Program-made: the position numbers and the translations under genes
The notes under the pieces: model-generated
Told to the model about the DNA's origin: nothing
What the model saw: only the letters and a program-made list of their open reading frames with translations
Databases searched by the model: none
Assembly (NCBI GenBank): GCA_027492035.1
Contig: JAOZFT010000004.1
Location: 434,001-498,000 of the forward strand
DNA from: Thermoproteota archaeon
GTDB taxonomy: Archaea > Korarchaeota > JAOZGF01 > JAOZFZ01
DNA length: 64,000 bases
Reading direction: 5' to 3'
Shown here: piece by piece, positions 1-64,000 of the stretch
Numbering within the stretch: position 1 is the stretch's first letter
Layout of the letters: each line of letters opens with the position of its first letter

Positions 1-644
1 TCGCTTTCCATGGCTATTACTCCATCTATCAAACCGAAGTCAGGCTTCATAGCTATGTTTGCATCTACAATTGCCTCATCTAACTTGTCATGGAAATGTA
101 TTTTCATTCGGTATGGTATTGCTCCAAATTGGTTTTTTAATACACCTGTAACTTTAGTTAACAAGTGGGTTTTTAATTTTGCAAGTGAAATAAAGTAATT
201 CGCTTCAGCTAAGGTTTTTGAAACTTTGATTTCCTTAAACCTTAACCCATCTATTTTCTTCTTAACAAGTTCGTCTTTTGACAGGTTCAGGAAAGATGCA
301 TTCCATTTCTCAATTACTTCAGGGTACCCTAACCATTTAAAGTAAAGGGTCGCATCTGTACCTGTGGCATTGCTTTCAGCCACTATAATTTTTAGGTTAC
401 GGTAATTTATTCTTAAATATTTCAGTAAAGCATTTAAAACCCTTCTGTCAGTTATTGAACCTGTTTCCTCTGTTCTTAAACTGTTAATATTTATTTTAAT
501 TAGGACTGTGTCATTGTCGTCGATTCCTAAACCGTTAACTAACTCTATAACTTTGGTTACACCTTTGAAAATAGAGGCAGGGTTGCCATGTTTAATTTTA
601 ACAATTGCAACCTTCTCTCTTCCTTGTCTACTGCTCCAATTCAT
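1..644 (-). CDS. DUF362 domain protein, partial (runs off left edge)
   Basis: The minus strand is open from an ATG at 644 to the left edge, giving 214 codons of an unfinished protein. A GGAG Shine-Dalgarno lies just upstream. The visible part resembles DUF362 proteins: an N-terminal segment (KVAIVKIKHGNP), a Rossmann-like core with IIVAESNATGTD, and the family's typical stretch around GVLKNQFGAIPYRMKIHFH followed by LDEAIVDAN and a DGVIAMES-type end. Family members are uncharacterised; some carry C-terminal ferredoxin clusters, but that region is outside the window, so a redox role cannot be judged. It is divergent from the oxidoreductase gene at 807, with about 160 bp of AT-rich promoter region between them. 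Confidence 0.85.
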   Translation of the reverse strand, partial: MNWSSRQGREKVAIVKIKHGNPASIFKGVTKVIELVNGLGIDDNDTVLIKININSLRTEETGSITDRRVLNALLKYLRINYRNLKIIVAESNATGTDATLYFKWLGYPEVIEKWNASFLNLSKDELVKKKIDGLRFKEIKVSKTLAEANYFISLAKLKTHLLTKVTGVLKNQFGAIPYRMKIHFHDKLDEAIVDANIAMKPDFGLIDGVIAMES

Positions 645-806
645 TTTTCTCCACTCTCTTTTTTAAGGAAATATTTAAAGCCTTCCACAAACACTTCAAA
701 ACAATAGGTTTTACTATGTTTCTTTGAAAAATATTTTTGATTTAAAAGGTGAATGTATTAAAAAATCCCTGTAGAAACCTTAAAAACAGGTTTTAGGTGT
801 CTCTCT

Positions 807-1856
807 TTGCAAAAACTGAAGGTAGGAATAGTAGGGTGTGGGGTTGTTTCTAGACGGGCTCACATTCCCGCTTGGTTGAATGAACCCAGGGTTAAAATTA
901 AGGCATTGGCTGATGTTAATGAGAGGGCATTAATTAAAGCTAAAAAGTTAGTAGGTGAAGTAAAAACATATTCAAATTATTTTGAGCTTTTAAAGGAAGA
1001 TTTGGACATTATAGATATTGCTACTCCTCCGGAAACACATAAAAAAATAATTCTTGATTCTTTAAAGGAAGGGAAACATGTGTTGGTTGAGAAACCTGCT
1101 GTTTTGGAAAGCAGAACCTGTAACTTAATTAATGAATTGGCTCAAAAGAAGGGGTTAGTTGTTGGGGTGATTCAGAATCACCGTTACATACCTGCCGTAA
1201 TCAATGCAAAGGAAACCATAAAGGGGGGGTTAATAGGTAAACCTGTCAGTTTTAATGTTCAACTTTTTCAAGCAATACCGGGAAGCTGGGCTCATTCACT
1301 TTGGCAGTTCTCTTCAGAAAAAGGTGGAGGTTTACTTTTCAACACAGTAATACATGTAATTGATCTACTGATTTGGTTTTTCGGGGAAGTGACTGAGGTT
1401 TACTGCTTAGGAGGTAAATTCTTTGAAGGGCTAGATACTGAAATGTTTATTGAAGCCTTGGTTAAAACTGAAAAAACAGTGGGTTCAATAGAATCAGCAT
1501 TAATAACTGGTTCTTTTTATCATTCAATGGATATAAGAGGCACAGCTGGTTCAATTAACATAGATTTGAGAAACAATTATTTAAGGGTTTCCCATTCCCA
1601 CGTTACACCCTTAGAAGACTTTATACATAGCTCAAAAAAACTGTTTCAAACATTTTACTCATTGGTTAAAGGGAAATATATGGGAGGGTACCTAATTTTT
1701 CATCAACCTTTAATTAAAGATTTTGTTTCCTCTGTCATAGAAAGAAGTGAACCTCCAGTATCTATTCTGGAAGCAAAAAAATCTTTGAAAGCAATAGAAG
1801 CCATGTTCGCTTCACTAACTAAAGGTGAACCTGTTAAATTAAAAGATGAAACTTAA
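807..1856 (+). CDS. Gfo/Idh/MocA-family NAD(P)-dependent sugar oxidoreductase
   Basis: A 349-aa protein starting at TTG 807 behind AGGTG at 795-799. The N-terminal Rossmann fold has the dinucleotide signature GIVGCGVVSRRAH (residues 7-19). The family's EKP motif is at 95-97, its lysine being the usual catalytic residue. The C-terminal half is the alpha/beta substrate domain. Family members oxidise sugars or nucleotide sugars. WbpB-like members work with a WbpE-type aminotransferase and a WbpD-type acetyltransferase, both present elsewhere in the window (55148-56263 and 51730-52329), so a UDP-N-acetyl-glucosaminuronate dehydrogenase role is possible. That is inference; the exact substrate cannot be read from sequence. 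It is first in a plus-strand run leading into thyX. Confidence 0.85.
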   Translation: MQKLKVGIVGCGVVSRRAHIPAWLNEPRVKIKALADVNERALIKAKKLVGEVKTYSNYFELLKEDLDIIDIATPPETHKKIILDSLKEGKHVLVEKPAVLESRTCNLINELAQKKGLVVGVIQNHRYIPAVINAKETIKGGLIGKPVSFNVQLFQAIPGSWAHSLWQFSSEKGGGLLFNTVIHVIDLLIWFFGEVTEVYCLGGKFFEGLDTEMFIEALVKTEKTVGSIESALITGSFYHSMDIRGTAGSINIDLRNNYLRVSHSHVTPLEDFIHSSKKLFQTFYSLVKGKYMGGYLIFHQPLIKDFVSSVIERSEPPVSILEAKKSLKAIEAMFASLTKGEPVKLKDET

Positions 1857-1872
1857 CAGGTGGTGTTTAACT

Positions 1873-2550
1873 TTGGAAATCCGAATTTTATCCCATACGC
1901 CAAACCCTGAATTAATAGTTGCTTTGGCTGCGCGTCAAAGCTGGTCTTCAAAAAAAGTAGAGGATTTGAAAAAGGAGTTGACACCTGAAAAAGTTTCCAG
2001 CTTCTTGCGTAAACTCTACAAAATGCATCATCTTTCTCCCTTTGAACATGCAAACTTCACGTTTTTGGTGGAAGGAATTTCTAGGGTTACAAGCCATCAG
2101 CTTGTAAGGCATCGAATAGCCTCCTACACCCAACAAAGTCAGAGACATGTGGAGGTAACTGAGGGAAAATTTGTTGTACCTGAAACAATTAAAAACAAAT
2201 CTTCAACACATAGCCTCTACACTAAAGCAGTGAAGTCTGCAGTTTCTATTTATAAGAAACTTATAAATGAGGGGGTACCTCTTGAAGATGCAAGATACGT
2301 TCTTCCTAGTTCCGTCACAACCAGAATAATTTTCACTATGAACGCGAGAGAACTGCTTCACTTTTTCAAATTAAGAACATGTATAGCTGCTCAATGGGAA
2401 ATAAGGAAAGTAGCAGAAGAAATGCTGAAATTAGTCAAAGAAATAGCACCTAACCTCTTCTACTACGCCGGTCCACCATGTGTAGAAGGTATATGCCCAG
2501 AAAAAAAATTCTGTGAACTTTTCAAAAAATATTACAAGAAAAAGAGTTGA
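1873..2550 (+). CDS. thyX: Flavin-dependent thymidylate synthase ThyX
   Basis: Makes dTMP from dUMP using methylene-tetrahydrofolate (or an archaeal equivalent) and FAD. The diagnostic signature RHRxxSxxxxSxR is present as RHRIASYTQQSQR (about residues 79-91). An in-frame ATG lies at 1846, but it overlaps the upstream gene and has no ribosome site. TTG 1873 sits 7 nt after AGGTGGTG (1858-1865), directly behind the upstream stop, so I take 1873 (225 aa, normal for the family). The C-terminal cysteine-containing stretch (GPPCVEGICPEKKFC) is a lineage feature. The one-carbon donor would be produced by GlyA (7405-8758). Confidence 0.95.
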   Translation: MEIRILSHTPNPELIVALAARQSWSSKKVEDLKKELTPEKVSSFLRKLYKMHHLSPFEHANFTFLVEGISRVTSHQLVRHRIASYTQQSQRHVEVTEGKFVVPETIKNKSSTHSLYTKAVKSAVSIYKKLINEGVPLEDARYVLPSSVTTRIIFTMNARELLHFFKLRTCIAAQWEIRKVAEEMLKLVKEIAPNLFYYAGPPCVEGICPEKKFCELFKKYYKKKS

Positions 2551-2577
2551 AATCTCCCGAAAAAGGGAGGGTCACAT

Positions 2578-3393
2578 TTGAGGTTTGCAGTAAAAATTTT
2601 TTATGACGGAGAAAACTTTAAAGGGTTTCAAAAGCAACCTAATGTACCTACTGTAGAGGATGAAATCCTTAAAGCCCTTAAGGCATGTGGTTTAATTCGC
2701 GACGGAAAAGAAAGCATGTTCAACTATGCAGGGAGAACAGATGCTGGTGTCCACGCTTTAGGACAAGTTATTTCCTTCAACTCCATAAAGGATGAAATCG
2801 ACATTTTCAGTCTAAATGATTACTTACCCTACGAAATAATAGCTTGGGCATATATTGAAGTTGATCCTGATTTTAACGCTAGAAAACATGCCTACTTAAG
2901 ATGGTACAGGTATGTAACTCCTTATAATGGGGAAGAAATAAGCAAGATGAAGGAAGCTGCAAAACTGCTTATTGGCACCCACGACTTCTCCTATCTCTCC
3001 AAACCAGTGAAGGATCAAGTTCAAACGAGAAGAGAAATCAAAACTGCTGTTTTAAGGAAAGAGCATGAAAACATTGTTTTCGACATAACAGGCGCCAGTT
3101 TCCTTTGGAAAATGGTTAGGAAAATCTGGTCAGCCTTGCAAATGGTTGGAAGAAGAGAAATAAGTGTTGAAGACTTCAGAAAGTTACTTGACAAAGAAAA
3201 AAATATACCTTTAACACCTGCAGAGCCTGAAAACTTGGTTTTAATGGATGTTTTTTACGAAATCCCCTTCATAGTCAGTAGCTTTGCAGTTAAAGAAATA
3301 ATTTATTACCTGAAAAAGAAACAAAAGAACCCTAAAGAGAGAAGGCCTGTTTTCCAATCTATTATTGAAGACTTACAAACAAGGATTAAGTAG
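2578..3393 (+). CDS. truA: tRNA pseudouridine synthase A (TruA family)
   Basis: A 271-aa TruA-family enzyme that isomerises uridine in the anticodon arm (positions 38-40 in characterised members). The catalytic motif AGRTDAGVHALGQV places the active-site Asp at residue 55. The start is TTG 2578 behind GGGAGGG. It follows thyX by 27 bp and is probably cotranscribed. Length and motif order are normal for an archaeal TruA/Pus3. The C-terminus is lysine-rich. Confidence 0.94.
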   Translation: MRFAVKIFYDGENFKGFQKQPNVPTVEDEILKALKACGLIRDGKESMFNYAGRTDAGVHALGQVISFNSIKDEIDIFSLNDYLPYEIIAWAYIEVDPDFNARKHAYLRWYRYVTPYNGEEISKMKEAAKLLIGTHDFSYLSKPVKDQVQTRREIKTAVLRKEHENIVFDITGASFLWKMVRKIWSALQMVGRREISVEDFRKLLDKEKNIPLTPAEPENLVLMDVFYEIPFIVSSFAVKEIIYYLKKKQKNPKERRPVFQSIIEDLQTRIK

Positions 3394-3481
3394 GTAATGA
3401 AAGGCTTTTTGCAACAAAAACTTTTAAATTTTTGAAGAATGGATATAGGCTGAGAAAATTTTTCTTTCAAGGTGTTTCTAA

Positions 3482-4639
3482 TTGATAGGTAAATACGACT
3501 TAATAGTTGTGGGTGCAGGACCTGCAGGCTTAGCTGCTGCTGGAAAAGCTGCTGAAGAAGGGCTAAAAACAATTATTTTAGAGAAACATAACGGCATAAA
3601 GGCTTGGAAACCATGTGCAGAGGGAGTAAGCAAACCAACATTTAAAACAGCAGATATAGAACCGGAAGAAAAAATTATCGATAACGTTACTTCAGCAAGA
3701 GTTTACGCTCCGAATGGCAAATATATAGATATAAATGAGGAAGGGTATAACATCAATAAATCAGCTTTCCTTTTTGAAATGGCTAAAAAAGCAGCTGAAG
3801 CAGGGGCTGAATTAAAAGTAAACACTCCTGTACACAGTGTATATTTCCAAGAAGGCAAAGTTTCAGGTGTCACTACCTCTAAAGGAAAAATATACGGGGA
3901 AATAGTAATTGGAGCTGATGGAATTTATTCAGTAATAGCTAAAACAGCTAATTTCAACAGGGAAGGATACGAGTTGATACCTGTTCAACAGTATAAACTA
4001 ATTAATGCTTCTATTAAGGAACCAAACGTGGCTAGGATTTATTTAGGTAAAGAAATAGCTCCCTTAGGTTACGCTTGGATTTTCCCAAAAAGCAGTAAAG
4101 TGGCTAATGTTGGGTTAGGTGTCCGAGGCAAGCCCGTTACATTCTATATGAAAAAGCTCTTGAAAGACCATCGGGATGAATTTAAACACTCTCAAATAGT
4201 TGAAATTGCAGGTGGAGCTGTGCCAATAAGCGGTTTAACTAAAGAAGTAGTGAAGGATCGCATTATTCTTGTAGGAGATGCTTCTGGTACAGTTATACCT
4301 TTCACTGGAGCCGGTATTCATTCCTCAATAGCTGCAGGTATTACAGCAGCTGAAGTTTCAGCTGAAGCCATAAGTGAAGAGAACCCTTCCAAAGACAATT
4401 TAAAAAAGTTTATTGAACGTTACAACAAATACTGGGGAACTAGAATAAAGAAAAGCTATAGGGTAATGAAACTTTTCGAAAAATTATCTGACAACGACTT
4501 AAATGAATTAGCTGAGGTCTTAACTCAGCAAGATGTCATAGACTTAGCAAACGGGTTTAACCCTAGAAGAGTAGCTAAGAAATTGCTTAAAAAACCTATA
4601 TTTGGTGCTAAGTTGGCATCCAAACTTTTCTCTGTTTAA
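3482..4639 (+). CDS. Geranylgeranyl reductase family FAD enzyme (archaeal lipid hydrogenation)
   Basis: A 385-aa flavoprotein. The FAD-binding GAGPAG is at residues 11-16, a CAEG segment at 45-48, the YAWIFPKS motif at about 197-204 and the second FAD motif VGDASG at 264-269. These are typical of digeranylgeranylglycerophospholipid reductases, which saturate the isoprenoid chains of archaeal membrane lipids. The start is TTG 3482 behind AGGTG. A second family member is at 49896-51077; the two may act on different lipid intermediates or on quinone side chains. This copy is the more canonical one and gcvT follows 12 bp downstream. Confidence 0.9.
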   Translation: MIGKYDLIVVGAGPAGLAAAGKAAEEGLKTIILEKHNGIKAWKPCAEGVSKPTFKTADIEPEEKIIDNVTSARVYAPNGKYIDINEEGYNINKSAFLFEMAKKAAEAGAELKVNTPVHSVYFQEGKVSGVTTSKGKIYGEIVIGADGIYSVIAKTANFNREGYELIPVQQYKLINASIKEPNVARIYLGKEIAPLGYAWIFPKSSKVANVGLGVRGKPVTFYMKKLLKDHRDEFKHSQIVEIAGGAVPISGLTKEVVKDRIILVGDASGTVIPFTGAGIHSSIAAGITAAEVSAEAISEENPSKDNLKKFIERYNKYWGTRIKKSYRVMKLFEKLSDNDLNELAEVLTQQDVIDLANGFNPRRVAKKLLKKPIFGAKLASKLFSV

Positions 4640-4651
4640 AGAGGTGTTTCT

Positions 4652-5764
4652 ATGGAGAAACTGAATAAGTTACTTTTGTTTGAATTACATAAAAACCTTA
4701 ACGCTAAATTTTTTGAGTTTGCAGGTTGGAAGATGCCTTCCCAATATTATAAACCCAGTCAAGAACACCTAGCTGTTAGAAAAAGTGTTGGAATCTTTGA
4801 TGTCTCCCACATGGGAAGATTCAGGTTCAAAGGAGGCAAGGTGAAGGAGTTCATTCAATATTTAACAACCAATGATGCAAGGCTTTTAGAAGAGAGAGCA
4901 ATGTATACCTTAATTTGTCGTGAAAATGGCGGAATAATTGACGACGCAATCTTTTTTAAGGACAGCAAAGGTTTTGGGGTTGTTGTTAATGCTTCAAACA
5001 GAGAAAAGGACTATAATTGGTTCCTGAAAAACGCTAAAGATTTCAGTGTAGAAGTGAAGGACTTAACTTTTGATTCCGTAATGCTTGCTGTTCAAGGACC
5101 TAAAGCGGAGGCAACCTTGCAAAAATTAACAGATTTTGAACTTGTTAAAATGAAAAGATTCGGACAGGCTGAGATTAAACTAGTGAACTTACCAGTTAAT
5201 ATAACGCGAACTGGCTATACAGGCGAAGACGGTTTCGAAATAATATTTTGGAAAGCTTCAAAAAACATTAACCAAGCTTTTAACCTTTTTGAAGAGATAC
5301 TGAACGCAGGGAAGGAATACGAAATTAAACCATGCGGTTTAATAGCTAGAGATACTTTGAGACTTGAAGCGGGAATGGTTCTTTACGATCACGATATTAA
5401 CGAATCCATAACTCCTTTAGAAGCTAACTTAGGCTTTGTGGTTAAATTCAACTTTGGTTCTTTCATAGGGAAAGAGAAACTAATGGAGCAAAGTAAAAAG
5501 GGGGTTGAAAAAATAAGGGTAGGTTTTGAAATGATTGAAAGAGGATTTCCAAGGCCTGGAGACAAAATATATAGCAAAGAAAGGGTTGAAATAGGGGCGG
5601 TGACAAGTTCAGGCAAACCACCCACTTGTAAGAATCCCATAGGGATGGGTTATGTAAAACTGCGCTACAGCGAACCCGGCGAAAAAATATTTATTGAAAC
5701 TAAGACAGGCGTTAAGAAAGCGAAAATAACTAAGCTCCCTTTCTGTGCACTTAAAAGAATTTAA
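4652..5764 (+). CDS. gcvT: Glycine cleavage system T protein (aminomethyltransferase)
   Basis: A 370-aa T-protein that transfers the aminomethyl carbon of glycine to tetrahydrofolate (or tetrahydropterin), releasing ammonia. The family landmarks are visible: FEFAGWKMPSQYY near the N-terminus, VGIFDVSHMGRFRFKG, the folate region around TRTGYTGEDGFEI, RDTLRLEAGM, and the C-terminal barrel with VTSSGKPP. The start is ATG 4652 behind GAGGTG. No GcvP, GcvH or lipoamide dehydrogenase is in this window. ThyX, this gene and GlyA together suggest a one-carbon/glycine module. Confidence 0.93.
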   Translation: MEKLNKLLLFELHKNLNAKFFEFAGWKMPSQYYKPSQEHLAVRKSVGIFDVSHMGRFRFKGGKVKEFIQYLTTNDARLLEERAMYTLICRENGGIIDDAIFFKDSKGFGVVVNASNREKDYNWFLKNAKDFSVEVKDLTFDSVMLAVQGPKAEATLQKLTDFELVKMKRFGQAEIKLVNLPVNITRTGYTGEDGFEIIFWKASKNINQAFNLFEEILNAGKEYEIKPCGLIARDTLRLEAGMVLYDHDINESITPLEANLGFVVKFNFGSFIGKEKLMEQSKKGVEKIRVGFEMIERGFPRPGDKIYSKERVEIGAVTSSGKPPTCKNPIGMGYVKLRYSEPGEKIFIETKTGVKKAKITKLPFCALKRI

Positions 5765-5932
5765 AATAACTTAGAAAAAAGAAATTCAGAATTTTTTCCT
5801 TGAATTGAAAAATTCCTGTTTTAAATTTTTCATTAAACAAAGTTCAATTATTTCTCGATATCTACTCTTCTTCTTCATTTCTTCTTTGAAAAAATGTTCA
5901 TTATAAAGGTTGTCTATTTTATTTTTTTATTT

Positions 5933-5946
5933 TTTTAGCGCTAAAA
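5933..5946. promoter_or_regulatory. 14-bp perfect palindrome next to a TATA-like region
   Basis: TTTTAGC|GCTAAAA is a perfect dyad. It directly abuts the AT-rich promoter of the aminotransferase gene that starts at 5987. A GC-centred dyad in otherwise T-rich spacer, next to the TATA/BRE region, is what an operator for a dimeric regulator looks like. This is inference from position and symmetry only. Confidence 0.45.
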
Positions 5947-5962
5947 TTAAATAATTTAAAAG
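5944..5962 (+). promoter_or_regulatory. TATA-like promoter of the class III aminotransferase
   Basis: The run AAATTAAATAATTTAAAAG contains two overlapping TATA-box candidates. The upstream one (centre about 5949) would start transcription near 5974, just ahead of the GGTG ribosome site at 5976-5979 and GTG 5987. The leader would therefore be very short. Confidence 0.45.
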
Positions 5963-5986
5963 AAAGGCTACAATTTGGTGCTCTAA

Positions 5987-7333
5987 GTGAAAATAAGGTT
6001 TCCGAAAATAGTTGTTACACCGCCAGGGCCACGTGCCAGAGAGCTTTTAAAAGCAGATAGGAAATATATCTCCCCGAGTTATGTAAGATGGTTCCCTTTA
6101 GTGGTGGAAACAGGTAAAGGAGCCATTATTAAAGATGTAGATGGAAATGAATACATAGACTTTAATGCAGGAATAGCTGTCTTAGCCTTAGGTCTATCCA
6201 ATGAAGAAATCAATGAAGTAGTTTGTAAACAGGTGAAGAAGTTAATCCATTACTCTAACACTGACTTTTATTATGAACCATCAATAAGATTAGCTGAAAA
6301 ATTGACTAAAATAACCCCCGGCTCCGCAGAAAAAAAGGTTTATTTCGGAAACAGTGGAACAGAAGCCGTTGAAGCTGCAATTAAGTTAGCTCGTTGGCAT
6401 ACTACTAAAAGCCGTATAATAGCTTTCATAGGTGCTTTTCACGGAAGGACTCTGGGATCCCTAAGTTTAACTGCCAGTAAGACTGTTCAAAGGGCCAGGT
6501 TCAGCCCTTTTATACCAAACGTAACACATGTCCCTTACCCTTACTGTTACAGGTGTCCCTTCAACTTAGAACCTGAAAGTTGCAACTACTACTGTGTCGA
6601 TTTTATTGAGGAATGGGTTTTAGAAAAGTATGTACCACCCGAGGAAGTAGCAGCTATAATTTTTGAACCGATCCAAGGTGAAGGAGGATATATAGTTCCG
6701 CCAATCGGTTACTTTAGGAAATTGAAGAAACTTGCAGACAAGTACGGAATATTACTTATCGACGATGAAGTTCAAGCTGGAATGGGTAGGACAGGTAGAT
6801 GGTGGGCTATTGAACATTACGATGTAATTCCTGACATTATTTGCAGCGCCAAAGCCTTAGCTAATGGCTTACCTTTAGGTGCAGCAATAGCTAAAGCTGA
6901 AATTATGGATTGGCCTGGAGGTTCTCATGCAAGTACATTTGGGGGTAACCCGGTGGCGTGCGCGGCGGGATTAAAGGTTTTAGAGATAATGGAGAAAGAA
7001 AATTTGCTTTCACATGTAAAGGAAATGGGGAATTATTTATTGGCAAGATTCAAAGAAATGAAGGAGAACTATGAAATAATCGGAGATGTGCGTGGTAAAG
7101 GGTTAATGATAGGGGTTGAGTTAGTTAGAGACAGGGAAAAAAAGACCTATGCAAAAAAGGAAGCTGAGGAAATAATAACTGAAAGTTGGAAAAGAGGACT
7201 GGCAATCATCACTGCAGGTGTGTCAACTTTAAGAATTTCACCTCCCTTGATAATATCTAAAGAACTTGTTGATACAGGACTTGAAATTTTGGAGGGCCAA
7301 ATAAAGGAGGTAAACAAAAAAATCTTCCCTTAA
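5987..7333 (+). CDS. Class III PLP aminotransferase (4-aminobutyrate/ornithine/amino-acid racemase-like)
   Basis: A 448-aa fold-type I PLP enzyme. Visible are the phosphate-binding NSGTEA (122-127), the cofactor Asp in LIDDEVQAGMGRTG (Asp260), and the Schiff-base Lys289 in SAKALANGLPLGA. A four-cysteine insertion (C187, C190, C199, C203) is a hallmark of the archaeal branch annotated as acetylornithine or 4-aminobutyrate aminotransferase; characterised relatives in Thermococcales include ornithine aminotransferase and broad amino-acid racemases. The exact substrate is therefore open. The start is GTG 5987 behind GGTG. It is convergent with glyA. Amino-acid catabolism alongside IorAB is a likely setting. 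Confidence 0.88.
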   Translation: MKIRFPKIVVTPPGPRARELLKADRKYISPSYVRWFPLVVETGKGAIIKDVDGNEYIDFNAGIAVLALGLSNEEINEVVCKQVKKLIHYSNTDFYYEPSIRLAEKLTKITPGSAEKKVYFGNSGTEAVEAAIKLARWHTTKSRIIAFIGAFHGRTLGSLSLTASKTVQRARFSPFIPNVTHVPYPYCYRCPFNLEPESCNYYCVDFIEEWVLEKYVPPEEVAAIIFEPIQGEGGYIVPPIGYFRKLKKLADKYGILLIDDEVQAGMGRTGRWWAIEHYDVIPDIICSAKALANGLPLGAAIAKAEIMDWPGGSHASTFGGNPVACAAGLKVLEIMEKENLLSHVKEMGNYLLARFKEMKENYEIIGDVRGKGLMIGVELVRDREKKTYAKKEAEEIITESWKRGLAIITAGVSTLRISPPLIISKELVDTGLEILEGQIKEVNKKIFP

Positions 7334-7404
7334 CTTTTTTTGAGCTCCTTTACTTTTAAAGGGTTTTCTTTTCCTATAGCCACCAGAAAATTTAATTGTG
7401 AGGT

Positions 7405-8758
7405 CTACTTTCTAATTTTTATGTATTGGTAGGCTTCAGCAGCTGTCTCGAAACAGTAATGTACCTCTTGGAAGCTTTTTTTGAATTCTTTTACATCATT
7501 TAATACTTTCTCAGGTTTCTCTTTGTCTATTATTACTCTTTTCATAAAGTCTGCAATTTCCTCCATGTCTTGTTCCTTCATCCCTAGCCTTGTAACTTCA
7601 CTTGTACCTAGTCTTATTCCGCCTGGATGCTCGTAATGTCTCCCTTCCCGAATATCCCAGGGTAAAAGGTTTCTATTAACTATTATGTTTGCCTTTTCCA
7701 GTTCTTTTTCAATTGCTGCACCATCTCCATACTCCGAAATATCTACGAGTAATGTATGACTCTCAGTGAACCCTTTGTCAGCTGCTACCACCTTGAAGCC
7801 TCTCTCATAAAGTGATTCCCCAAGTTTTTTTGCGTTCCTAATTATTTGTTTTGCGTATTCTTTTCCAAACTTTAGGTGCTCAGTTAAAGCTATAGATAAA
7901 GCTGCTACGCAGTTTAAGTGGTGGTTACTCACTAGCCCAGGGAAAGTAGCTCTTTTAATTTCCTCGAAACACTCCTTTTTCCCTACAACCATCCCATGTT
8001 GAGGACCTGGTAAAGTCTTGTGGGTTGACATTGAAATCACGGCTGCTCCTTCCCGCAGAGGGTCCTGAAACAAACCTGCCCCTATTAAGCCCGCTACATG
8101 AGCTGCATCATAAGCCATAACTGAACCTACTTCTTGAGCTGTTTCGACGAACTCTTTCACTGGATGTGGAAACAAGAATACACTCCCTCCAAACATTAAC
8201 AGTTTAGGTTTCTCCCTCTTTATCTTTTTTATGGATTTATCTACGTCAATGTTCATTTCTTCTTCATTGAATTCGAAGTATTCCACGTTTAATCCTTTCA
8301 CAGCACCTGCTGTGCCTCCTATGAATGAACCAGTTTTTGATTTTAAAGGACCAGCTGAAATATGTCCCCCCTTACTTATAGGTAAGGCGAAAATTTTGTC
8401 TCCTGGTTCGGTGAAGGCCGTATAGACAACTAAATTGGCCACAACACCAGAAATAGGTCTTACGTCAGCAAATTCTGACCGGAAAAGTTCTTTAGCTAAC
8501 TCAATAGTTATTTCTTCCACTTCATCTATATATTTGCAGCCTGCATAAACTCTCTCTCCGGGCCAACCCTGCAGAAGCCCTTAGTTTTCATCTAAGGACT
8601 TACTCTGCGTATCTGTGCCCGAAGTCAGAAACTAATGCCTCTCTGACAGCTGGACTCGTCACATTTTCACTGGCAATTAAAGGGATGGCATCTATAAACC
8701 ATTCATGATGTTTCTTCAACAAATCGAAAATTCTTCTGTAACTTTCTTCAGGTTCCAA
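7405..8758 (-). CDS. glyA: Serine hydroxymethyltransferase, interrupted by a 34-nt BHB intron (join of 8758..8603 and 8568..7405)
   Basis: Interconverts serine and glycine while loading one-carbon units onto a pterin. Exon 1 (8758-8603, 52 codons) starts at TTG 8758 behind GGTGATGG; the next in-frame codons upstream include a stop. It encodes the conserved IPLIASENVTSP and SDFGHRYAE. A TAA follows at once. The reading resumes at 8568 with GWPGERVYAGCKYIDEVE, exactly the next residues of the family signature. Joined, the protein is 439 aa, the normal size, with AAHVAGL (PLP-stacking His209) and Schiff-base Lys236 in STHKTLPGPQ. Read without splicing, the gene would give only a 52-aa peptide, or an enzyme lacking about 68 N-terminal residues. 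It is divergent from endA. The alternative, a small disruptive insertion, is less likely given the fold. Confidence 0.9.
8569..8602 (-). other. Predicted BHB-type mRNA intron (34 nt) in glyA
   Basis: On the minus strand, exon 1 ends GCAGAG and the intron starts UAAGUCC and ends CUUCUGCAG, before exon 2 GGUUGG. The fold has three parts. A 10-bp inner helix pairs AAGUCCUUAG with CUAAGGGCUU around the loop AUGAAAA. The central helix is exactly 4 bp, GCAG:CUGC. Two 3-nt bulges are AGU (5' side) and AGG (3' side). Cutting after the second nucleotide of each bulge (AG^U, AG^G) removes 34 nt between codons (phase 0) and restores A-E|G-W-P. The outer helix is weak: two pairs, C-G and A-U, then a loop before GGGC:GCCC. 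This is the hBHBh' substrate of the archaeal tRNA endonuclease. Confidence 0.87.
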
Positions 8759-8895
8759 ATTCCATCACCATCCTTTAAAAATCCTTCAAACTTAAATGAT
8801 TCCCTTCAAAACCTTTATATTTTTATGTTTTCTAATAAGGATTGAGAAATTACCTAAATTCCTTCAATTTTTTTCTCTGAAAACCTATCTAAGCT
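8759..8895. promoter_or_regulatory. Shared divergent promoter region of glyA and endA
   Basis: 137 bp of AT-rich spacer separate the TTG start of glyA from the start of the splicing endonuclease gene. TATA-like runs exist for both directions: CCTTTATATTTTT near 8812-8824 toward endA, and ATAAAAATATAAAGG plus CATTTAAG read toward glyA. A regulator or nucleoprotein bound here could affect both genes. Confidence 0.45.
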
Positions 8896-10032
8896 TTGGA
8901 AAATATGTCAGAGGTTAAAAAAATGGCGGAAGCCGAAGTTACTTTAAGCGGTGAACTAAAAGGGAGAAAGGTATTCTTAGAAGGTCCAAAAAAGTCCATA
9001 CAAGAGTACATAAATAAAGGCTTTGGTTATTGGGAGGCTGACTCTGAAACTTTAGAGCTTCACCTCATAGAAGCCCTTTATCTCCTAGAAAAAAATAAGA
9101 TAAATCTTTATAAAGGGGAAAAACAGTTGGAAAGGAGCGATTTACTTAATGAATTGAAGGAGAACGAAAATGATTTCTTAAGATACCTTGTTTACAAAGA
9201 TTTAAGGGATAGAGGGAGGATAGTAAAGATTGGACCCTTAGATTTCCTTAGGCTCTTTGTTGGCCAGTATAAACCTGAGGATTCTGTTTCAAGATATTTT
9301 ATTTTCGCTTTATCTGAAGAAAAGCCTATGCTGTTTCAAACACTTACGAAGTTAATAAACGAAAGCTCGAAACTTAGGAAAGAACTACTGTTAGCCATAG
9401 TCAACGATGAAGGAATAATCTCTTACTATGTTACACGGAAAATAGATATTTTATCAATTGATGTTCCACATTTAGATTTTGAAAATGTTGAAGCTTACCT
9501 GTACGGTGACCGTTTAGTCATTTGGAACATAGAAAAAGCCAGAGAACTGTATGAGAAAGGTTTTTTCGGGCATCCGATAGGGATAAGGAAACCTAAATCC
9601 TTTGAGTTTGAACAACCATCTCTCCTGTCTCTCTACGAAGCCCATTACTTGCTGAAAAAGAAAAAAATAAAAGTCATCGACCCAAAAAACGGTAAAGAAC
9701 TGGATCTGGAATCTTTCGTAGAGAAAGCTAAAAGTTTAAGGGAAAGGTTTGACATACGTTGTCAAGTATATGACTACTGGCGTGACAAGGGCTATGTGGT
9801 GAAAAGTGGTTCACTGTACGGTGTAGACTTTATAATCTATTTAAGAGGCCCTGGAATGGATGAACATTCAAAGTACATGAACCATGTTTATTCAGAAAGT
9901 TCAAGTTTCATACCCTTAGAAATTATTAGGGCGGGAAGAGTAGCTACTACTGTAAGGAAAAAACTAATCTTATCTTTATTAAACAAAAAGGGGGAGATAA
10001 ACTTTTACAAGTTTTCTTGGCATAAACCTTAA
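8896..10032 (+). CDS. endA: tRNA-splicing endonuclease, fused two-unit (alpha-2) type
   Basis: Cuts bulge-helix-bulge RNA to release introns. The 378 aa form two tandem units of about 188 aa. The C-terminal unit carries the catalytic triad: Tyr315 in DFIIYLRGPG, His324 in MDEHSKYMNHV, and Lys355 in TTVRKKL, with family-like spacing (9 and 31). In the N-terminal unit the equivalent stretch (GPLDFLRLFVGQYK to LRKELLLAIV) keeps the fold pattern but lacks Tyr and His, so it is probably structural. The start is TTG 8896; ATG 8905 or ATG 8923 are alternatives, and no clear ribosome site is seen. The gene is divergent from intron-bearing glyA. It is longer than the roughly 300-aa Archaeoglobus protein. 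Confidence 0.93.
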   Translation: MENMSEVKKMAEAEVTLSGELKGRKVFLEGPKKSIQEYINKGFGYWEADSETLELHLIEALYLLEKNKINLYKGEKQLERSDLLNELKENENDFLRYLVYKDLRDRGRIVKIGPLDFLRLFVGQYKPEDSVSRYFIFALSEEKPMLFQTLTKLINESSKLRKELLLAIVNDEGIISYYVTRKIDILSIDVPHLDFENVEAYLYGDRLVIWNIEKARELYEKGFFGHPIGIRKPKSFEFEQPSLLSLYEAHYLLKKKKIKVIDPKNGKELDLESFVEKAKSLRERFDIRCQVYDYWRDKGYVVKSGSLYGVDFIIYLRGPGMDEHSKYMNHVYSESSSFIPLEIIRAGRVATTVRKKLILSLLNKKGEINFYKFSWHKP

Positions 10033-10052
10033 AGAACGATTTCGGTGAGCAA

Positions 10053-11429
10053 TCAAATTTTCAAAAGTTTATCCTCGTATTTCTTTAGGTAGAGGGCTGC
10101 TTCACCTACGTCCATAAAAAGCTTATCCACTTCCTCTACGTCGTCAACCTCCACTTTTTCGCGTTTCCTTATCTTGGCTTTCTGACCAGCTAAGCTAAGA
10201 AGCTGTACGGCGTAACGTAGAGAAGAATTTGCGCCTATTTCAACCAATTTATTAAGGGCATCCTCTTCAATTTTCACTTTTTCCTCTTCAGCTCTAATTT
10301 TAAGTATCTCTTTTATTTCTTCCGGATTGTACTCTTTCGTGCCAATGATTACAGATCTATCAATTAGATCTAAAGGGAACCCTAACGGGCTTGCCACATC
10401 TGTGCCTCTTATTTTGGTTACTCCCCTGTTAGTTGCAAGAATTATTATAGGTACTAACTCGCTCTCCATCGACCTACTGAGGAAACTAAAGGCTTCAAGA
10501 TCCAGCAAATGGGAATCATCAATAAACAGAACTCCTGGGTGAATGAATGCCTTCCCTGAATCCACCCACTCTTTCACTTGTTTATCCACTTGCAGCCTTA
10601 TTTCAGGGTCTATTTCCTTCTTTTCAACTCCTCCGAAGAACAAAGACAGGATTCCCCCACCTGCTCTTTGTTTAGCCACAATATTGTCTAAATCGTTCAA
10701 AGTCATTGTGTAAACGAACTCTTTTTCTTTCAGTATTTCTCCTGCAGGTCTAGGCACTTTTACTTCAGTATCTACATCCAGCTTCTTTCCTCTCTCACTA
10801 TCGAGGGAAACACCTGCCTTTACTACCCTACCTGTCTCTGCGTCTATTTGAATAACATCCCCTTCAACTATCCCCTGTTGAATTATTTGTTCAGCTATGC
10901 TTGACCCTGCTTCTATTGTTTTTTCCTCCTCTAATGTTTTCAATTTGATTTTTACGCTATGAGGAACTTTTTGGTATGGATTGTAAGGGTGAGGCCTTGT
11001 CTCTATATCCACTGAAACAACTTCTCCTTCATATATCTTCCTCATTTCATGAATTTCGACTCCTATGCTTTTTCTTAAGGCTTCGATCAATATCTCTGTT
11101 TTCTTTCTTTCGCTACTATAAATTTCGCTTCCACTCATCTGGATAAAGGGTACATTTACTCCTAATTCTTTTGAAATTGCTATTGCGATTGCTGTTTTGC
11201 CTGTTCCTGGAGGACCTGCTAAAATTATTGTTTTCCCGCTTAACTTTCCCTCTTTGATCATGTTGACAATTATCCCTGCTGCTTCTCTAGCTTTCAACTG
11301 ACCAACCATGCCATCTTTCTTAAAAATAGCTTTTAAGTTTTCATCTAAACCTAGGCCTTTGATATGAGTGTGCGCACCAATTCTTTCAAATCCTCTTGAG
11401 GTTTCTTTTACCTCTTTTATTAAGGACAA
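10053..11429 (-). CDS. TIP49/RuvB-like AAA+ ATPase
   Basis: A 458-aa homologue of eukaryotic RuvBL1/2 (TIP49). It opens with GAHTHIKGLGLDE, then Walker A GPPGTGKT (72-79), an OB-fold insertion around residues 130-235, and Walker B reading LFIDDSHLLD (302-310). Sensor and arginine-finger regions follow (ATNRGVTKIRGT, LDLIDR). The usual Walker B is DE-V-H; here residues 304-305 are Asp-Asp and the next is Ser. Archaeal TIP49 proteins are thought to remodel nucleoprotein complexes, including box C/D RNP assembly, but the role is not settled. The start is TTG 11429 behind GAGGTGAT. Confidence 0.93.
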   Translation of the reverse strand: MSLIKEVKETSRGFERIGAHTHIKGLGLDENLKAIFKKDGMVGQLKAREAAGIIVNMIKEGKLSGKTIILAGPPGTGKTAIAIAISKELGVNVPFIQMSGSEIYSSERKKTEILIEALRKSIGVEIHEMRKIYEGEVVSVDIETRPHPYNPYQKVPHSVKIKLKTLEEEKTIEAGSSIAEQIIQQGIVEGDVIQIDAETGRVVKAGVSLDSERGKKLDVDTEVKVPRPAGEILKEKEFVYTMTLNDLDNIVAKQRAGGGILSLFFGGVEKKEIDPEIRLQVDKQVKEWVDSGKAFIHPGVLFIDDSHLLDLEAFSFLSRSMESELVPIIILATNRGVTKIRGTDVASPLGFPLDLIDRSVIIGTKEYNPEEIKEILKIRAEEEKVKIEEDALNKLVEIGANSSLRYAVQLLSLAGQKAKIRKREKVEVDDVEEVDKLFMDVGEAALYLKKYEDKLLKI

Positions 11430-11894
11430 AATCTATCACCTCAGTAGCCGACGATCATCACTTTTCAAAACTTTATTAAGGGGCATAATTTTTCAGGGGA
11501 AGATAAAAAGGTTTCTCAAAACTTAAACTTGGAGAAGCTGCTTTTAAGAGAAAAATTATCTACTTAAATTAAAAAATGATCAACGAAAAATTTAAATATT
11601 CTCTTTTGCTTCAGAAAGAACATCTTCTTTTGAGGGATGAAGAGTGAAAGGCGGTCGTCAAACAAATAATTAAAGCTTCGTGCGATAACTCTCTACCTTT
11701 ACTTGATAAATATAAGCAACTACAACTTATTTCTTCTTTCCTTCCCTATTCCCCTATTTCTTACTCCTTTAAACACTCTTTTATTTTGTATACCTATGTC
11801 TTCTTTTCATTTCTCCTTTCTAAGTTTCTTTATTTTCTTCAAACTTCACTCACATCCCAAACTACTTGAGTCATTTAGAAAGGTGCTTCATATA
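11430..11894. other. 465-bp intergenic region between TIP49 and ThrRS genes
   Basis: It holds the TIP49 promoter (TTAATAAAG read on minus near 11471-11480) and a strong TATA box for thrS at 11588-11600. The last 190 bases are strikingly pyrimidine-rich on the plus strand. That stretch stays open in frame with thrS back to 11703, but its translation is hydrophobic/low complexity and lacks family similarity. I see no RNA gene here that I can support. Confidence 0.5.
11588..11600 (+). promoter_or_regulatory. TATA box, probable thrS promoter
   Basis: AAATTTAAATATT is a good archaeal TATA box. Transcription would begin near 11620, leaving a leader of about 275 nt before the ThrRS start at 11895. 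That is unusually long for this window, where most leaders look short. Confidence 0.45.
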
Positions 11895-13802
11895 ATGGTG
11901 AAAATAAAACTGCCAAACGGGGAAATAGCTAAAGGAAAAATTGGAGAAAGGATAATTGATTTTTTACCAGGAAAAATAGGTTTAGTGGCTAAAATAAACG
12001 GTAAACTCTTCGATTTAACAAATAAAATTCCTGAAAGCTGTAAAGAAGTAGAAGTACTTGATTTTAATAATAGGGAAGGTAAAGCGACATATTGGCATAC
12101 AACCTCTCACATACTTGCACAGGCTGTTAAGGAACTATACCCTAAAGCATTACTTGGAATAGGTCCCTCAATTGAAACAGGATTCTATTACGACTTCGAC
12201 CTTGGAAGTAAGGTTTTCACTCCCCAAGACCTTGAAAAAATAGAACGTAAAATGAAAGAAATAGTTAATAAAGACATCCCCCTAATAAGGAAGGAAATAA
12301 GTAAATCTAAAGCCCTGAAACTTTTTAAGGAAAGGAGAGAGAAATACAAAATAGAATTGATTAAGGAGTTAAAGGAAGAAAGGATAACTGTTTACTGGCA
12401 AAATAACTTCGTTGATTTATGTAAAGGGCCTCATTTACCATCAACAGGCTACGTTAAACACTTAAAATTAATTAATTCCTCCTCCTCTTATTGGAAAGGG
12501 AATGAAAGAGGGCCTACCCTGCAAAGAATATACGGTGTATCCTTCCCTTCAAAAGAGCTTCTTGAACAATACCTCTACAAACTTGAGGAAGCGAAAAAAA
12601 GAGACCACAGAATCATAGGAACTAAACTTGATCTATTCTCTATCCATGAAGTTTTAGGAGCCGGGTTAATTTGTTGGCACCCGAAAGGGGCCATTATAAG
12701 AAGGGAAGTAGAGAACTTTTGGGTTAAAGAACATCTAAAAAGGGGGTATCAACTCGTATATACCCCTCATATAGCGAAATCGGAACTTTGGAAGACGTCA
12801 GGCCACATGAGTTACTATAAAGAATACATGTACACACTAGAAAAGGAAAACGAGGAATATGTCTTGAAACCAATGAACTGCCCATTTCATGTGTTAATCT
12901 ACAAATCTAAAACCAGAAGCTATAGAGACCTACCTATTAGATATTGTGAGTTAGGCACTGTGTACAGATATGAAAAGTCAGGGGTCCTACATGGCTTGTT
13001 AAGGGTAAGAGGCTTCACTCAGGATGATGCGCATATCTTTTGCACTCCAGACCAACTAAAAGAAGAAGTGATGGGGGTAATTGATTTGATGCAATTTATA
13101 TTACAGGGTTTGGGTTTTAAGGAATATAAGGTAACTTTATCTACAAGAGATCCAACCAAGCCTGAAAAATACATGGGATCGGATGAGGATTGGTTTAATG
13201 CCCAAAGAGCGCTGTCTGAAGCCTTGAAGAAGAAGGGATTAGAGTTCATGGAGGCACCTGGAGAAGCCGTGTTTTACGGCCCAAAAATAGATGTTAAATT
13301 GATTGATTCCTTGGGAAGAGAATGGCAAGGCCCCACTATACAGGTTGATTTCAATCTCCCCAAGAGGTTTGATGTAACATATGTTGGACCAGATGGGAAA
13401 GAACATCTTGCTGTCATGGTTCATAGAGCTTTACTTGGCTCCTTTGAAAGGTTCTTTGGACTATTAATAGAACATTATGCTGGAGATTTTCCGCTATGGC
13501 TTGCTCCAGTGCAAGTTAAGGTTATTCCCGTCAGTGACAAAAACTTGAATTATGCAAGAGAAGTTTACAGAACCCTTTATAATGAAGGGTTCCGTGTTGA
13601 ACTTGATGACAGAGCGGAAACGATGAATTACAAAGTAAGGGAAGCTGAAATGCAAAAAATAAGGTATATGGTAATAATTGGGGGAAAAGAAGAGAAAGGG
13701 AAAAACGTCTCAGTTAGGAAAAGAAAAGAGGGAAATATTGGCGTAATACCTCTAAATGCCTTCATAAAAATGTTAAAGAAAGAAATAACAGAGAAAATTT
13801 AG
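11895..13802 (+). CDS. thrS: Threonyl-tRNA synthetase, bacterial-type domain architecture
   Basis: Charges tRNA-Thr. ATG 11895 follows AGGTG (11881-11885) and begins the N-terminal TGS domain directly (VKIKLPNGE), giving 635 aa. The open frame continues upstream to 11703 but that part is low-complexity. The editing domain is the bacterial/eukaryotic N2 type, with HTTSH (residues 68-72) and CKGPH (176-180), not the D-aminoacyl-tRNA deacylase-like domain of most archaeal ThrRS. The catalytic core shows motif 2 (VYRYEKSGVLHGLLRVRGF) and the zinc-binding CPFH (MNCPFHVL). The C-terminus is the anticodon-binding domain. Acquisition from bacteria or an old alternative archaeal form are both possible. 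Confidence 0.95.
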   Translation: MVKIKLPNGEIAKGKIGERIIDFLPGKIGLVAKINGKLFDLTNKIPESCKEVEVLDFNNREGKATYWHTTSHILAQAVKELYPKALLGIGPSIETGFYYDFDLGSKVFTPQDLEKIERKMKEIVNKDIPLIRKEISKSKALKLFKERREKYKIELIKELKEERITVYWQNNFVDLCKGPHLPSTGYVKHLKLINSSSSYWKGNERGPTLQRIYGVSFPSKELLEQYLYKLEEAKKRDHRIIGTKLDLFSIHEVLGAGLICWHPKGAIIRREVENFWVKEHLKRGYQLVYTPHIAKSELWKTSGHMSYYKEYMYTLEKENEEYVLKPMNCPFHVLIYKSKTRSYRDLPIRYCELGTVYRYEKSGVLHGLLRVRGFTQDDAHIFCTPDQLKEEVMGVIDLMQFILQGLGFKEYKVTLSTRDPTKPEKYMGSDEDWFNAQRALSEALKKKGLEFMEAPGEAVFYGPKIDVKLIDSLGREWQGPTIQVDFNLPKRFDVTYVGPDGKEHLAVMVHRALLGSFERFFGLLIEHYAGDFPLWLAPVQVKVIPVSDKNLNYAREVYRTLYNEGFRVELDDRAETMNYKVREAEMQKIRYMVIIGGKEEKGKNVSVRKRKEGNIGVIPLNAFIKMLKKEITEKI

Positions 13803-13816
13803 CTTTCTTAAAGGAA

Positions 13817-13911
13817 TGGACCGGGTGGGATTTGAACCCACGACCTCCGCGAATCTGCTTTAAAGATTTAAATCGCCAACGCGGCGTTCATTCCAACTGA
13901 ACTACCGGCCC
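13817..13911 (-). tRNA. tRNA-Ala(GGC) with a 21-nt anticodon-loop intron
   Basis: On the minus strand the acceptor GGGCCGG pairs with CCGGTCC, including the alanine identity wobble pair G3-U70, and the discriminator is A. The D-arm GTTC/GAAC has GG in its loop. The anticodon stem is CCGCG/CGCGG, and the T-arm is GTGGG-TTCAAAT-CCCAC. The anticodon loop holds 28 nt instead of 7. With the intron at 37/38 the mature loop is UUGGCGU, anticodon GGC. CCA is not encoded. It lies 29 bp after the L37e stop on the same strand and may be cotranscribed with LSm and L37e. Confidence 0.94.
13853..13873 (-). other. Predicted tRNA-Ala intron (21 nt, position 37/38), relaxed BHB
   Basis: Read on minus, the intron runs from AUUUAA to GCAGAU. 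The inner helix UUUAA/UUAAA closes on loop AUCU. The 5' bulge is CG^A and the 3' bulge AU^U. The central helix pairs loop bases 32-35 (UUGG) with GCAG by three pairs (U-G, U-A, G-C) plus one G-G mismatch, so it is a relaxed motif. Boundaries are fixed mainly by restoring a 7-nt loop; G37 is less usual than A37. Confidence 0.72.
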
Positions 13912-13940
13912 TTCCACTATTCATATGCCCATTGTTACCT

Positions 13941-14129
13941 CTATTTCACTCTTACTTTATTAAATTTTTTGTTTTGCCAGTTGTATCTCCTAATTCTTTT
14001 TGATTTACCGAAACCGCATGCTGCACAGTACTTTCCCCTTACGTTGTAAGAGTGTCTTCCGCATCTTCTGCACCTTATGTGTGTTTTTCCTCTGGATCTT
14101 TTGCCCATTGACGGTGTTCCCTTACCCAT
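13941..14129 (-). CDS. rpl37e: Large ribosomal subunit protein eL37 (L37e)
   Basis: A 62-aa basic zinc-ribbon protein of the 50S subunit. Two CxxC pairs are visible ([10 protein letters not shown], then [11 protein letters not shown]), with the conserved [17 protein letters not shown]-terminus. The start ATG at 14129 overlaps the end of the LSm gene by 8 nt, the common archaeal LSm-L37e arrangement. Confidence 0.97.
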
Positions 14130-14373
14130 ATTTCTTCACTTCCGCTGCAGGTGAAACTATAACTACTGTATCCCCCCTGACAATGATTCTCCCTAACTTC
14201 CTGGTTTTCTCCTCCATTATTTCATCTGATTCACTTAAAACAAGGTTCATGTGTGAATCGAAACTCTCTAACACTCCCCTTATTTCGGAGCCGTTTCTCA
14301 ATCTGATAAACACTACTCTCCCAACTGCTTTCGAAACATAATCTAAGGCTGTTTCTGTCTCGGTTTTCTCCAA
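14122..14373 (-). CDS. Sm-like RNA-binding protein (LSm, SmAP)
   Basis: An 83-aa Sm-fold protein that forms heptameric rings binding U-rich RNA. The Sm1 motif ([26 protein letters not shown]) ends in the RNA-contacting D-H-M-N residues. The Sm2 motif reads [16 protein letters not shown]. The start is TTG 14373 behind GGGGAG. It is coupled to L37e and possibly tRNA-Ala downstream. Confidence 0.95.
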
Positions 14374-14739
14374 TACTTCTCCCCTATCACTTTTCCATTT
14401 AAAACTTATAAAATTTGCGTTATTTTTTTAATTTAAGAAGGGCAGTTTTACTTTCCAATTTACTGCAATTAAAAATTTTTCTCCTTCAAACCCTTTGAAG
14501 GAGGCTGCGTGTTACTTTTAAAAATTTCTTTTTAAAAAGAAACCTTTTTTCTTTCTTGGAAAGTTTATCCCTCAAAATTTAAATAGGTTATCTGGAAAAA
14601 GTGGTTACTTTTTAAAAGTTAATTCTTCTATTTTAAAAGCAAGAGTTTATGGAAATCTTTAACTTAAAAAACTTTATGTGCATGAAGAAAATGGAAGGGT
14701 GAACGCCCTTTCCTTTTTTTGGTGGAAAGGTGAGGATTT
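14374..14739. other. 366-bp divergent intergenic region (LSm / SepF)
   Basis: Very AT-rich. It contains a 10-bp perfect hairpin at 14481-14503 and the 18-nt self-complementary run TTTCTTTTTAAAAAGAAA just beyond it. TATA-like AAAATTTAAATAGG lies near 14574-14587 toward SepF. A G-rich/C-rich imperfect stem (GGAAGGG...CCCTTTCC) ends in six or more T residues shortly before the SepF ribosome site. No supportable gene. Confidence 0.5.
14481..14503. repeat. Perfect intergenic inverted repeat (10-bp stem, 3-nt loop)
   Basis: CTCCTTCAAA and TTTGAAGGAG flank a CCC loop. It lies 108 bp upstream of the LSm start and about 240 bp upstream of SepF, directly after AAAAATTTTT. It could be a structured leader, a dyad operator, or the 3' end of a short transcript; nothing in the sequence decides. 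Confidence 0.5.
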
Positions 14740-15129
14740 TTGTCTTTTTTTAAAAAATTATTTGGGAGAAGAGAAAGTGAAGAAGAGGAAAAACCAAGTG
14801 AACTTTCCAGTTTAATGTTAGACACTGAACAAGTTTCAGACAGTGAAATATCTCTTCCAGAAATCCCTGTTGAAGGTGAAGAAGTAATCTATATTAAACC
14901 TTATCGTTTAAGGTCTTTAGAAGACGTTGACACCGTCATCAAAGAAGTTATGGAGGAAAACAATATAGTGATACTTGATGTGACAACTTTGTCAAGGGAC
15001 AGAGAAACTATAAGAAGAGTGATTGAGAGGTTAAGGGGGGCAGTGGCAACTAGAGGTGGAGACTTAGGCCGTATACCCAGCGAAAGATTGATTATAACAC
15101 CTAAATTCGTTAAAATTTGGAAAAAGTGA
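14740..15129 (+). CDS. sepF: SepF-like cell division protein
   Basis: A 129-aa protein. The N-terminus MSFFKKLFGRR is the amphipathic membrane-targeting helix of SepF. An acidic linker (residues 12-50) and the C-terminal SepF dimer domain follow (VIYIKPYRLRSLEDVDTVI, VILDVTTLSRD, GGDLGRI). In archaea SepF anchors FtsZ to the membrane, replacing FtsA; no ftsZ is in this window. The start is TTG 14740 behind AAGGTGAGG. Confidence 0.93.
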   Translation: MSFFKKLFGRRESEEEEKPSELSSLMLDTEQVSDSEISLPEIPVEGEEVIYIKPYRLRSLEDVDTVIKEVMEENNIVILDVTTLSRDRETIRRVIERLRGAVATRGGDLGRIPSERLIITPKFVKIWKK

Positions 15130-15168
15130 TAGTGAGGAGAGTTTCTTTCTTAGGTTTCCTCTTTTTCC

Positions 15169-17094
15169 TTAACACAACCTAACTCCTTCCAAATTAGTTG
15201 GTACTGTGGTTTCAATTTTTCTCATGGACCTTATGGCATGGGCTAACTCTTGAGATTTAGACTTCTCCCCATGCACTATTATTACTCTTGAAGGTTTAGG
15301 TTGTATTTTACCGGCATAAGATAAAAGCTGCATCCAGTCTGAATGTCCTGAAAAGCCTTCCACAGTGTAAACATCCATTTCTATTCTTATTATTTCTCCT
15401 CGTCCGTCGTTTGTCATGTAAACATTTCCTCCTTTACCTTGTCTCTGCACTTCCCTCCCTAATGTTCCATTTACTTGGTAACTGACAAAAATTATGCTGT
15501 TACGCTGGTCTGAAGCCATGTTTTTAAAGTATTCAACGGAAGGCCCTCCCGTGAGCATGCCTGAAGTAGCCAATATAATTGCTGAACCTTGCTGTAAAAT
15601 ATCTAATCTGGCCTCCCTACTCGAAATAGGTGTAAACAGTTCCGAAGTGAATGGATTCATTGATCTGTGAAGTATTTTATTCCTTAATGACTCCGACAAA
15701 AAGGAGGGATAAGTTGTATGAATGGCGTTTGCTTCAGCTATCATTCCGTCAACATAGACAGGTGCCTCAATCAATTTTTTCCTGTTGAAGTTTTTTTCAA
15801 GAATTAGAAGGATTTCTTGAGCTCTTCCTACACCTAGAACAGGTATCAAAACTGTTCCTTCCCTCCTCAAGGTTTTGTTAATGTATTCGATGAGTAATGC
15901 TTCAGATTTCTCCCTGGGGGGAAGAATATTTTTCACGGACCCGTAGGTTGATTCCATAATTAATGTTTCCAATCTTGGGAAACGGTATTCACTTCTTTCT
16001 AACAGGAGTGTCCTTTCAAACTTGAAGTCTCCAGTGTAAACGATATTATGCAGTCCCTCCCCAATATGGATATGGGTTATAGCTGAACCTAAAACATGTC
16101 CTGCATTGTAAAAAGTAATTTTCACTTCTGGTGAAATGTTAGTAACTGTTTCATATTCTAAGGGTATTGTGTGCAGAAGCTCCTCTTCTATGTCTTTAAA
16201 GGTGTAAATTAAAGGCCTTCCTTCTTTTCTGGCAACTTCTATATAATCCAGTTGTAGAAGCGCCATTAAATCTCTAGTTGGTTCTGTACAATAAACTGGT
16301 CCTCTGTAACCATACTTGAAAAGTAAAGGAACTGCTCCGCAATGGTCTAAATGTGCATGTGACACAACCACTGCATCTAACTCATCTATATCCAGCTCCG
16401 GTGCCCCTAAATAAGGAAGAAAATCCCTTTTTGAACCTAAGTTTATGCCACAGTCAAGTAAGATATTGCTTTCCTGCGTTTGAAGCAGGAAGCAGCTTCT
16501 ACCCACCTCTTTTGACCCGCCTAAACTTATCATCCTAACCCAGCTGTTCTTAAACACAGGTATCCTATGGATTCTACCTCCAGCCTTAGTGTAGAAACTT
16601 AGTCTTTGAGCAGAGTTGCCATAAACTATGTGCCTAACTGCGTGAATAATGCTTGATTTCACAATTTTTGATTCAACTGGTTTCCTTATTACTTTAGGTG
16701 TCCATAATGTCCTTTCTTTTATTTTTTGTAAGTTTTCTCCTTTTTGTCCAATGACAAGTCCAGGTTTTCCAGCTTCAATTATTACTTCCCCGAAAACAGA
16801 GTCGAAGTAGTACCTTTCGATATTAGCTTCTTTCTGGACAATTTTCTCTATTTCTCCTTTAGCTTTTTTAGGATCAAGCAGAAGGCTTCTCTCAAGTCTG
16901 ATGACTACTCTCTCCTTTAAAACCTTAGCTATTTCAGCAATGTAGTTGTCTGATTCTAAAAAGAAGGAGATATTGTCTGTATAAATCACGATGTAAGGGC
17001 CTTCATACCTTACTGAATTTATTTTAACAAAGTTTCCTGTTAAATCATAAATGACCCTACTTATTTTCTGCTGCAGCCCCTCTTCCTCCATCAT
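15169..17094 (-). CDS. fttA: KH-domain beta-CASP ribonuclease FttA (aCPSF1), transcription termination factor
   Basis: The archaeal CPSF73 homologue, shown in other archaea to cleave nascent RNA and terminate transcription. Two N-terminal KH-type domains come first, the second with GKPGLVIGQKGENLQKI. The metallo-beta-lactamase core has SHAHLDHCGAVP, followed by the beta-CASP domain and the closing histidine motifs (GFSGHSDW, VHGEKS). I prefer ATG 17094 after GGGG (641 aa, family-like length). An in-frame TTG at 17145 overlaps the proteasome gene. It is cotranscribed with psmB, whose stop lies 38 bp upstream of this start. Confidence 0.95.
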   Translation of the reverse strand: MMEEEGLQQKISRVIYDLTGNFVKINSVRYEGPYIVIYTDNISFFLESDNYIAEIAKVLKERVVIRLERSLLLDPKKAKGEIEKIVQKEANIERYYFDSVFGEVIIEAGKPGLVIGQKGENLQKIKERTLWTPKVIRKPVESKIVKSSIIHAVRHIVYGNSAQRLSFYTKAGGRIHRIPVFKNSWVRMISLGGSKEVGRSCFLLQTQESNILLDCGINLGSKRDFLPYLGAPELDIDELDAVVVSHAHLDHCGAVPLLFKYGYRGPVYCTEPTRDLMALLQLDYIEVARKEGRPLIYTFKDIEEELLHTIPLEYETVTNISPEVKITFYNAGHVLGSAITHIHIGEGLHNIVYTGDFKFERTLLLERSEYRFPRLETLIMESTYGSVKNILPPREKSEALLIEYINKTLRREGTVLIPVLGVGRAQEILLILEKNFNRKKLIEAPVYVDGMIAEANAIHTTYPSFLSESLRNKILHRSMNPFTSELFTPISSREARLDILQQGSAIILATSGMLTGGPSVEYFKNMASDQRNSIIFVSYQVNGTLGREVQRQGKGGNVYMTNDGRGEIIRIEMDVYTVEGFSGHSDWMQLLSYAGKIQPKPSRVIIVHGEKSKSQELAHAIRSMRKIETTVPTNLEGVRLC

Positions 17095-17131
17095 GTCCCC
17101 TTTTTCCTTGAAAATTTTTAAGTGTAAATTT

Positions 17132-17800
17132 TCATATGTTGTCAAGAATCTTCTTCTTTTCTTCTTGAGTTAGTAAATGAACCCCCTTATTTGTTATTAC
17201 TGCTACGTCTATGCCGTCTCCTGTAGCACTGTCTCGGGAGATGGCTGACGATAAAGCACTGACAGCTAATTTTTCAGCTTCTTCTATAGTCAAATCTTTA
17301 CTGTACCTGCTCTCCAGAACTCCTATAGCTATAGGAGATCCTGAACCTGTAACTGTGTAGTCTTCGGAAGTTATTGAACCAAAAAATTCCACGTTGTAAA
17401 GGTGAGGTCCTTCTTCATCCACTCCCCCAACTAAGAACTGTGTTAGGAAAATGTTTGGTCTTGCATTAAATAATATGTTACCTAATAATGTAGCAAGTAT
17501 CCTGATTTTTATTTCTTCATTTTTCTCTAATCCATAAATTTTAGATACTGATTTAATATATCGTGTAAGTACTTGTGCATCAGCCACTAAACCAGCAATT
17601 GTTGCAGCTGATTTATCTGTCACTTTAACTATTTTATTTGCGTTTTTGTGGATTATCAGGTTCTCTGCTGTAGCTCTTTTGTCAGCAACTAACAACACGA
17701 AGTTTTTACCCTTCAAACCTATAGTGGTGGTTCCCTTAACCTTTCTTAAGAAATTATCCACGTTTTTCTTCACAAATAAGTTCTGCAACTGATTCACCAT
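17132..17800 (-). CDS. psmB: 20S proteasome beta subunit
   Basis: The catalytic subunit of the archaeal proteasome. The self-cleavage site is KG|TTTIGL, which exposes Thr as the nucleophile. The active-site Asp/Lys context (VLLVADKRAT) and the C-terminal GDGIDVAVIT match the family. From ATG 17800 the propeptide is 23 residues and the precursor 222 aa; an in-frame GTG at 17827 gives a longer propeptide. No clear ribosome site precedes ATG 17800, so a leaderless start is possible. The alpha subunit is not in the window. Confidence 0.95.
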   Translation of the reverse strand: MVNQLQNLFVKKNVDNFLRKVKGTTTIGLKGKNFVLLVADKRATAENLIIHKNANKIVKVTDKSAATIAGLVADAQVLTRYIKSVSKIYGLEKNEEIKIRILATLLGNILFNARPNIFLTQFLVGGVDEEGPHLYNVEFFGSITSEDYTVTGSGSPIAIGVLESRYSKDLTIEEAEKLAVSALSSAISRDSATGDGIDVAVITNKGVHLLTQEEKKKILDNI

Positions 17801-18036
17801 TTTATTTAAAGAAATGGGACAGAACACGTTGGTAAAGGAAGTGGAAGCATTAACTTATTCATGGGAGGAGGAAGTGATTCTTGGAAAGAGGAAAGAACAA
17901 AAGTTTTTTATTTTATTAAGAAGTTCGTTTCACGAATTAACATAGAAAGATGGTATCAATTATTCTTAAATCTTTCCTTTTTTAGGAAGTATTTTTATGG
18001 AAACTTTATTTTCCCCTTTTCAAAGATGAGTGTAAC

Positions 18037-18486
18037 ATGACCGTTTACACTTTAATAGATGAAGGTTTAGCTAAGAAAGGATTTTCTTTTATCTTTAACG
18101 GGGGCACTAAAATATGTGAAACCTGTGGGTTAAAGTCTGTTTGTTTAAACAATTTAGAGAAGCAGCGGAGGTTTGTGGTTGTTTCGGTTGAAGATAAAAG
18201 CTTCCTTTGTCCATTAACAGGTAAAAAACAAAAACTTGTCCAAGTTGACTTTGAACCGGTTGAGGCTGCTGTAAACATGCAGAATATTTTTACAAATGTT
18301 CCTTTCAATTACCAAGGAATTAACTGTGAATTCGTTAACTGCGAAAACTATCTTTACTGTAATTCACCATACTTGAGAAATGGTGAAGTTTGTATTATTT
18401 TGGAAACAATAAAAGAAGTCCAGCGGTGCAGAAAGAATTACAAATTAACCCTTTGCAAAGTTTTGCCCAGGAAATATATGGAATAA
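18037..18486 (+). CDS. UPF0179 family protein
   Basis: A 149-aa member of a conserved, uncharacterised archaeal family. Paired cysteines (CETCGLKSVC, residues 28-37, and further Cys in CEFVNCENYLYC) suggest a metal or iron-sulfur site. The family pattern GLAKKGFSFIFNGGTKIC is clear. It stands between proteasome beta and FKBP. No function is known to me. Confidence 0.88.
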   Translation: MTVYTLIDEGLAKKGFSFIFNGGTKICETCGLKSVCLNNLEKQRRFVVVSVEDKSFLCPLTGKKQKLVQVDFEPVEAAVNMQNIFTNVPFNYQGINCEFVNCENYLYCNSPYLRNGEVCIILETIKEVQRCRKNYKLTLCKVLPRKYME

Positions 18487-18497
18487 GGTTTAGTTTC

Positions 18498-19286
18498 TTA
18501 TTTCTTCCCCTCTTTTTCTCTCCCTTCCCTCTTTTCACCTAATTTAAAAACTTCTATTATTTTTGCTTTCCTGTATTTAGGTGTGTATTTTTTCACATAG
18601 TTAATGAATTGCAATTTTTTAAGCAGTAAGTCTTCAGACAATAAAATGTTTTCCGGTAACTCCACTTCCACTAACTCATTGTTCAAAGAAATTTTCTTTG
18701 GGGGTACACCAAAAACTTCCTTAAAAAGTGCTTTAATTTTTTCGTTAGGACTCCTTATAATCTCCTTTATTTTCACTTTATAGGTGACTTCATGGCCTGC
18801 TTGAGGGTGGTTAAAATCAACAATCACCCTCCCCGCATTTACAGCTTTAATTGTTCCTACCGCCCCTTCCAGTTGCACTTTCATTCCAGGTTTTGGGTTA
18901 ATGTTTCTTTTCGTAAACCTTCTTAGAATATATGTTTTAACTAGGTTAGGGTCACGTTCTCCAAAAGCTTCTGAAGGCTTTAAAGTAATTGTTGTTTCTT
19001 CCCCTTCTTTCATCCCCACAAGTTTCTTTTCAAGTTTATCTAGTAACCATTTAGAACCTACAATGTCAAGTCTAGGCCCATATTTAACATGTTCATCAAA
19101 AATTTTGTTTTCTTCAGCTACTCTTCTACTGGTTGTGTCAAAAACTGACCCGTCTTCGATTCTGGCAGTATATTCCACCCGAATAAAATCTCCGAAATCA
19201 ACTGTTTCCTCTTTACTCCTAACTATTCTTGCTTCTTTAACGCCACTCTTCACTGCAGACTTGCTCTCCTTAACTGTTTTAGACAT
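18498..19286 (-). CDS. FKBP-type peptidyl-prolyl cis-trans isomerase (SlyD-like, long form)
   Basis: A 262-aa protein. After a lysine-rich lead of about 27 residues comes an FKBP domain (VEYTARIEDGSVFDTT) containing the chaperone IF insert (KPSEAFGERDPNLV, GMKVQLEGAVGTIKAVNAGRVIVDFNHP split over the insert boundary). The motif DFNHPQAGHEVTYKV is typical of archaeal long FKBPs. The C-terminal 90 residues form the extra domain seen in that group and end in a charged tail. The role is proline isomerisation and chaperone activity in the cytoplasm. Confidence 0.92.
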   Translation of the reverse strand: MSKTVKESKSAVKSGVKEARIVRSKEETVDFGDFIRVEYTARIEDGSVFDTTSRRVAEENKIFDEHVKYGPRLDIVGSKWLLDKLEKKLVGMKEGEETTITLKPSEAFGERDPNLVKTYILRRFTKRNINPKPGMKVQLEGAVGTIKAVNAGRVIVDFNHPQAGHEVTYKVKIKEIIRSPNEKIKALFKEVFGVPPKKISLNNELVEVELPENILLSEDLLLKKLQFINYVKKYTPKYRKAKIIEVFKLGEKREGREKEGKK

Positions 19287-19477
19287 CGCAAAACCCTCTA
19301 AACCCTTGAAGAATTCCTCAACGAATTTTATCCCTTTTTAAATGATTCTGTTTAGGTCCTAAAAATTTAGATGAAGTCTCTTTTCCTCTAGAAAATCTGT
19401 GAAGGAATTTTTCTTTTAAATCATTACGTTTTCTCACAGACTTATTTTTTAGAAAGGTTCTCTAAGGAAAATCATAT

Positions 19478-20929
19478 TTAACCTTTCACAACCCCTACAG
19501 GTTTCATCCTGACTACTAACAGAGAAACTCCTGCTTTATGCATGGATAAAGTAACTTGATCGACATTTTTATAGCTTCCAGGTGCCTCTTCTGCAGCTAC
19601 AGCGAAAGATGCAGGTTTTACATAGATCCCTCTGCTCTGGAGTTCACTTACTACCTGCCTACCTGAATACCTCCTCTTCGCTGCTGCTCTGCTTAAAGTC
19701 CTCCCGCTTCCATGACATGTTGAACCGAATGTTTCCTCCATTGCTTTCTTTGTTCCAATTAAAACATAAGATGCAGTGCCCATTGAACCGGGAATTAATA
19801 CAGGTTGTCCAATTTCTCTATATTCTATAGGTATTTCTTTCCTCCCTGGCCCGAAAGCACGTGTAGCTCCTTTTCTATGCACATAAACCCTAATTTTTTC
19901 CCCATCCACTTCATGTTCTTCAAGTTTCGCGATGTTATGAGCAACATCATAAACTACCTTCATTCCAAGGTCTTCAGAGCTTGCGTTGAAGATTTTCTCA
20001 AAGGTTTCCCTTGTCCAATGTGAAATAAATTGTCGATTAGCGAAGGCATAATTTACTGCACATTTCATTGCTTTAATGTAATCCTCAGCCTCTCTCGACT
20101 TCACATATGCGCAGGCAAGCTGTTTATCCGGTAACTTAAAATCCAGTTTGTTTGAATAGCCAAGCATAACCTTTAAGTAATCTGTTGCTATTTGATGACC
20201 GAATCCCCTGCTTCCCGTGTGGAGCATGACAACAATTTGTCCAAGTTTTTGGAAACCAAGTTTCTCAGCTATTTCTTTATTGAAGATTTTGTCTACAACT
20301 TGAATTTCTAAGAAGTGATTACCTGACCCGAGGCTCCCCAATTGGGGGCAGCCTCTTTGTTTAGCTCTTGAGCTAACCTTAGCGGGGTCAGCTCCTTCCA
20401 TCTTTCCGTTTTCTTCAATATATCTTTCATCACTCTCTAAACCGTAACCATGCTCAATAGCCCATTGGGCACCTTCAACACAGATTTCCTCTATCTCTCT
20501 AACCGTGAAACGGATTTTCCCTTTACTTCCCAAACCTGAAGGCACATTTTCAAACAATTTATCAATTAAATTTTTCAATTTAGGCTTCACATCCTCAAAA
20601 GTAAGAGAAGTAACCATTACCCTAACTCCGCAGTTAATATCGAAACCCACTCCTCCAGGGGAAATAATTCCCTCTTCAGTGTCAAAGGCAGCAACCCCGC
20701 CAATGGGAAAACCATAACCCCAATGTATGTCAGGTAAACCTATAGCATATTTCTGTATCCCAGGGAGCATGGTTATGTTAGCTAACTGATCTAAGGCTCC
20801 TTTCTCAACTCCTTGGAGCAAAGATTTTAAAGCAATAACTAAACCCTCTGTTTTCATGCCTTTCTTATAACTTTTAGGAAGTAACCATCGCACTTCATCT
20901 ATTTGTTTCAGGAAAGACTCAACTCCCAT
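19478..20929 (-). CDS. rtcB: RtcB RNA ligase (tRNA and intron-exon joining)
   Basis: Joins the 2',3'-cyclic phosphate and 5'-OH ends left by the splicing endonuclease, using GTP and Mn2+. Metal and catalytic motifs are intact: GVGFDINCGVR, LGSGNHFLEIQ, HTGSRGFGHQ, HNIAK, HRKGATRAFG, and TCHGSGR, which holds the guanylated His. ATG 20929 follows AGAGGAGGT, giving 483 aa; an in-frame TTG at 20947 is inside the ribosome site. No intein is present, although some archaeal RtcB genes carry one. It would process the tRNA-Ala, tRNA-Gly and glyA introns seen here. Confidence 0.97.
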   Translation of the reverse strand: MGVESFLKQIDEVRWLLPKSYKKGMKTEGLVIALKSLLQGVEKGALDQLANITMLPGIQKYAIGLPDIHWGYGFPIGGVAAFDTEEGIISPGGVGFDINCGVRVMVTSLTFEDVKPKLKNLIDKLFENVPSGLGSKGKIRFTVREIEEICVEGAQWAIEHGYGLESDERYIEENGKMEGADPAKVSSRAKQRGCPQLGSLGSGNHFLEIQVVDKIFNKEIAEKLGFQKLGQIVVMLHTGSRGFGHQIATDYLKVMLGYSNKLDFKLPDKQLACAYVKSREAEDYIKAMKCAVNYAFANRQFISHWTRETFEKIFNASSEDLGMKVVYDVAHNIAKLEEHEVDGEKIRVYVHRKGATRAFGPGRKEIPIEYREIGQPVLIPGSMGTASYVLIGTKKAMEETFGSTCHGSGRTLSRAAAKRRYSGRQVVSELQSRGIYVKPASFAVAAEEAPGSYKNVDQVTLSMHKAGVSLLVVRMKPVGVVKG

Positions 20930-21082
20930 TTTCTTACCTCCTCTCAACCCTTTTTTTTAACATTTGTGCCTTTAAAAAATCTAGGAGAACAAAATAAAAA
21001 CAGAAACCTTTTAAATATTTCATAGGAAAAATAAAGCTTTAAAATGTAAAGTAAATAAATTTTCCTCAATAAAAGGAAATGG

Positions 21083-21748
21083 ATGGTTGTTTTGATAGAA
21101 GATGAAATGAGAAAAGCTTTAGTTAAATTAAAAAAAATAAATGAAATGTTTGATTCATTAATTGTTTCAAGTTCAGACGGTCTCCCAGTAGCCTCTTTTG
21201 TTAAGAAAAAAGAGGATGAAGACAAATTATCAGCTATGACTGCAACTCTTCTTGCAATAGGGGAAAGGATAACAGATGAACTTGACGTTGGAGGAATGGA
21301 AGAAATCTGGATACGGGGGAAAAACAAGGATGTGTATTTTAAATCGATCGGTTATGATTTGATACTGGCAGCCACAATCAACAAACCAGCTAAACTAGGT
21401 GTAATCCTTTACGATGCAAAAAAGGCAGTTAATCAACTTAGGAAACTTGCTGAAGAAGCCCAGAAACAGTATGAAACACCAGAATTACAGGCAAATGTGA
21501 AAATAGAGGAAAGAATAGAGGGGGAGCTAGAAAAAACTGAGAGGGAAGGGGTAGAAGTAAAAACAGGAGAAGAATTGGAAGTATCTCCAGCTTCAGGTTC
21601 AATTGAAGAAATCGAACATGAACCATTAAAAGAAGAGAAACAGGAAGAAAAGGAGGGGAGAGTAGAAACCAAGAAGCCGGTGGAAGAGACTAAGGAAAAG
21701 AGGGAAGAGGAGGAAACAAGTGGAGAAGAGATCAGCTGGTTCTATTGA
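21083..21748 (+). CDS. Roadblock/LC7-domain protein with long acidic tail
   Basis: 221 aa. Residues 1-125 form a roadblock/LC7 fold (FDSLIVSSSDGLPVASF, then a helix and two strands), known from MglB-type regulators of small GTPases. Residues from about 130 are a highly charged Glu/Lys-rich, probably disordered tail. The gene overlaps the GTPase gene at 21720 by 29 nt, so the pair is translationally coupled, the classic roadblock-GTPase arrangement. The partner and process are unknown. Confidence 0.85.
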   Translation: MVVLIEDEMRKALVKLKKINEMFDSLIVSSSDGLPVASFVKKKEDEDKLSAMTATLLAIGERITDELDVGGMEEIWIRGKNKDVYFKSIGYDLILAATINKPAKLGVILYDAKKAVNQLRKLAEEAQKQYETPELQANVKIEERIEGELEKTEREGVEVKTGEELEVSPASGSIEEIEHEPLKEEKQEEKEGRVETKKPVEETKEKREEEETSGEEISWFY

Positions 21749-22337
21749 AACCCCCCCTGAAGCTTTTCTAAAAAGTGAAGACTCCTCTAAAAAAGTAAAA
21801 ATTTTAGTTACAGGTCCTTTCAACGCAGGAAAAACAACCTTCATAAAAACTTTAAGTATAATTCCTCCTGTATTGACTGAAAAAAAGATTTACTTAGGCA
21901 ATGCCAAATGTTCAACAACTTTAGCCCTTGACTTCGGGATAACTTATTTGCAAAACTATAAATTATATCTTTTCGGCACTCCTGGACAAGAGAGGTTTAA
22001 TTTCCTCTTGGAAATCTTAAGCAAAGGAATTGATGGCTGTATAGTTCTGTTAGATGTTACGAACCGGGCTTTTGATGAGGACTTAAAAAAGTACTTGTCA
22101 CTCTTTGGGAAGGGAAAAGTACCTATGCTAATAGCTTTGAACAAAACAGATCTGAAAGAAGTAAACATTGAGATCTTGAAAGAAAAGCTTCATGTAAACA
22201 TTCCTCTCATAAGCATAACAGCTAAAGACAAAAGTTCCTCAATGAAAGCATTAGAAAAAATAATTTCACTTATTACGCAACCCTTTACTGAAAAACTTGG
22301 TGAAAAACAAGAAAAAGTTGTTGTATCAATCGATTAA
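21720..22337 (+). CDS. Small Ras-like (SAR1/MglA-type) GTPase
   Basis: 205 aa. G1 is GPFNAGKTTF (about residues 32-41), G3 is FGTPGQERF and G4 is NKTD. The GTPGQE form (Thr in place of Asp at DxxG) is common in prokaryotic SAR1-like GTPases paired with roadblock proteins. The start is GTG 21720 after AGGAGG, inside the roadblock gene. It probably switches a membrane or cytoskeletal process under roadblock control; this is inference from the pairing. Confidence 0.87.
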   Translation: MEKRSAGSIETPPEAFLKSEDSSKKVKILVTGPFNAGKTTFIKTLSIIPPVLTEKKIYLGNAKCSTTLALDFGITYLQNYKLYLFGTPGQERFNFLLEILSKGIDGCIVLLDVTNRAFDEDLKKYLSLFGKGKVPMLIALNKTDLKEVNIEILKEKLHVNIPLISITAKDKSSSMKALEKIISLITQPFTEKLGEKQEKVVVSID

Positions 22338-22364
22338 AGCCTGTTCTTTCTCTTATTCATGTTT

Positions 22365-24143
22365 TCATTTTTCCTCTATCTTCTTAAGTTGTTTATTGTA
22401 CATTTCAATTATTTCCTTCGTGGTAGTTGCTTGTTCAGCTGATTTATCGTCTCTGTACCTTCCAGTAAACCTCGGAAACCTAATTGCTAAGCCAGCATCT
22501 TCTCTAACTGAATTTTTGGCGCAAGTGTGTACAGGGCTTAACGTTATTTCATCACCAATTACTTCAATAACTTTACTTGGGACAAACCAGACGTCTGCAT
22601 CCAACTCAGCCCTAACTCTGGCGTGTCTACTTTCCATTTTGAAAGGGTTCAAAATTTTTGGTAAATTCGATAAGTCCTCATCAGTGAAACCGGTACCGCA
22701 CTTACAAACTGTTTCAAAAACATCCTCTTCAGAGTTGTAGGAAGCAAGCAAAAGCGCACCATAAATTCCTTTCCTTTTCCCTTTGCCGTAGTAAGCTCCA
22801 ACAATCACTAGGTCAACTGGTTCAATCATTTTACTCATGTAAGAACGTTTAAGTTTAATCCATAGAAATTCTCTCTTCCCAGCTCTATAAATTGATTTTT
22901 CAGATATGTCCTTAGCTATTAATCCTTCACAACCATCCTCTATAGCCCTTAAAAAGAAGTTTTCCATTTCTTCAGGACTTGAAACAATTTCTGACTCAAC
23001 AATTTTTGTTCTTTCCCCTTCAGAAAGAACTTTCCCTAAAACCTCTCTCCTCTCCAAATAACTCCTGTTTGTTAAGTCCTCACCATCAACGAATAAACAC
23101 TCAAACACCATAAGGGAGACAGGGTACTCTCTTAAAGCTTCCTGAATTCCGTACTTTCTTCTCCTATGCATTAGTTCCTGGAAAGGCCTTAATTCCCCTG
23201 TTTCAGGTTCAACAGCTACACATTCAGCTTCAAATATTGCAGTATCAGCTTTAACATGTAGTTTAGTCAGTTTAACAACGTCAGGATAATGGAAAGTGAT
23301 GTTTTCAAGTCTTCGAGAAAATATGGAAACGTTATCTCCAACTTTATGGATTTGCATCCTTTCTCCGTCATATTTATACTCAACAGCGCATTTTCCACCC
23401 ATTTTCTCCAAAATTTCTTCTGGCGAAGCAAGCCTCTGAGCTAGCATAGGTCTTAAAGGAATACCTGGATGAACCCTAAACTCTTTCAATCCATCCAAAC
23501 CCTTAGAGGCAACTGTTTCAGCTACAAGACCTAAGTCGCTGGAAATATTATAAGCTCTCTCTAAAACAATTCTTTGATCCCTTGAACCCAAGAAATGTAG
23601 AGCTAAAGCCTCTAGAATAGTGGCATCAGCTACTCCCAGCCTTAATCTACCAGTCACGATTCTGAGAATGTATTTACCCTCCAAAGGAGAAGCTTTCATT
23701 AATAAACCGGCTAAAATGTCTAATTTAATATCTTGAGATTTTTTACCTGAAGCCCTAGCTATCTTATCTAACCCATTATAAACCTCCTTAAGCTCCAAAT
23801 CTTCTTCTTTACCAAGAAAAGACAAAAGAGAAGACTGAGTTTTAATTCTTAAAGCCTTTTCGCAAGTTAAACCTAAATCACCTGTTTCAACAAACCAACT
23901 ACTCAATTTCTTCAAACTAATCCCTGTAGCTCTTTCTATACCTCTTAAAGCCAATTTATCAGCTATGCCAATCTCTAAACCAACATAGTCAGGATGAAGT
24001 TTTCCCTGCAATAAATTAACCAACCACTTTATTTCATTTACAGGAGTAACCTTAAACAAATCCACGATTAGATCAATCATTTCCAACCTTTTGGTAGTAG
24101 CTTCGATCCTGTTACAGAACTCAGCGAAAATCTTAAACTTCAT
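22365..24143 (-). CDS. lig: ATP-dependent DNA ligase
   Basis: A 592-aa archaeal/eukaryotic-type ligase I for Okazaki fragment joining and repair. Order: helical DNA-binding domain (to about residue 215), adenylation domain with nucleotidyl-Lys motif YKYDGERMQ near residue 255, motif III/IIIa (FEAECVAVEP, LMVFECLFVDG), motif IV (EGLIAKD) and motif V (WIKLKRSY), then the OB domain ending at a lysine-rich tail. Start ATG 24143. Length is normal. Confidence 0.96.
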   Translation of the reverse strand: MKFKIFAEFCNRIEATTKRLEMIDLIVDLFKVTPVNEIKWLVNLLQGKLHPDYVGLEIGIADKLALRGIERATGISLKKLSSWFVETGDLGLTCEKALRIKTQSSLLSFLGKEEDLELKEVYNGLDKIARASGKKSQDIKLDILAGLLMKASPLEGKYILRIVTGRLRLGVADATILEALALHFLGSRDQRIVLERAYNISSDLGLVAETVASKGLDGLKEFRVHPGIPLRPMLAQRLASPEEILEKMGGKCAVEYKYDGERMQIHKVGDNVSIFSRRLENITFHYPDVVKLTKLHVKADTAIFEAECVAVEPETGELRPFQELMHRRRKYGIQEALREYPVSLMVFECLFVDGEDLTNRSYLERREVLGKVLSEGERTKIVESEIVSSPEEMENFFLRAIEDGCEGLIAKDISEKSIYRAGKREFLWIKLKRSYMSKMIEPVDLVIVGAYYGKGKRKGIYGALLLASYNSEEDVFETVCKCGTGFTDEDLSNLPKILNPFKMESRHARVRAELDADVWFVPSKVIEVIGDEITLSPVHTCAKNSVREDAGLAIRFPRFTGRYRDDKSAEQATTTKEIIEMYNKQLKKIEEK

Positions 24144-24479
24144 GATACGCCCCCAAAAAAGGTCTCAAAATTCCTCCTATATATAAAAAAAGGGAATCCT
24201 TTAAAAATTTTGGAAGAGCCACTTACCATAAATTTTTCCATGGTTAAGAGTTAAGCAGCTGGCAATTTTAAGAAAGTTTCATTTAGTTATTAAAAAGCTC
24301 TCTTGCTTGTTACGAGGGAGTGGGTCATGGAAACAAGGGGACATTTAAGCCATCTGTTCCTTATCCTTCCTTTCCTCAAGTACATTTTGGTAACTGTAAA
24401 CCTGTACAGCATTAAATTTTTAAATAACACTTTTGAAATATTCCTAAGAACAAGAACTTACCTCAAAAACATAGAAAAT
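24144..24479. other. 336-bp spacer upstream of tRNA-Gly
   Basis: Contains the DNA ligase promoter (TATATATAAAA region near 24177-24188) and the tRNA-Gly promoter (AAATTTTTAAATAA near 24414-24427, or GAAATATTC near 24435). A 63-codon frame here runs into the tRNA and is not convincing. The CTGTACAG dyad at 24400-24407 is the only other pattern. Confidence 0.45.
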
Positions 24480-24517
24480 GCACCGGTAGTCTAGCCAGGA
24501 AGGACTCCAGCCTGCCA

Positions 24518-24535
24518 AATCAGGCACTTGCAGAA
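24518..24535 (+). other. tRNA-Gly intron 1 (18 nt, position 37/38)
   Basis: The central helix is a perfect 4 bp between loop bases 32-35 (CUGC) and GCAG at the intron end. Bulges are CA^A and AA^C, in the canonical position. The inner helix is essentially absent (AUCAGGCACUU as loop), so this is a short hBH-type intron. Confidence 0.88.
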
Positions 24536-24556
24536 CGCTGGTGACGCGGGTTCAAA

Positions 24557-24592
24557 ATCTATAAAGAGTGAAATACTCTTTATGGATGAAAT
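24557..24592 (+). other. tRNA-Gly intron 2 (36 nt) in the T-loop at 59/60
   Basis: A textbook hBHBh' structure. The outer helix is the T-stem GCGGG/CCCGC. The 3' bulge is AU^U, the central helix UUCA:UGAA (4 bp), and the 5' bulge AA^A. The inner helix UCUAUAAAGAGU pairs with ACUCUUUAUGGA (12 bp, one U-G) around GAAAU. Excision leaves UUCAAAU. Introns at this site are known mainly from Thermoproteales. Confidence 0.93.
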
Positions 24593-24627
24593 TCCCGCCC
24601 GGTGCATTTCTTTTTTCTTCTCTCTCG

Positions 24628-24747
24628 CTACTTCCATTTAACCTTTTTAATGGTTCCGCCAATAAATTTATCCTTGGAACCTTTGTATAGGCTGCTGAAT
24701 TTTTCTGCATCCTTTTCCTTCCTTATAGTAAGAAAGAATAACTCCAA
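24628..24747 (-). CDS. Possible 39-aa basic small protein or gene remnant
   Basis: A minus-strand frame from TTG 24747 to TAG 24628 with coding-like composition: ELFFLTIRKEKDAEKF, then SLYKGSKDKFIGGTIKKV. The pattern of an (E/D)A-E-K helix, G-S-K and a terminal I-K-K-V strand loosely recalls the C-terminal half of ribosomal protein LX/eL20. That similarity is weak and unverified. No ribosome site is visible and the frame ends 22 bp from the tRNA-Gly 3' end. It may be chance. Confidence 0.25.
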   Translation of the reverse strand: MELFFLTIRKEKDAEKFSSLYKGSKDKFIGGTIKKVKWK

Positions 24748-24975
24748 AAATATTGTTCATCTTATGCAAAGAAACTCAGTTGCGGTAGCTGAGTTCAGAG
24801 AAAGGTACAATTAATAAAGCAGTATAAGGTGAAATGTATAACATGACTGTTAAACAAGTAAGGTTCTTCCCGTAACATGTCTCCAATGAACTCTTAGGGT
24901 TATGCAACTTTTTGGAGGAGGAAATGTTGCGGAAGTTGTTTTTTTGAAGTTGATAAATCAATTCTTTTGGCACTA

Positions 24976-24986
24976 CTTTTAAATAG
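24976..24986 (+). promoter_or_regulatory. TATA-like box upstream of MetRS
   Basis: CTTTTAAATAG is a plausible TATA box. Transcription would start near 25007, leaving a leader of about 130 nt before TTG 25141. Confidence 0.4.
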
Positions 24987-25140
24987 TACTTGAATGGTTA
25001 TGAAAGGGAAAGTTTTCTTATTTTCATAAGAGAAGTTAAAGGATTGGAGGTGTGATTACTCTATTTTTAAAAAGCTTCTTGAAAAGTCTCTACTTTCTTT
25101 GTTTCCAAAAGTGTTAAAATAGTTTTTGGAGGTGTTTTTA

Positions 25141-26850
25141 TTGGGGGGAGAATCAAAGGTTGACGGTAATAGAAATGGTTACGTTATAGTTACAGCTGCT
25201 TTGCCCTATGCTAACGGTGAAATACATTTGGGCCATGTTACTTCTACTTATTTGCCTGCCGACATATTTAGCAGGTACCTTAAACTCAAGGGAAGGAAAG
25301 TGCTTTACATTTCTGGAACTGATGATCATGGCACTCCCATCCTGATTCAAGCTGAGAAAGAAGGAATTCCTCCTGAGGAATTAGTGAGGAAATGGCTTTC
25401 AAGGGATATTGAGGATTTTTCTAAACTTGGTATAGAATTCAGTATCTTCTATAAGACTCATTCACCCGAAAACATTGAGTTAACCCAACGTTTTTTTGAA
25501 AACATTTATAAGAAAGGATTTATTTTTAAACAAGAAATTGAGCAATGGTATTGTGGAAATTGTAAAAGGTTTCTTCCTGATCGTTACGTCGTAGGCACTT
25601 GTCCCTTCTGTGGTGCAGAGAATCAATACTCTGACGGTTGTGAAGTTTGTGGAAGGGCATTTCCTTCCTACATGATTAAGGAACCTAAATGTATTGTTTG
25701 TGGATCTACCCCTTTCCTTAAAGAAAGCATTCATTACTTTTTTAAATTGTCAAGTTTCTCAGACCAGTTGAGGGGGTGGTTGGTAAGTAATAGTAACTTG
25801 CAACCAGAAGTCAGAAATTATGTTCTAAAATGGATTGAGGACGGATTAAAAGATTGGGATATAACTCGAGACATCAGTTGGGGTGTTCCTATCCCTCTAA
25901 ATGAAAAAGATGCTGAAGGTAAAGTTCTTTACGGCTGGTTTGACAACCATTTAGGGTACATAGCTTTCACTTACAAATACTTCCGTGACCATATGGGGGA
26001 AGAAGTAGATACTAGAAAGATTTGGAATTCTTCAGTTATTTACCACTTTATCGGAAAAGATATTGTTTATCACCATTACCTATTTCTTCCAGCTATGAGA
26101 ATGGCTGAAGGGAGCTTTAAACTTCCAGATTACCTCCCTACCAGGGGGCATTTGCTCCTTCAAAACGAGAAATTCTCTAAAAGTAAGGGTTGGTACATTA
26201 GTTTAAGAAATTTCCTTGAAATCTTCCCGCCTGACTACCTAAGGTTTTACTTGGCTCTAACAACTCCCTACAGCCAAAAAGATGTAAATTTTGACTGGGA
26301 CGATTTTCAATTAAAACTGAACAACGAGTTAATAGCTAACATAGGAAACTTCATTCATAGAGTTTTAACCTTTACATACTCATACTTTGAAGGAATAGTT
26401 CCTGAACCTTCAGAAATGGAAGAACTTGACTTAAAATTTGTTGATGACTTAAAACAGGCAGTGAGGGATGTTGGAGAATTAATGGATGAAATAAAACTTG
26501 ATAAAGCTTTGAAGAGAATACTGGATTTCTCAACAAGTTGTAACCGTTACTTCCAATCCAGTGAACCATGGGGCAAGAGAGATAAAGGGAAAACATGTAT
26601 TTATTTATCTATAAACGCTGTAAGGACACTTTCAATTCTACTTTGGCCCTTTATCCCTTTTACAATAGAAAAATTATGGAATACCTTAAACATTCCTAAA
26701 TCCTTTAGAAACTCTAGTTTAATCAGTTGGAGCTCGGTTTCAGAACTAAAAATAAAGCCAGGCCATAAAATAAACAAACCTTCTGTGCTCTTTAAAAGGA
26801 TGGATAAGGAAATAATGGAACAGAAAGAAAAATTCAAAAAGAAACATTAA
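25141..26850 (+). CDS. metG: Methionyl-tRNA synthetase
   Basis: 569 aa. The class I HIGH motif is HLGH (in GEIHLGHVTSTYLPAD) and KMSKS is KFSKSKGW. The connective domain carries a full set of zinc cysteines (CGNC, CPFC, CEVC, CIVC). The anticodon-binding helical domain follows; the C-terminal tRNA-binding EMAP-type domain of many MetRS is missing. TTG 25141 is 6 nt after GGAGGTG (25128-25134); an in-frame TTG at 25126 overlaps that site, so 25141 is preferred. Confidence 0.96.
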   Translation: MGGESKVDGNRNGYVIVTAALPYANGEIHLGHVTSTYLPADIFSRYLKLKGRKVLYISGTDDHGTPILIQAEKEGIPPEELVRKWLSRDIEDFSKLGIEFSIFYKTHSPENIELTQRFFENIYKKGFIFKQEIEQWYCGNCKRFLPDRYVVGTCPFCGAENQYSDGCEVCGRAFPSYMIKEPKCIVCGSTPFLKESIHYFFKLSSFSDQLRGWLVSNSNLQPEVRNYVLKWIEDGLKDWDITRDISWGVPIPLNEKDAEGKVLYGWFDNHLGYIAFTYKYFRDHMGEEVDTRKIWNSSVIYHFIGKDIVYHHYLFLPAMRMAEGSFKLPDYLPTRGHLLLQNEKFSKSKGWYISLRNFLEIFPPDYLRFYLALTTPYSQKDVNFDWDDFQLKLNNELIANIGNFIHRVLTFTYSYFEGIVPEPSEMEELDLKFVDDLKQAVRDVGELMDEIKLDKALKRILDFSTSCNRYFQSSEPWGKRDKGKTCIYLSINAVRTLSILLWPFIPFTIEKLWNTLNIPKSFRNSSLISWSSVSELKIKPGHKINKPSVLFKRMDKEIMEQKEKFKKKH

Positions 26851-27380
26851 ATTATTCCTAAAAGTTCAAGATACATCCTTTTCTCTATTTTATTCCTCTC
26901 TAAACCAAGCATTTCAAAAACTCTATAGATTTCCTTCCTCCCCTTCTCTATATCCCTCCTTTCCTTGCTTTCAATTTCTAAGAAGAAACCTAATCTATCC
27001 ACATAAACTATATCAACTATTGTGTTGTTTAATTCGTAGGTTCTCTGTTTCTTCTTTTTTATTCCTAACTCAATAAATCCAAGTCTCCGAAGGACTTTCT
27101 TCATCTTTTTAGGATCTGGAATTTCTAGTTCAACTTCCCTCTTAGCTTCATCAAATCCTTTACGCGGCTCTTTATAAGTTAAAAAACTTTTCTTTACATC
27201 CCCAGCCTTAACTTTCCTAACCCTTATCTCTCTCTTATTAGCGGTTAAGTTTAGTTTAGGGTGGTCGTAGTAAGTATCTATAATCTCTTTTTCCCCTATT
27301 TTCTTCCCGTTTAAATTCTTTATTTTTTCTTCAACCTCTTCAGGGTTTTCAAGCCAAGCCTTAATTTCTATTTCGTACAT
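26847..27380 (-). CDS. CYTH domain protein (CyaB/ThTPase-like)
   Basis: 177 aa beginning with the ExExK signature E3-I-E5-I-K7. Basic strand motifs follow (REIRVRK, KSFLTYKEPRKG, EIESKE), forming the triphosphate tunnel. Archaeal members are annotated as class IV adenylate cyclases, but triphosphatase activity is at least as likely. It starts at ATG 27380 behind GGTGAAG, 3 bp after the RNase Z stop, so the two are an operon. It overlaps the MetRS end by 4 nt, convergent. Confidence 0.88.
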   Translation of the reverse strand: MYEIEIKAWLENPEEVEEKIKNLNGKKIGEKEIIDTYYDHPKLNLTANKREIRVRKVKAGDVKKSFLTYKEPRKGFDEAKREVELEIPDPKKMKKVLRRLGFIELGIKKKKQRTYELNNTIVDIVYVDRLGFFLEIESKERRDIEKGRKEIYRVFEMLGLERNKIEKRMYLELLGII

Positions 27381-27383
27381 TCT

Positions 27384-28223
27384 TCACCACTTAACAATGT
27401 TTGAAAAATATTTCTCCCCCTCCGAATAAATTTGATACTTGTCATATCTTGGCGACCTGTGGACGAGAATCAATTTTTTAACATTTGCTTCTGAAGCTAT
27501 TTGTGCAGCGTCTTTAACAGTTAAATGTTTATACTCCTCTGCTTTATCTCTCCTATCCTCTAAATAAGTTGCTTCGCTGATTAAAATTTCAGCTCCTTCA
27601 GCAGCTTTTACCACATTTTCACAAGCCTCAGTATCCCCGGTGTAAACAACTTTTGAGCCAGGTGTTTCATAGAAATAATCCCTTATCTCTACTTCCCTTC
27701 CCCTTATTTTAACAGGTACCCCTTTCATTAATAGAGGAATGTACTCTTTAGGTATTCTATCTTCTTCAACTTTTTCCTTGTCAATGCACAGCATCTTTTT
27801 CTCCTCTATTATGTAGCCAAGGTTGAGTACTGTATGCTTCGTTTCAAAAGGTTTCACAACTACGTGTTTGAAGTTTATTTTTTCGTCAGGTTTAACTGTT
27901 TTCACTTCTACGTTCTCCCAAGTTTTTGTCTCTGCGATAAATAAAGTTACTTTGCCTTTAACTGTTTCGGGGCAAAAAATTTTGATTTTGTGATTTTTAT
28001 AAGCCATTCCTATGTAGTAAAGTAAGGAACCTAAACCATAGAAATGATCAGGGTGGCTGTGGGTAATAAAGACAGCGTTGAGACGGGAAAAACTAAACTT
28101 TTTCTTAACTAAAGCAATTGTTGCCCCGTCTCCGACGTCAAAAAGGAAGTTTAAACCGGTTGTTCTATACAGTATTGAAGTGTTTACTCCAGCTATTGAG
28201 TCACCGACTACTTCCACATGCAC
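27384..28223 (-). CDS. rnz: Ribonuclease Z-like metallo-beta-lactamase (tRNA 3' processing)
   Basis: The metallo-beta-lactamase motif THSHPDHFYGLG, a DxG-containing FDVGDG, GDTEACENV and the late histidine motifs (EYKHLTV, LVHRSPRY) fit the RNase Z group, which trims pre-tRNA 3' trailers. The start is uncertain. The frame is open from TTG 28325 (313 aa), but AGGTG placed 6 nt before GTG 28223 gives 279 aa that begin at the fold. CCA is not encoded in the two tRNAs here, so 3' trimming is needed. YEGLGSLLYY-type exosite is short. Confidence 0.82.
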   Translation of the reverse strand: MHVEVVGDSIAGVNTSILYRTTGLNFLFDVGDGATIALVKKKFSFSRLNAVFITHSHPDHFYGLGSLLYYIGMAYKNHKIKIFCPETVKGKVTLFIAETKTWENVEVKTVKPDEKINFKHVVVKPFETKHTVLNLGYIIEEKKMLCIDKEKVEEDRIPKEYIPLLMKGVPVKIRGREVEIRDYFYETPGSKVVYTGDTEACENVVKAAEGAEILISEATYLEDRRDKAEEYKHLTVKDAAQIASEANVKKLILVHRSPRYDKYQIYSEGEKYFSNIVKW

Positions 28224-28356
28224 CTTCTCCACCTTTCTCAAGCCAATATGGACAGAAAAACCTTTTAAAAAATAAGTCCTTGAGATAAAAAGGTTACAAC
28301 TCTTTAATTTTATTTCCTCCTTCAATTCCCCATAAGTATTTTTGAGGCGTACGCTT

Positions 28357-29697
28357 ATGAAGAAACAGGATTTCCTTTACCTTCCCCTTCTCCTTTTTAT
28401 GGGTTCCATTTTATTTTATTTTGCCAGTTTCACAGGTTTAACCTATGACGGTGGATTGTATGCCTCGCTCGGCCTCAGTCTTTTTTCTGGGGAGGGATAT
28501 GTTTTTAATGGTTTACCGGGTGATGTGCCGCCTCTTCTTCCTCTTCTTTTATGTTTAGGGTTTCTGTTGTTCGGAAGTGAAGGTTACCGCTATGTAGTTC
28601 CTTTCTTTTCCCTGATAGGGTTGATTTCTTTTTATTTAGTGCTTAGAGATAAAATGGATGAGAAAGCAATTTTGTTATGTGTTTTGATTTTCTTCTTTAA
28701 CCCTGTTTTTCTTGAGGTAGCTACGAATGTTGCTACTGACTCCCTCATTTTAACTTTCGTTTTCTCAGCTTTACTTGTTGCCGAAAAATTTAAAGTTTCT
28801 TTTAAAAAGTACTTTTTAATGGGTTTACTCTTCAGTTTCGCTTTTTTAACCAAATATAGCGCCCTCCTTCTCTTTGCCCCTGTTTTTTTCCTAGTTTTAA
28901 GGGATAATGATAAGAAAATTCTGGTTTCGCTTCTTGTTTCAACCTCGTTTATTTCACCATGGATTTGGTGGTGTTTAGAAAATTGGGGAGTTCCTTTAAA
29001 GTCTCATTCAACCTACCTCCTAAATTATTTGTTTATGAACTTTCCAAGGTTTTATAGGGTCATAATCCCTTTACTTATCAAATATTCTCCAGAAACTGTT
29101 TTCATCCTTGGTTCTATATTTTTCTCCCTAGAAACTAAACGTTCATGGAGGAGGGTTTTGAGGAATGAATGGTTTCAATTCTTAATTCTTCCCTTGCTCG
29201 CTGTAGCTGTTTGGAAAGATAAAGAAATAAGGTACTTGTTACTTAGCTTTGCGGCATTAACCGTGGGAGCTTGCAAATTGGTTGACATCTTCAGGTTGAA
29301 AAAGAAAATTTACCTGTTCCTGATTTTGCTTTTGGTTGCTTCTTTGTTTTTTCAAGCTAATCAAGGATTAAAAATAACCTACGGTTGCGCTTTAGATTAT
29401 AAACTTCTAGAAGATGCTGGTTTATGGCTTAAAAAGAATGTTCCGGGAAATGTCTCGGTTTTGACTCAGTCCTACCGCCAAATGCATTTCTTTTCAGGGA
29501 AAATAACTTATCAGTTCCCGAGAGATAAAAACAGGGTTTTCCGCTACATTAAAGAAAAGAATATCTCATACATAGTAGTTGACACCTACGAAAAAACAAC
29601 CCCCTCTTACGCCTATTCCTTGTTTAAAAACTTTAAAGTAGCAGCTTCTTTCCAAGATAAACATGGGAAAGTAATTATTTACTGCCTAAATCCGTAA
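28357..29697 (+). CDS. Multi-pass membrane glycosyltransferase (PMT/ArnT-like, GT-C)
   Basis: About 446 aa with some ten hydrophobic segments. The first luminal loop follows FASFTGLTYDGGLYASLGLSLF, the acidic D-G pattern typical of GT-C enzymes that use polyprenyl-phosphate sugars. A soluble C-terminal domain (from about residue 345) follows. ATG 28357 lies 9-10 nt after GAGG; TTG 28342 is an upstream option. It probably glycosylates proteins or lipids on the outer face. The neighbouring C5-epimerase-like protein supports a surface-glycan role. Confidence 0.78.
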   Translation: MKKQDFLYLPLLLFMGSILFYFASFTGLTYDGGLYASLGLSLFSGEGYVFNGLPGDVPPLLPLLLCLGFLLFGSEGYRYVVPFFSLIGLISFYLVLRDKMDEKAILLCVLIFFFNPVFLEVATNVATDSLILTFVFSALLVAEKFKVSFKKYFLMGLLFSFAFLTKYSALLLFAPVFFLVLRDNDKKILVSLLVSTSFISPWIWWCLENWGVPLKSHSTYLLNYLFMNFPRFYRVIIPLLIKYSPETVFILGSIFFSLETKRSWRRVLRNEWFQFLILPLLAVAVWKDKEIRYLLLSFAALTVGACKLVDIFRLKKKIYLFLILLLVASLFFQANQGLKITYGCALDYKLLEDAGLWLKKNVPGNVSVLTQSYRQMHFFSGKITYQFPRDKNRVFRYIKEKNISYIVVDTYEKTTPSYAYSLFKNFKVAASFQDKHGKVIIYCLNP

Positions 29698-29705
29698 GAA
29701 AACCT

Positions 29706-31244
29706 TCATTTTTGTGCAAATAGGTATTTTGACCATTTCAGGTAATACCTCTTTATCACAGCATCCCCTGTGAAATCGTATAGTTCCTTTAAAAGTTTAA
29801 CATGGTACTGATGGTAATGAGGCTTCGCAACATTTCCTTTTGCATCATAAAGGGTTGTATTGTTGGAGTCATATTCCTTCAAATGTTTCTTTGCTTCATT
29901 AAACCCTTTCAAGAATAAATCATAAGCTTTCATGTTCCCTGTTTCGTTATAGTAAATATAAAGCCCTTCCAAAGAAGTTAGAAAACCGTTTAAGACGTAA
30001 TTTTTTGAACCTGGATACTCAGCAAACCACCATTCATGGTTTCTATCCGTCTCCCTTACCCCACCGTTCTCTGATTTAACATAAAAGCTGTTCAGCACCG
30101 AATCCCCTATCTCCAATAATTGTTCATACTTTGTTAACTTGTACGCATGCGCCAAAACTTCCAAATATAGACCTTGAGCCATTCCCGAAATCCATGGAGG
30201 ATTTAAACCCGCATAAGGGAAACGGAAATAATACTCTAAGCAGGTAAAACTTAACCCTCTTTTCCCCACATCCAGTACTGTTTTATAATCCTTAGTTAAG
30301 GCCTCAACTTTATCTATAGTTAATTCATTGCCTGTTATACTTTTCAAAATTATAAACTGGTTTATATACTCCCCTTCCATGCTCCACTTCAAGAAATAAC
30401 TTGGTAATTTGAATGAAACAGTAACCCATTGATTAGTTGAGTTACATCTGAAGAACCCTAAAGAACCGAATCCCCTGTTTGTTAATGTCTCAACTTCATA
30501 TTCTCCGTTGCCTTCATCCAAGAAGTAAATTTTTATTTCATAACTTCTGTTCCGTCGAAGTTTTAAGTAAACTCCTCCTTCTCTTCCTTCGTCTAAAAAC
30601 AGGGTTCTAACGGTTCTGTTCTGTAAAATGTAGGGTTCACTCCACCAATATCTTGGAAGGTTAAAAACTATGTGGTTCTCCCCTCCCAAATCATAGGCTT
30701 CCCACCTTAAAACTTGGTAATTTTTTAACCAGTCCAGCCCTTCAAAGAAAAAGGTTAGGTACTCCTTTCTATGCCTGTCGAGGTAGTCCTGGTAGCAACC
30801 TAGTGTAAACCAAGTAACTGTCTCCGGGTTGAATTCGAGTTTTTCCCTCCCTTCTAAATTATACAAAACGGCTAAAAAATTTTCATCATCTATTTTAACA
30901 ACTTCTTTTGAACTAATTATTGCTAATCCATGCCCACTTAAAGATTTTTCCCTCCACTCCTCCAATATCCCCTTCTCTTCTTCAATAATTTTTGTTAAGT
31001 TGGTGTTTAAAGACTCAGTTTTTAAAATATTTATTTTTCTTTTTAAAGAGGCCATTCCTTCTTCTAAACAAATCATCTTATTGTTAACTCTTTTCTTCTC
31101 CACTTTAACCCTTAAATATTCCATTTCATTTTCAAGTTTATTTATCCTCCCTCCAAAAAAGTAAAGTATCAGAAAAAATTGTAAGAAATTAAGTGAGATA
31201 AGGGTGATCACAAGCATTAAGAGAAATTTCTTGTTTAGTTTCAT
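29706..31244 (-). CDS. Membrane-anchored D-glucuronyl C5-epimerase C-terminal-like protein
   Basis: 512 aa. An N-terminal signal-anchor helix (about residues 6-31) is followed by a short coiled coil (about 33-75) and a beta-rich middle. The C-terminal alpha-barrel has the pattern of glucuronyl C5-epimerases (GLNPPWISGMAQGLYLEVL, WWFAEYPGSKNYVLNGFL, LEGLYIYY). Those enzymes flip glucuronate to iduronate in heparan-type polymers. The protein would face outside. Substrate and activity here are inference. It is convergent with the membrane glycosyltransferase, 8 bp apart. Confidence 0.75.
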   Translation of the reverse strand: MKLNKKFLLMLVITLISLNFLQFFLILYFFGGRINKLENEMEYLRVKVEKKRVNNKMICLEEGMASLKRKINILKTESLNTNLTKIIEEEKGILEEWREKSLSGHGLAIISSKEVVKIDDENFLAVLYNLEGREKLEFNPETVTWFTLGCYQDYLDRHRKEYLTFFFEGLDWLKNYQVLRWEAYDLGGENHIVFNLPRYWWSEPYILQNRTVRTLFLDEGREGGVYLKLRRNRSYEIKIYFLDEGNGEYEVETLTNRGFGSLGFFRCNSTNQWVTVSFKLPSYFLKWSMEGEYINQFIILKSITGNELTIDKVEALTKDYKTVLDVGKRGLSFTCLEYYFRFPYAGLNPPWISGMAQGLYLEVLAHAYKLTKYEQLLEIGDSVLNSFYVKSENGGVRETDRNHEWWFAEYPGSKNYVLNGFLTSLEGLYIYYNETGNMKAYDLFLKGFNEAKKHLKEYDSNNTTLYDAKGNVAKPHYHQYHVKLLKELYDFTGDAVIKRYYLKWSKYLFAQK

Positions 31245-31350
31245 TCAGAACCACTACTTTCTAGGAAGTAAATTTTTAAAAGGAAAGGCCTTTTCCCTGT
31301 TAAGGTTCTCACCAACAAAATTTTTGTGAATACCCCAATTCATTTAATTT

Positions 31351-31363
31351 AAAACTTATAAAG
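31351..31363 (+). promoter_or_regulatory. TATA box of glyS
   Basis: AAAACTTATAAAG is a good TATA match. The expected start of transcription falls at or next to a run of nine C residues (31378-31386), unusual in this AT-rich spacer. Confidence 0.45.
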
Positions 31364-31449
31364 TCTACCTCTTTACGCCCCCCCCCTTATTTAAAAAAAC
31401 TGAAGTAAAGATTTTAATTAAAAATATTAAAGAAAGGAGGAAAGGAACA

Positions 31450-32937
31450 TTGCTTTCAACCAAACAAAATAAATTAATGGCTGTTTTGACAAAAAGAGGA
31501 TTCATTTTCCCTTCTTTCGAAATATATGGTGGAGTAAGCGGCTTCTACGACTACGGAGACCTTGGAACGAAACTTAAAAGGAAAGTCCAAAACATTTGGT
31601 ACAACTTATTTGTGGCAGAAGAAAATGCTTTCGAAATAGACACAAGGACCATTTTGCCGAAACCTGTGCTCCAAGCAAGTGGTCACCTTGAAAAATTCAC
31701 AGACCCTGTTGTGCAGTGTCAAAAATGCAGAGGAGTTTTCAGGGCAGATCACATAATACAAGATAAACTGGGAATTATTGTGGAAGGGTTTCCTGCAGAA
31801 GAACTGGATAAAATAATTAAGAAAAACGATTTAAGATGCCCTAAGTGTTCAAGTCATTTATCTAAAGTGACAGAGTTTAATTTACTCTTTAAAACATTTA
31901 TAGGGCCTGAGCAGAAAGAAAGAGAAGCCTTTTTAAGGCCTGAAACTTGTCAGGGACATTTCTTGCTTTTCAAAAGATTGTTTCAACTAAATGGGAATAA
32001 ACTACCACTCTTTGTTGCTCAAATTGGGAGATCGTACAGAAATGAGATTTCGCCGCGGGGAGGCCTCATAAGACTTAGAGAGTTTGATCAAATGGAACTT
32101 GAAATATTTGTTGATCCAGAAAAAAAGACTCATCCCAACTTTAAAAAATATGAAAAAGTTAAATTGAAAGTTAAGCCTCTTGATTCAGAAGAGAAGGAAG
32201 TAACTTGTAAAGAATCTGTAGAAGGGGGAATTGTTTCGCATGAACTAATGGGTTACTCCTTAGCCAAATCCAAAGTTTTCTTCAGAGAAATAGGAGTACC
32301 TGAGAAACATATAAGGTTTATTGAACTGTCAAAGGATGAAAGGCCTTTTTACGCCTTAGAAACCTGGGATACACAAATTTGGAGCGAAACATTTGGTTGG
32401 GTAGAGGTTACAGCTAACAACGACCGCGGAGCACATGACCTAGAATCCCACATGAGGGGAAGCGGTGAAAAATTAACAGTTAGAAATGAAGAAGGAGAAG
32501 AATTTATCCCTCATGTGATAGAAATGAGTTATGGGTTAGACAGGCCCATCTACTGCTTACTTGAATCTGTTTTTGTTGAAAATGATGGAAGGAACTGGAG
32601 CTACCTTAAACTAAATGGGAAAGTTGCACCTATTGAAGTAGCTGTTCTTCCCGTGGTTAATAAAGAGGAAATGGTTAAGAAATCTCTTGGGATATACAAT
32701 AAATTAAGAAAGAAATTTAATGTTAAACACTTGACAGGTTATGTTGGGAAGAATTACGCTAAAATGGATGAAATAGGTGTACTTTACTGTGTAACGGTTG
32801 ACGGGGAAACTTTTAAAAACAACACAGTAACTATAAGGGATAGAGACTCAAGGAAACAAGTAAGAGTTGGAGTTGATGAGTTAAATCAAATATTGGAAGA
32901 TTTAGTTTCAGGAAAGAAAAATTTCGAAGAACTATGA
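31450..32937 (+). CDS. glyS: Glycyl-tRNA synthetase, archaeal/eukaryotic alpha-2 type
   Basis: A 495-aa class II enzyme. The N-terminus GFIFPSFEIYGGVSGFYDYG is diagnostic. A zinc-binding pair (CQKC, CPKC), motif 2 (IGRSYRNEISPRGGLIRLRE) and motif 3 (MSYGLDRP) are present, then the anticodon domain. TTG 31450 follows AGGAGGAAAGG. It is on the short side because the insertion domain is compact. It charges the two-intron tRNA-Gly at 24480. Confidence 0.95.
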   Translation: MLSTKQNKLMAVLTKRGFIFPSFEIYGGVSGFYDYGDLGTKLKRKVQNIWYNLFVAEENAFEIDTRTILPKPVLQASGHLEKFTDPVVQCQKCRGVFRADHIIQDKLGIIVEGFPAEELDKIIKKNDLRCPKCSSHLSKVTEFNLLFKTFIGPEQKEREAFLRPETCQGHFLLFKRLFQLNGNKLPLFVAQIGRSYRNEISPRGGLIRLREFDQMELEIFVDPEKKTHPNFKKYEKVKLKVKPLDSEEKEVTCKESVEGGIVSHELMGYSLAKSKVFFREIGVPEKHIRFIELSKDERPFYALETWDTQIWSETFGWVEVTANNDRGAHDLESHMRGSGEKLTVRNEEGEEFIPHVIEMSYGLDRPIYCLLESVFVENDGRNWSYLKLNGKVAPIEVAVLPVVNKEEMVKKSLGIYNKLRKKFNVKHLTGYVGKNYAKMDEIGVLYCVTVDGETFKNNTVTIRDRDSRKQVRVGVDELNQILEDLVSGKKNFEEL

Positions 32938-33120
32938 ACCTTCACCCTTCAAGGGACGTGTAACCTTCCACAATTGAAACCTTTTTGGCAAGAAGTTCCA
33001 TGTTAGGTACTTCCTTCTTGAAAATATTTAAAAGAAAGACTTAGAAAAGTTTTTTAGACCATTTACTTTTTTTAAAAAACTAAATGAGAGGAGAAGGAAA
33101 AGAAGCTGTTAAGCACGGTA

Positions 33121-34290
33121 GTGAAAAGGTTAAGAAGTGTTAATATGAGAAAGGCAGTGACCTGTTTCTTAAAAACAAACTTCCACGACCATACCTTTTA
33201 CAAAACACAGTTAAACGAATTGAAGAAACTTGTTCAATCCCTGAATTACCAAGTAATTAATTCATTTACTCAAACGAGGAAATCCCCGAAATCTTCAACA
33301 CTCTTCGGTAAAGGCAAGGTAAAGGAACTGAGAAACTATGTTGAGAAAAACCAAGTTGAACTTGTTGTTTTCTACAACCTTTTAACTTCTAAACAGAAAT
33401 ACAATTTAGAAGTAGAGATAGGGAAAGAAGTAATTGATAGGTACGAATTAACTTTAAGAATATTTAACAAAATGGCTTCAGATCGCCTTTCTAAACTGCA
33501 GATTGAGTTAGCTTCCATAAAGAAACTTTTTCCGTACTATAAACTGAAAGCTTCACAGAAATATTTTAAAGAAAGACCTGGGTATATGGGGGGAGGGGAA
33601 TACATTTATCACAACGTGCTTTCCGGTTTAAGGAAACTGGAAAACAAAATAACTAAGGAAATAGAGGCTCACAAGGAAAGGAAAAAAGAAAGGATACTTA
33701 AAAGGAAAAGAAAGGGAACGAAAATAGTTTGTTTAGTAGGGTATTACAATGCAGGTAAAACAAGTATCTTCAATGCAATAACTAAGTGCAATAAACAAGT
33801 CAGCGACTTCCCTTTCACAACAATTGCAAGTAAATACTCAATGCGGTACAGTAAAGGAGAAAGTTTCCTTATTGTAGACACAATAGGATTTGTTTTAGAC
33901 ATTGACCCACAGCTCATATCCTCTTTTGAAATAAACTTACTTGATATGCAGCACGCTGATTTATTGCTTCATGTTATAGACGTAACTGACAATTTTGAAA
34001 CAATTAAATTGAAGTATGAAACAACAAACCGGATTTTGGATGAAATAGGGTTGAAGGAAAGGAGCCAAATCTATGTATTGAACAAAATAGATTTGCTGCC
34101 TCAGGAATTAATTGAAGAAAGAACAAAAAAATTAAAAAAGTTAATTAAGGGACGGATTTACGCGGTTTCTGCCCTTAAAAGGAAGAATTTGCAAGAATTG
34201 ATTGAAGGAATAATGCAAGTTCTTTACCGGAAGAGAAAAGAGAAACCTTTGGCGGTCGTGGCCAAAAACTTTCGAAATCAACCTGTGTAA
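33121..34290 (+). CDS. hflX: HflX-family GTPase
   Basis: 389 aa. The N-terminal HflX domain contains the conserved TLFGKGKVKEL, then a helical linker with GYMGGGEYIYH, the usual G-G-G-E site. The G domain has G1 VGYYNAGKTS, G3 DTIGF and G4 NKID. HflX binds the large ribosomal subunit and can split stalled ribosomes. GTG 33121 is the first start; ATG 33145 is an alternative and the ribosome site is not clear. A TATA-like AAATATTTAAAAG lies near 33019-33031. Confidence 0.9.
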   Translation: MKRLRSVNMRKAVTCFLKTNFHDHTFYKTQLNELKKLVQSLNYQVINSFTQTRKSPKSSTLFGKGKVKELRNYVEKNQVELVVFYNLLTSKQKYNLEVEIGKEVIDRYELTLRIFNKMASDRLSKLQIELASIKKLFPYYKLKASQKYFKERPGYMGGGEYIYHNVLSGLRKLENKITKEIEAHKERKKERILKRKRKGTKIVCLVGYYNAGKTSIFNAITKCNKQVSDFPFTTIASKYSMRYSKGESFLIVDTIGFVLDIDPQLISSFEINLLDMQHADLLLHVIDVTDNFETIKLKYETTNRILDEIGLKERSQIYVLNKIDLLPQELIEERTKKLKKLIKGRIYAVSALKRKNLQELIEGIMQVLYRKRKEKPLAVVAKNFRNQPV

Positions 34291-34325
34291 TGCTGGCCTT
34301 TCCAGAAATTTTAGATTATGTAGTT

Positions 34326-35648
34326 TCAACTGCCTCCCTCTCTCGTTAATAGGTCTTCAGCTGTCGCTTGGCCCTTCTCAAGAATTTCTTGTTCATTTAG
34401 TTTGGTGAATTCCCTGTTCTCCAGCAGAATTTCCCCGTCCACCATCACAGTAGTCACTTCACTACCCTTAACCGAGTAAACTATTTGTGAAATGATGTTG
34501 TGGACTGGAGTTAAACTCGGCTTGTCCAAGTCTAATATAATAAGGTCTGCTTTGCTGCCCTTTTCCAAAGAACCCACTTTTTTTAGCGATAAAGCCTCTG
34601 CACCTTTTAGAGTTGCAAGTTCCAAAACTTTCCAAGCAGGTAAAACTGTAGGGTTTAAGAAATACCCCTTATGGATTAAGGCAGTTACTTTCATTGTCTC
34701 AAACATGTTGAGAGAGTTATTGCTAGCTGCTCCATCTGTTCCTAAACTCACTGTTACTTCCTTGTTTAACATTTTAGGGATAGGTGCGAAACCGGAAGCT
34801 AACTTTAAATTGCTTACAGGGTTATGTGAAACCTTCACCCCCCTCCTTTTTAATGTGTTAATTTCTTCTTCAGTCACCCAAACCACATGTGCAGCTAATG
34901 TTTTCTTCCCTAAGATCTTTAACTTATCTAGGTATCCTACTACTCCCTCTGAGCCTATCTTTACGTGGAAAGCCTTTTTTATTTTTCCTATTTCATCCTT
35001 TGTCTCAGCAACATGAATATGTACTCCCACATTATATTCTTCAGCTAGTGCAGTTACTTCCTCCAAGAACTTAGGTGAACAAGTGTAGGGGGAATGTGGC
35101 CCCAAAAAAACTTTAAGTCTACCGTTTAAAGCCCCGTTAAATTTCTTTATTATTCTTTCAGACTCCTTTAACTCCTTTTTACCCTTTTCTTCCGAACCTA
35201 ACTCGATCATTCCGTGAGAAATAACAGCTCTCAACCCTGTTTCTTTAACAGCCTTCACTACTTCATCCATGAAAAAGTACATATCTGAAAAGGTGGTTGT
35301 TCCTGTTTTTATCATTTCTAAACAAGCAAGTAAAGTACCAATGTATACATCGCTGCCTTTCAATTTAGCTTCCAAAGGCCATATTTTCTTAGTTAACCAT
35401 AGATTAAGTTCCATATCATCAGCGTAGCCCCTGAACAAGGTCATAGCTGCGTGAGTGTGGGTGTTTATTAAACCAGGCATGATTACTTTCCTTTCACCCC
35501 CTAACTTCTCATACCCTCCATACCTCCTTCTCAACTGTGAAAAATCACCTACCTCAATTACTCTATCTCCTTCAACCACTAACCCTCCATCCTTAACTAT
35601 TTTTTTAGGTGTTACAATTAAATATTTCCCATGAATAAGGTACTCCAT
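34326..35648 (-). CDS. mtaD: 5'-methylthioadenosine/S-adenosylhomocysteine-type deaminase
   Basis: An amidohydrolase of 440 aa that removes the amino group from SAH, MTA or 5'-deoxyadenosine. The metal ligands are visible: LINTHTHAAM, the His in GVHIHVAET, a third His in AAHVVWV and Asp in LGTDGAASN. The ATG at 35648 is 6 nt after AAGGTG; a longer frame opens at 35681. It is divergent from the hydrolase gene at 35736 with an 87-bp shared promoter region, suggesting one pathway for SAM by-product recycling. Confidence 0.9.
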   Translation of the reverse strand: MEYLIHGKYLIVTPKKIVKDGGLVVEGDRVIEVGDFSQLRRRYGGYEKLGGERKVIMPGLINTHTHAAMTLFRGYADDMELNLWLTKKIWPLEAKLKGSDVYIGTLLACLEMIKTGTTTFSDMYFFMDEVVKAVKETGLRAVISHGMIELGSEEKGKKELKESERIIKKFNGALNGRLKVFLGPHSPYTCSPKFLEEVTALAEEYNVGVHIHVAETKDEIGKIKKAFHVKIGSEGVVGYLDKLKILGKKTLAAHVVWVTEEEINTLKRRGVKVSHNPVSNLKLASGFAPIPKMLNKEVTVSLGTDGAASNNSLNMFETMKVTALIHKGYFLNPTVLPAWKVLELATLKGAEALSLKKVGSLEKGSKADLIILDLDKPSLTPVHNIISQIVYSVKGSEVTTVMVDGEILLENREFTKLNEQEILEKGQATAEDLLTREGGS

Positions 35649-35735
35649 CCCCTTCACCTTGTTATGAAATTCTCTCGACAAAAAAGAGAATTAATTAAAA
35701 TCTTTTTCAAACTTTTCTTAAAAGGTGAAAAATTA

Positions 35736-37010
35736 ATGAAGAGTTTAGTCAAAGACATGAACTTAAAAAGGAAAGGAAAAATTAAAATTGAATGGGCAGA
35801 AAACTTTATGCCTACCTTGAAAAGGATTTCTGAAAATTTGAAAAAGGAAAAGCCTTTTAAAAGTTTAAGAGTAGGGATGGCTCTACATTTAGAGGCAAAG
35901 ACAGCAGTTTTGGTGAAAACTCTCCACGAAGGAGGAGCTGAAGTATACATAACTGGATGCAACCCGGAAACAACTCAAGATGACGTGGCGGCAGCAACCA
36001 CTGAATTTGCACATGTCTATGCTTGGAGAGGAGAAACAAAAGAGGAGTACTATGAAAATTTAAACAGAGTCTTAGATAATAAACCGCACATAATTATTGA
36101 TGACGGTGCAGATTTAATGGTGCTTTTACATACTGAAAGAAAGGAATTGCTTGACCTAGTTATTGGAGGATGCGAAGAGACGACGACAGGAGTAAAAAGG
36201 TTAAGGAATATGGAGAAAAGAGGAGTCTTGAGGTTTCCGGTGATAGATGTGAATGATGCTTATATGAAACATCTCTTTGACAACCGGTACGGGACAGGTG
36301 AGTCTGCCCTATTTGGTGTATTAAATGCTACAAATTTAACATTAGCCGGTAAAAATGTTGTGGTTGCAGGCTATGGTTGGTGTGGGAGAGGAATAGCTTT
36401 AAGGGCTAAGGGGTTAGGAGCTAAAGTGACGGTTACGGAAGTTGACCCAATTAAAGCTGTCGAAGCCTACATGGACGGTTTCAATGTTTCGCGCCTTATT
36501 GACGCCGTTAAAACAGCAGATATAGTGATAACTGCTACTGGAGTTAAAAAAATTGTTAAAGAGGAACATTTTAAGGCTGCAAAAAATAACTGTATATTCG
36601 CTAATGCAGGCCATTTCAATGTTGAAATATGGATTCCGGACTTGGAGAAAATGGCTAAAGAAAAGAGGAAGATCAGGTATTTTGGGTTACCTTATAACGA
36701 TTTTCTTGTTGAAGAGTATGTTTTAAAGGATGGGAAGAAACTTTACTTACTTGGTAAAGGGAGGTTGGTGAACTTGGTTTGTGGGCAAGGGCATGCGACA
36801 GAAATAATGGATATGAGCTTCAGTTTACAGGCTGAATCAACTAAGTATCTAGTGTTAAACAAAGGGAAATTAGAGAAAAAGGTTTATTCTGTACCTAAAG
36901 AAATAGATGAGGCCGTTGCAAGGTTTAAGCTTGAAGCACTCAACATCAAAATAGATGAATTGACGCAGGAGCAAATGAGGTACATTAATGAATTCCTTTT
37001 GGGAACTTAA
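35736..37010 (+). CDS. ahcY: S-adenosylhomocysteine / S-inosylhomocysteine hydrolase
   Basis: 424 aa. The NAD motif VVVAGYGWCGRGIALRAKG and substrate residues (NLTLAGKN, VIDVNDAYMKHLFDN, GHFNVEIW) mark the AhcY family. ATG 35736 follows AAGGTGAAAAATTA; the frame is open upstream to 35631 but that part has no family similarity. It lacks the C-terminal KxxxYRY of bacterial/eukaryotic SAH hydrolase, as other archaeal members do. In Methanocaldococcus the equivalent enzyme hydrolyses S-inosylhomocysteine, made by the DadD deaminase. The head-to-head deaminase gene favours that reading here. Confidence 0.92.
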   Translation: MKSLVKDMNLKRKGKIKIEWAENFMPTLKRISENLKKEKPFKSLRVGMALHLEAKTAVLVKTLHEGGAEVYITGCNPETTQDDVAAATTEFAHVYAWRGETKEEYYENLNRVLDNKPHIIIDDGADLMVLLHTERKELLDLVIGGCEETTTGVKRLRNMEKRGVLRFPVIDVNDAYMKHLFDNRYGTGESALFGVLNATNLTLAGKNVVVAGYGWCGRGIALRAKGLGAKVTVTEVDPIKAVEAYMDGFNVSRLIDAVKTADIVITATGVKKIVKEEHFKAAKNNCIFANAGHFNVEIWIPDLEKMAKEKRKIRYFGLPYNDFLVEEYVLKDGKKLYLLGKGRLVNLVCGQGHATEIMDMSFSLQAESTKYLVLNKGKLEKKVYSVPKEIDEAVARFKLEALNIKIDELTQEQMRYINEFLLGT

Positions 37011-37052
37011 AATTTTATTAAACTTCTTTAAGTTCCTTCCTTCTCTCCTTTC

Positions 37053-38711
37053 CTAAACAGTCAATGTTTTTGTTAAGTAAATTTCTGCAGCTGATACAGG
37101 TTGTGTTAGTTCAAAGTTTTCTAGAACTTGAGGGTGAATTTCTCCTAAGTACCCTATACTTTTTTCACCCTCTAAAATTTCAGCTGTCCTACCTTCCAGG
37201 AAGGGAGGACGATTTTTTTCCTTTACTTCCCATCTCTTATTTAATATTTGTGAAAGGGTTTCTAACACTGCTTTTGCGTCTGTGTAGGTTGTTTCAGGTG
37301 AAGATATTAAATATGCAATATTTATTTCTTCACTAACTCCTGTTTCAGCTCCTTCGTCAGGTTTAATTACATACCCTATCTCAAAAATTTTCTGGGGATA
37401 CTCATATCTTTTATTGTACTTAAGCACTTCAAGAAGTGAAGGAAGTAAAGTGTCTCTCAAAACATTATATTCAAGTGAAACAGGGTTTTCTATTTCGACA
37501 AGTTTTCTTTTTGGTAAAAGCATTTTCGCTGTTAATGTCTCAGAACTTGATTGAAGGAAAGTTAAGCATTCTATAAAACCCATTCCTGTCATTAACCTCC
37601 TCAACTCATTTATTTTCTCAATCTGTCGGTTTCTTTGAGGCGAAGTGAAAATCTTAGGTATTCTTAATTGAAACTTGTCGTAACCGTAGGTGATAGCTAA
37701 ATCTTCAACGATGTCTATTTGATGCATTATGTCTGTTCTATAAGCTGGGACCAAAACTTCAATGTGGTTTTCAGTTACTCTTTCAACTCCAAATCTGGAT
37801 TTTAGTAGTAACTTAATTATTTCTTCTTTTGAAAGAGTTACACCAAGTATTTTTTGGACATAATTAACATTTAATGTTACTTTTTCAGGTGTTAAATTAG
37901 GGAGCCATTTACTTGCTTTTGGATAAATCACTTCTACGCTTTCAATGGTTGCTCCTCTTTCAGCAAACATTGTACAGAGAATGTTCAAGGCTTTGTTTAC
38001 AGCTCTGAAGCTTGTTCCGGTTACATCTATAAAAAGATTGGTTGTTTTTTCAGTGACTTCTGTCAATGTTGAATTTATTATCGGGGGGAAGGATAAAACT
38101 CTATCCATTTTATCAATTATTAACGGGTATTTTTCTTTCCCTTCCAAAATATAACCGTAAGTTCTTCCTTTTTCATTTTCTTTAAGTATCTGCTTCAGAG
38201 TCATCTCTCTTTCCTCATGTAGAGGAGTGAATGAGTATTGTTCAGGATCTGCTGGAATGTATGAAAAAGGAGGTTCAACTTTGTCTAAGTCATGTAAACC
38301 TATAGCCACTTTTCTCCTCTTTCTTCCATGTGTGTCATGGATTTTCTCCTGAATTTGCATTATTTGTTTGACAAAGTTGTCAGTTAATTCTAAGTCTCTC
38401 ACCACCCCTGCAGCAATGTAAGGTCTCACTTCAGCCATTCCTTCTCCTACCTTCACTTGTACATATCCCCTCTCGACTGTATAGTTAGGCAGTCCTCTTT
38501 CAATGTTTAATAGCCCCCTTAAGTTTCTAGCTAACCCTTCAACCGACAACATATCGGGTCTATTTGGAAACACTTCAATATCTAGTTCTGACTCATGTTC
38601 CCTTTCTATGGGTGTTCCCTGCATAGCTAACCAGTAAATTAAGTTTTTCCTTGTTAATTTAACCCCTAATAAATTGTATAAATCTTCCTCATTTACTGTT
38701 ATCACAGCCAT
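37053..38711 (-). CDS. pheT: Phenylalanyl-tRNA synthetase beta subunit (archaeal type)
   Basis: 552 aa from ATG 38711, which follows GGTGG; an in-frame upstream start at 38726 is less likely. The order is N-terminal B1 domain (VNEEDLYNLLGVKL), the B3/B4 editing region, B5 (TLNVNYVQKILGVTL) and a catalytic-like domain (GFIECLTFLQSS). It pairs with PheS in a heterotetramer and follows pheS by 18 bp. Confidence 0.95.
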   Translation of the reverse strand: MAVITVNEEDLYNLLGVKLTRKNLIYWLAMQGTPIEREHESELDIEVFPNRPDMLSVEGLARNLRGLLNIERGLPNYTVERGYVQVKVGEGMAEVRPYIAAGVVRDLELTDNFVKQIMQIQEKIHDTHGRKRRKVAIGLHDLDKVEPPFSYIPADPEQYSFTPLHEEREMTLKQILKENEKGRTYGYILEGKEKYPLIIDKMDRVLSFPPIINSTLTEVTEKTTNLFIDVTGTSFRAVNKALNILCTMFAERGATIESVEVIYPKASKWLPNLTPEKVTLNVNYVQKILGVTLSKEEIIKLLLKSRFGVERVTENHIEVLVPAYRTDIMHQIDIVEDLAITYGYDKFQLRIPKIFTSPQRNRQIEKINELRRLMTGMGFIECLTFLQSSSETLTAKMLLPKRKLVEIENPVSLEYNVLRDTLLPSLLEVLKYNKRYEYPQKIFEIGYVIKPDEGAETGVSEEINIAYLISSPETTYTDAKAVLETLSQILNKRWEVKEKNRPPFLEGRTAEILEGEKSIGYLGEIHPQVLENFELTQPVSAAEIYLTKTLTV

Positions 38712-38729
38712 TGAAGCCACCAACAATTT

Positions 38730-40304
38730 CTAGATAGGGTAGGTTCTCAACCACTTAATGTCGTTGAAGTAAGGGAATCTTATGTCCCCTAAATTATATT
38801 TCCTCATCGTTAAGCGATCAAGCCCTAAACCCCAAGCTAGGACAGGTATATCTTTCCCAAGCAGCGGAACCACTACTTCTGGCCTAAATATGCCTGCCCC
38901 ACCTAACTCAATCCATTCTCCTCTTTCAGGGTCGTAAACTTCAGGTTCTACTGACAATTCGGTGTAAGGGAAGTAACCAGGCCTATATCTGGTTTTTGTG
39001 AAACCTAATCTTGAAAAATACTCATTTAAGTAACCTAACAAGTCCCTAAAGGTAACTGATTCACTTACAACTATTCCTTCCACTTGGTAAAACTCATGTA
39101 AATGGGTTGGATCCAAGTTTTCACGCCTAAAAACCTTCCCTATTGAAAAAATTTTCGCTGGAGGTTTAATTTTAGTTAAGAAACGTGCGGAGACGCTTGT
39201 AGTGTGGGTTCTTAAAACGATTTTTTTGGCTTCGCTTAAACTCCACTTATATCTCCAACCTGAAGAACCTGTTACCCATCCATTTTCATGGGTCTCTTTA
39301 ACCTTTTTAATGAGTTGTCTTGGAGGCATTTTCTTCGTTTCAATGTTTTTTATGTATAATGTATCAGCTAATTCACGGGCTGGATGATCTTGAGGCTGGT
39401 AAAGAGCATCAAAACACCAGAAAGCAAGCTCCACTATAGGACCTATGGCTTCGGTGAAACCCATATCAAACCAGATTTCTCTGATTTTATCTGCAATTGA
39501 AAGGGTTGGGTGCAATCTACCTACCGCTGTAGGTGCAACAGGTGCGTAAACGTCGTACTTTTTCAGGGTGACTTCACGCCATTTACCAGTTTCTATAAGT
39601 CCAGGGGTTAGGTTTGAAACTGTTATTTTAAGAGGAATCTCATAATTAAGTAATTCTTTACCGAAAGAAGTTAGCTCAGCCCTCTCCTCCACAACTTCCT
39701 TCGTCACTAAAAGATTTCTTCTCTTCAAGGTTTTAATTAGTTCTTCTTCATTCTTTATGCCTAAAGGTAATTCAACCCATGTACCTTTCCTCCATAAGGT
39801 CTTAAGCACTGTTTCCTCAGGGAAAAACGGAAGAAATTCACTACCTCCATTCTTAAGCCTGACAAATGGTTCGTTGTTTCTCTTGACAATTTCTATCAGC
39901 CCTTTCCTTTTTAACCAACCTAATGACCTATTAAGTTCAACTGTGTTCTGGTCCAGGAAGTTTTTCAGTTCATCTAAAGATGCTTCACCACCAATTTTCT
40001 TTAGGTGCTCCAGCAACTTCTTTTCAGGTAAGTGTGTTTCAGCATACTTTATTCCTTCTCCTGTTAATTTAGCCTTCTTTATTCTTTCTTTGTGTAAGGT
40101 GATTATTCCATATTTTTGCAACCTAAGTAAACCTCTAACCACCGCAGATCTATCCATTTTCAATGTTTCAACTAATAAAGAAGTTGTTAAAGTATGTGGT
40201 TGTTGTTTAAAGGCTAAAAGAATTTTTTTATCTTGTAAGGAGAACTTCTCTCTAATTTCCTTTAAAACTTGTTTTAAATCAACCTCTAAATTATCCCTAT
40301 ACAA
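38730..40304 (-). CDS. pheS: Phenylalanyl-tRNA synthetase alpha subunit (archaeal type)
   Basis: 524 aa. N-terminal winged-helix modules (residues 1-200) lead into the class II catalytic domain: LHPTLSIADKIREIWFDMGF, motif 2 around FSIGKVFRRENLDPTHLHEF, and motif 3 GLGLDRLTM. TTG 40304 is preceded by AGGAGGG. First gene of the pheST operon, divergent from the PfkB gene. Confidence 0.96.
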   Translation of the reverse strand: MYRDNLEVDLKQVLKEIREKFSLQDKKILLAFKQQPHTLTTSLLVETLKMDRSAVVRGLLRLQKYGIITLHKERIKKAKLTGEGIKYAETHLPEKKLLEHLKKIGGEASLDELKNFLDQNTVELNRSLGWLKRKGLIEIVKRNNEPFVRLKNGGSEFLPFFPEETVLKTLWRKGTWVELPLGIKNEEELIKTLKRRNLLVTKEVVEERAELTSFGKELLNYEIPLKITVSNLTPGLIETGKWREVTLKKYDVYAPVAPTAVGRLHPTLSIADKIREIWFDMGFTEAIGPIVELAFWCFDALYQPQDHPARELADTLYIKNIETKKMPPRQLIKKVKETHENGWVTGSSGWRYKWSLSEAKKIVLRTHTTSVSARFLTKIKPPAKIFSIGKVFRRENLDPTHLHEFYQVEGIVVSESVTFRDLLGYLNEYFSRLGFTKTRYRPGYFPYTELSVEPEVYDPERGEWIELGGAGIFRPEVVVPLLGKDIPVLAWGLGLDRLTMRKYNLGDIRFPYFNDIKWLRTYPI

Positions 40305-40500
40305 AGAAAACAGCCCTCCTTAACTTAGGTTTCTGAAGAAAAATATTCTGGTGAAGAAAAGGTGTTCTTAACTGCTTGTCTTAAGTTCATGGTTCTTATC
40401 ATGTTTAAGTAAATTGGCAGAGCATCACATCCACCGAAAAAGGAAGTATAATGTCTCCTTTAAAACATTAAATTTAAGGAGGAAATGGTTAAGTGGAAGG

Positions 40501-40510
40501 ATATTTATAT
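40501..40510 (+). promoter_or_regulatory. TATA box of the PfkB kinase gene
   Basis: ATATTTATAT predicts a transcription start near 40528, giving a leader of roughly 15 nt that still includes the weak GGGCGAT ribosome site before GTG 40545. Confidence 0.45.
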
Positions 40511-40544
40511 CTTTAGGTTTTTCTAAGAAAAAGGGCGATCTGTT

Positions 40545-41474
40545 GTGAAAAAAATAGACTTGATTTCGGTAGGGAACTTAAACGTCGATATTACCTTGAA
40601 AGTTGATAAGTTCCCTGAACCTGACCAAGAAATAGAAATTAATTCTTCTTTAATTTCTCCTGGGGGATCGGCTTCAAACACCGCTGTTGCTGCATCAAGG
40701 TTAGGGTTGTCGGTTGGTTTCATAGGGAAAGTGGGAGACGATTTGATGGGTATCATGGCGTTGGAGGACTTAAAAAGAGAAAGAATAGATATTAGTCAAG
40801 TTAAAAAATTGAAGGGTATAGCTACAGGTTTAGTGGTTGTTTTTGTTTTTCCAGATGGACAGAGGGCCATGATTGCAAATCATGGTGCTAACTTACATAT
40901 GGAGAAAAATGACCTAGAAAGTGAGTTTATAAAAGTAAGTGAGGCAGTTCATGTTGGAGGAGGGAAAATTGAAGTTGCTGAGGAAGCTTTGAAAATAGCT
41001 AAGGAACAGGGTAAGTTAACTTCCTTTGACCCAGGTTCAGTTCTTTCCTCTCTAGGTTTAGAAAAACTAAAGAAAATTTTGGAGAATGCAGACTTGGTTT
41101 TCCTAAACAGGAAAGAGTTACGAGCCATAACAGGCTTTGGAGATGAAAGGGGTTTAAAGAAAATTTTAGAAGCTGATGTGAAGCTAGTTATTTTAAAAAT
41201 TGGTGAAGGTGGGTCCTTAGTTTTTAGTGAAGAAGGGAAAGTTGAAGCTAAGGCCTTCAGCGTCCCAGTTGTAGATACAACTGGAGCTGGAGACGCTTTC
41301 AATGCAGGTTTCTTAGCTTCATTTATAAAGGAAAGGGATGTTTTTAAAGCGTGCGTAGTTGGTAACGCTGTGGCCGCTTTAAAAATAACTGAAGTAGGAG
41401 CAAGATCCGGTTTACCTACTAAAAACGAACTTAACGAGTTTTTAAATAGTAAAGGATTTAAGTTCAACCTTTAA
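40545..41474 (+). CDS. PfkB-family carbohydrate/nucleoside kinase
   Basis: A 309-aa ribokinase-fold enzyme. The N-terminal GN(L)NVDIT and GGSASNTAVAASRLG motif and the catalytic DTTGAGDAFNAGF (anion hole and base Asp) are intact. The substrate may be ribose, an inosine/adenosine-type nucleoside, or a sugar; the sequence does not fix it. The start is GTG 40545. The end overlaps the convergent MoeA gene by 33 bp. Confidence 0.9.
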   Translation: MKKIDLISVGNLNVDITLKVDKFPEPDQEIEINSSLISPGGSASNTAVAASRLGLSVGFIGKVGDDLMGIMALEDLKRERIDISQVKKLKGIATGLVVVFVFPDGQRAMIANHGANLHMEKNDLESEFIKVSEAVHVGGGKIEVAEEALKIAKEQGKLTSFDPGSVLSSLGLEKLKKILENADLVFLNRKELRAITGFGDERGLKKILEADVKLVILKIGEGGSLVFSEEGKVEAKAFSVPVVDTTGAGDAFNAGFLASFIKERDVFKACVVGNAVAALKITEVGARSGLPTKNELNEFLNSKGFKFNL

Positions 41475-43244
41475 TTTATTAATTGCTTCTTCAATCTCTG
41501 TTTGCTGCTCTCTAAGTAACGTTTCTTTGTTTATCAAGAAGTAGAAAGGAATCTCATCTACTTTTTTGAAAGCAAACTCTGCAGTATAGTGTGTTTCCAG
41601 AAGAATAGAGTCTAGGTATGTTAGCCCTATTTCAGCCTCTCCACTCCTTACTGCTTGGTAAACAAAATGCTCATTTTTTAAAAAAATTTTCTTCGAGGTC
41701 TTAAAATCCTCCAAGAAACCAACTGGTAATGTGATTGAGGAAGGTAAGGCGATTACTTTACCCTTTCTTGAAAGTAAAGCAATGGACTCTTCTTTGAAAG
41801 TGAAAAGCACAATTTTCCTGTTAAATTTTCCCAAAACCTTTATTTCAGGACTTGTAGGTTTCTCCTTTGAGAAGGCGATGTGGCATTCATTTCGAAGTAA
41901 TGAATCTTTTGCGAAGAAACTTGAACCATAAATTTTCCTTAAATTAAAGGGGGCTAGTTCAGCCAGTTTTTCAGTAAATAAACTTTTCTCACCTATCAAT
42001 GTAATTTTTTCCCCTTCAAACCAAGGAAAAAGATTAACCTCAACTTTTTCTCCTCTATACAGTTGCTGGACTTCTCTTTTAACAAAAACATATCCATCAG
42101 CAAGAGAAAAAAGAGTTAAGTGGCCTGATATCCTCGACACCGGACACGCATAGGAACTATTCTTAAATTTAACAAGGTAAACATATAATATTTCATCCCT
42201 CTCAGGCCTCCTAAAAATTTTTCTTGAGAGCACAGCTGATTCTTTTCTTGTTTTTATTCTTTTACCTGAAAGTTTAGAAATGAAGGGAGCTGCTAACAAA
42301 CTGTAAATTGTGAAGGAAGAGGTTGGTTGCCCAGGTAACCCCAAAATTAATTTGTTTTCTTTTACAGCTACAATTGTGGGTTTACCTGGCTTAGAAGAAA
42401 GACCATGGATAAGTAATTCAGGTTTTATGAAAGATTCTACAGCCTTTAAAGTTACATCCCCTTCCCCTTTAGAGGAGCCTCCAATAACAAGGATCATGTC
42501 GCTACTGCCCCATATGTCGAGAAGGGTTTCGCCTAAAAAGTTTTCATTATCTTCCCTAACTGAGAAATACTTAACTTCTCCTCCTAAACTCTCTACTAAC
42601 GCTCCTAAGGTGTAAGAGTTTATATTGTATACTTTCCCTTCCGACAGCGGTTCCCCAGGTTCCAAAATTTCAGGTCCTGTCGACACAATGGCAACTCTTG
42701 GCTTCTTATAAACTTTCACTATTTTCCTTCCTATAGAAGCCAATAAACCTACCTCCACAGGCCCTATTTCAACTCCTTCACGTAAAACAAGTTCACCCTC
42801 ACTTATATCTGAACCAGCTTTCAAAATATTCTCTCCAGGATAAGTTGGGCGGAAAACACTGACTTCAGAGTCCTTAACTGAAGTGTACTCTACCATTACT
42901 ACGGAATCAGATCCTCTTGGTATCATTGACCCTGTTGCGACGTAAACACAAGTCTTAGGTTTCAAAGAGAAGAGGCATTTCTCACCTACATTTACTTTAC
43001 CTACCAACAACAACTTAACAGGGCTCTCTTCTTCAGCATTCAATGTATCTAAAGAACGTACAGCGTACCCGTCAACCGTAGATCTATTGAAGGGTGGAAC
43101 GTCGAAGGGAGAATAAATTTTTTCTGCTAACACTCTCCCAAAGGATTTCTCTAGGTTAATTTCTTCAACTTTCTTCTCCGCTGTAAGCTTGTTCCTTATT
43201 ATTTTCTTGCATTCGTCAATGGTTAAGAGCGAGAGAAACTTCAA
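41442..43244 (-). CDS. moeA: MoeA-type molybdopterin molybdenumtransferase with PBP-like C-terminal domain
   Basis: 600 aa. The MoeA part (to about residue 400) shows DVPPFNRSTVDGYAV, VYVATGSMIPRGSDSVVMVE and a GGSSKGEGDV active-site variant of the usual SGG-S-G-D. The last 200 residues resemble the periplasmic-binding/LysR-substrate-like domain often fused to archaeal MoeA. MoeA inserts Mo or W into molybdopterin. A second MoeA is at 62208-63452, so the two may split Mo/W or differ in regulation. TTG 43244 follows AGGTGATG. Confidence 0.91.
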   Translation of the reverse strand: MKFLSLLTIDECKKIIRNKLTAEKKVEEINLEKSFGRVLAEKIYSPFDVPPFNRSTVDGYAVRSLDTLNAEEESPVKLLLVGKVNVGEKCLFSLKPKTCVYVATGSMIPRGSDSVVMVEYTSVKDSEVSVFRPTYPGENILKAGSDISEGELVLREGVEIGPVEVGLLASIGRKIVKVYKKPRVAIVSTGPEILEPGEPLSEGKVYNINSYTLGALVESLGGEVKYFSVREDNENFLGETLLDIWGSSDMILVIGGSSKGEGDVTLKAVESFIKPELLIHGLSSKPGKPTIVAVKENKLILGLPGQPTSSFTIYSLLAAPFISKLSGKRIKTRKESAVLSRKIFRRPERDEILYVYLVKFKNSSYACPVSRISGHLTLFSLADGYVFVKREVQQLYRGEKVEVNLFPWFEGEKITLIGEKSLFTEKLAELAPFNLRKIYGSSFFAKDSLLRNECHIAFSKEKPTSPEIKVLGKFNRKIVLFTFKEESIALLSRKGKVIALPSSITLPVGFLEDFKTSKKIFLKNEHFVYQAVRSGEAEIGLTYLDSILLETHYTAEFAFKKVDEIPFYFLINKETLLREQQTEIEEAINKLKVELKSFTI

Positions 43245-43263
43245 AAACTCATCACCTAAAGTC

Positions 43264-43932
43264 TTAATCTACAAATTGAAGTTCTCCTCTGTGCTTAGAG
43301 AAATTGAGTAGGAAATTGTTAAATTTAAAAATGGGTACGATAGAAACTCCGGAATACTTCTTTAAAACTTGCTCGAATGAAGTAACAAACACAGGAAACA
43401 CATTCACAGGTTTCGGGTTATCTTTCTCAAGGTAATTTTTTAACTGTTCCACTTTAAAATGGAAATTTGAAACTCCTTTCTTAACTGAACTAAGCCTGCT
43501 TTTCCTCCACACGCTCCAATGTTTACATTCTATAGCAAGAAAAACGTTTCTTCTTTTTCCTAGTACATCTATTTCATATTTTCTGTGGTTCCATTTAAAA
43601 AGGAAATGTTTCCTTGTTTCAAATGAAAACTTCTCCAAACCTGCAGCTACAATTTCTTCAAATTCTTTCCAAGTGAGGGAAAAAACAACATCCTCCTTTC
43701 TCTCACTTAAAGAGAAAAGTAGAACAGCTAATTTACTTCTTGAAAGAAATAAACTTTTTCCTTTATCTCTTAAAAATTTACTTTTTACTATTGATAACTC
43801 AAGTAATTTCTCAATAGTTTCATTTCCTACAGCTTTTAGCAAATCATGGTTCAACGGTTGGTTAGGTATCGAGAACTTTAAAAGTTTAAAACAGCCATCT
43901 AGGAAACGTTGGCGATTGAAACTAATACTCAT
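43264..43932 (-). CDS. PD-(D/E)XK restriction-endonuclease-like nuclease
   Basis: 222 aa. The core fits the PD-(D/E)XK fold: FEEIVAAGL (Glu92/93), YEIDVLG (Asp122) and AIECKHW (Glu135-x-Lys137). An alpha-helical lead of about 80 residues precedes it. No methyltransferase or other defence gene is adjacent. It may belong to archaeal DNA-repair nucleases rather than restriction. It follows 19 bp before moeA on the same strand. Start ATG 43932. Confidence 0.72.
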   Translation of the reverse strand: MSISFNRQRFLDGCFKLLKFSIPNQPLNHDLLKAVGNETIEKLLELSIVKSKFLRDKGKSLFLSRSKLAVLLFSLSERKEDVVFSLTWKEFEEIVAAGLEKFSFETRKHFLFKWNHRKYEIDVLGKRRNVFLAIECKHWSVWRKSRLSSVKKGVSNFHFKVEQLKNYLEKDNPKPVNVFPVFVTSFEQVLKKYSGVSIVPIFKFNNFLLNFSKHRGELQFVD

Positions 43933-44032
43933 TTAACTTGAACCTCTTTTAAAAGAAAGAAACTTCCCCAAAAAAAGTTAATATTAAAGTGGGTGTATAG
44001 CAATAAAAAATTAGCTTTACATGGGAAGGTAG

Positions 44033-45040
44033 GTGGAGAATGTGGATCTTAGTTTTCTTCGGAGTCTTCAGTTTTCACGTATACTAGTAACTGGTGGAGC
44101 AGGTTTTATAGGCAGTCATTTAGTGGAGGAATTGGTTAGACAAGGGTTTCATGTAAGAGCCGTAGATAATTTATCCACGGGTAAAATTCGAAATTTAAAG
44201 AAGGTTTTGGGAAGCAGTAACTTTGAATTTTTAAAAGGAGACTTAACGGATTTAAGAGAAGCTGAACAGGCTTTAAAAAACATTGACATGGTTTTTCATT
44301 TAGCTGCTGAGCCCTCAGTTTTAGAAAGCTACCATGAACGCGCGAAACACTTCAAAAATAACTTTTTCTCAACATTTAATGTGTTAGAAGCTGCTAAACA
44401 AAATAGAACAGTTAAATGGATAATTTTCTCATCCTCTTCTACAGTATATGGGGAAGCAGGGGTTCTGCCTACTCCGGAAAATTACGGCCCTTTACTTCCA
44501 ATTTCTATTTATGGAGCCTCTAAATTGTCATGTGAAGCTTTGCTCTCAACCTATAGCCATTACTTCGGTTTTAAAGTCACAATTTTCAGGTTAGCTAATA
44601 TAATTGGGTCTAGATTGACACATGGAGTAATACTTGATTTCATAAATAAGTTAAGTATAGATAAGAAAAAATTGGAGATATTGGGGAATGGGAGACAAGA
44701 GAAGTCTTATTTATACATCAAAGATGCAATTGAAGGTTTTTTTTACGGCATAAGAAGTCAAGAAAGCAAAGAGACTAGTTTAGAAGTGTTTAATCTTGGT
44801 TCAAGTGACAGAATCACTGTAAATGAAATAGCTGAAATAGTAGTTAAGGAAATGGGACTAGAGAATGTGAGGTTCATTTATAGAGATGATGTGGGTGATG
44901 GGAGAGGGTGGCTCGGTGACGTGAGGAAAATGCATATTTCAATAATGAAGCTGCTGAAAACAGGTTGGAAGCCTAAACATACAAGTAGAGAAGCTGTTGA
45001 ACACACAGTAAGGGAAATTTTGGAAGAAATTCAGAAATAA
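44033..45040 (+). CDS. NAD-dependent sugar-nucleotide epimerase/dehydratase
   Basis: A 335-aa extended SDR. The NAD motif is TGGAGFIGSH, the catalytic triad SSSSTVYG and YGASK, and the substrate loop VFNLGSSDR. Probably a UDP-glucose/galactose or uronate 4-epimerase for surface glycans. GTG 44033 is the first start; GTG 44042 sits better behind AGGTGGAG (44031-44037). It ends one base before the convergent gatE. Confidence 0.88.
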   Translation: MENVDLSFLRSLQFSRILVTGGAGFIGSHLVEELVRQGFHVRAVDNLSTGKIRNLKKVLGSSNFEFLKGDLTDLREAEQALKNIDMVFHLAAEPSVLESYHERAKHFKNNFFSTFNVLEAAKQNRTVKWIIFSSSSTVYGEAGVLPTPENYGPLLPISIYGASKLSCEALLSTYSHYFGFKVTIFRLANIIGSRLTHGVILDFINKLSIDKKKLEILGNGRQEKSYLYIKDAIEGFFYGIRSQESKETSLEVFNLGSSDRITVNEIAEIVVKEMGLENVRFIYRDDVGDGRGWLGDVRKMHISIMKLLKTGWKPKHTSREAVEHTVREILEEIQK

Positions 45041-46963
45041 TTACTTTCTTCTATTTTTCTTCAGAACTTTGTTAACTTCCTGCTCAACCAGTCGGTAAAC
45101 TGTTTCACCAGGCACTTTTCCCCTAAATTCCTGCATTACTATACCCATTATTTTATTTATGCTTTTTTCTTTGAAGGAAAGAATTAAATCCTTCTTTTCA
45201 CTCACCGTTTTCTCCACCGCCTTTTTAACATCTTCTTCTGAAACTTTTTTCAAGTTAAGTTGTTTAACAGCTTCTTCAGTTGTTAATTTGGGTGTTTCAG
45301 CTATTTTTTGCAGGATTAAGGGGATAGCTTCTTTACTTATTTTCCCTTTCTTGAAAAGGGATAATGTTTCAATTATTTCCTTTTTTTTCAAGTTTTTAAT
45401 GGGGATTCCTTCTCTTTTCAGCGATTTCAAAGTGTTTAAAATCGTGAAAGCAACTGTTTTAGGTTCTGCACCTGAATACTCTACTGCTTCCCTAAACAAT
45501 TCATCCTTATCCTCGATAAGCAGTTGTTTTGCTGTTTCTTCTCTTATTGAGTACCTTCTAGACAATTCTTTAACTAGTTCATCGGGTGAGGAAGGTATCT
45601 TTCTCCTTATTTCATTAATGTATTCCTCCCTTAATTTAATTGGAGATATATCTGTCTCAGGGTACATTCTTGAGGGACCTGGTAGTGGTCTTAAGTATTC
45701 TGTAGTCCCATCTTCTAAAGGCTTTCTTGTTTCAGAGGGTACTCCTATAAGGGCTTGTTTAGCCCGGTCAACAACTGCCTCCAAGGCTTTTTTAGCTTTT
45801 TTTAAGTCATCCACCACTAACACTGCAGCATCTTTCTCTCGGCAATTTAATTGTTTTAATAATCCCTCTGTTTCCTCCACCGAGATACCATAACTTGGTA
45901 ACTCGTCACTGTGGAAAATTCCCCCAACTCCAGCTATCTTTTTTGCATAAGTGGAAAGTTCGTAACCGAATGTTTTTCCTTCTTGAATTTCTAAACTGAG
46001 TAAATTTCTGAATTTAGGAAGTTTCACCGCTAAAGCTACTCCCCCCCTTCTTATTTGGTTCCTTACTATTTTGGAGGCTGTGTTCTTAAAGATGTTTGTT
46101 ACCTCTATATAATTCATGGAAATTTCCTCCATGGTTAAGCCCCTCTTTCTTAATTCTTTCCGGATTTTGATAAGTCCTAGTTGCCTTCTTACTTCATTTT
46201 TCAGTATTTTAGGTATCAGTTCAAGCCTTTGAACTCCCTTTATTTCCTGTCTTGCCCCCTCCTTTATGCTCACGTTTATGTCTTGCCTTATACTCCCTAA
46301 TCCCCTTTGAACCTTATGTGTTGCTCTGAAAATTAATCCCACCTTTTGAGCCACTTCTTTGGCATGTTCAGGGGTTTTTATGTCTGCGGCTGTAGCTACC
46401 TCAACTAAAGGTATACCTAACCTATCTAACCTATATTCTGCTTTAGTGGGGGATGAGGAAATTATGAATGCAGATTCTTCCTCTAAAGTTAATGTTTCCA
46501 GTTTTACATTTCCCTGTTCTGTATTAATTTTAGACCTTTCTGTACCTAGAGCTATTAATGCTGTCCTTTGGAACCCTGTTGTATTGCTTCCGTCAATAAC
46601 TGTTTTTCTCATTACATGTATTTCATCTACAGGTTCCATTTGAAGCATCAAAGAAATCATTAAAGCTATTTCTAATGCTTCCTTGTTAAGCTCATACGGG
46701 GGGCATTCATCAGCTTCCACTTCACAATTAACATCTGAATAAACATGGTAAATGAATTCCCTGTTCCTTACCTTTTCGAATTCAGCGGCAGGGTCTATTT
46801 CCCCCAGTTCACTCTTGGTAAGTGTCAACTTTCTCAGGAGCTTTATTTCAGCTTCGCGTGTTTGTAACTTTGAAGGACAATTACAGAAAAGTTTAGAAGT
46901 GTTAAGTCTCTGATGCCACTCTAAGCCAACCTTTAAACCAATTTTTTCATAATCTATTTGCAT
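45041..46963 (-). CDS. gatE: Glutamyl-tRNA(Gln) amidotransferase subunit E
   Basis: 640 aa. GatB-like kinase cradle (GLEWHQRLNTSKLFCNCP, AEYRLDRLGIPLVEVATA), an inserted GAD domain (around 250-400), then the helical YqeY-like tail. With GatD it converts Glu-tRNA(Gln) to Gln-tRNA(Gln). Present in nearly all archaea. Downstream of gatD by 36 bp. Confidence 0.96.
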   Translation of the reverse strand: MQIDYEKIGLKVGLEWHQRLNTSKLFCNCPSKLQTREAEIKLLRKLTLTKSELGEIDPAAEFEKVRNREFIYHVYSDVNCEVEADECPPYELNKEALEIALMISLMLQMEPVDEIHVMRKTVIDGSNTTGFQRTALIALGTERSKINTEQGNVKLETLTLEEESAFIISSSPTKAEYRLDRLGIPLVEVATAADIKTPEHAKEVAQKVGLIFRATHKVQRGLGSIRQDINVSIKEGARQEIKGVQRLELIPKILKNEVRRQLGLIKIRKELRKRGLTMEEISMNYIEVTNIFKNTASKIVRNQIRRGGVALAVKLPKFRNLLSLEIQEGKTFGYELSTYAKKIAGVGGIFHSDELPSYGISVEETEGLLKQLNCREKDAAVLVVDDLKKAKKALEAVVDRAKQALIGVPSETRKPLEDGTTEYLRPLPGPSRMYPETDISPIKLREEYINEIRRKIPSSPDELVKELSRRYSIREETAKQLLIEDKDELFREAVEYSGAEPKTVAFTILNTLKSLKREGIPIKNLKKKEIIETLSLFKKGKISKEAIPLILQKIAETPKLTTEEAVKQLNLKKVSEEDVKKAVEKTVSEKKDLILSFKEKSINKIMGIVMQEFRGKVPGETVYRLVEQEVNKVLKKNRRK

Positions 46964-46999
46964 CTCTCCATTTTCCCTCTATTTCGCCATTTTATGTAT

Positions 47000-48331
47000 T
47001 TATTTGTTGGTTGGAGGGAAATAGCTTAGGGATAAGTGGGAATTTATTTCTCCTGCAACATTCTTTAAAAGATAGCTCTTAACCTCCTCTATGTTTTGGA
47101 AGCGACCTAATCCAATCATTAACTTAACAAGGGCAACTTCTGGCAACATGTCTTCCCCAGGTATAACTCCCAACTTAAGCAGTTCTCTCCCCCTTCGGTA
47201 AACCCTTAAGTTCACTCTGCCATAAAGGCATTGGGAAGTTAGAACCACCACAGTTTTTTCATCTATTGCTCTCTTTATAGGTTGCAGTAGCTGTTTAGGT
47301 ACATGCCCTAAACCTGTTCCAGCTATGACTAATCCCCTATAGTTTTTGTCCAGGTAGAAATCTATTATTTCAGGGTTTATCCCTGGATGTGCCTGGATTA
47401 AACCCACTTTTGTTTCGACTCTAGTATCAGCTTGAGTTTCTTTTTGAGACGCTTGCCGGTAGTTTGTTAAGAAAACCAATTTTTCCTGGTTTACTAGCCC
47501 CAAAATAGATGAATTAACAGGTAAGAATGCATCTCTTCTTGAAGTATGCATCTTTCTTACTTTTGTACCTCTATGAATGACGCAGAAGTTATCTGAAGGG
47601 GTTTGATGCATCACCACCACTACTTCCCCTAACTTGTGGTAAGAAGCAACTCTTACGGATGAGAGGAAGTTTAAGTATGCATCTGTCGATCCTCTATCTG
47701 AGGACCTCTGCGCACCTGTTAAAACCACAGGGCCGCTTAATGTTTCCAGCATGAAACTTAAAGCGGCTGCAGTGTAATGAAGGGTGTCTGTCCCATGTGT
47801 CACTACCACCCCTTTAACTCCGGAATTTAATTCTTGAGATACCGTTTCAGCTATTTTAACCCATAAATGGGGGTCCATATCTTCACTCAGTATGTTAAAT
47901 AGAAGTTTAGTTCTTATTTTAGCTATTCCCTTAACTTCAGGATACTTAAGGAGTAAATCTTTAGCAGTGAATTGGGGATAAACTGCTCCAGTGCTGTAAT
48001 CAACTCTTGAGGCTATTGTGCCTCCTGTACCGATCACAGTCACTTCTGCATTTTCTATGTATTCCTCTCGATATTTTTTGATTTTTTCAACGGTTCTTTT
48101 AATTCCTTGCTTCTTCAAAACCTTGATTTTCTTAATTTTTTGAAGTCTAACACCTAAATTGTAGCCATTACTCAGTTTAATCACAACGTGATTATCATCT
48201 TCAAGCTCAGGTCGAGGAATCAGTATCCCTTCAAGGGTTTGTGTAGAAGTAATTATTTCAATTAAATCAAAATCTTCAATGTTGTTTTGCTTCAGTAATT
48301 TCCTAGCTCTTCCATGATAGTGAAGAGTCAT
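47000..48331 (-). CDS. gatD: Glutamyl-tRNA(Gln) amidotransferase subunit D
   Basis: About 443 aa. A short N-terminal beta domain is followed by an L-asparaginase-type amidase: VIGTGGTIAS with nucleophilic Thr and VVTHGTDTLHYTA with the second Thr/Asp pair. It feeds ammonia to GatE. ATG 48331 is preferred over TTG 48337 because AAGGT precedes it at normal spacing. Confidence 0.96.
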   Translation of the reverse strand: MTLHYHGRARKLLKQNNIEDFDLIEIITSTQTLEGILIPRPELEDDNHVVIKLSNGYNLGVRLQKIKKIKVLKKQGIKRTVEKIKKYREEYIENAEVTVIGTGGTIASRVDYSTGAVYPQFTAKDLLLKYPEVKGIAKIRTKLLFNILSEDMDPHLWVKIAETVSQELNSGVKGVVVTHGTDTLHYTAAALSFMLETLSGPVVLTGAQRSSDRGSTDAYLNFLSSVRVASYHKLGEVVVVMHQTPSDNFCVIHRGTKVRKMHTSRRDAFLPVNSSILGLVNQEKLVFLTNYRQASQKETQADTRVETKVGLIQAHPGINPEIIDFYLDKNYRGLVIAGTGLGHVPKQLLQPIKRAIDEKTVVVLTSQCLYGRVNLRVYRRGRELLKLGVIPGEDMLPEVALVKLMIGLGRFQNIEEVKSYLLKNVAGEINSHLSLSYFPPTNK

Positions 48332-48474
48332 TCCCAAAACCTTTTTTGAAGGGCAATACTTAACTAAAAAATAATAATCTTTTCTTTTTTTTAAGCTTGA
48401 AACAGCTTTTTTAAAGCAAAATTAACGTTAAAATTTAATTTTCCCTCCCTGTCTATGTAAGGAACGTGGAGAAG

Positions 48475-48503
48475 AATTTTTAAACTTATGTTTTTATATT
48501 TTG
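48475..48503 (+). promoter_or_regulatory. Promoter of the degenerate MinD-like gene
   Basis: Two TATA-like runs, AATTTTTAAACTTA and TTTTTATATTTT, lie 15-40 bp before ATG 48517. No ribosome site is visible, so translation is probably leaderless or nearly so. Confidence 0.4.
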
Positions 48504-48516
48504 TTCATGATTAAAA

Positions 48517-49419
48517 ATGTACAAGCCAATTTTCGTGTTCCTTTGCTTAAATGGAAACCTGTGTGCGGAAGTAACATATAATACATTGAAAGAATTCTCA
48601 AAAAATTACTCTCTTGGAGATTATTACTCAGTTATGGATTTAGATTTCACAAGTCAACTACTTACCAAAAAAATATACCCTAAGTTAACGATAAAGAATT
48701 TGGTGAACCCTGAGAAATATCCCTCATTAATTAATTACTTAATGGGTAGTTGCGAAGTTGAAGATATTGTTTACTTTTTAAAAGACAGGTTTATAGAGTC
48801 AACTTATTCAAACATTCTCTATGTGTTTCCGGGTTTTCTAAATTTAGACTCATTTCAATTAATCAAGAATAGGAAAGATCTTTCAAAGAAATTAGAGAAA
48901 TTAGTTGGTTTCCTTTCTTTAGAAAGTGAAGTTATTTTTGTCAATCAGCCTATCTTCCTTTCAGAACTTATTTTAAATACTCCACTGCACAATTTTGTTT
49001 ATCTAATACCTGTAATTGATGGAACGGTTGAGTTAAAGATTTTAGAAATGGAAATGGAAGAAAATGAAACTTTTAAACAGGAACACTTCACGTTACTAGG
49101 TTTAGTTTCTTTTTCATCTAATAAAGATGAAGAAAAAAATATGGGGCATACATTGTCTCCCCCTGCCGCCGAATTAGAGAAGACAGGGCTTTTCCCAGTA
49201 ATCAACCATAAAAACCCATATTCATCACTTCTTGCGAGAGAAGTGAAAAATTGTATTGAGAAACCGTTCAAGGAAAAATTGAAGGTTATGGATTTTCTGT
49301 ATAAACTAAAAATTTTAGAAATGGAAAACATTCCTCCCCATAAACCTGCTAAATTAGAGAAGTTTGAAAGTGACTTAATTAAAGAAATAAATACTTTAGA
49401 AGAGATGCTTTCTCGATGA
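48517..49419 (+). CDS. Unknown protein; possible degenerate MinD/ParA-like ATPase fold
   Basis: 300 aa, no family I recognise with certainty. The layout recalls MinD: a first strand and loop (IFVFLCLNGNLCAEV) where the P-loop would be but with no Gly-Lys-Thr, then YSVMDLDFTSQLL like the VDLD strand, VYLIPVIDGTVELKIL like the VV-P-DGT strand, TLLGLVSFSSNKD, and a late NP-Y-S element. All nucleotide-binding residues are missing. It overlaps the HTH gene by 4 nt (ATGA), so they act together. Function unknown. Confidence 0.75.
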   Translation: MYKPIFVFLCLNGNLCAEVTYNTLKEFSKNYSLGDYYSVMDLDFTSQLLTKKIYPKLTIKNLVNPEKYPSLINYLMGSCEVEDIVYFLKDRFIESTYSNILYVFPGFLNLDSFQLIKNRKDLSKKLEKLVGFLSLESEVIFVNQPIFLSELILNTPLHNFVYLIPVIDGTVELKILEMEMEENETFKQEHFTLLGLVSFSSNKDEEKNMGHTLSPPAAELEKTGLFPVINHKNPYSSLLAREVKNCIEKPFKEKLKVMDFLYKLKILEMENIPPHKPAKLEKFESDLIKEINTLEEMLSR

Positions 49420-49862
49420 ATAGGAAAAGATTTAATGAATTGTTCATTTATCAAGCCTTAGCTAATTCAGTAAGGCTAGAAATAGTTAAAGAATTGAGAA
49501 AAGGTGCCAAAACCAAGAAAAACTTAGTAAACAGTTTAGCTAAACATAATCTGAACTACTCGAAATTGACTCATCACCTAAGCAAACTAAAGAAAGCAGG
49601 TATAGTAGGTGAAACCTCCTTTATAAGGAACGGTAAAGAAGAGAATTTTGTTTATCTCAAAAAAGATATAAAATTGACTCTGCAACCCTTAGAAGAGCCC
49701 CTAATTAATTTACCTCTACTCAAGACAATAAACGAAATGTTGTTAGTGGTTAAGAAAATAAGGGAACAACTTGAAAAAGGTACTTTACCCAAAGAGGTAG
49801 GCAGAGTTAACTTAAATAAAATCAAGAAAATGTATATTCGTTTAAGAGAAGGCTTATGTTAA
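49416..49862 (+). CDS. ArsR-like winged-helix protein
   Basis: 148 aa. Residues 5-85 form an ArsR-type winged helix (LANSVRLEIVKELRKGAKTK, recognition region SKLTHHLSKLKKAGIV). A short helical tail follows. It is translationally coupled to the MinD-like gene by ATGA overlap. It could regulate that operon or bind the partner. Confidence 0.82.
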   Translation: MNRKRFNELFIYQALANSVRLEIVKELRKGAKTKKNLVNSLAKHNLNYSKLTHHLSKLKKAGIVGETSFIRNGKEENFVYLKKDIKLTLQPLEEPLINLPLLKTINEMLLVVKKIREQLEKGTLPKEVGRVNLNKIKKMYIRLREGLC

Positions 49863-49895
49863 ATTCTCGTTAAAACTATAAAAAAGGGCTGAAGC

Positions 49896-51077
49896 TTAAA
49901 AGGCAATTGTAAAAATGTATGGGATTGCAATAAACAACTTAAAAATTGACTTCCTCATCAGGAAATAAGGAGAAAAAGACTTCTTAAATAAGTGAAACAA
50001 AAGTTTCTCTTGTGAATCAATATCCCATAAATTAATGATTTCACTTTCTGATTCCTTGATCCTCTGAAAAAAGCGTTCCAGCTCATTGGGTAAATAGTTC
50101 TCGAAAACTGTCCTTCCAATTAGTCCAATTCTTATTTTGTTCAACAAAAATTTCCTCCATTCTTTCTCATAAAGTGTTAATCTCTTGTTTTCTTCTAAAA
50201 ACATAACTATATTTTTTGCAGCAATTTTTGCAGCACTTACCCCAAAAAAAATCCCCCCAAAACTTAATGGCTTATTTTGACCAGCAGCGTCACCTACTAA
50301 CAACGTTCTACCTTTTACTGTTTTTCTCCTAGGTTTTGTTGGTAAAAACCATGTAGAGAAACGTCTTGTCGTTAATTTCTTGTTTAAAGCCTCCTTTCTC
50401 AATAAATTCCTAACTGAACCAAAATTTATGTTTAAAGGGAAAACAATACCCACTTTAACTTCCTTGGGGGAAGGGATAATCCAATAAAAAGTGTTTATTG
50501 AACCCAGCCTTAAAAAATGGACTTCGACGGAATCAAGGTCAGAAACGGGCCCTGCAATTAATTGCAAACCGAAACGAACAGGTAAAGGGGGAAAACCAAA
50601 AATTTTAGCTACTTTCGATAACGCACCATCAGCCCCGACTATAACTCTCCCTCTAAACCTTCTTCTGAGACCTGAGTAGGTTTTACAAATTATCTCTGGA
50701 GGCTGAAGTTTCGAGTAAGCTACACACCTAGTTGATTTATATGGAGAGACACCTGTTTCCACTGCTGAAGCACATATTCCTTTGTCAAATACCGACCTGT
50801 CAACCACGTACCCTGTGAATTTAGGAATTTCAATTTCTTCCCCTTTAAATGAAAAAATTTTGAAGGAAGAAACCTTTTCAATAATTGAATGGGAAGGTTT
50901 AATAGGTAAAGAATCCCAGGCCCTTTTTCCAAGCAATCCCGCACAATGGACAGGGATCCCTATCTCCCTATGTTCCTCAATCAAAGCTACATTGTATCCT
51001 TTCTTAGAAAGCAAATAAGATAATGTGGAACCTACTGGTCCCCCTCCTACAATCACTATATCAAAAGAATCCGGCAA
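49896..51077 (-). CDS. Second geranylgeranyl reductase family FAD enzyme
   Basis: 393 aa. The FAD motif GGGPVGSTLSY, a CAGLLGKRAW segment, GRVIVGADGALS and VGDAAGQNKPLSFGGI match the family, but similarity to the 3482 copy is limited and the C-terminus ends in a hydrophobic stretch (IFKLFIAIPYIFTIAF) that may tether it to the membrane. It may reduce a different isoprenoid. TTG start after GTGATGGA. Confidence 0.82.
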   Translation of the reverse strand: MPDSFDIVIVGGGPVGSTLSYLLSKKGYNVALIEEHREIGIPVHCAGLLGKRAWDSLPIKPSHSIIEKVSSFKIFSFKGEEIEIPKFTGYVVDRSVFDKGICASAVETGVSPYKSTRCVAYSKLQPPEIICKTYSGLRRRFRGRVIVGADGALSKVAKIFGFPPLPVRFGLQLIAGPVSDLDSVEVHFLRLGSINTFYWIIPSPKEVKVGIVFPLNINFGSVRNLLRKEALNKKLTTRRFSTWFLPTKPRRKTVKGRTLLVGDAAGQNKPLSFGGIFFGVSAAKIAAKNIVMFLEENKRLTLYEKEWRKFLLNKIRIGLIGRTVFENYLPNELERFFQRIKESESEIINLWDIDSQEKLLFHLFKKSFSPYFLMRKSIFKLFIAIPYIFTIAF

Positions 51078-51098
51078 GTTCCATCACAGGTAATAATG

Positions 51099-51740
51099 TT
51101 AATCCCAAGGTGAGGAAATAAAAATTACCTTAAACGGTGAAAACGCCTTATTCTTTCTTAAATAGCCCTCTTTCTCTAGTTCCTTAATTTTTTTAGACAC
51201 GGTTCCTGGACTTACATTTAGTTTAAAAGCTATTTCAGCGACAGTCATTGGTTTTTCTTTCACTAAATCAAGAATTTTGAACTTTACATCCTTTACCTCT
51301 TGAGTTAGAAAGTGATGGATAAAGTTATTTTTTTCAACAAGTTTTTTTGTTAACAACTGAACATCTCTACTTTTCAACAAATCTTTAGTATCAATTGATA
51401 CTTTGATAGGCTTAATTTCATTCCTTAATTCAGATGCTTCTTTTAGAGATTTAATTTCCTCTTTTAACTTTTTATTTGATAATTCATAATCTTCAATTGT
51501 TAGACTTATTATTTCGGTTAATTTTTCACTTATTTCATCCAAGATTTCGTCAATAAAGGCGAATAGCACCTTCTTTAGAATTTCCCATTCATTCTTCGAT
51601 AACCCTATCCTTCTCCTCAAAATTTTTAATTTGTCGCTGAAACTTTCTTTCTCTTCAGATCTAAGTTTCAAAAGTAAATTATCTAACCTTGCAAAGGCTT
51701 TCCCGGACTCTGTTAATTTAGACACTTTCTTAATCCCCAC
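51099..51740 (-). CDS. Winged-helix protein with long N-terminal helical region
   Basis: 213 aa. Residues 1-145 are helical and charged, probably coiled coil (SLTIEDYELSNKKLKEEIKSL). The C-terminus is a winged helix (MTVAEIAFKLNVSPGTVSKKIKELEKEGYL). It overlaps the acetyltransferase gene by 11 nt. Probable DNA-binding regulator; target unknown. Confidence 0.75.
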   Translation of the reverse strand: MGIKKVSKLTESGKAFARLDNLLLKLRSEEKESFSDKLKILRRRIGLSKNEWEILKKVLFAFIDEILDEISEKLTEIISLTIEDYELSNKKLKEEIKSLKEASELRNEIKPIKVSIDTKDLLKSRDVQLLTKKLVEKNNFIHHFLTQEVKDVKFKILDLVKEKPMTVAEIAFKLNVSPGTVSKKIKELEKEGYLRKNKAFSPFKVIFISSPWD

Positions 51741-52329
51741 TCTTTTTAATCTTCACTAACTCATTACATTCTTCACAAAAAAAGTTCTTTTCAAATTTGT
51801 TTTCACTCACCAATTTTTTTAAAGGATGCCCCAGACGGCAAACATAACCCACTAACCTGGCAGGGTTACCTATGACTAAACCGTTAGCAGGAATGTTTTT
51901 AGTCACTACTGAACCTGCTCCCACCATGCTGTAACTACCTATCTCCACGCCACAAACCAAAACTGAACCTGCACCTATGGAAGCTCCCTTCTTAATTCTT
52001 GTCGGAATAATTCTCCACTCTTTATTAAATGCCCTGGGGTACTTGTCGTTGGTTGAAACAACATGTGGACCTATGAACACATCATCATCAACAATTACTC
52101 CTCTATAAAGAGAAACAAAATTTTGGATCTTAACGTTATTCCCTATTTTCACGTCACAATCTATGTACACTCCCTTACCTATGTTACAGTTCTTACCGAT
52201 TTCAGCTCCTTCCCTTACATGGGCAAAGTGCCAAATCCTTGTTCCCTCCCCTATTTTAACATTCTCCTCTACCACTGCGGTAGGATGTACATAAATTCTG
52301 GACTTATTAAACTTAGACGTAGTCCCCAC
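51730..52329 (-). CDS. Left-handed beta-helix N-acetyltransferase (WbpD-like)
   Basis: 199 aa with many hexapeptide repeats (IGEGTRIWHFAHVREGAEIG) and the WbpD-type loop STNDKYPRAFN. WbpD acetylates the 3-amino group of UDP-2-acetamido-3-amino-glucuronate. A zinc-like C-terminal pair CEEC follows. Start GTG 52329 overlaps the rhomboid gene by 17 nt; AGGTGG is close. With the oxidoreductase at 807 and aminotransferase at 55148 it may complete a diacetylated uronate pathway. Confidence 0.85.
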   Translation of the reverse strand: MGTTSKFNKSRIYVHPTAVVEENVKIGEGTRIWHFAHVREGAEIGKNCNIGKGVYIDCDVKIGNNVKIQNFVSLYRGVIVDDDVFIGPHVVSTNDKYPRAFNKEWRIIPTRIKKGASIGAGSVLVCGVEIGSYSMVGAGSVVTKNIPANGLVIGNPARLVGYVCRLGHPLKKLVSENKFEKNFFCEECNELVKIKKSGD

Positions 52330-52990
52330 CTACTAAAACACTTAAATCTTCCAGTAACTTACGTTTTAAAACCAATGCAATAACTAAACCTGCTAAAAAG
52401 CCTCCTATGTGTGCCCAATAAGCTACTCCCGATTGTTCACCTAAAAGAATCAAAATAAACTGGTAGAAAAACCAGAACAGAATAAATGTTTTTGCACTTA
52501 CTCTGGTGAAAGTGTAACCCCACCCTAAGTAAACTAGTGAAACTATTCTTGCGCGGGGATAAAGGACAAGATAAGCACCTAAAACACCACTTATAGCTCC
52601 ACTTGCTCCAATAGTAGGTATTTTTGATGAAACATTAAGTATAAAATGAGTTAAAGCAGCTAGCACTCCACAAAACAGATAAAAAACTAGAAAAGGAATT
52701 CTTCTAAAAGCCGCTTCCACGTTGTCGCCGAAAATGTAAAGGTAAACCATGTTCCCCATTATGTGAAAAAAGCCTCCATGAAGAAACATACTAGTTACTA
52801 AAGAATACAAATGCTCAAAAGGAGCTTCTGAAAATAAATAAGGGACAAAGCCAAACAGGTAAACAAAATATAAATTTTTTGGAGGCTGCAAAAGCAACTG
52901 ATAAATAAACACAACCACATTAATAACTATCAAAGAAAGAGTAACAACTGGTTTAATACCTGTTCTGTTCTCATCATATATAGGGATCAC
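52313..52990 (-). CDS. Rhomboid family intramembrane serine protease
   Basis: 225 aa, six or so membrane helices. The nucleophile motif is GASGAISG and the paired His lies in AHIGGFLAG; an HGGFFHIMGN loop with catalytic-site Asn/His context precedes. Cleaves membrane proteins within the bilayer. GTG 52990 behind AAGGGGA. Confidence 0.93.
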   Translation of the reverse strand: MIPIYDENRTGIKPVVTLSLIVINVVVFIYQLLLQPPKNLYFVYLFGFVPYLFSEAPFEHLYSLVTSMFLHGGFFHIMGNMVYLYIFGDNVEAAFRRIPFLVFYLFCGVLAALTHFILNVSSKIPTIGASGAISGVLGAYLVLYPRARIVSLVYLGWGYTFTRVSAKTFILFWFFYQFILILLGEQSGVAYWAHIGGFLAGLVIALVLKRKLLEDLSVLVGGDYV

Positions 52991-53164
52991 TCCCCTTTCC
53001 CTCTAACTTACCTCCCAAACAAGTTCTCTAAGGAGTTTCTTTGCTAAATTCTTTCACCTTTCTTGGTTGCGATACTTTTAAAAGATTATTCTTCCTTAAA
53101 AATAATTAGTTATTTCATGTTTAAAGGTTTTCAATATATCTTTAACTGAGAAAGGTTAGACCCC

Positions 53165-53171
53165 TTATAAA
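53165..53171 (+). promoter_or_regulatory. TATA box of the MoxR/VWA operon, leaderless
   Basis: TTATAAA sits 22-25 bp upstream of ATG 53190 with no ribosome site between, the geometry of a leaderless archaeal transcript. Confidence 0.6.
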
Positions 53172-53189
53172 TGCTAAAGTGCATAAGCT

Positions 53190-54098
53190 ATGCTCTCAAG
53201 CATGGAAAAAAATGTAAGAGAAATACAGGAAAAATACGGTGTTGTAGGAAGAAGTAAAGAATTGAAAGCTGCACTGCTTACTATCCTGAAAGGGAAACAT
53301 TTATTAATAGAGGGAGATGTAGGGGTTGGTAAAACCACTCTCGCAATGGCTATTTCAAACTACTTAAAAAGGCCTCTCTACAGGATTGACGCTTCAGAAG
53401 TTTTCGATTCAACAAAATTAATTGGGTGGTTTGATCCTCCCCTCGTTCTAAAGAAGGGATACTGCTGGGAAAGCTTTATTAAAGGCCCCTTAACTGAAGC
53501 AATGCTTAAAGGAGGCATCCTTTTCATAAATGAAATAAATAGGTTACCTGAGGATACCCAAAATGTTTTATTGCCTGTGATGGATGAAAAGAAACTGGTT
53601 ATTCCTAAACTTGGAGATATTGAATCCAAGAAAGGCTTTGTAGTGGTTGCTACACAAAACCCTGAAGCCTATATCGGAGCTACTTTGATAGGGGAGGCTT
53701 TAAAGGATAGGTTTGTTTGGTTAAAGCTTAATTACCAAAGTGAAGATGAGGAGGTGGAAATAGTTAAACAGAAAGTAAGTAAACAAGGCGAGCCATTCAA
53801 TGAGGAAGTGGTAAGAACAGCTGTACGGATAGTTAGAAAAACAAGGGAACATAAAGGCATTGAAAGAGGTTCTTCAATTAGAGGAGCTATAGACTTAGCT
53901 GAAATAGTTCTTGATGAATTCAAGAATGGACCGTTAACCATCGATCAATGGGTGGAAGCAAGCGTAATGGCTTTGTCAACCAAAATCGAAATAAAGGAGT
54001 CCTTGAACAAGTCTGCCGCTGACTTAATAAAAGAAATCGTGTTGGATGAATTAGGGCTTAAGAAACAAGAAACCCGTTTTTTATGGAAAAACCCTTAA
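53190..54098 (+). CDS. MoxR/BchI-type AAA+ ATPase
   Basis: 302 aa. Walker A GDVGVGKTT, Walker B ILFINEINRLPE, sensor 1 VVATQNPEAY and a helical lid. MoxR ATPases act as chaperones with a von Willebrand A (VWA) partner, encoded right after with a 16-nt overlap. The Walker B Asp is replaced by Asn, as I recall for this archaeal subgroup; not verified. Metal-ion insertion or complex activation is the likely role. Confidence 0.9.
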   Translation: MLSSMEKNVREIQEKYGVVGRSKELKAALLTILKGKHLLIEGDVGVGKTTLAMAISNYLKRPLYRIDASEVFDSTKLIGWFDPPLVLKKGYCWESFIKGPLTEAMLKGGILFINEINRLPEDTQNVLLPVMDEKKLVIPKLGDIESKKGFVVVATQNPEAYIGATLIGEALKDRFVWLKLNYQSEDEEVEIVKQKVSKQGEPFNEEVVRTAVRIVRKTREHKGIERGSSIRGAIDLAEIVLDEFKNGPLTIDQWVEASVMALSTKIEIKESLNKSAADLIKEIVLDELGLKKQETRFLWKNP

Positions 54099-55129
54099 AG
54101 AAAACTGTAGAGGAAGAAGTCTCGACCCGTAACTATTTAGGTTCAGTACTGGAAACAAAAAGTTTATTGCAAGAAAGTGTGTTATCAAGTACCTCCTTTC
54201 CAAGGCTAAATTTCAGTGAAGCAAAGGAACTAGCTGAAAACTATCTGAAAAATCTGGAGATAAAGAACCTTATAGAAGTGACAAAGCTTAATATGTTTGC
54301 AGTGTCAAAGATTTTTGAGGAAGATGCTTCATTCACCTTCCTGGAGAAAGAAGCTGAAAAAGGAAACTTAGACATAGTTACTCTCTTCTTACTTTTAAGG
54401 AGTGAATTAAGGGGTGACTTGCTTGAAAAATTCAGAAACATAGCTGTTAAAACAGTGATCCAAGGTTCTTTTAAAGTTTTGTGCAAAGAAAGAGGTAAAA
54501 TAAAGAAAAATGTTAAATACAAGCCAGGCAAAACAGATTTTGATGAAGAGAAAACGCTAGAGAATGCATTAGTTAAGGAAGTGTTAGGTTACGAAGACAT
54601 AGTGGGCTTAGATAAAAGGAAGAAAATAAGTGGCGGAGTTGTTCTCTTGGATGTAAGCGGCTCTATGCATGGAAACAAAATAGTTAACGCTGCCTTAATA
54701 GCTTCTGTAGTAACCCATCAACTTAAATCAAGTGAATTAGGGCTTGTTGTTTTCAGTGAAAAAAGCGAAGTTGTTAAGGGGGTGAAAGAGAAAAAGCCCC
54801 TAATCAAAATTATCTCTGAAATTTTAAGTTTGAAACCTATAGGTTACACTAACATAGAAAATGTACTCTTAACCGGTCTAGTTGAACTTAGTAAGATTAA
54901 AAAAAGAGATAAGTGGGGCCTTTTAATCACTGATGGGCTTTATAACCGAGGAAAGCCTCCTTACAGCGTTGCGAAACAATACCCTAAGCTCCACGTAATT
55001 TACACTCATGGTAAACAAGACTGGGGAAGAAAAACATGTATACGCTTGGCAAACTTAGGCAAAGGAAAATTTGCGTCAGTAACTAAAACCAACGAAATAG
55101 TTAAAGAAATAAGGAAAATGTTTAAGTAA
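54083..55129 (+). CDS. VWA-domain protein partner of MoxR ATPase
   Basis: 348 aa. The C-terminal half is a VWA domain with metal-ion-dependent adhesion site DVSGSMHG (about residues 191-198), a later Thr (YTNIENV) and Asp (TDGL). The N-terminal half is helical and unassigned. Overlap with the ATPase gene indicates coupling. Confidence 0.88.
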   Translation: MEKPLKKTVEEEVSTRNYLGSVLETKSLLQESVLSSTSFPRLNFSEAKELAENYLKNLEIKNLIEVTKLNMFAVSKIFEEDASFTFLEKEAEKGNLDIVTLFLLLRSELRGDLLEKFRNIAVKTVIQGSFKVLCKERGKIKKNVKYKPGKTDFDEEKTLENALVKEVLGYEDIVGLDKRKKISGGVVLLDVSGSMHGNKIVNAALIASVVTHQLKSSELGLVVFSEKSEVVKGVKEKKPLIKIISEILSLKPIGYTNIENVLLTGLVELSKIKKRDKWGLLITDGLYNRGKPPYSVAKQYPKLHVIYTHGKQDWGRKTCIRLANLGKGKFASVTKTNEIVKEIRKMFK

Positions 55130-55147
55130 TTATTCCTCCTAGCCTCA

Positions 55148-56263
55148 CTAAAACTTTTTCAGAAAATTTTTGACTTTTTCTGCGATGAAGAGAACCTGCT
55201 CCTTTGAAACTTCAGGATGTACAGGCAACTGCAAAATTCTTGAAGAGACATTTACTGTGTTTTTTAATTCCTTAGGAATCTTAGATCTTTTTTTAAAGAA
55301 ATCAATTGTGTGAAGGGGTTTCTCATAATATTTGCCTACCCCTACCCCCTCTCCTCTTAACTTTTTAAAGAGGAAATCTCTTAATCGGTTATCTTTAACT
55401 TTTAGGGTGTAAAGGTACCATGCGTGAGAAATATAGCTTGGAACAAAGGGAACATCAAGAGCTTCGGTTTCTTCCAACTCTTCAGTAAAAAGTGAAGCGT
55501 TTTCTCTTCTGCGACTTAATATTTTAGGGAGTTTAAGTGTTTGTACATAACCTAAAGCTGCAGATAACTCACTTAAATGGTAATTATGACCGATCATTAC
55601 AGTTAAATAAGGTTCCTTTTCTCCATGGGACCTAATCATTTTTATCTTCTCAAAATATTCTTCACGGTTGGTAATACACATTCCTCCTTCGCCGCAAGTA
55701 ATATTTTTTGTTGCATAGAAACTGAAGCATTCGATGTCTGCAGTATTGCCTATTTTAACCCCCCTATACTCTGCTCCATGGGCCTGTGCAGCATCTCCAA
55801 TAACTACTAAATTATTTTCTTCAGCAAATTCCCTTATTTCATTCATTTCAGATGGTAAACCATAAAGATGGACTGGTATAACAGCCTTAGTTTTCTTTGT
55901 AACAAGTTCTTTAAGTTGTGAAGGGTCTATACAGTAGGTTTTGGGGTTGATATCTGCAAAGATGGGCGTAGCACCGGTAAGGAGCACCGCCTCAGCTGTA
56001 GCTGAAAAAGTAAAGGATGGCACAATTACTTCGTCTCCTCTCTTGATTCCTGCACTTAACAAAGCTGCGTGAAGGGCTGATGTTCCTGAATTCAATGCAA
56101 CAGCGTATTTTGCTCCCACAAACTTTCTAAAAGCCTCCTCAAATTTTTGGACATAAGGGCCGCTTCCTGTTTTATGTGTTAATATTTTGCTTTCGAGGAC
56201 TTTAATTACTTCCTTCTTTTCTTCATCTCCTATGACGGGAATGTTTATGGGTATCTCTTTCAC
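55148..56263 (-). CDS. DegT/DnrJ/EryC1 sugar aminotransferase (WbpE-like)
   Basis: 371 aa PLP enzyme. The Schiff-base Lys lies in FYATKNITCGEGG; the phosphate-binding NSGTSALHAAL and IGDAAQAHGAEY are intact. Transfers an amino group to a keto nucleotide sugar. Family members accept UDP-3-keto-glucuronate and others; WbpE is one candidate. GTG start. Confidence 0.9.
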   Translation of the reverse strand: MKEIPINIPVIGDEEKKEVIKVLESKILTHKTGSGPYVQKFEEAFRKFVGAKYAVALNSGTSALHAALLSAGIKRGDEVIVPSFTFSATAEAVLLTGATPIFADINPKTYCIDPSQLKELVTKKTKAVIPVHLYGLPSEMNEIREFAEENNLVVIGDAAQAHGAEYRGVKIGNTADIECFSFYATKNITCGEGGMCITNREEYFEKIKMIRSHGEKEPYLTVMIGHNYHLSELSAALGYVQTLKLPKILSRRRENASLFTEELEETEALDVPFVPSYISHAWYLYTLKVKDNRLRDFLFKKLRGEGVGVGKYYEKPLHTIDFFKKRSKIPKELKNTVNVSSRILQLPVHPEVSKEQVLFIAEKVKNFLKKF

Positions 56264-56313
56264 TTTTTCCCACTCCTTCCTGGAAGATTTAAGGGAGGAT
56301 GGTATCCACCTAT

Positions 56314-57375
56314 TTAAAAGTATTCCTTAATTATTTCTGAAACAAGAGGGACTGCATCTTCTAATTTGTTAAGAAAGCCATATAAGTTGTTCTTTCCTTT
56401 TCTAATCCTAGGTTCTAAATTTAAGTTATTTTCATCAATTTCCATATAGCCCCAAACAGGAAGACCTGTTTTTCTTAATGAACTAAGTAAGGGGCCCCTT
56501 TCTCTATTTAGTGTAAGGAATACTGCTACTTTGTTAAGTATGGCTGATTCTAAACAGATTTTGAAATCGACGCTTAGAACCAAATCAGAAGAAATTAATT
56601 GTTTTAAATAATCTCTTCTTTTAATGTAAGAAAGTGTTGTGTTTTTTCCTTTAAAAATTGGAAGAAGAATTTCAGTTCCTTTTCTGGGGTAAATATTAAT
56701 TTTTAACTTTCTTGGGTTGATCTTTACCTGAAGGAAATGGAAAAGTTTACTGTAAAGGAAATAAGGAAATGAATTTTTTCCTGTTAAAGGAAAGAGAGGG
56801 TTGTGGAAGAGAGATACTTCAAAGTAATCATTTTCAAGTTGGGTAGGTAGTAATTCAGCAGAAACCAAGTTCCTTAATTCCCTTTTTAGCCAAGATACTT
56901 CGTAAAGCCCTTTGAAACAAGCTGTTTTGTTCAAATAGATCCCTAAATGTTTGTCGAGAGGAGAGAAAATGCTTTTCACTAGATGGTCAGCTAGTGAAAG
57001 AGAAATTTGGGTGAACGGTTTCCCATTAATTTGGTAAGGTATTAACCCAACGACGGGTTTAGATAACCCTGAAGCACATCTGAAAGCTGAAGGTGAAAGG
57101 AAAGAGACATGAATAACATCTCCTTCAAGTTCCTTCTTGATGGATTCGTAAAGATTAATTACTCTACTGGTGAAAAGGGCGAGTTCATTTTGGCCTGTTG
57201 AAATCTGTTTACCAACTACCTTAAAAAATATTCCGCTCCTAGACAGTTCTTCTTTCACTTCTTTTGTATCTACAGCTGTCACAACTAAATTAAAACCCTC
57301 CTTTTTCAGTTTCGAGTAAAGGGTACTTATAAAACCTACGTGGTAAGGGTTAGTTACATCAAACCAAATGAACAT
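56314..57375 (-). CDS. DUF354 protein (GT-B glycosyltransferase-like)
   Basis: 353 aa. The N-terminus FIWFDVTNPYHVGFISTLY and the C-terminal SVDFKICLESAIL resemble archaeal DUF354, a family with a GT-B-like fold. Activity unproven. It follows IorB by 9 bp, although its role is probably in glycan assembly. Confidence 0.8.
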   Translation of the reverse strand: MFIWFDVTNPYHVGFISTLYSKLKKEGFNLVVTAVDTKEVKEELSRSGIFFKVVGKQISTGQNELALFTSRVINLYESIKKELEGDVIHVSFLSPSAFRCASGLSKPVVGLIPYQINGKPFTQISLSLADHLVKSIFSPLDKHLGIYLNKTACFKGLYEVSWLKRELRNLVSAELLPTQLENDYFEVSLFHNPLFPLTGKNSFPYFLYSKLFHFLQVKINPRKLKINIYPRKGTEILLPIFKGKNTTLSYIKRRDYLKQLISSDLVLSVDFKICLESAILNKVAVFLTLNRERGPLLSSLRKTGLPVWGYMEIDENNLNLEPRIRKGKNNLYGFLNKLEDAVPLVSEIIKEYF

Positions 57376-57384
57376 AGGAAAACG

Positions 57385-57975
57385 TTACCTCTTCCCTAAC
57401 CTTGAAATTGTGTAGTCAAAAGTTTTGATGTTTAGTTCTAAATTTTCGCCCTTAAACATTTCCTTCATCGTCTCCTTTAAAGAGTCTTCACCTAAAGGTA
57501 AAAACTTAAATGCAGTAGCAGCAGCCACTAGAGCTACATTGGCTGATACGCTACTACCTGCCTCCTTAGCCATCTTTGTTGCATCAATAACTTCCATTCT
57601 CTCAAATTTATTCCTCAAATACTTCAAAACAGTCTCTGAACTCATTTCAATTTTGCTTAATGGAGGTTTAAGGAAGAAGTTGTTTAGGACTGCGTAGCAG
57701 TCATTATTTAGAACCCTGTAAGAGTACCTCAACGCTTCAAACAATTCCAAGGCTAAATAAAGACTGTTTCTATGAAAAGGAATTATTGGGCTTAAAATTT
57801 CCTCTCCAAACCTTACTTCAGCAATCACCGATCCCCCCCTTTGAGCCATCCCATGTATTTCACCTATCAGGGCTTTGCTGAAACCTTGCTTCAGAGCAGT
57901 TCGAGCAAGTAACTGTGCAGTTGTCAAAACACCCATCCCTCCAACTCCTACAACTAATACGTTATACTCCTTCAT
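57385..57975 (-). CDS. iorB: Indolepyruvate:ferredoxin oxidoreductase beta subunit
   Basis: 196 aa. GVGGMGVLTTAQLL and GEIHGMAQRGGSV are the family marks. With IorA it oxidatively decarboxylates aryl pyruvates from Trp, Phe and Tyr to acyl-CoA. It follows iorA by 12 bp. Confidence 0.94.
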   Translation of the reverse strand: MKEYNVLVVGVGGMGVLTTAQLLARTALKQGFSKALIGEIHGMAQRGGSVIAEVRFGEEILSPIIPFHRNSLYLALELFEALRYSYRVLNNDCYAVLNNFFLKPPLSKIEMSSETVLKYLRNKFERMEVIDATKMAKEAGSSVSANVALVAAATAFKFLPLGEDSLKETMKEMFKGENLELNIKTFDYTISRLGKR

Positions 57976-57987
57976 TCCTTAACCCCT

Positions 57988-59853
57988 TTAACCCTTAACT
58001 CGTTTCCTAACTTCTTTTATAGCGTCAAAAGGACAAACTTGGGCACATAAACTACATCCGCGACATAGATTACCCAAAATGAAAACTCTTCCATTTTTTA
58101 AAGTTAATGCAGGGCATCCTAGTGAATTTATACAAATCTGGCAACCTGTACATTTATCGGTAACCTCAAAAATTTTTGAAACAGGCCTTATTAAGGCGCA
58201 TTTCTGCCTGAAAACAATTAAAGCTGGCCCCTCCCCCTTCCTTTTGAGTAACTCCTTCACTAATTTTATGCTTCGATTTATTTCATAAGGATCAACCGTA
58301 ACAAAAGGAATGCCTAATGCTTCAGCTATAAATTCAGGAGTTAATACTTTCGTGGTTTCACCCCGAGCGGTTTTGCCTGTGCCTGGATTGACTTGGTGCC
58401 CAGTCATTGCTGTGGTTAAATTGTCAAGTACAACCACGAGCACATCATGTTTATTATAAACTGCGTTAACCAACTCAGGAAGACCTGCATGCCAAAAAGT
58501 AGAGTCACCAATGAAGGCTACAGCTTTAGAACCTGTTTTAGCAATTCCTGAAGCTGCACCTATGCTTGAACCCATGCAGTAAAGTATGTCCGCCATTTTA
58601 AAAGGTTCATTCATACCTAAACTGTAACATCCTATATCTGAAGACCAAATGGTTTTAGGGGGGAGAAGTCTCTTTATTATGTGATAACTTCCCATGTGTG
58701 GACATCCAGGGCATAAAACAGGAGGCCTGTTAGGTACTATGCTTCTAACCTCCTCCATACTTTCCCTCATTTTTGCCAAATCTATTTCTTTTCCCAGATT
58801 CAAGGCTGCACTTAAACCATTTAATACATACACTACATTTAACTCTGAAACTCGAGGAAAGAATCCCTCATTTTTACCGACTATTTCAGTTCCTAACTTG
58901 TTTCTTTGTGCAATAGCTCTTATTTGTGTCTCTAAAATAGGTTCAAGCTCTTCCACTATCACTACCTTGTCTTTATTTTTCAGAAAATCAACTATCTTTC
59001 TCTCTGGAAGTGGATGAGTCATTCCAAGCTTTAAGACAGGTATTTCAACGTCTAAGTTTTTTAACGCCTCCAAAGTATAAGAGTAAGCTGCTCCACAAGC
59101 AACTACGCCGTAAATGTTTTCCTTATTACTTTCTACAAAGTTGAAAATTGATTTTTCAGAAAGTTCCTTTGCTTCAGACATTTTCTTAAGTAAAATTTTA
59201 TGTCTTCCTCTTGCTACAGCTGGGACAGGAACAAACCTTGTTGGGTTCTTAACAAATTTTTTTGTAGGGATGTTTTCGATTCCCCCCAGAAACACCACTC
59301 CTCTTGTGTGAGAAACCCTTGTCGTAGATCTTACCAACACCGGTACTTCTAGTTTTTCCGAGATACTAAACGCTTCTTTAGTCATGTCCTTTGCCTCTTG
59401 GGGGTTACTTGGTTCAAGCAATGGTAAATTAGCTAAGTAAGCATAAAAACGATTATCCTGCTCGTTTTGAGAAGACCAACAGTTTGGGTCGTCGCAAGTT
59501 ATCACCACAAAACCTGAAGTGACACCTATATAAGCTGAAGTCATTAAAGCATCGGAAGCAACGTTTAATCCCACATGTTTCATGAAGGTTGCTGATCTAT
59601 AGCCTGCAGCAGCAGCTGAAGCAGCTACTTCAAAAGCTACTTTTTCATTTACAGAAAATTCGAAATAGTACGGTTTATCATATAATCTTGAAGTGACAGC
59701 TAAAGTGTTTCCGATCTCACTTGAAGGGGTGCCTGGGTAAGTAGTCACTATTTGGGCATCGGCTTCTATTATCCCCCTGGCTATTGCTTCATTCCCCAAA
59801 AGAAAAAGTTTCTCTCCTTTCTCCCCTAAAGCTATCCTTTCATATAGGTTCAT
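57988..59853 (-). CDS. iorA: Indolepyruvate:ferredoxin oxidoreductase alpha subunit
   Basis: 621 aa. Domains: pyrimidine-binding (residues 1-170, TTYPGTPSSEIGN), middle domain, TPP-binding (GDSTFWHAGLPELVN with LDNLTTAMTGHQ) and a C-terminal two-cluster ferredoxin (CTGCQICINSLGC, CRGCSLCAQVC). Uses CoA, TPP and ferredoxin in amino-acid fermentation. ATG 59853. Confidence 0.96.
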   Translation of the reverse strand: MNLYERIALGEKGEKLFLLGNEAIARGIIEADAQIVTTYPGTPSSEIGNTLAVTSRLYDKPYYFEFSVNEKVAFEVAASAAAAGYRSATFMKHVGLNVASDALMTSAYIGVTSGFVVITCDDPNCWSSQNEQDNRFYAYLANLPLLEPSNPQEAKDMTKEAFSISEKLEVPVLVRSTTRVSHTRGVVFLGGIENIPTKKFVKNPTRFVPVPAVARGRHKILLKKMSEAKELSEKSIFNFVESNKENIYGVVACGAAYSYTLEALKNLDVEIPVLKLGMTHPLPERKIVDFLKNKDKVVIVEELEPILETQIRAIAQRNKLGTEIVGKNEGFFPRVSELNVVYVLNGLSAALNLGKEIDLAKMRESMEEVRSIVPNRPPVLCPGCPHMGSYHIIKRLLPPKTIWSSDIGCYSLGMNEPFKMADILYCMGSSIGAASGIAKTGSKAVAFIGDSTFWHAGLPELVNAVYNKHDVLVVVLDNLTTAMTGHQVNPGTGKTARGETTKVLTPEFIAEALGIPFVTVDPYEINRSIKLVKELLKRKGEGPALIVFRQKCALIRPVSKIFEVTDKCTGCQICINSLGCPALTLKNGRVFILGNLCRGCSLCAQVCPFDAIKEVRKRVKG

Positions 59854-60047
59854 GAAACATCAGCCTTCCTTTTTTACTTTAAACTTTTCTTCTTAAAGTA
59901 TTTAAGTTCCTGTTAAATTTATTTTAAAACAAGAATCTTAACCTTTAGTTATTGCCCTTTTCTTAGTTATCCTCCCCTCCAAATTTTTCTTTTTAAAAAC
60001 ATGGGAAGGGAAAGTAAAAAGTTAAGTTTAAAGGTTGGAAGAAGGAA

Positions 60048-60638
60048 TTGAACCCAACTAACCCGTCAAACAAGGAGTATAGGATTCTGATTACGGGCAC
60101 ACCCGGTACAGGTAAGTCCACAGTTTCTAAACTTTTAGCTTCAAAACTGAAAGTCAAGTATATAAACATAAATGATTTAGCTGAAAAAAATAACTGGTTC
60201 CTAGGTTTTGATGAAGAGAGAAAATCAAAGATTTTGGATGTTGAAAAAATCTCAAATTACCTTTCCCAGGTAAGTGGCAGTTTAGTTATTGACACCCATG
60301 TTCCTGAAGCAGCTCCAAAAAACATAACTCATGTTTTTGTTCTCAGAAAACACCCTAAGCTTCTGTTTGAAGCTTTGAAAAAGAAAAAGTTTCCTGAAAA
60401 GAAAATATTAGAAAATGTGGAAGCTGAAATAATAGATTCATGCTTAACTTCTTCCATTGAGAGGTTTAGTGAAGAAAAAATTTATCAATTAAATGTAACC
60501 AATCTAACACCAAAAGAAACAGTTAAAGAGATTATTTTGATTCTGAAAGGAGGGATGAAAAAGGGAAATATAGTCATTGATTGGGTAAGGGAGTTAGAAG
60601 AGAAAGGAGAAATAGAGAAGTACTTAAGTTTCAAGTGA
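60048..60638 (+). CDS. AK6/Fap7-type adenylate kinase / ribosome biogenesis NTPase
   Basis: 196 aa. P-loop GTPGTGKST (17-25) and the Fap7-type DTHVPEAAP Walker B region. Homologues act in 18S/16S rRNA maturation by releasing uS11 and show weak adenylate kinase activity. TTG 60048 after AAGGA. Followed 6 bp downstream by the UbiX gene. Confidence 0.9.
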   Translation: MNPTNPSNKEYRILITGTPGTGKSTVSKLLASKLKVKYININDLAEKNNWFLGFDEERKSKILDVEKISNYLSQVSGSLVIDTHVPEAAPKNITHVFVLRKHPKLLFEALKKKKFPEKKILENVEAEIIDSCLTSSIERFSEEKIYQLNVTNLTPKETVKEIILILKGGMKKGNIVIDWVRELEEKGEIEKYLSFK

Positions 60639-60644
60639 TTTTTT

Positions 60645-61226
60645 ATGAAAGAAAGGAATATTTTTCTGGGAATAACAGGGGCAAGTGGAGTAATTTACGG
60701 AGTTAACATCTTGAAGGAACTGCACAAAAAGGGTTGCAAAACTTACTTGTCTATTTCCGAATGGGGGAAAGAATTGTTGAAATATGAAACAGGGTTGACA
60801 ATAGAAGAACTGAAAAAGTTTTCCCACCAATATTTTGAAAACAAGAATTTAGCGGCACCTGTTTCAAGTGGTTCCTTCAAGTTAGAGGCTGTAATTGTAG
60901 CTCCTTGCTCAATGGCTACTTTGGCTGAAATTGCTTCAGGTTACTCAAAAAGCTTAATAGGTAGAGTGGCTGATGTAGCCTTGAAAGAGGGGAGGAAACT
61001 CATTCTTGTTCCAAGAGAAACTCCCTTAAACGCCATTCATCTTCAAAATATGTTGAAACTTTCTAAATTGGGGGCAGTAATTTTAGTTGCTTCTCCAGCT
61101 TTTTATCATAAACCATCTGAGATCCAAGATCTGGTTAATTTTATTGTAGGGAAGGTGTTAGACCAATTGGATATTAAGAATGACTTATTTAAAAGATGGT
61201 ATGGATCCCGCTGCTCCATAAAGTAA
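60645..61226 (+). CDS. ubiX: UbiX-family flavin prenyltransferase
   Basis: 193 aa. GITGASGVIYG (FMN site), SEWGKELL, VSSGSF, and VPRETPLNAIHLQNM are diagnostic. Makes prenylated FMN for UbiD-type decarboxylases; no ubiD in the window. ATG 60645. Confidence 0.95.
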   Translation: MKERNIFLGITGASGVIYGVNILKELHKKGCKTYLSISEWGKELLKYETGLTIEELKKFSHQYFENKNLAAPVSSGSFKLEAVIVAPCSMATLAEIASGYSKSLIGRVADVALKEGRKLILVPRETPLNAIHLQNMLKLSKLGAVILVASPAFYHKPSEIQDLVNFIVGKVLDQLDIKNDLFKRWYGSRCSIK

Positions 61227-61361
61227 ACTTAACTCAATATATATTTCCCTTAACTTCCCCTTTCACAGGTAAAAGCTGTTTTTCGAAAAGCATTTAAAAA
61301 TGAGGTCATGTCTTTTCTCTAACTCATCTTCCTAATCTATTAATTGTTGAGGTGTTCTTAA

Positions 61362-62195
61362 GTGAATAAAAAGTTTGTTTCAGCTGAAAAACCAGAAACT
61401 GTTGAAAGGATGCAGTACCACATTTCAGTAAAGCCGGGAGAAATTGCAAGGTATGTACTCCTCCCTGGAGACCCTGAAAGAGTTGAAAAAATAATTAAAC
61501 TATGGGATCAAAACAGGTTCGTGGCTAAACATAGAGAATATTTAACTTATACTGGAACTTTTAAAGGAGCTCCTATATCAGTTACTTCAACAGGAATAGG
61601 TTCTCCTGCCGCTGCAATAGCTGTTGAAGAACTAGCTAATGTGGGAGCTGACACGTTCATTAGGGTAGGAAGCACAGGTGTAATTCGTAAAGAAATAAAT
61701 ATTGGGGACCTAGTAATTACTACTGCAGCTATTAGGCTTGAAGGTACCACTAAGCAATATGTTTTTCCAGAGTATCCAGCAACTGCTCATTATGAAGTGG
61801 TTTTAGCCCTCATTGAAGCAGCTGAATCATTAGGTTACAGGTATTTTGTAGGAGTAACAGCTACAACTGATTCCTTCTACCCTGGACAAGCTAGGCCGGG
61901 TTTCAAAAATTACTTCCCAAGCATGGCAGCTTCCCTGCTTTCAGATTTAATGAAGGCTAATGTTATAAATTTCGAAATGGAGGCTTCCTCCATATTTACA
62001 TTGGCAAGTATCTACGGGTTAAGGGCTGGGGCAGTTTGTGCCGTTTATGCGAACCGGGTTACCAATGAATTCGGTGTTGAAGGAGAGAAAGAGGCGGCTG
62101 AAACAGCTTCTACAGCTGTAAAAATACTTTATGAATGGGATCAATTAAAAGAGGAAAAGGGGAAGAAACATTTCTTCCCTTCTCTACTTAAATAG
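61362..62195 (+). CDS. udp: Uridine phosphorylase
   Basis: 277 aa. LLPGDPERVEKI (phosphate site), STGIGSPAAAIAVEEL, RVGSTGVI and FEMEASSIFTLA (nucleoside-binding Glu-Met-Glu) fit the NP-I family, uridine branch. Releases uracil and ribose-1-phosphate. GTG 61362 behind GAGGTG. Confidence 0.94.
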   Translation: MNKKFVSAEKPETVERMQYHISVKPGEIARYVLLPGDPERVEKIIKLWDQNRFVAKHREYLTYTGTFKGAPISVTSTGIGSPAAAIAVEELANVGADTFIRVGSTGVIRKEINIGDLVITTAAIRLEGTTKQYVFPEYPATAHYEVVLALIEAAESLGYRYFVGVTATTDSFYPGQARPGFKNYFPSMAASLLSDLMKANVINFEMEASSIFTLASIYGLRAGAVCAVYANRVTNEFGVEGEKEAAETASTAVKILYEWDQLKEEKGKKHFFPSLLK

Positions 62196-62207
62196 CTGCC
62201 TATAAGG

Positions 62208-63452
62208 CTAATACTTTGGGATGGGGTGAACTTTCACAATTTCTCCCTTTTCCAAACCCTCTTTTTTTTCAGGAATAAAAACTATGCCATCTGCTTTCTT
62301 TATTGAGGACAGCAAACTTGCCCCCTTTATTCTTATAGGTTCGGCGTAAATTTTTCCCTTAACATTTTTCAGTTTTACCCTTAACGCGTCCATTCTTCCC
62401 AGTCTTGAAGGGTAGTTGCTAATCATTTCAGCTTCCAGCGCCTCTTCTTTTGCTTTATTACAAGTCATCTTCGAAATTATTGGGATTGCAAAGTAGATAA
62501 AGGCTATTAAGCACGCAGCTGGTGAACCTGGTAAACCTAAAACTACTTTTTTATTTATGACTGCACCTAAGCTAGGTGTTCCGGGCCTTATAGTTACTCC
62601 GTGAAACAGTATTCTACCTAATTCTTCAATAGCTTTGTGAGTATGATCCCTTCTCCCAGCTGACATTCCTCCACTTGTTATTATTAAGTCACACTTTAAG
62701 TTGCTTCTTATCTTCCTCTTTATTTCATTTAAATCGTCCGGGACAACTTCTGCTTTTTCCACTATGCACCCATAGAACTTAGCTAAGTTTGAAAGTAATG
62801 TAGTGTTTGATTCAAAGATTTTCCCAGGTTTCAATCCTCTATCTGGGCTTACTAACTCTGACCCTGTGACTAGAACCGCCACCTTAGGTTTTTTAGAAAC
62901 TTTGATTTTTCCAATTCCAAGCGAGGAAAGCAGGGAAGCTGTTGCAATAGTTACTCTTTCTCCCTTTTCTAAAACAACATCTCCCTTCTTGATATCTTCT
63001 CCTACACGTGAAACATTTCCCCATTTTGAAACAGGCTGAAAAACCTTTATAAAACACCCCTCTTTTTCTACTTCTTCGTATTTTAGGACAGTGTCGATGT
63101 TTTCTGGGAGTGTAGCTCCTGTCATAACTTGAACAGCTTCTCCCCTCTTTATTTTCCCCCTAAAAATTTCTTCAGCATGAATTAAACCCTTTACTCTTAA
63201 TTTAATAGGTGACTGGATAGAAGCATTTTTTATATCCTCAAAACTTACTCCGTAACCGTCCATCATTGCTTTATTTGTATTTGGTTTGTTTATTTGGGAA
63301 ACAATTTTTTGAGAAGATACCCTGCCTACTGAATGAATCACTTCTATTTCTTCAACCTCTAAAGGTTTCACTTCTTTCAAAATCCTCTTTAATGCTTCAG
63401 AGGCTGGGGTTAGGTGTTTAAATCCTTCTCCTTCTAGCTTAGCCATATTCAT
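62208..63452 (-). CDS. moeA: MoeA-type molybdopterin molybdenumtransferase (second copy)
   Basis: 414 aa, without the PBP-like tail of the copy at 41442. NKAMMDGYGV, VQVMTGATLPENIDTVLKYEEV and TSGGMSAGRRDHT give the normal active site. Overlaps the HAD gene stop (TAATG). IorAB does not need Mo/W, so a W- or Mo-enzyme lies elsewhere. Confidence 0.94.
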   Translation of the reverse strand: MNMAKLEGEGFKHLTPASEALKRILKEVKPLEVEEIEVIHSVGRVSSQKIVSQINKPNTNKAMMDGYGVSFEDIKNASIQSPIKLRVKGLIHAEEIFRGKIKRGEAVQVMTGATLPENIDTVLKYEEVEKEGCFIKVFQPVSKWGNVSRVGEDIKKGDVVLEKGERVTIATASLLSSLGIGKIKVSKKPKVAVLVTGSELVSPDRGLKPGKIFESNTTLLSNLAKFYGCIVEKAEVVPDDLNEIKRKIRSNLKCDLIITSGGMSAGRRDHTHKAIEELGRILFHGVTIRPGTPSLGAVINKKVVLGLPGSPAACLIAFIYFAIPIISKMTCNKAKEEALEAEMISNYPSRLGRMDALRVKLKNVKGKIYAEPIRIKGASLLSSIKKADGIVFIPEKKEGLEKGEIVKVHPIPKY

Positions 63453-64000
63453 TACCGATTTAATACTATCTTCACGACTTCTTTCAAATTATTAATTACG
63501 AAATCAGGTTTCACCTTCAAGTTAAAACTGAACTGTCCACTCAAGAAACTGGGTGTGGTGTGTTTAAAGTAAACCCCGGTCATTCCAATTCTTTTCGCCC
63601 CATAAATGTCAGTAAATAATGAATCCCCCACCATTACGGCTTCTGTAGGTTTGGTTTCCTTTAAGTTTAGGACGTGTTTAAATATTTTTTCGGCAGGTTT
63701 GTAACTTTTTGCAGAGTCTGAAGTAACTAACTCCTCCTTGCTGAAGTACCGGTTTAAACTCCATTTCTCTACATTGGCTACAAGGGTTTCTTCTAACCCG
63801 TTAGAGACTACTGCCATTCTTAAACCGTTACTTTTAAGCAGATTCAGTGTTTCATAAACTTCAGGGTAAAGTGTGGATTCTTCTTTAAAGATATTTAACG
63901 ATTTAATTACATATTTTTTCACTTCTTTTTCACTAGTTTTTAACCCGTATTTCTTGATTGCTGACAGAAAAGCTTTCATGTTTAAGCTGTAAAAATCTTC
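63452..64000 (-). CDS. HAD-superfamily hydrolase, partial (runs off right edge)
   Basis: The minus-strand frame is open through the window edge; ATG 63979 is internal and seven further codons (EDFYSLN) precede it. Visible: VVSNGLEETL (motif II), KPAEKIFKHVL (motif III Lys) and MVGDSLFTDIYGAK (motif IV). The N-terminal DxD nucleophile motif is outside. Likely a phosphatase of the phosphoglycolate/pyrophosphatase type. Confidence 0.88.
   Translation of the reverse strand, partial: EDFYSLNMKAFLSAIKKYGLKTSEKEVKKYVIKSLNIFKEESTLYPEVYETLNLLKSNGLRMAVVSNGLEETLVANVEKWSLNRYFSKEELVTSDSAKSYKPAEKIFKHVLNLKETKPTEAVMVGDSLFTDIYGAKRIGMTGVYFKHTTPSFLSGQFSFNLKVKPDFVINNLKEVVKIVLNR

Follow-up and report, generated by a model that had tools for sequence, protein, structure and literature searches.

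On the minus strand of the 64,000-nucleotide stretch of archaeal DNA analysed here (the window), the serine hydroxymethyltransferase (SHMT) gene glyA is split into two pieces with 34 nt between them. Exon 1 (8603..8758, minus strand) opens with a TTG start at 8758 and runs for 52 codons in frame, matching positions 6-50 of the Pfam SHMT domain and ending with F-G-H-R-Y-A-E. Exon 2 (7405..8568, minus strand), with 387 codons and a stop, begins with GWPGERVYAG, matches the remainder of the Pfam domain beyond the part of exon 1, and is 78% identical to the intact gene of a relative. The insert (8602-8569, sense strand TAAGTCCTTAGATGAAAACTAAGGGCTTCTGCAG, 34 nt) is a predicted intron of the bulge-helix-bulge (BHB) type (8569..8602, minus strand), with UAA at its start and CUGCAG at its end, so that the codon right after exon 1 is TAA (8602-8600). 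Taking out the 34 nt produces an uninterrupted 439-aa SHMT in which RYAE is joined to GWPGERVYAG in phase 0. Exon 1 and the insert both terminate in AG, which allows the boundary to be set at any of three positions with no change in the product. A first-pass annotation of this DNA had claimed that the frame stops after RYAE and restarts 34 nt on at GWPGERVYAG, that removal is exact and in phase 0, and that the initial UAA makes translation without splicing a 52-aa dead end. Sequence, coordinates and frame were as described, the gap in the alignment of relatives falls at the same spot as the predicted junction, and TAA does follow codon 52.

The genome contains a single SHMT locus, and the search for a second intact glyA returned only a partial match with 26% identity on another contig. 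Substitutions relative to the nearest relative are concentrated at third codon positions in both exons (26/47 in exon 1 and 220/328 in exon 2); these codon-position counts were used instead of a dN/dS ratio, which was not computable because synonymous sites are saturated. This relative (G001) also carries, on its contig C52, a second and divergent SHMT (46% identity), with no counterpart in the genome of the window.

Comparison of the locus among related genomes, as proposed in the first-pass annotation, revealed the insert in one genome only, and its absence from the nearest relative and from all archaeal relatives covering the site. In this nearest relative (the MAG 'Thermoproteota archaeon Flange_M5_B4', the only other genome of the GTDB family compared), glyA is intact, 78% identical, and in the same divergent arrangement with the endonuclease gene, and the insert site reads AGATACGCAGAGGGCTGGCCC. 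The third genome of the class, represented by three genomes in the comparison, encodes an uninterrupted SHMT with 46% identity. More broadly, the junction was covered unbroken in 78 of 80 named archaeal loci, the 2 others ending before it, and its motif is near-invariant (Y50 in 80/80; A51, E52 and G53 in 79/80 each). Since the relative carries GCAG without the insert, the exon side of the central helix described below can occur in its absence. The intron was probably acquired once this lineage and that of the nearest relative had separated, parsimony favouring a gain in the lineage of the window's genome.

RNA structure of the insert

The first-pass annotation had described a BHB core with a 10-bp inner helix, a 4-bp central helix and the cut sites AG^U and AG^G; the RNA is able to form this core in the right register. 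On the minus strand, the inner hairpin with its 7-nt loop occupies 8575..8601, as deduced from the fold, and the central helix would pair the exon strand GCAG (8605..8608), also present in the insert-less relative, with the intron strand CUGC (8571..8574), as indicated by sequence and fold. The predicted 5' splice site lies between 8603 and 8602 within the bulge AG^U (8602..8604), and the predicted 3' splice site between 8569 and 8568 within AG^G (8568..8570), a bulge or internal loop. Folding of the region on the sense strand with RNAfold gave z = -6.7 against shuffles; a fold of the plus strand was set aside as irrelevant, since glyA lies on the minus strand. With exon 1 fixed, none of 1,000,000 shuffles of the 34 nt reached 14 of 14 pairs in the exact register, and 2 reached 13 pairs.

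Both strands of the 666-kb contig C9, which includes the window and was the part of the 1.87-Mb genome scanned, were searched for elements with a 4-bp helix and 3-nt bulges whose removal joins two open reading frames. The glyA core ranked first among 273 candidates (-15.7 kcal/mol), followed by candidates at -12.2 and -9.5, and other lengths of the 5' bulge, scanned on part of the contig, gave at best -11.2 and -10.9. The scan yielded weaker candidates for further mRNA introns on C9, none of them convincing and at least one of them a tRNA gene. The glyA insert itself is not repeated on C9, and an origin from a mobile hairpin family or from a tRNA intron was rejected, no match longer than 13 nt being found on this contig, where all detected tRNAs lie.

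The fold nevertheless departs from the strict form claimed initially. Shifting the helix by one step (GCAGA:UCUGC, bulge GUA) gains 1.0 kcal/mol of stability over the strict register (5' bulge AGU), which would represent ~14% against 85% for the shifted fold, in isolation at 37 C. The 3' AGG, described as a bulge, folds as a 4x4 internal loop, with only two possible exon-side pairs behind it. The strict fold was therefore rejected as the minimum-energy structure, above which it lies by 1 kcal/mol, and the glyA motif is best described as relaxed and HBh'-like rather than as a textbook BHB, because the shifted register has the lower energy and the exon-side helix is weak.

Candidate processing enzymes and tRNA introns of the same genome

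The divergent neighbour of glyA encodes a tRNA-splicing endonuclease, EndA, made of two fused units (8896..10032, plus strand). It is the only splicing endonuclease of the genome, where a search for a second endonuclease gene found none, and it is the enzyme that probably makes the cuts. The N-terminal half looks like a tandem-fused EndA unit of the sort found in other two-unit enzymes. For the C-terminal half, the best PDB matches are chains 2cv8 (E 4e-35) and 3p1z (E 5e-34), taken here to be the catalytic subunits from the crenarchaea Sulfolobus tokodaii and Aeropyrum pernix. The catalytic half carries the loop GHPIGIRKPK, in which R-K231-P-K aligns with K44-P45-R46 of A. pernix and does not vary among the three genomes of the class. 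A crenarchaea-specific loop (CSL), recognised near the active site by a conserved Lys, then Pro or Val, then Lys or Arg, has been linked to the cleavage of relaxed motifs, and the sequence alignment places such a loop in EndA. By contrast, CSL-type enzymes combine separate alpha and beta subunits in an (alpha beta)2 assembly, while EndA is a single fused chain of two units. As judged from its sequence, this combination of a fused chain with a crenarchaea-specific loop does not fit cleanly into the usual subunit classes, and the AlphaFold model of the protein was poor (pLDDT 57, pTM 0.44). The relaxed glyA motif would suit this enzyme, because its K-P-K loop is of the type tied to relaxed-motif cleavage. 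The likely enzyme for exon joining, an RtcB RNA ligase, is encoded at 19481..20788 on the minus strand (G000:C9:453481-454788).

Introns with the same predicted geometry (4-bp helix, 3+3-nt bulges) occur in at least seven tRNA genes of this genome, and their predicted removal yields normal tRNA-Arg, Lys (with an intron in the T loop), Tyr, Ile, Val, Gln and Asn. The tRNA-Lys(TTT) gene (C9:419964-420054, minus strand) bears its 16-nt intron at this non-canonical position. Another tRNA gene, at 13817-13911 of the window (minus strand), has an intron-like insert of ~20 nt in the anticodon loop and is found with Rfam but missed by ARAGORN. All 35 tRNA matches (35/35) fell on C9, though this contig represents 666 kb of the 1.87 Mb (150 of 188 candidates scored).

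Proposed splicing of glyA and alternative explanations

Insert-less relatives, a single SHMT, exact removal, the presence of EndA and RtcB, and tRNA introns of the same geometry all support the BHB-intron reading of the first-pass annotation. Since the insert looks like a tRNA-type intron, the glyA mRNA is probably cut and rejoined by the tRNA-splicing enzymes. We thus consider it highly probable that the pre-mRNA of the single glyA carries a lineage-specific BHB-type intron that is excised by EndA and sealed by RtcB, the splicing being deduced from these genomic features. The GCAG at the end of exon 1 would pair with the CUGC at the end of the intron, beside the 10-bp intron hairpin; EndA would then cleave the pre-mRNA at AG^U and at AG^G; RtcB would join the exons, which restores RYAE/GWPG in phase 0, and might also close the 34-nt intron into a circle. 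We infer cleavage and ligation from the precedent of cbf5; the spliced mRNA would then be translated. Because the unspliced mRNA gives a 52-aa stub, splicing would be needed for the SHMT enzyme, before or faster than translation.

Alternatively, a recent hairpin-forming insertion could have broken glyA, leaving a pseudogene in a cell that lives without SHMT. The unspliced frame does end after 52 codons, and a very recent event would show no further decay; but 387 more codons remain open with coding-type substitutions, no further copy of the insert occurs on the contig, and a random insertion would hardly be expected to create pairing with the adjacent exon at the very place where excision repairs the frame. 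As both exons keep coding-type substitutions and no other SHMT that could substitute was seen in the genome, decay of glyA is very unlikely. Slightly less probable still is an assembly or sequencing artefact, by which the 34 nt would not exist in the chromosome of the organism: the assembly is a draft of 42 contigs, but the site lies within a 666-kb contig, the 34 nt have no source elsewhere on it, and an intron-exon helix in splicing register would not be expected from an artefact. Programmed ribosomal hopping, with take-off at GAG, 34 nt skipped and restart at GGU, is hardly credible: the stop right after the take-off codon and the hairpin in the gap do recall gene 60 of phage T4, where both features reportedly occur, but the landing triplet CAG mismatches the take-off GAG at its first base, the exon-intron helix GCAG:CUGC is left unexplained, and we know of no archaeal case.

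Beyond splicing itself, we speculate that a race between cutting by EndA and passage of the ribosome may regulate glyA. A scenario in which the divergently encoded EndA, through this race, sets the supply of SHMT (a glycine and one-carbon enzyme) and the intron was recently gained at a pre-existing GCAGAG^GG, with the empty site in the sister genus, seems improbable as a whole.

Comparison with known archaeal introns

The cbf5 pre-mRNA introns of Desulfurococcales and Sulfolobales are unconventional BHB elements in which cleavage falls after the second bulge residue and before the third, and spliced cDNAs are on record (PMC2738675). The glyA intron resembles them as a BHB-like, unconventional element within an archaeal coding gene, with lineage-specific presence and predicted cuts between the same residues (PMC2738675). 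However, cbf5 encodes an RNA-modifying enzyme and glyA a metabolic one, the cbf5 intron is ancient and common to two orders while that of glyA comes from a single genome, and splicing was demonstrated for cbf5 (PMC2738675) whereas for glyA it is predicted. Archaeal tRNA introns with relaxed BHB motifs (HBh', hBH; PMC4090602, PMC6379350) share the 4-bp central helix and 3-nt bulges with the glyA intron, but sit in tRNA rather than mRNA, and the strong inner and weak outer helices of glyA are the reverse of most tRNA introns in the same genome. In Haloferax volcanii, the mRNA of HVO_1309 also bears BHB sites and is processed by the endonuclease, as is predicted for glyA, but its intron lies in the 5' UTR (PMC7714728) rather than within the coding sequence.

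Apart from the 5'-UTR intron that it describes, this 2020 study considered cbf5 as the only intron reported in archaeal mRNAs (PMC7714728), and our search of the literature, later papers included and with subscription papers and preprints mostly outside its reach, found no BHB intron in archaeal coding regions beyond cbf5. The first-pass annotation had named cbf5 and a few genes of Thermoproteota as the main documented cases, and had regarded an SHMT intron as undescribed. The cbf5 of the window's own genome appears intronless, its TruB-domain match (11-149 of 149) having no internal stop.

Within the searchable literature, glyA is thus probably the second archaeal gene with a coding-region BHB intron, after cbf5, and this second case concerns a near-universal metabolic enzyme in a lineage outside Desulfurococcales and Sulfolobales. 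With the empty site visible in a sister genus, it becomes possible to test the gain of an archaeal mRNA intron. Our results suggest that genes bearing such introns may be silently truncated by gene finders, and that tRNA-type mRNA introns may arise sporadically wherever the endonuclease is permissive.
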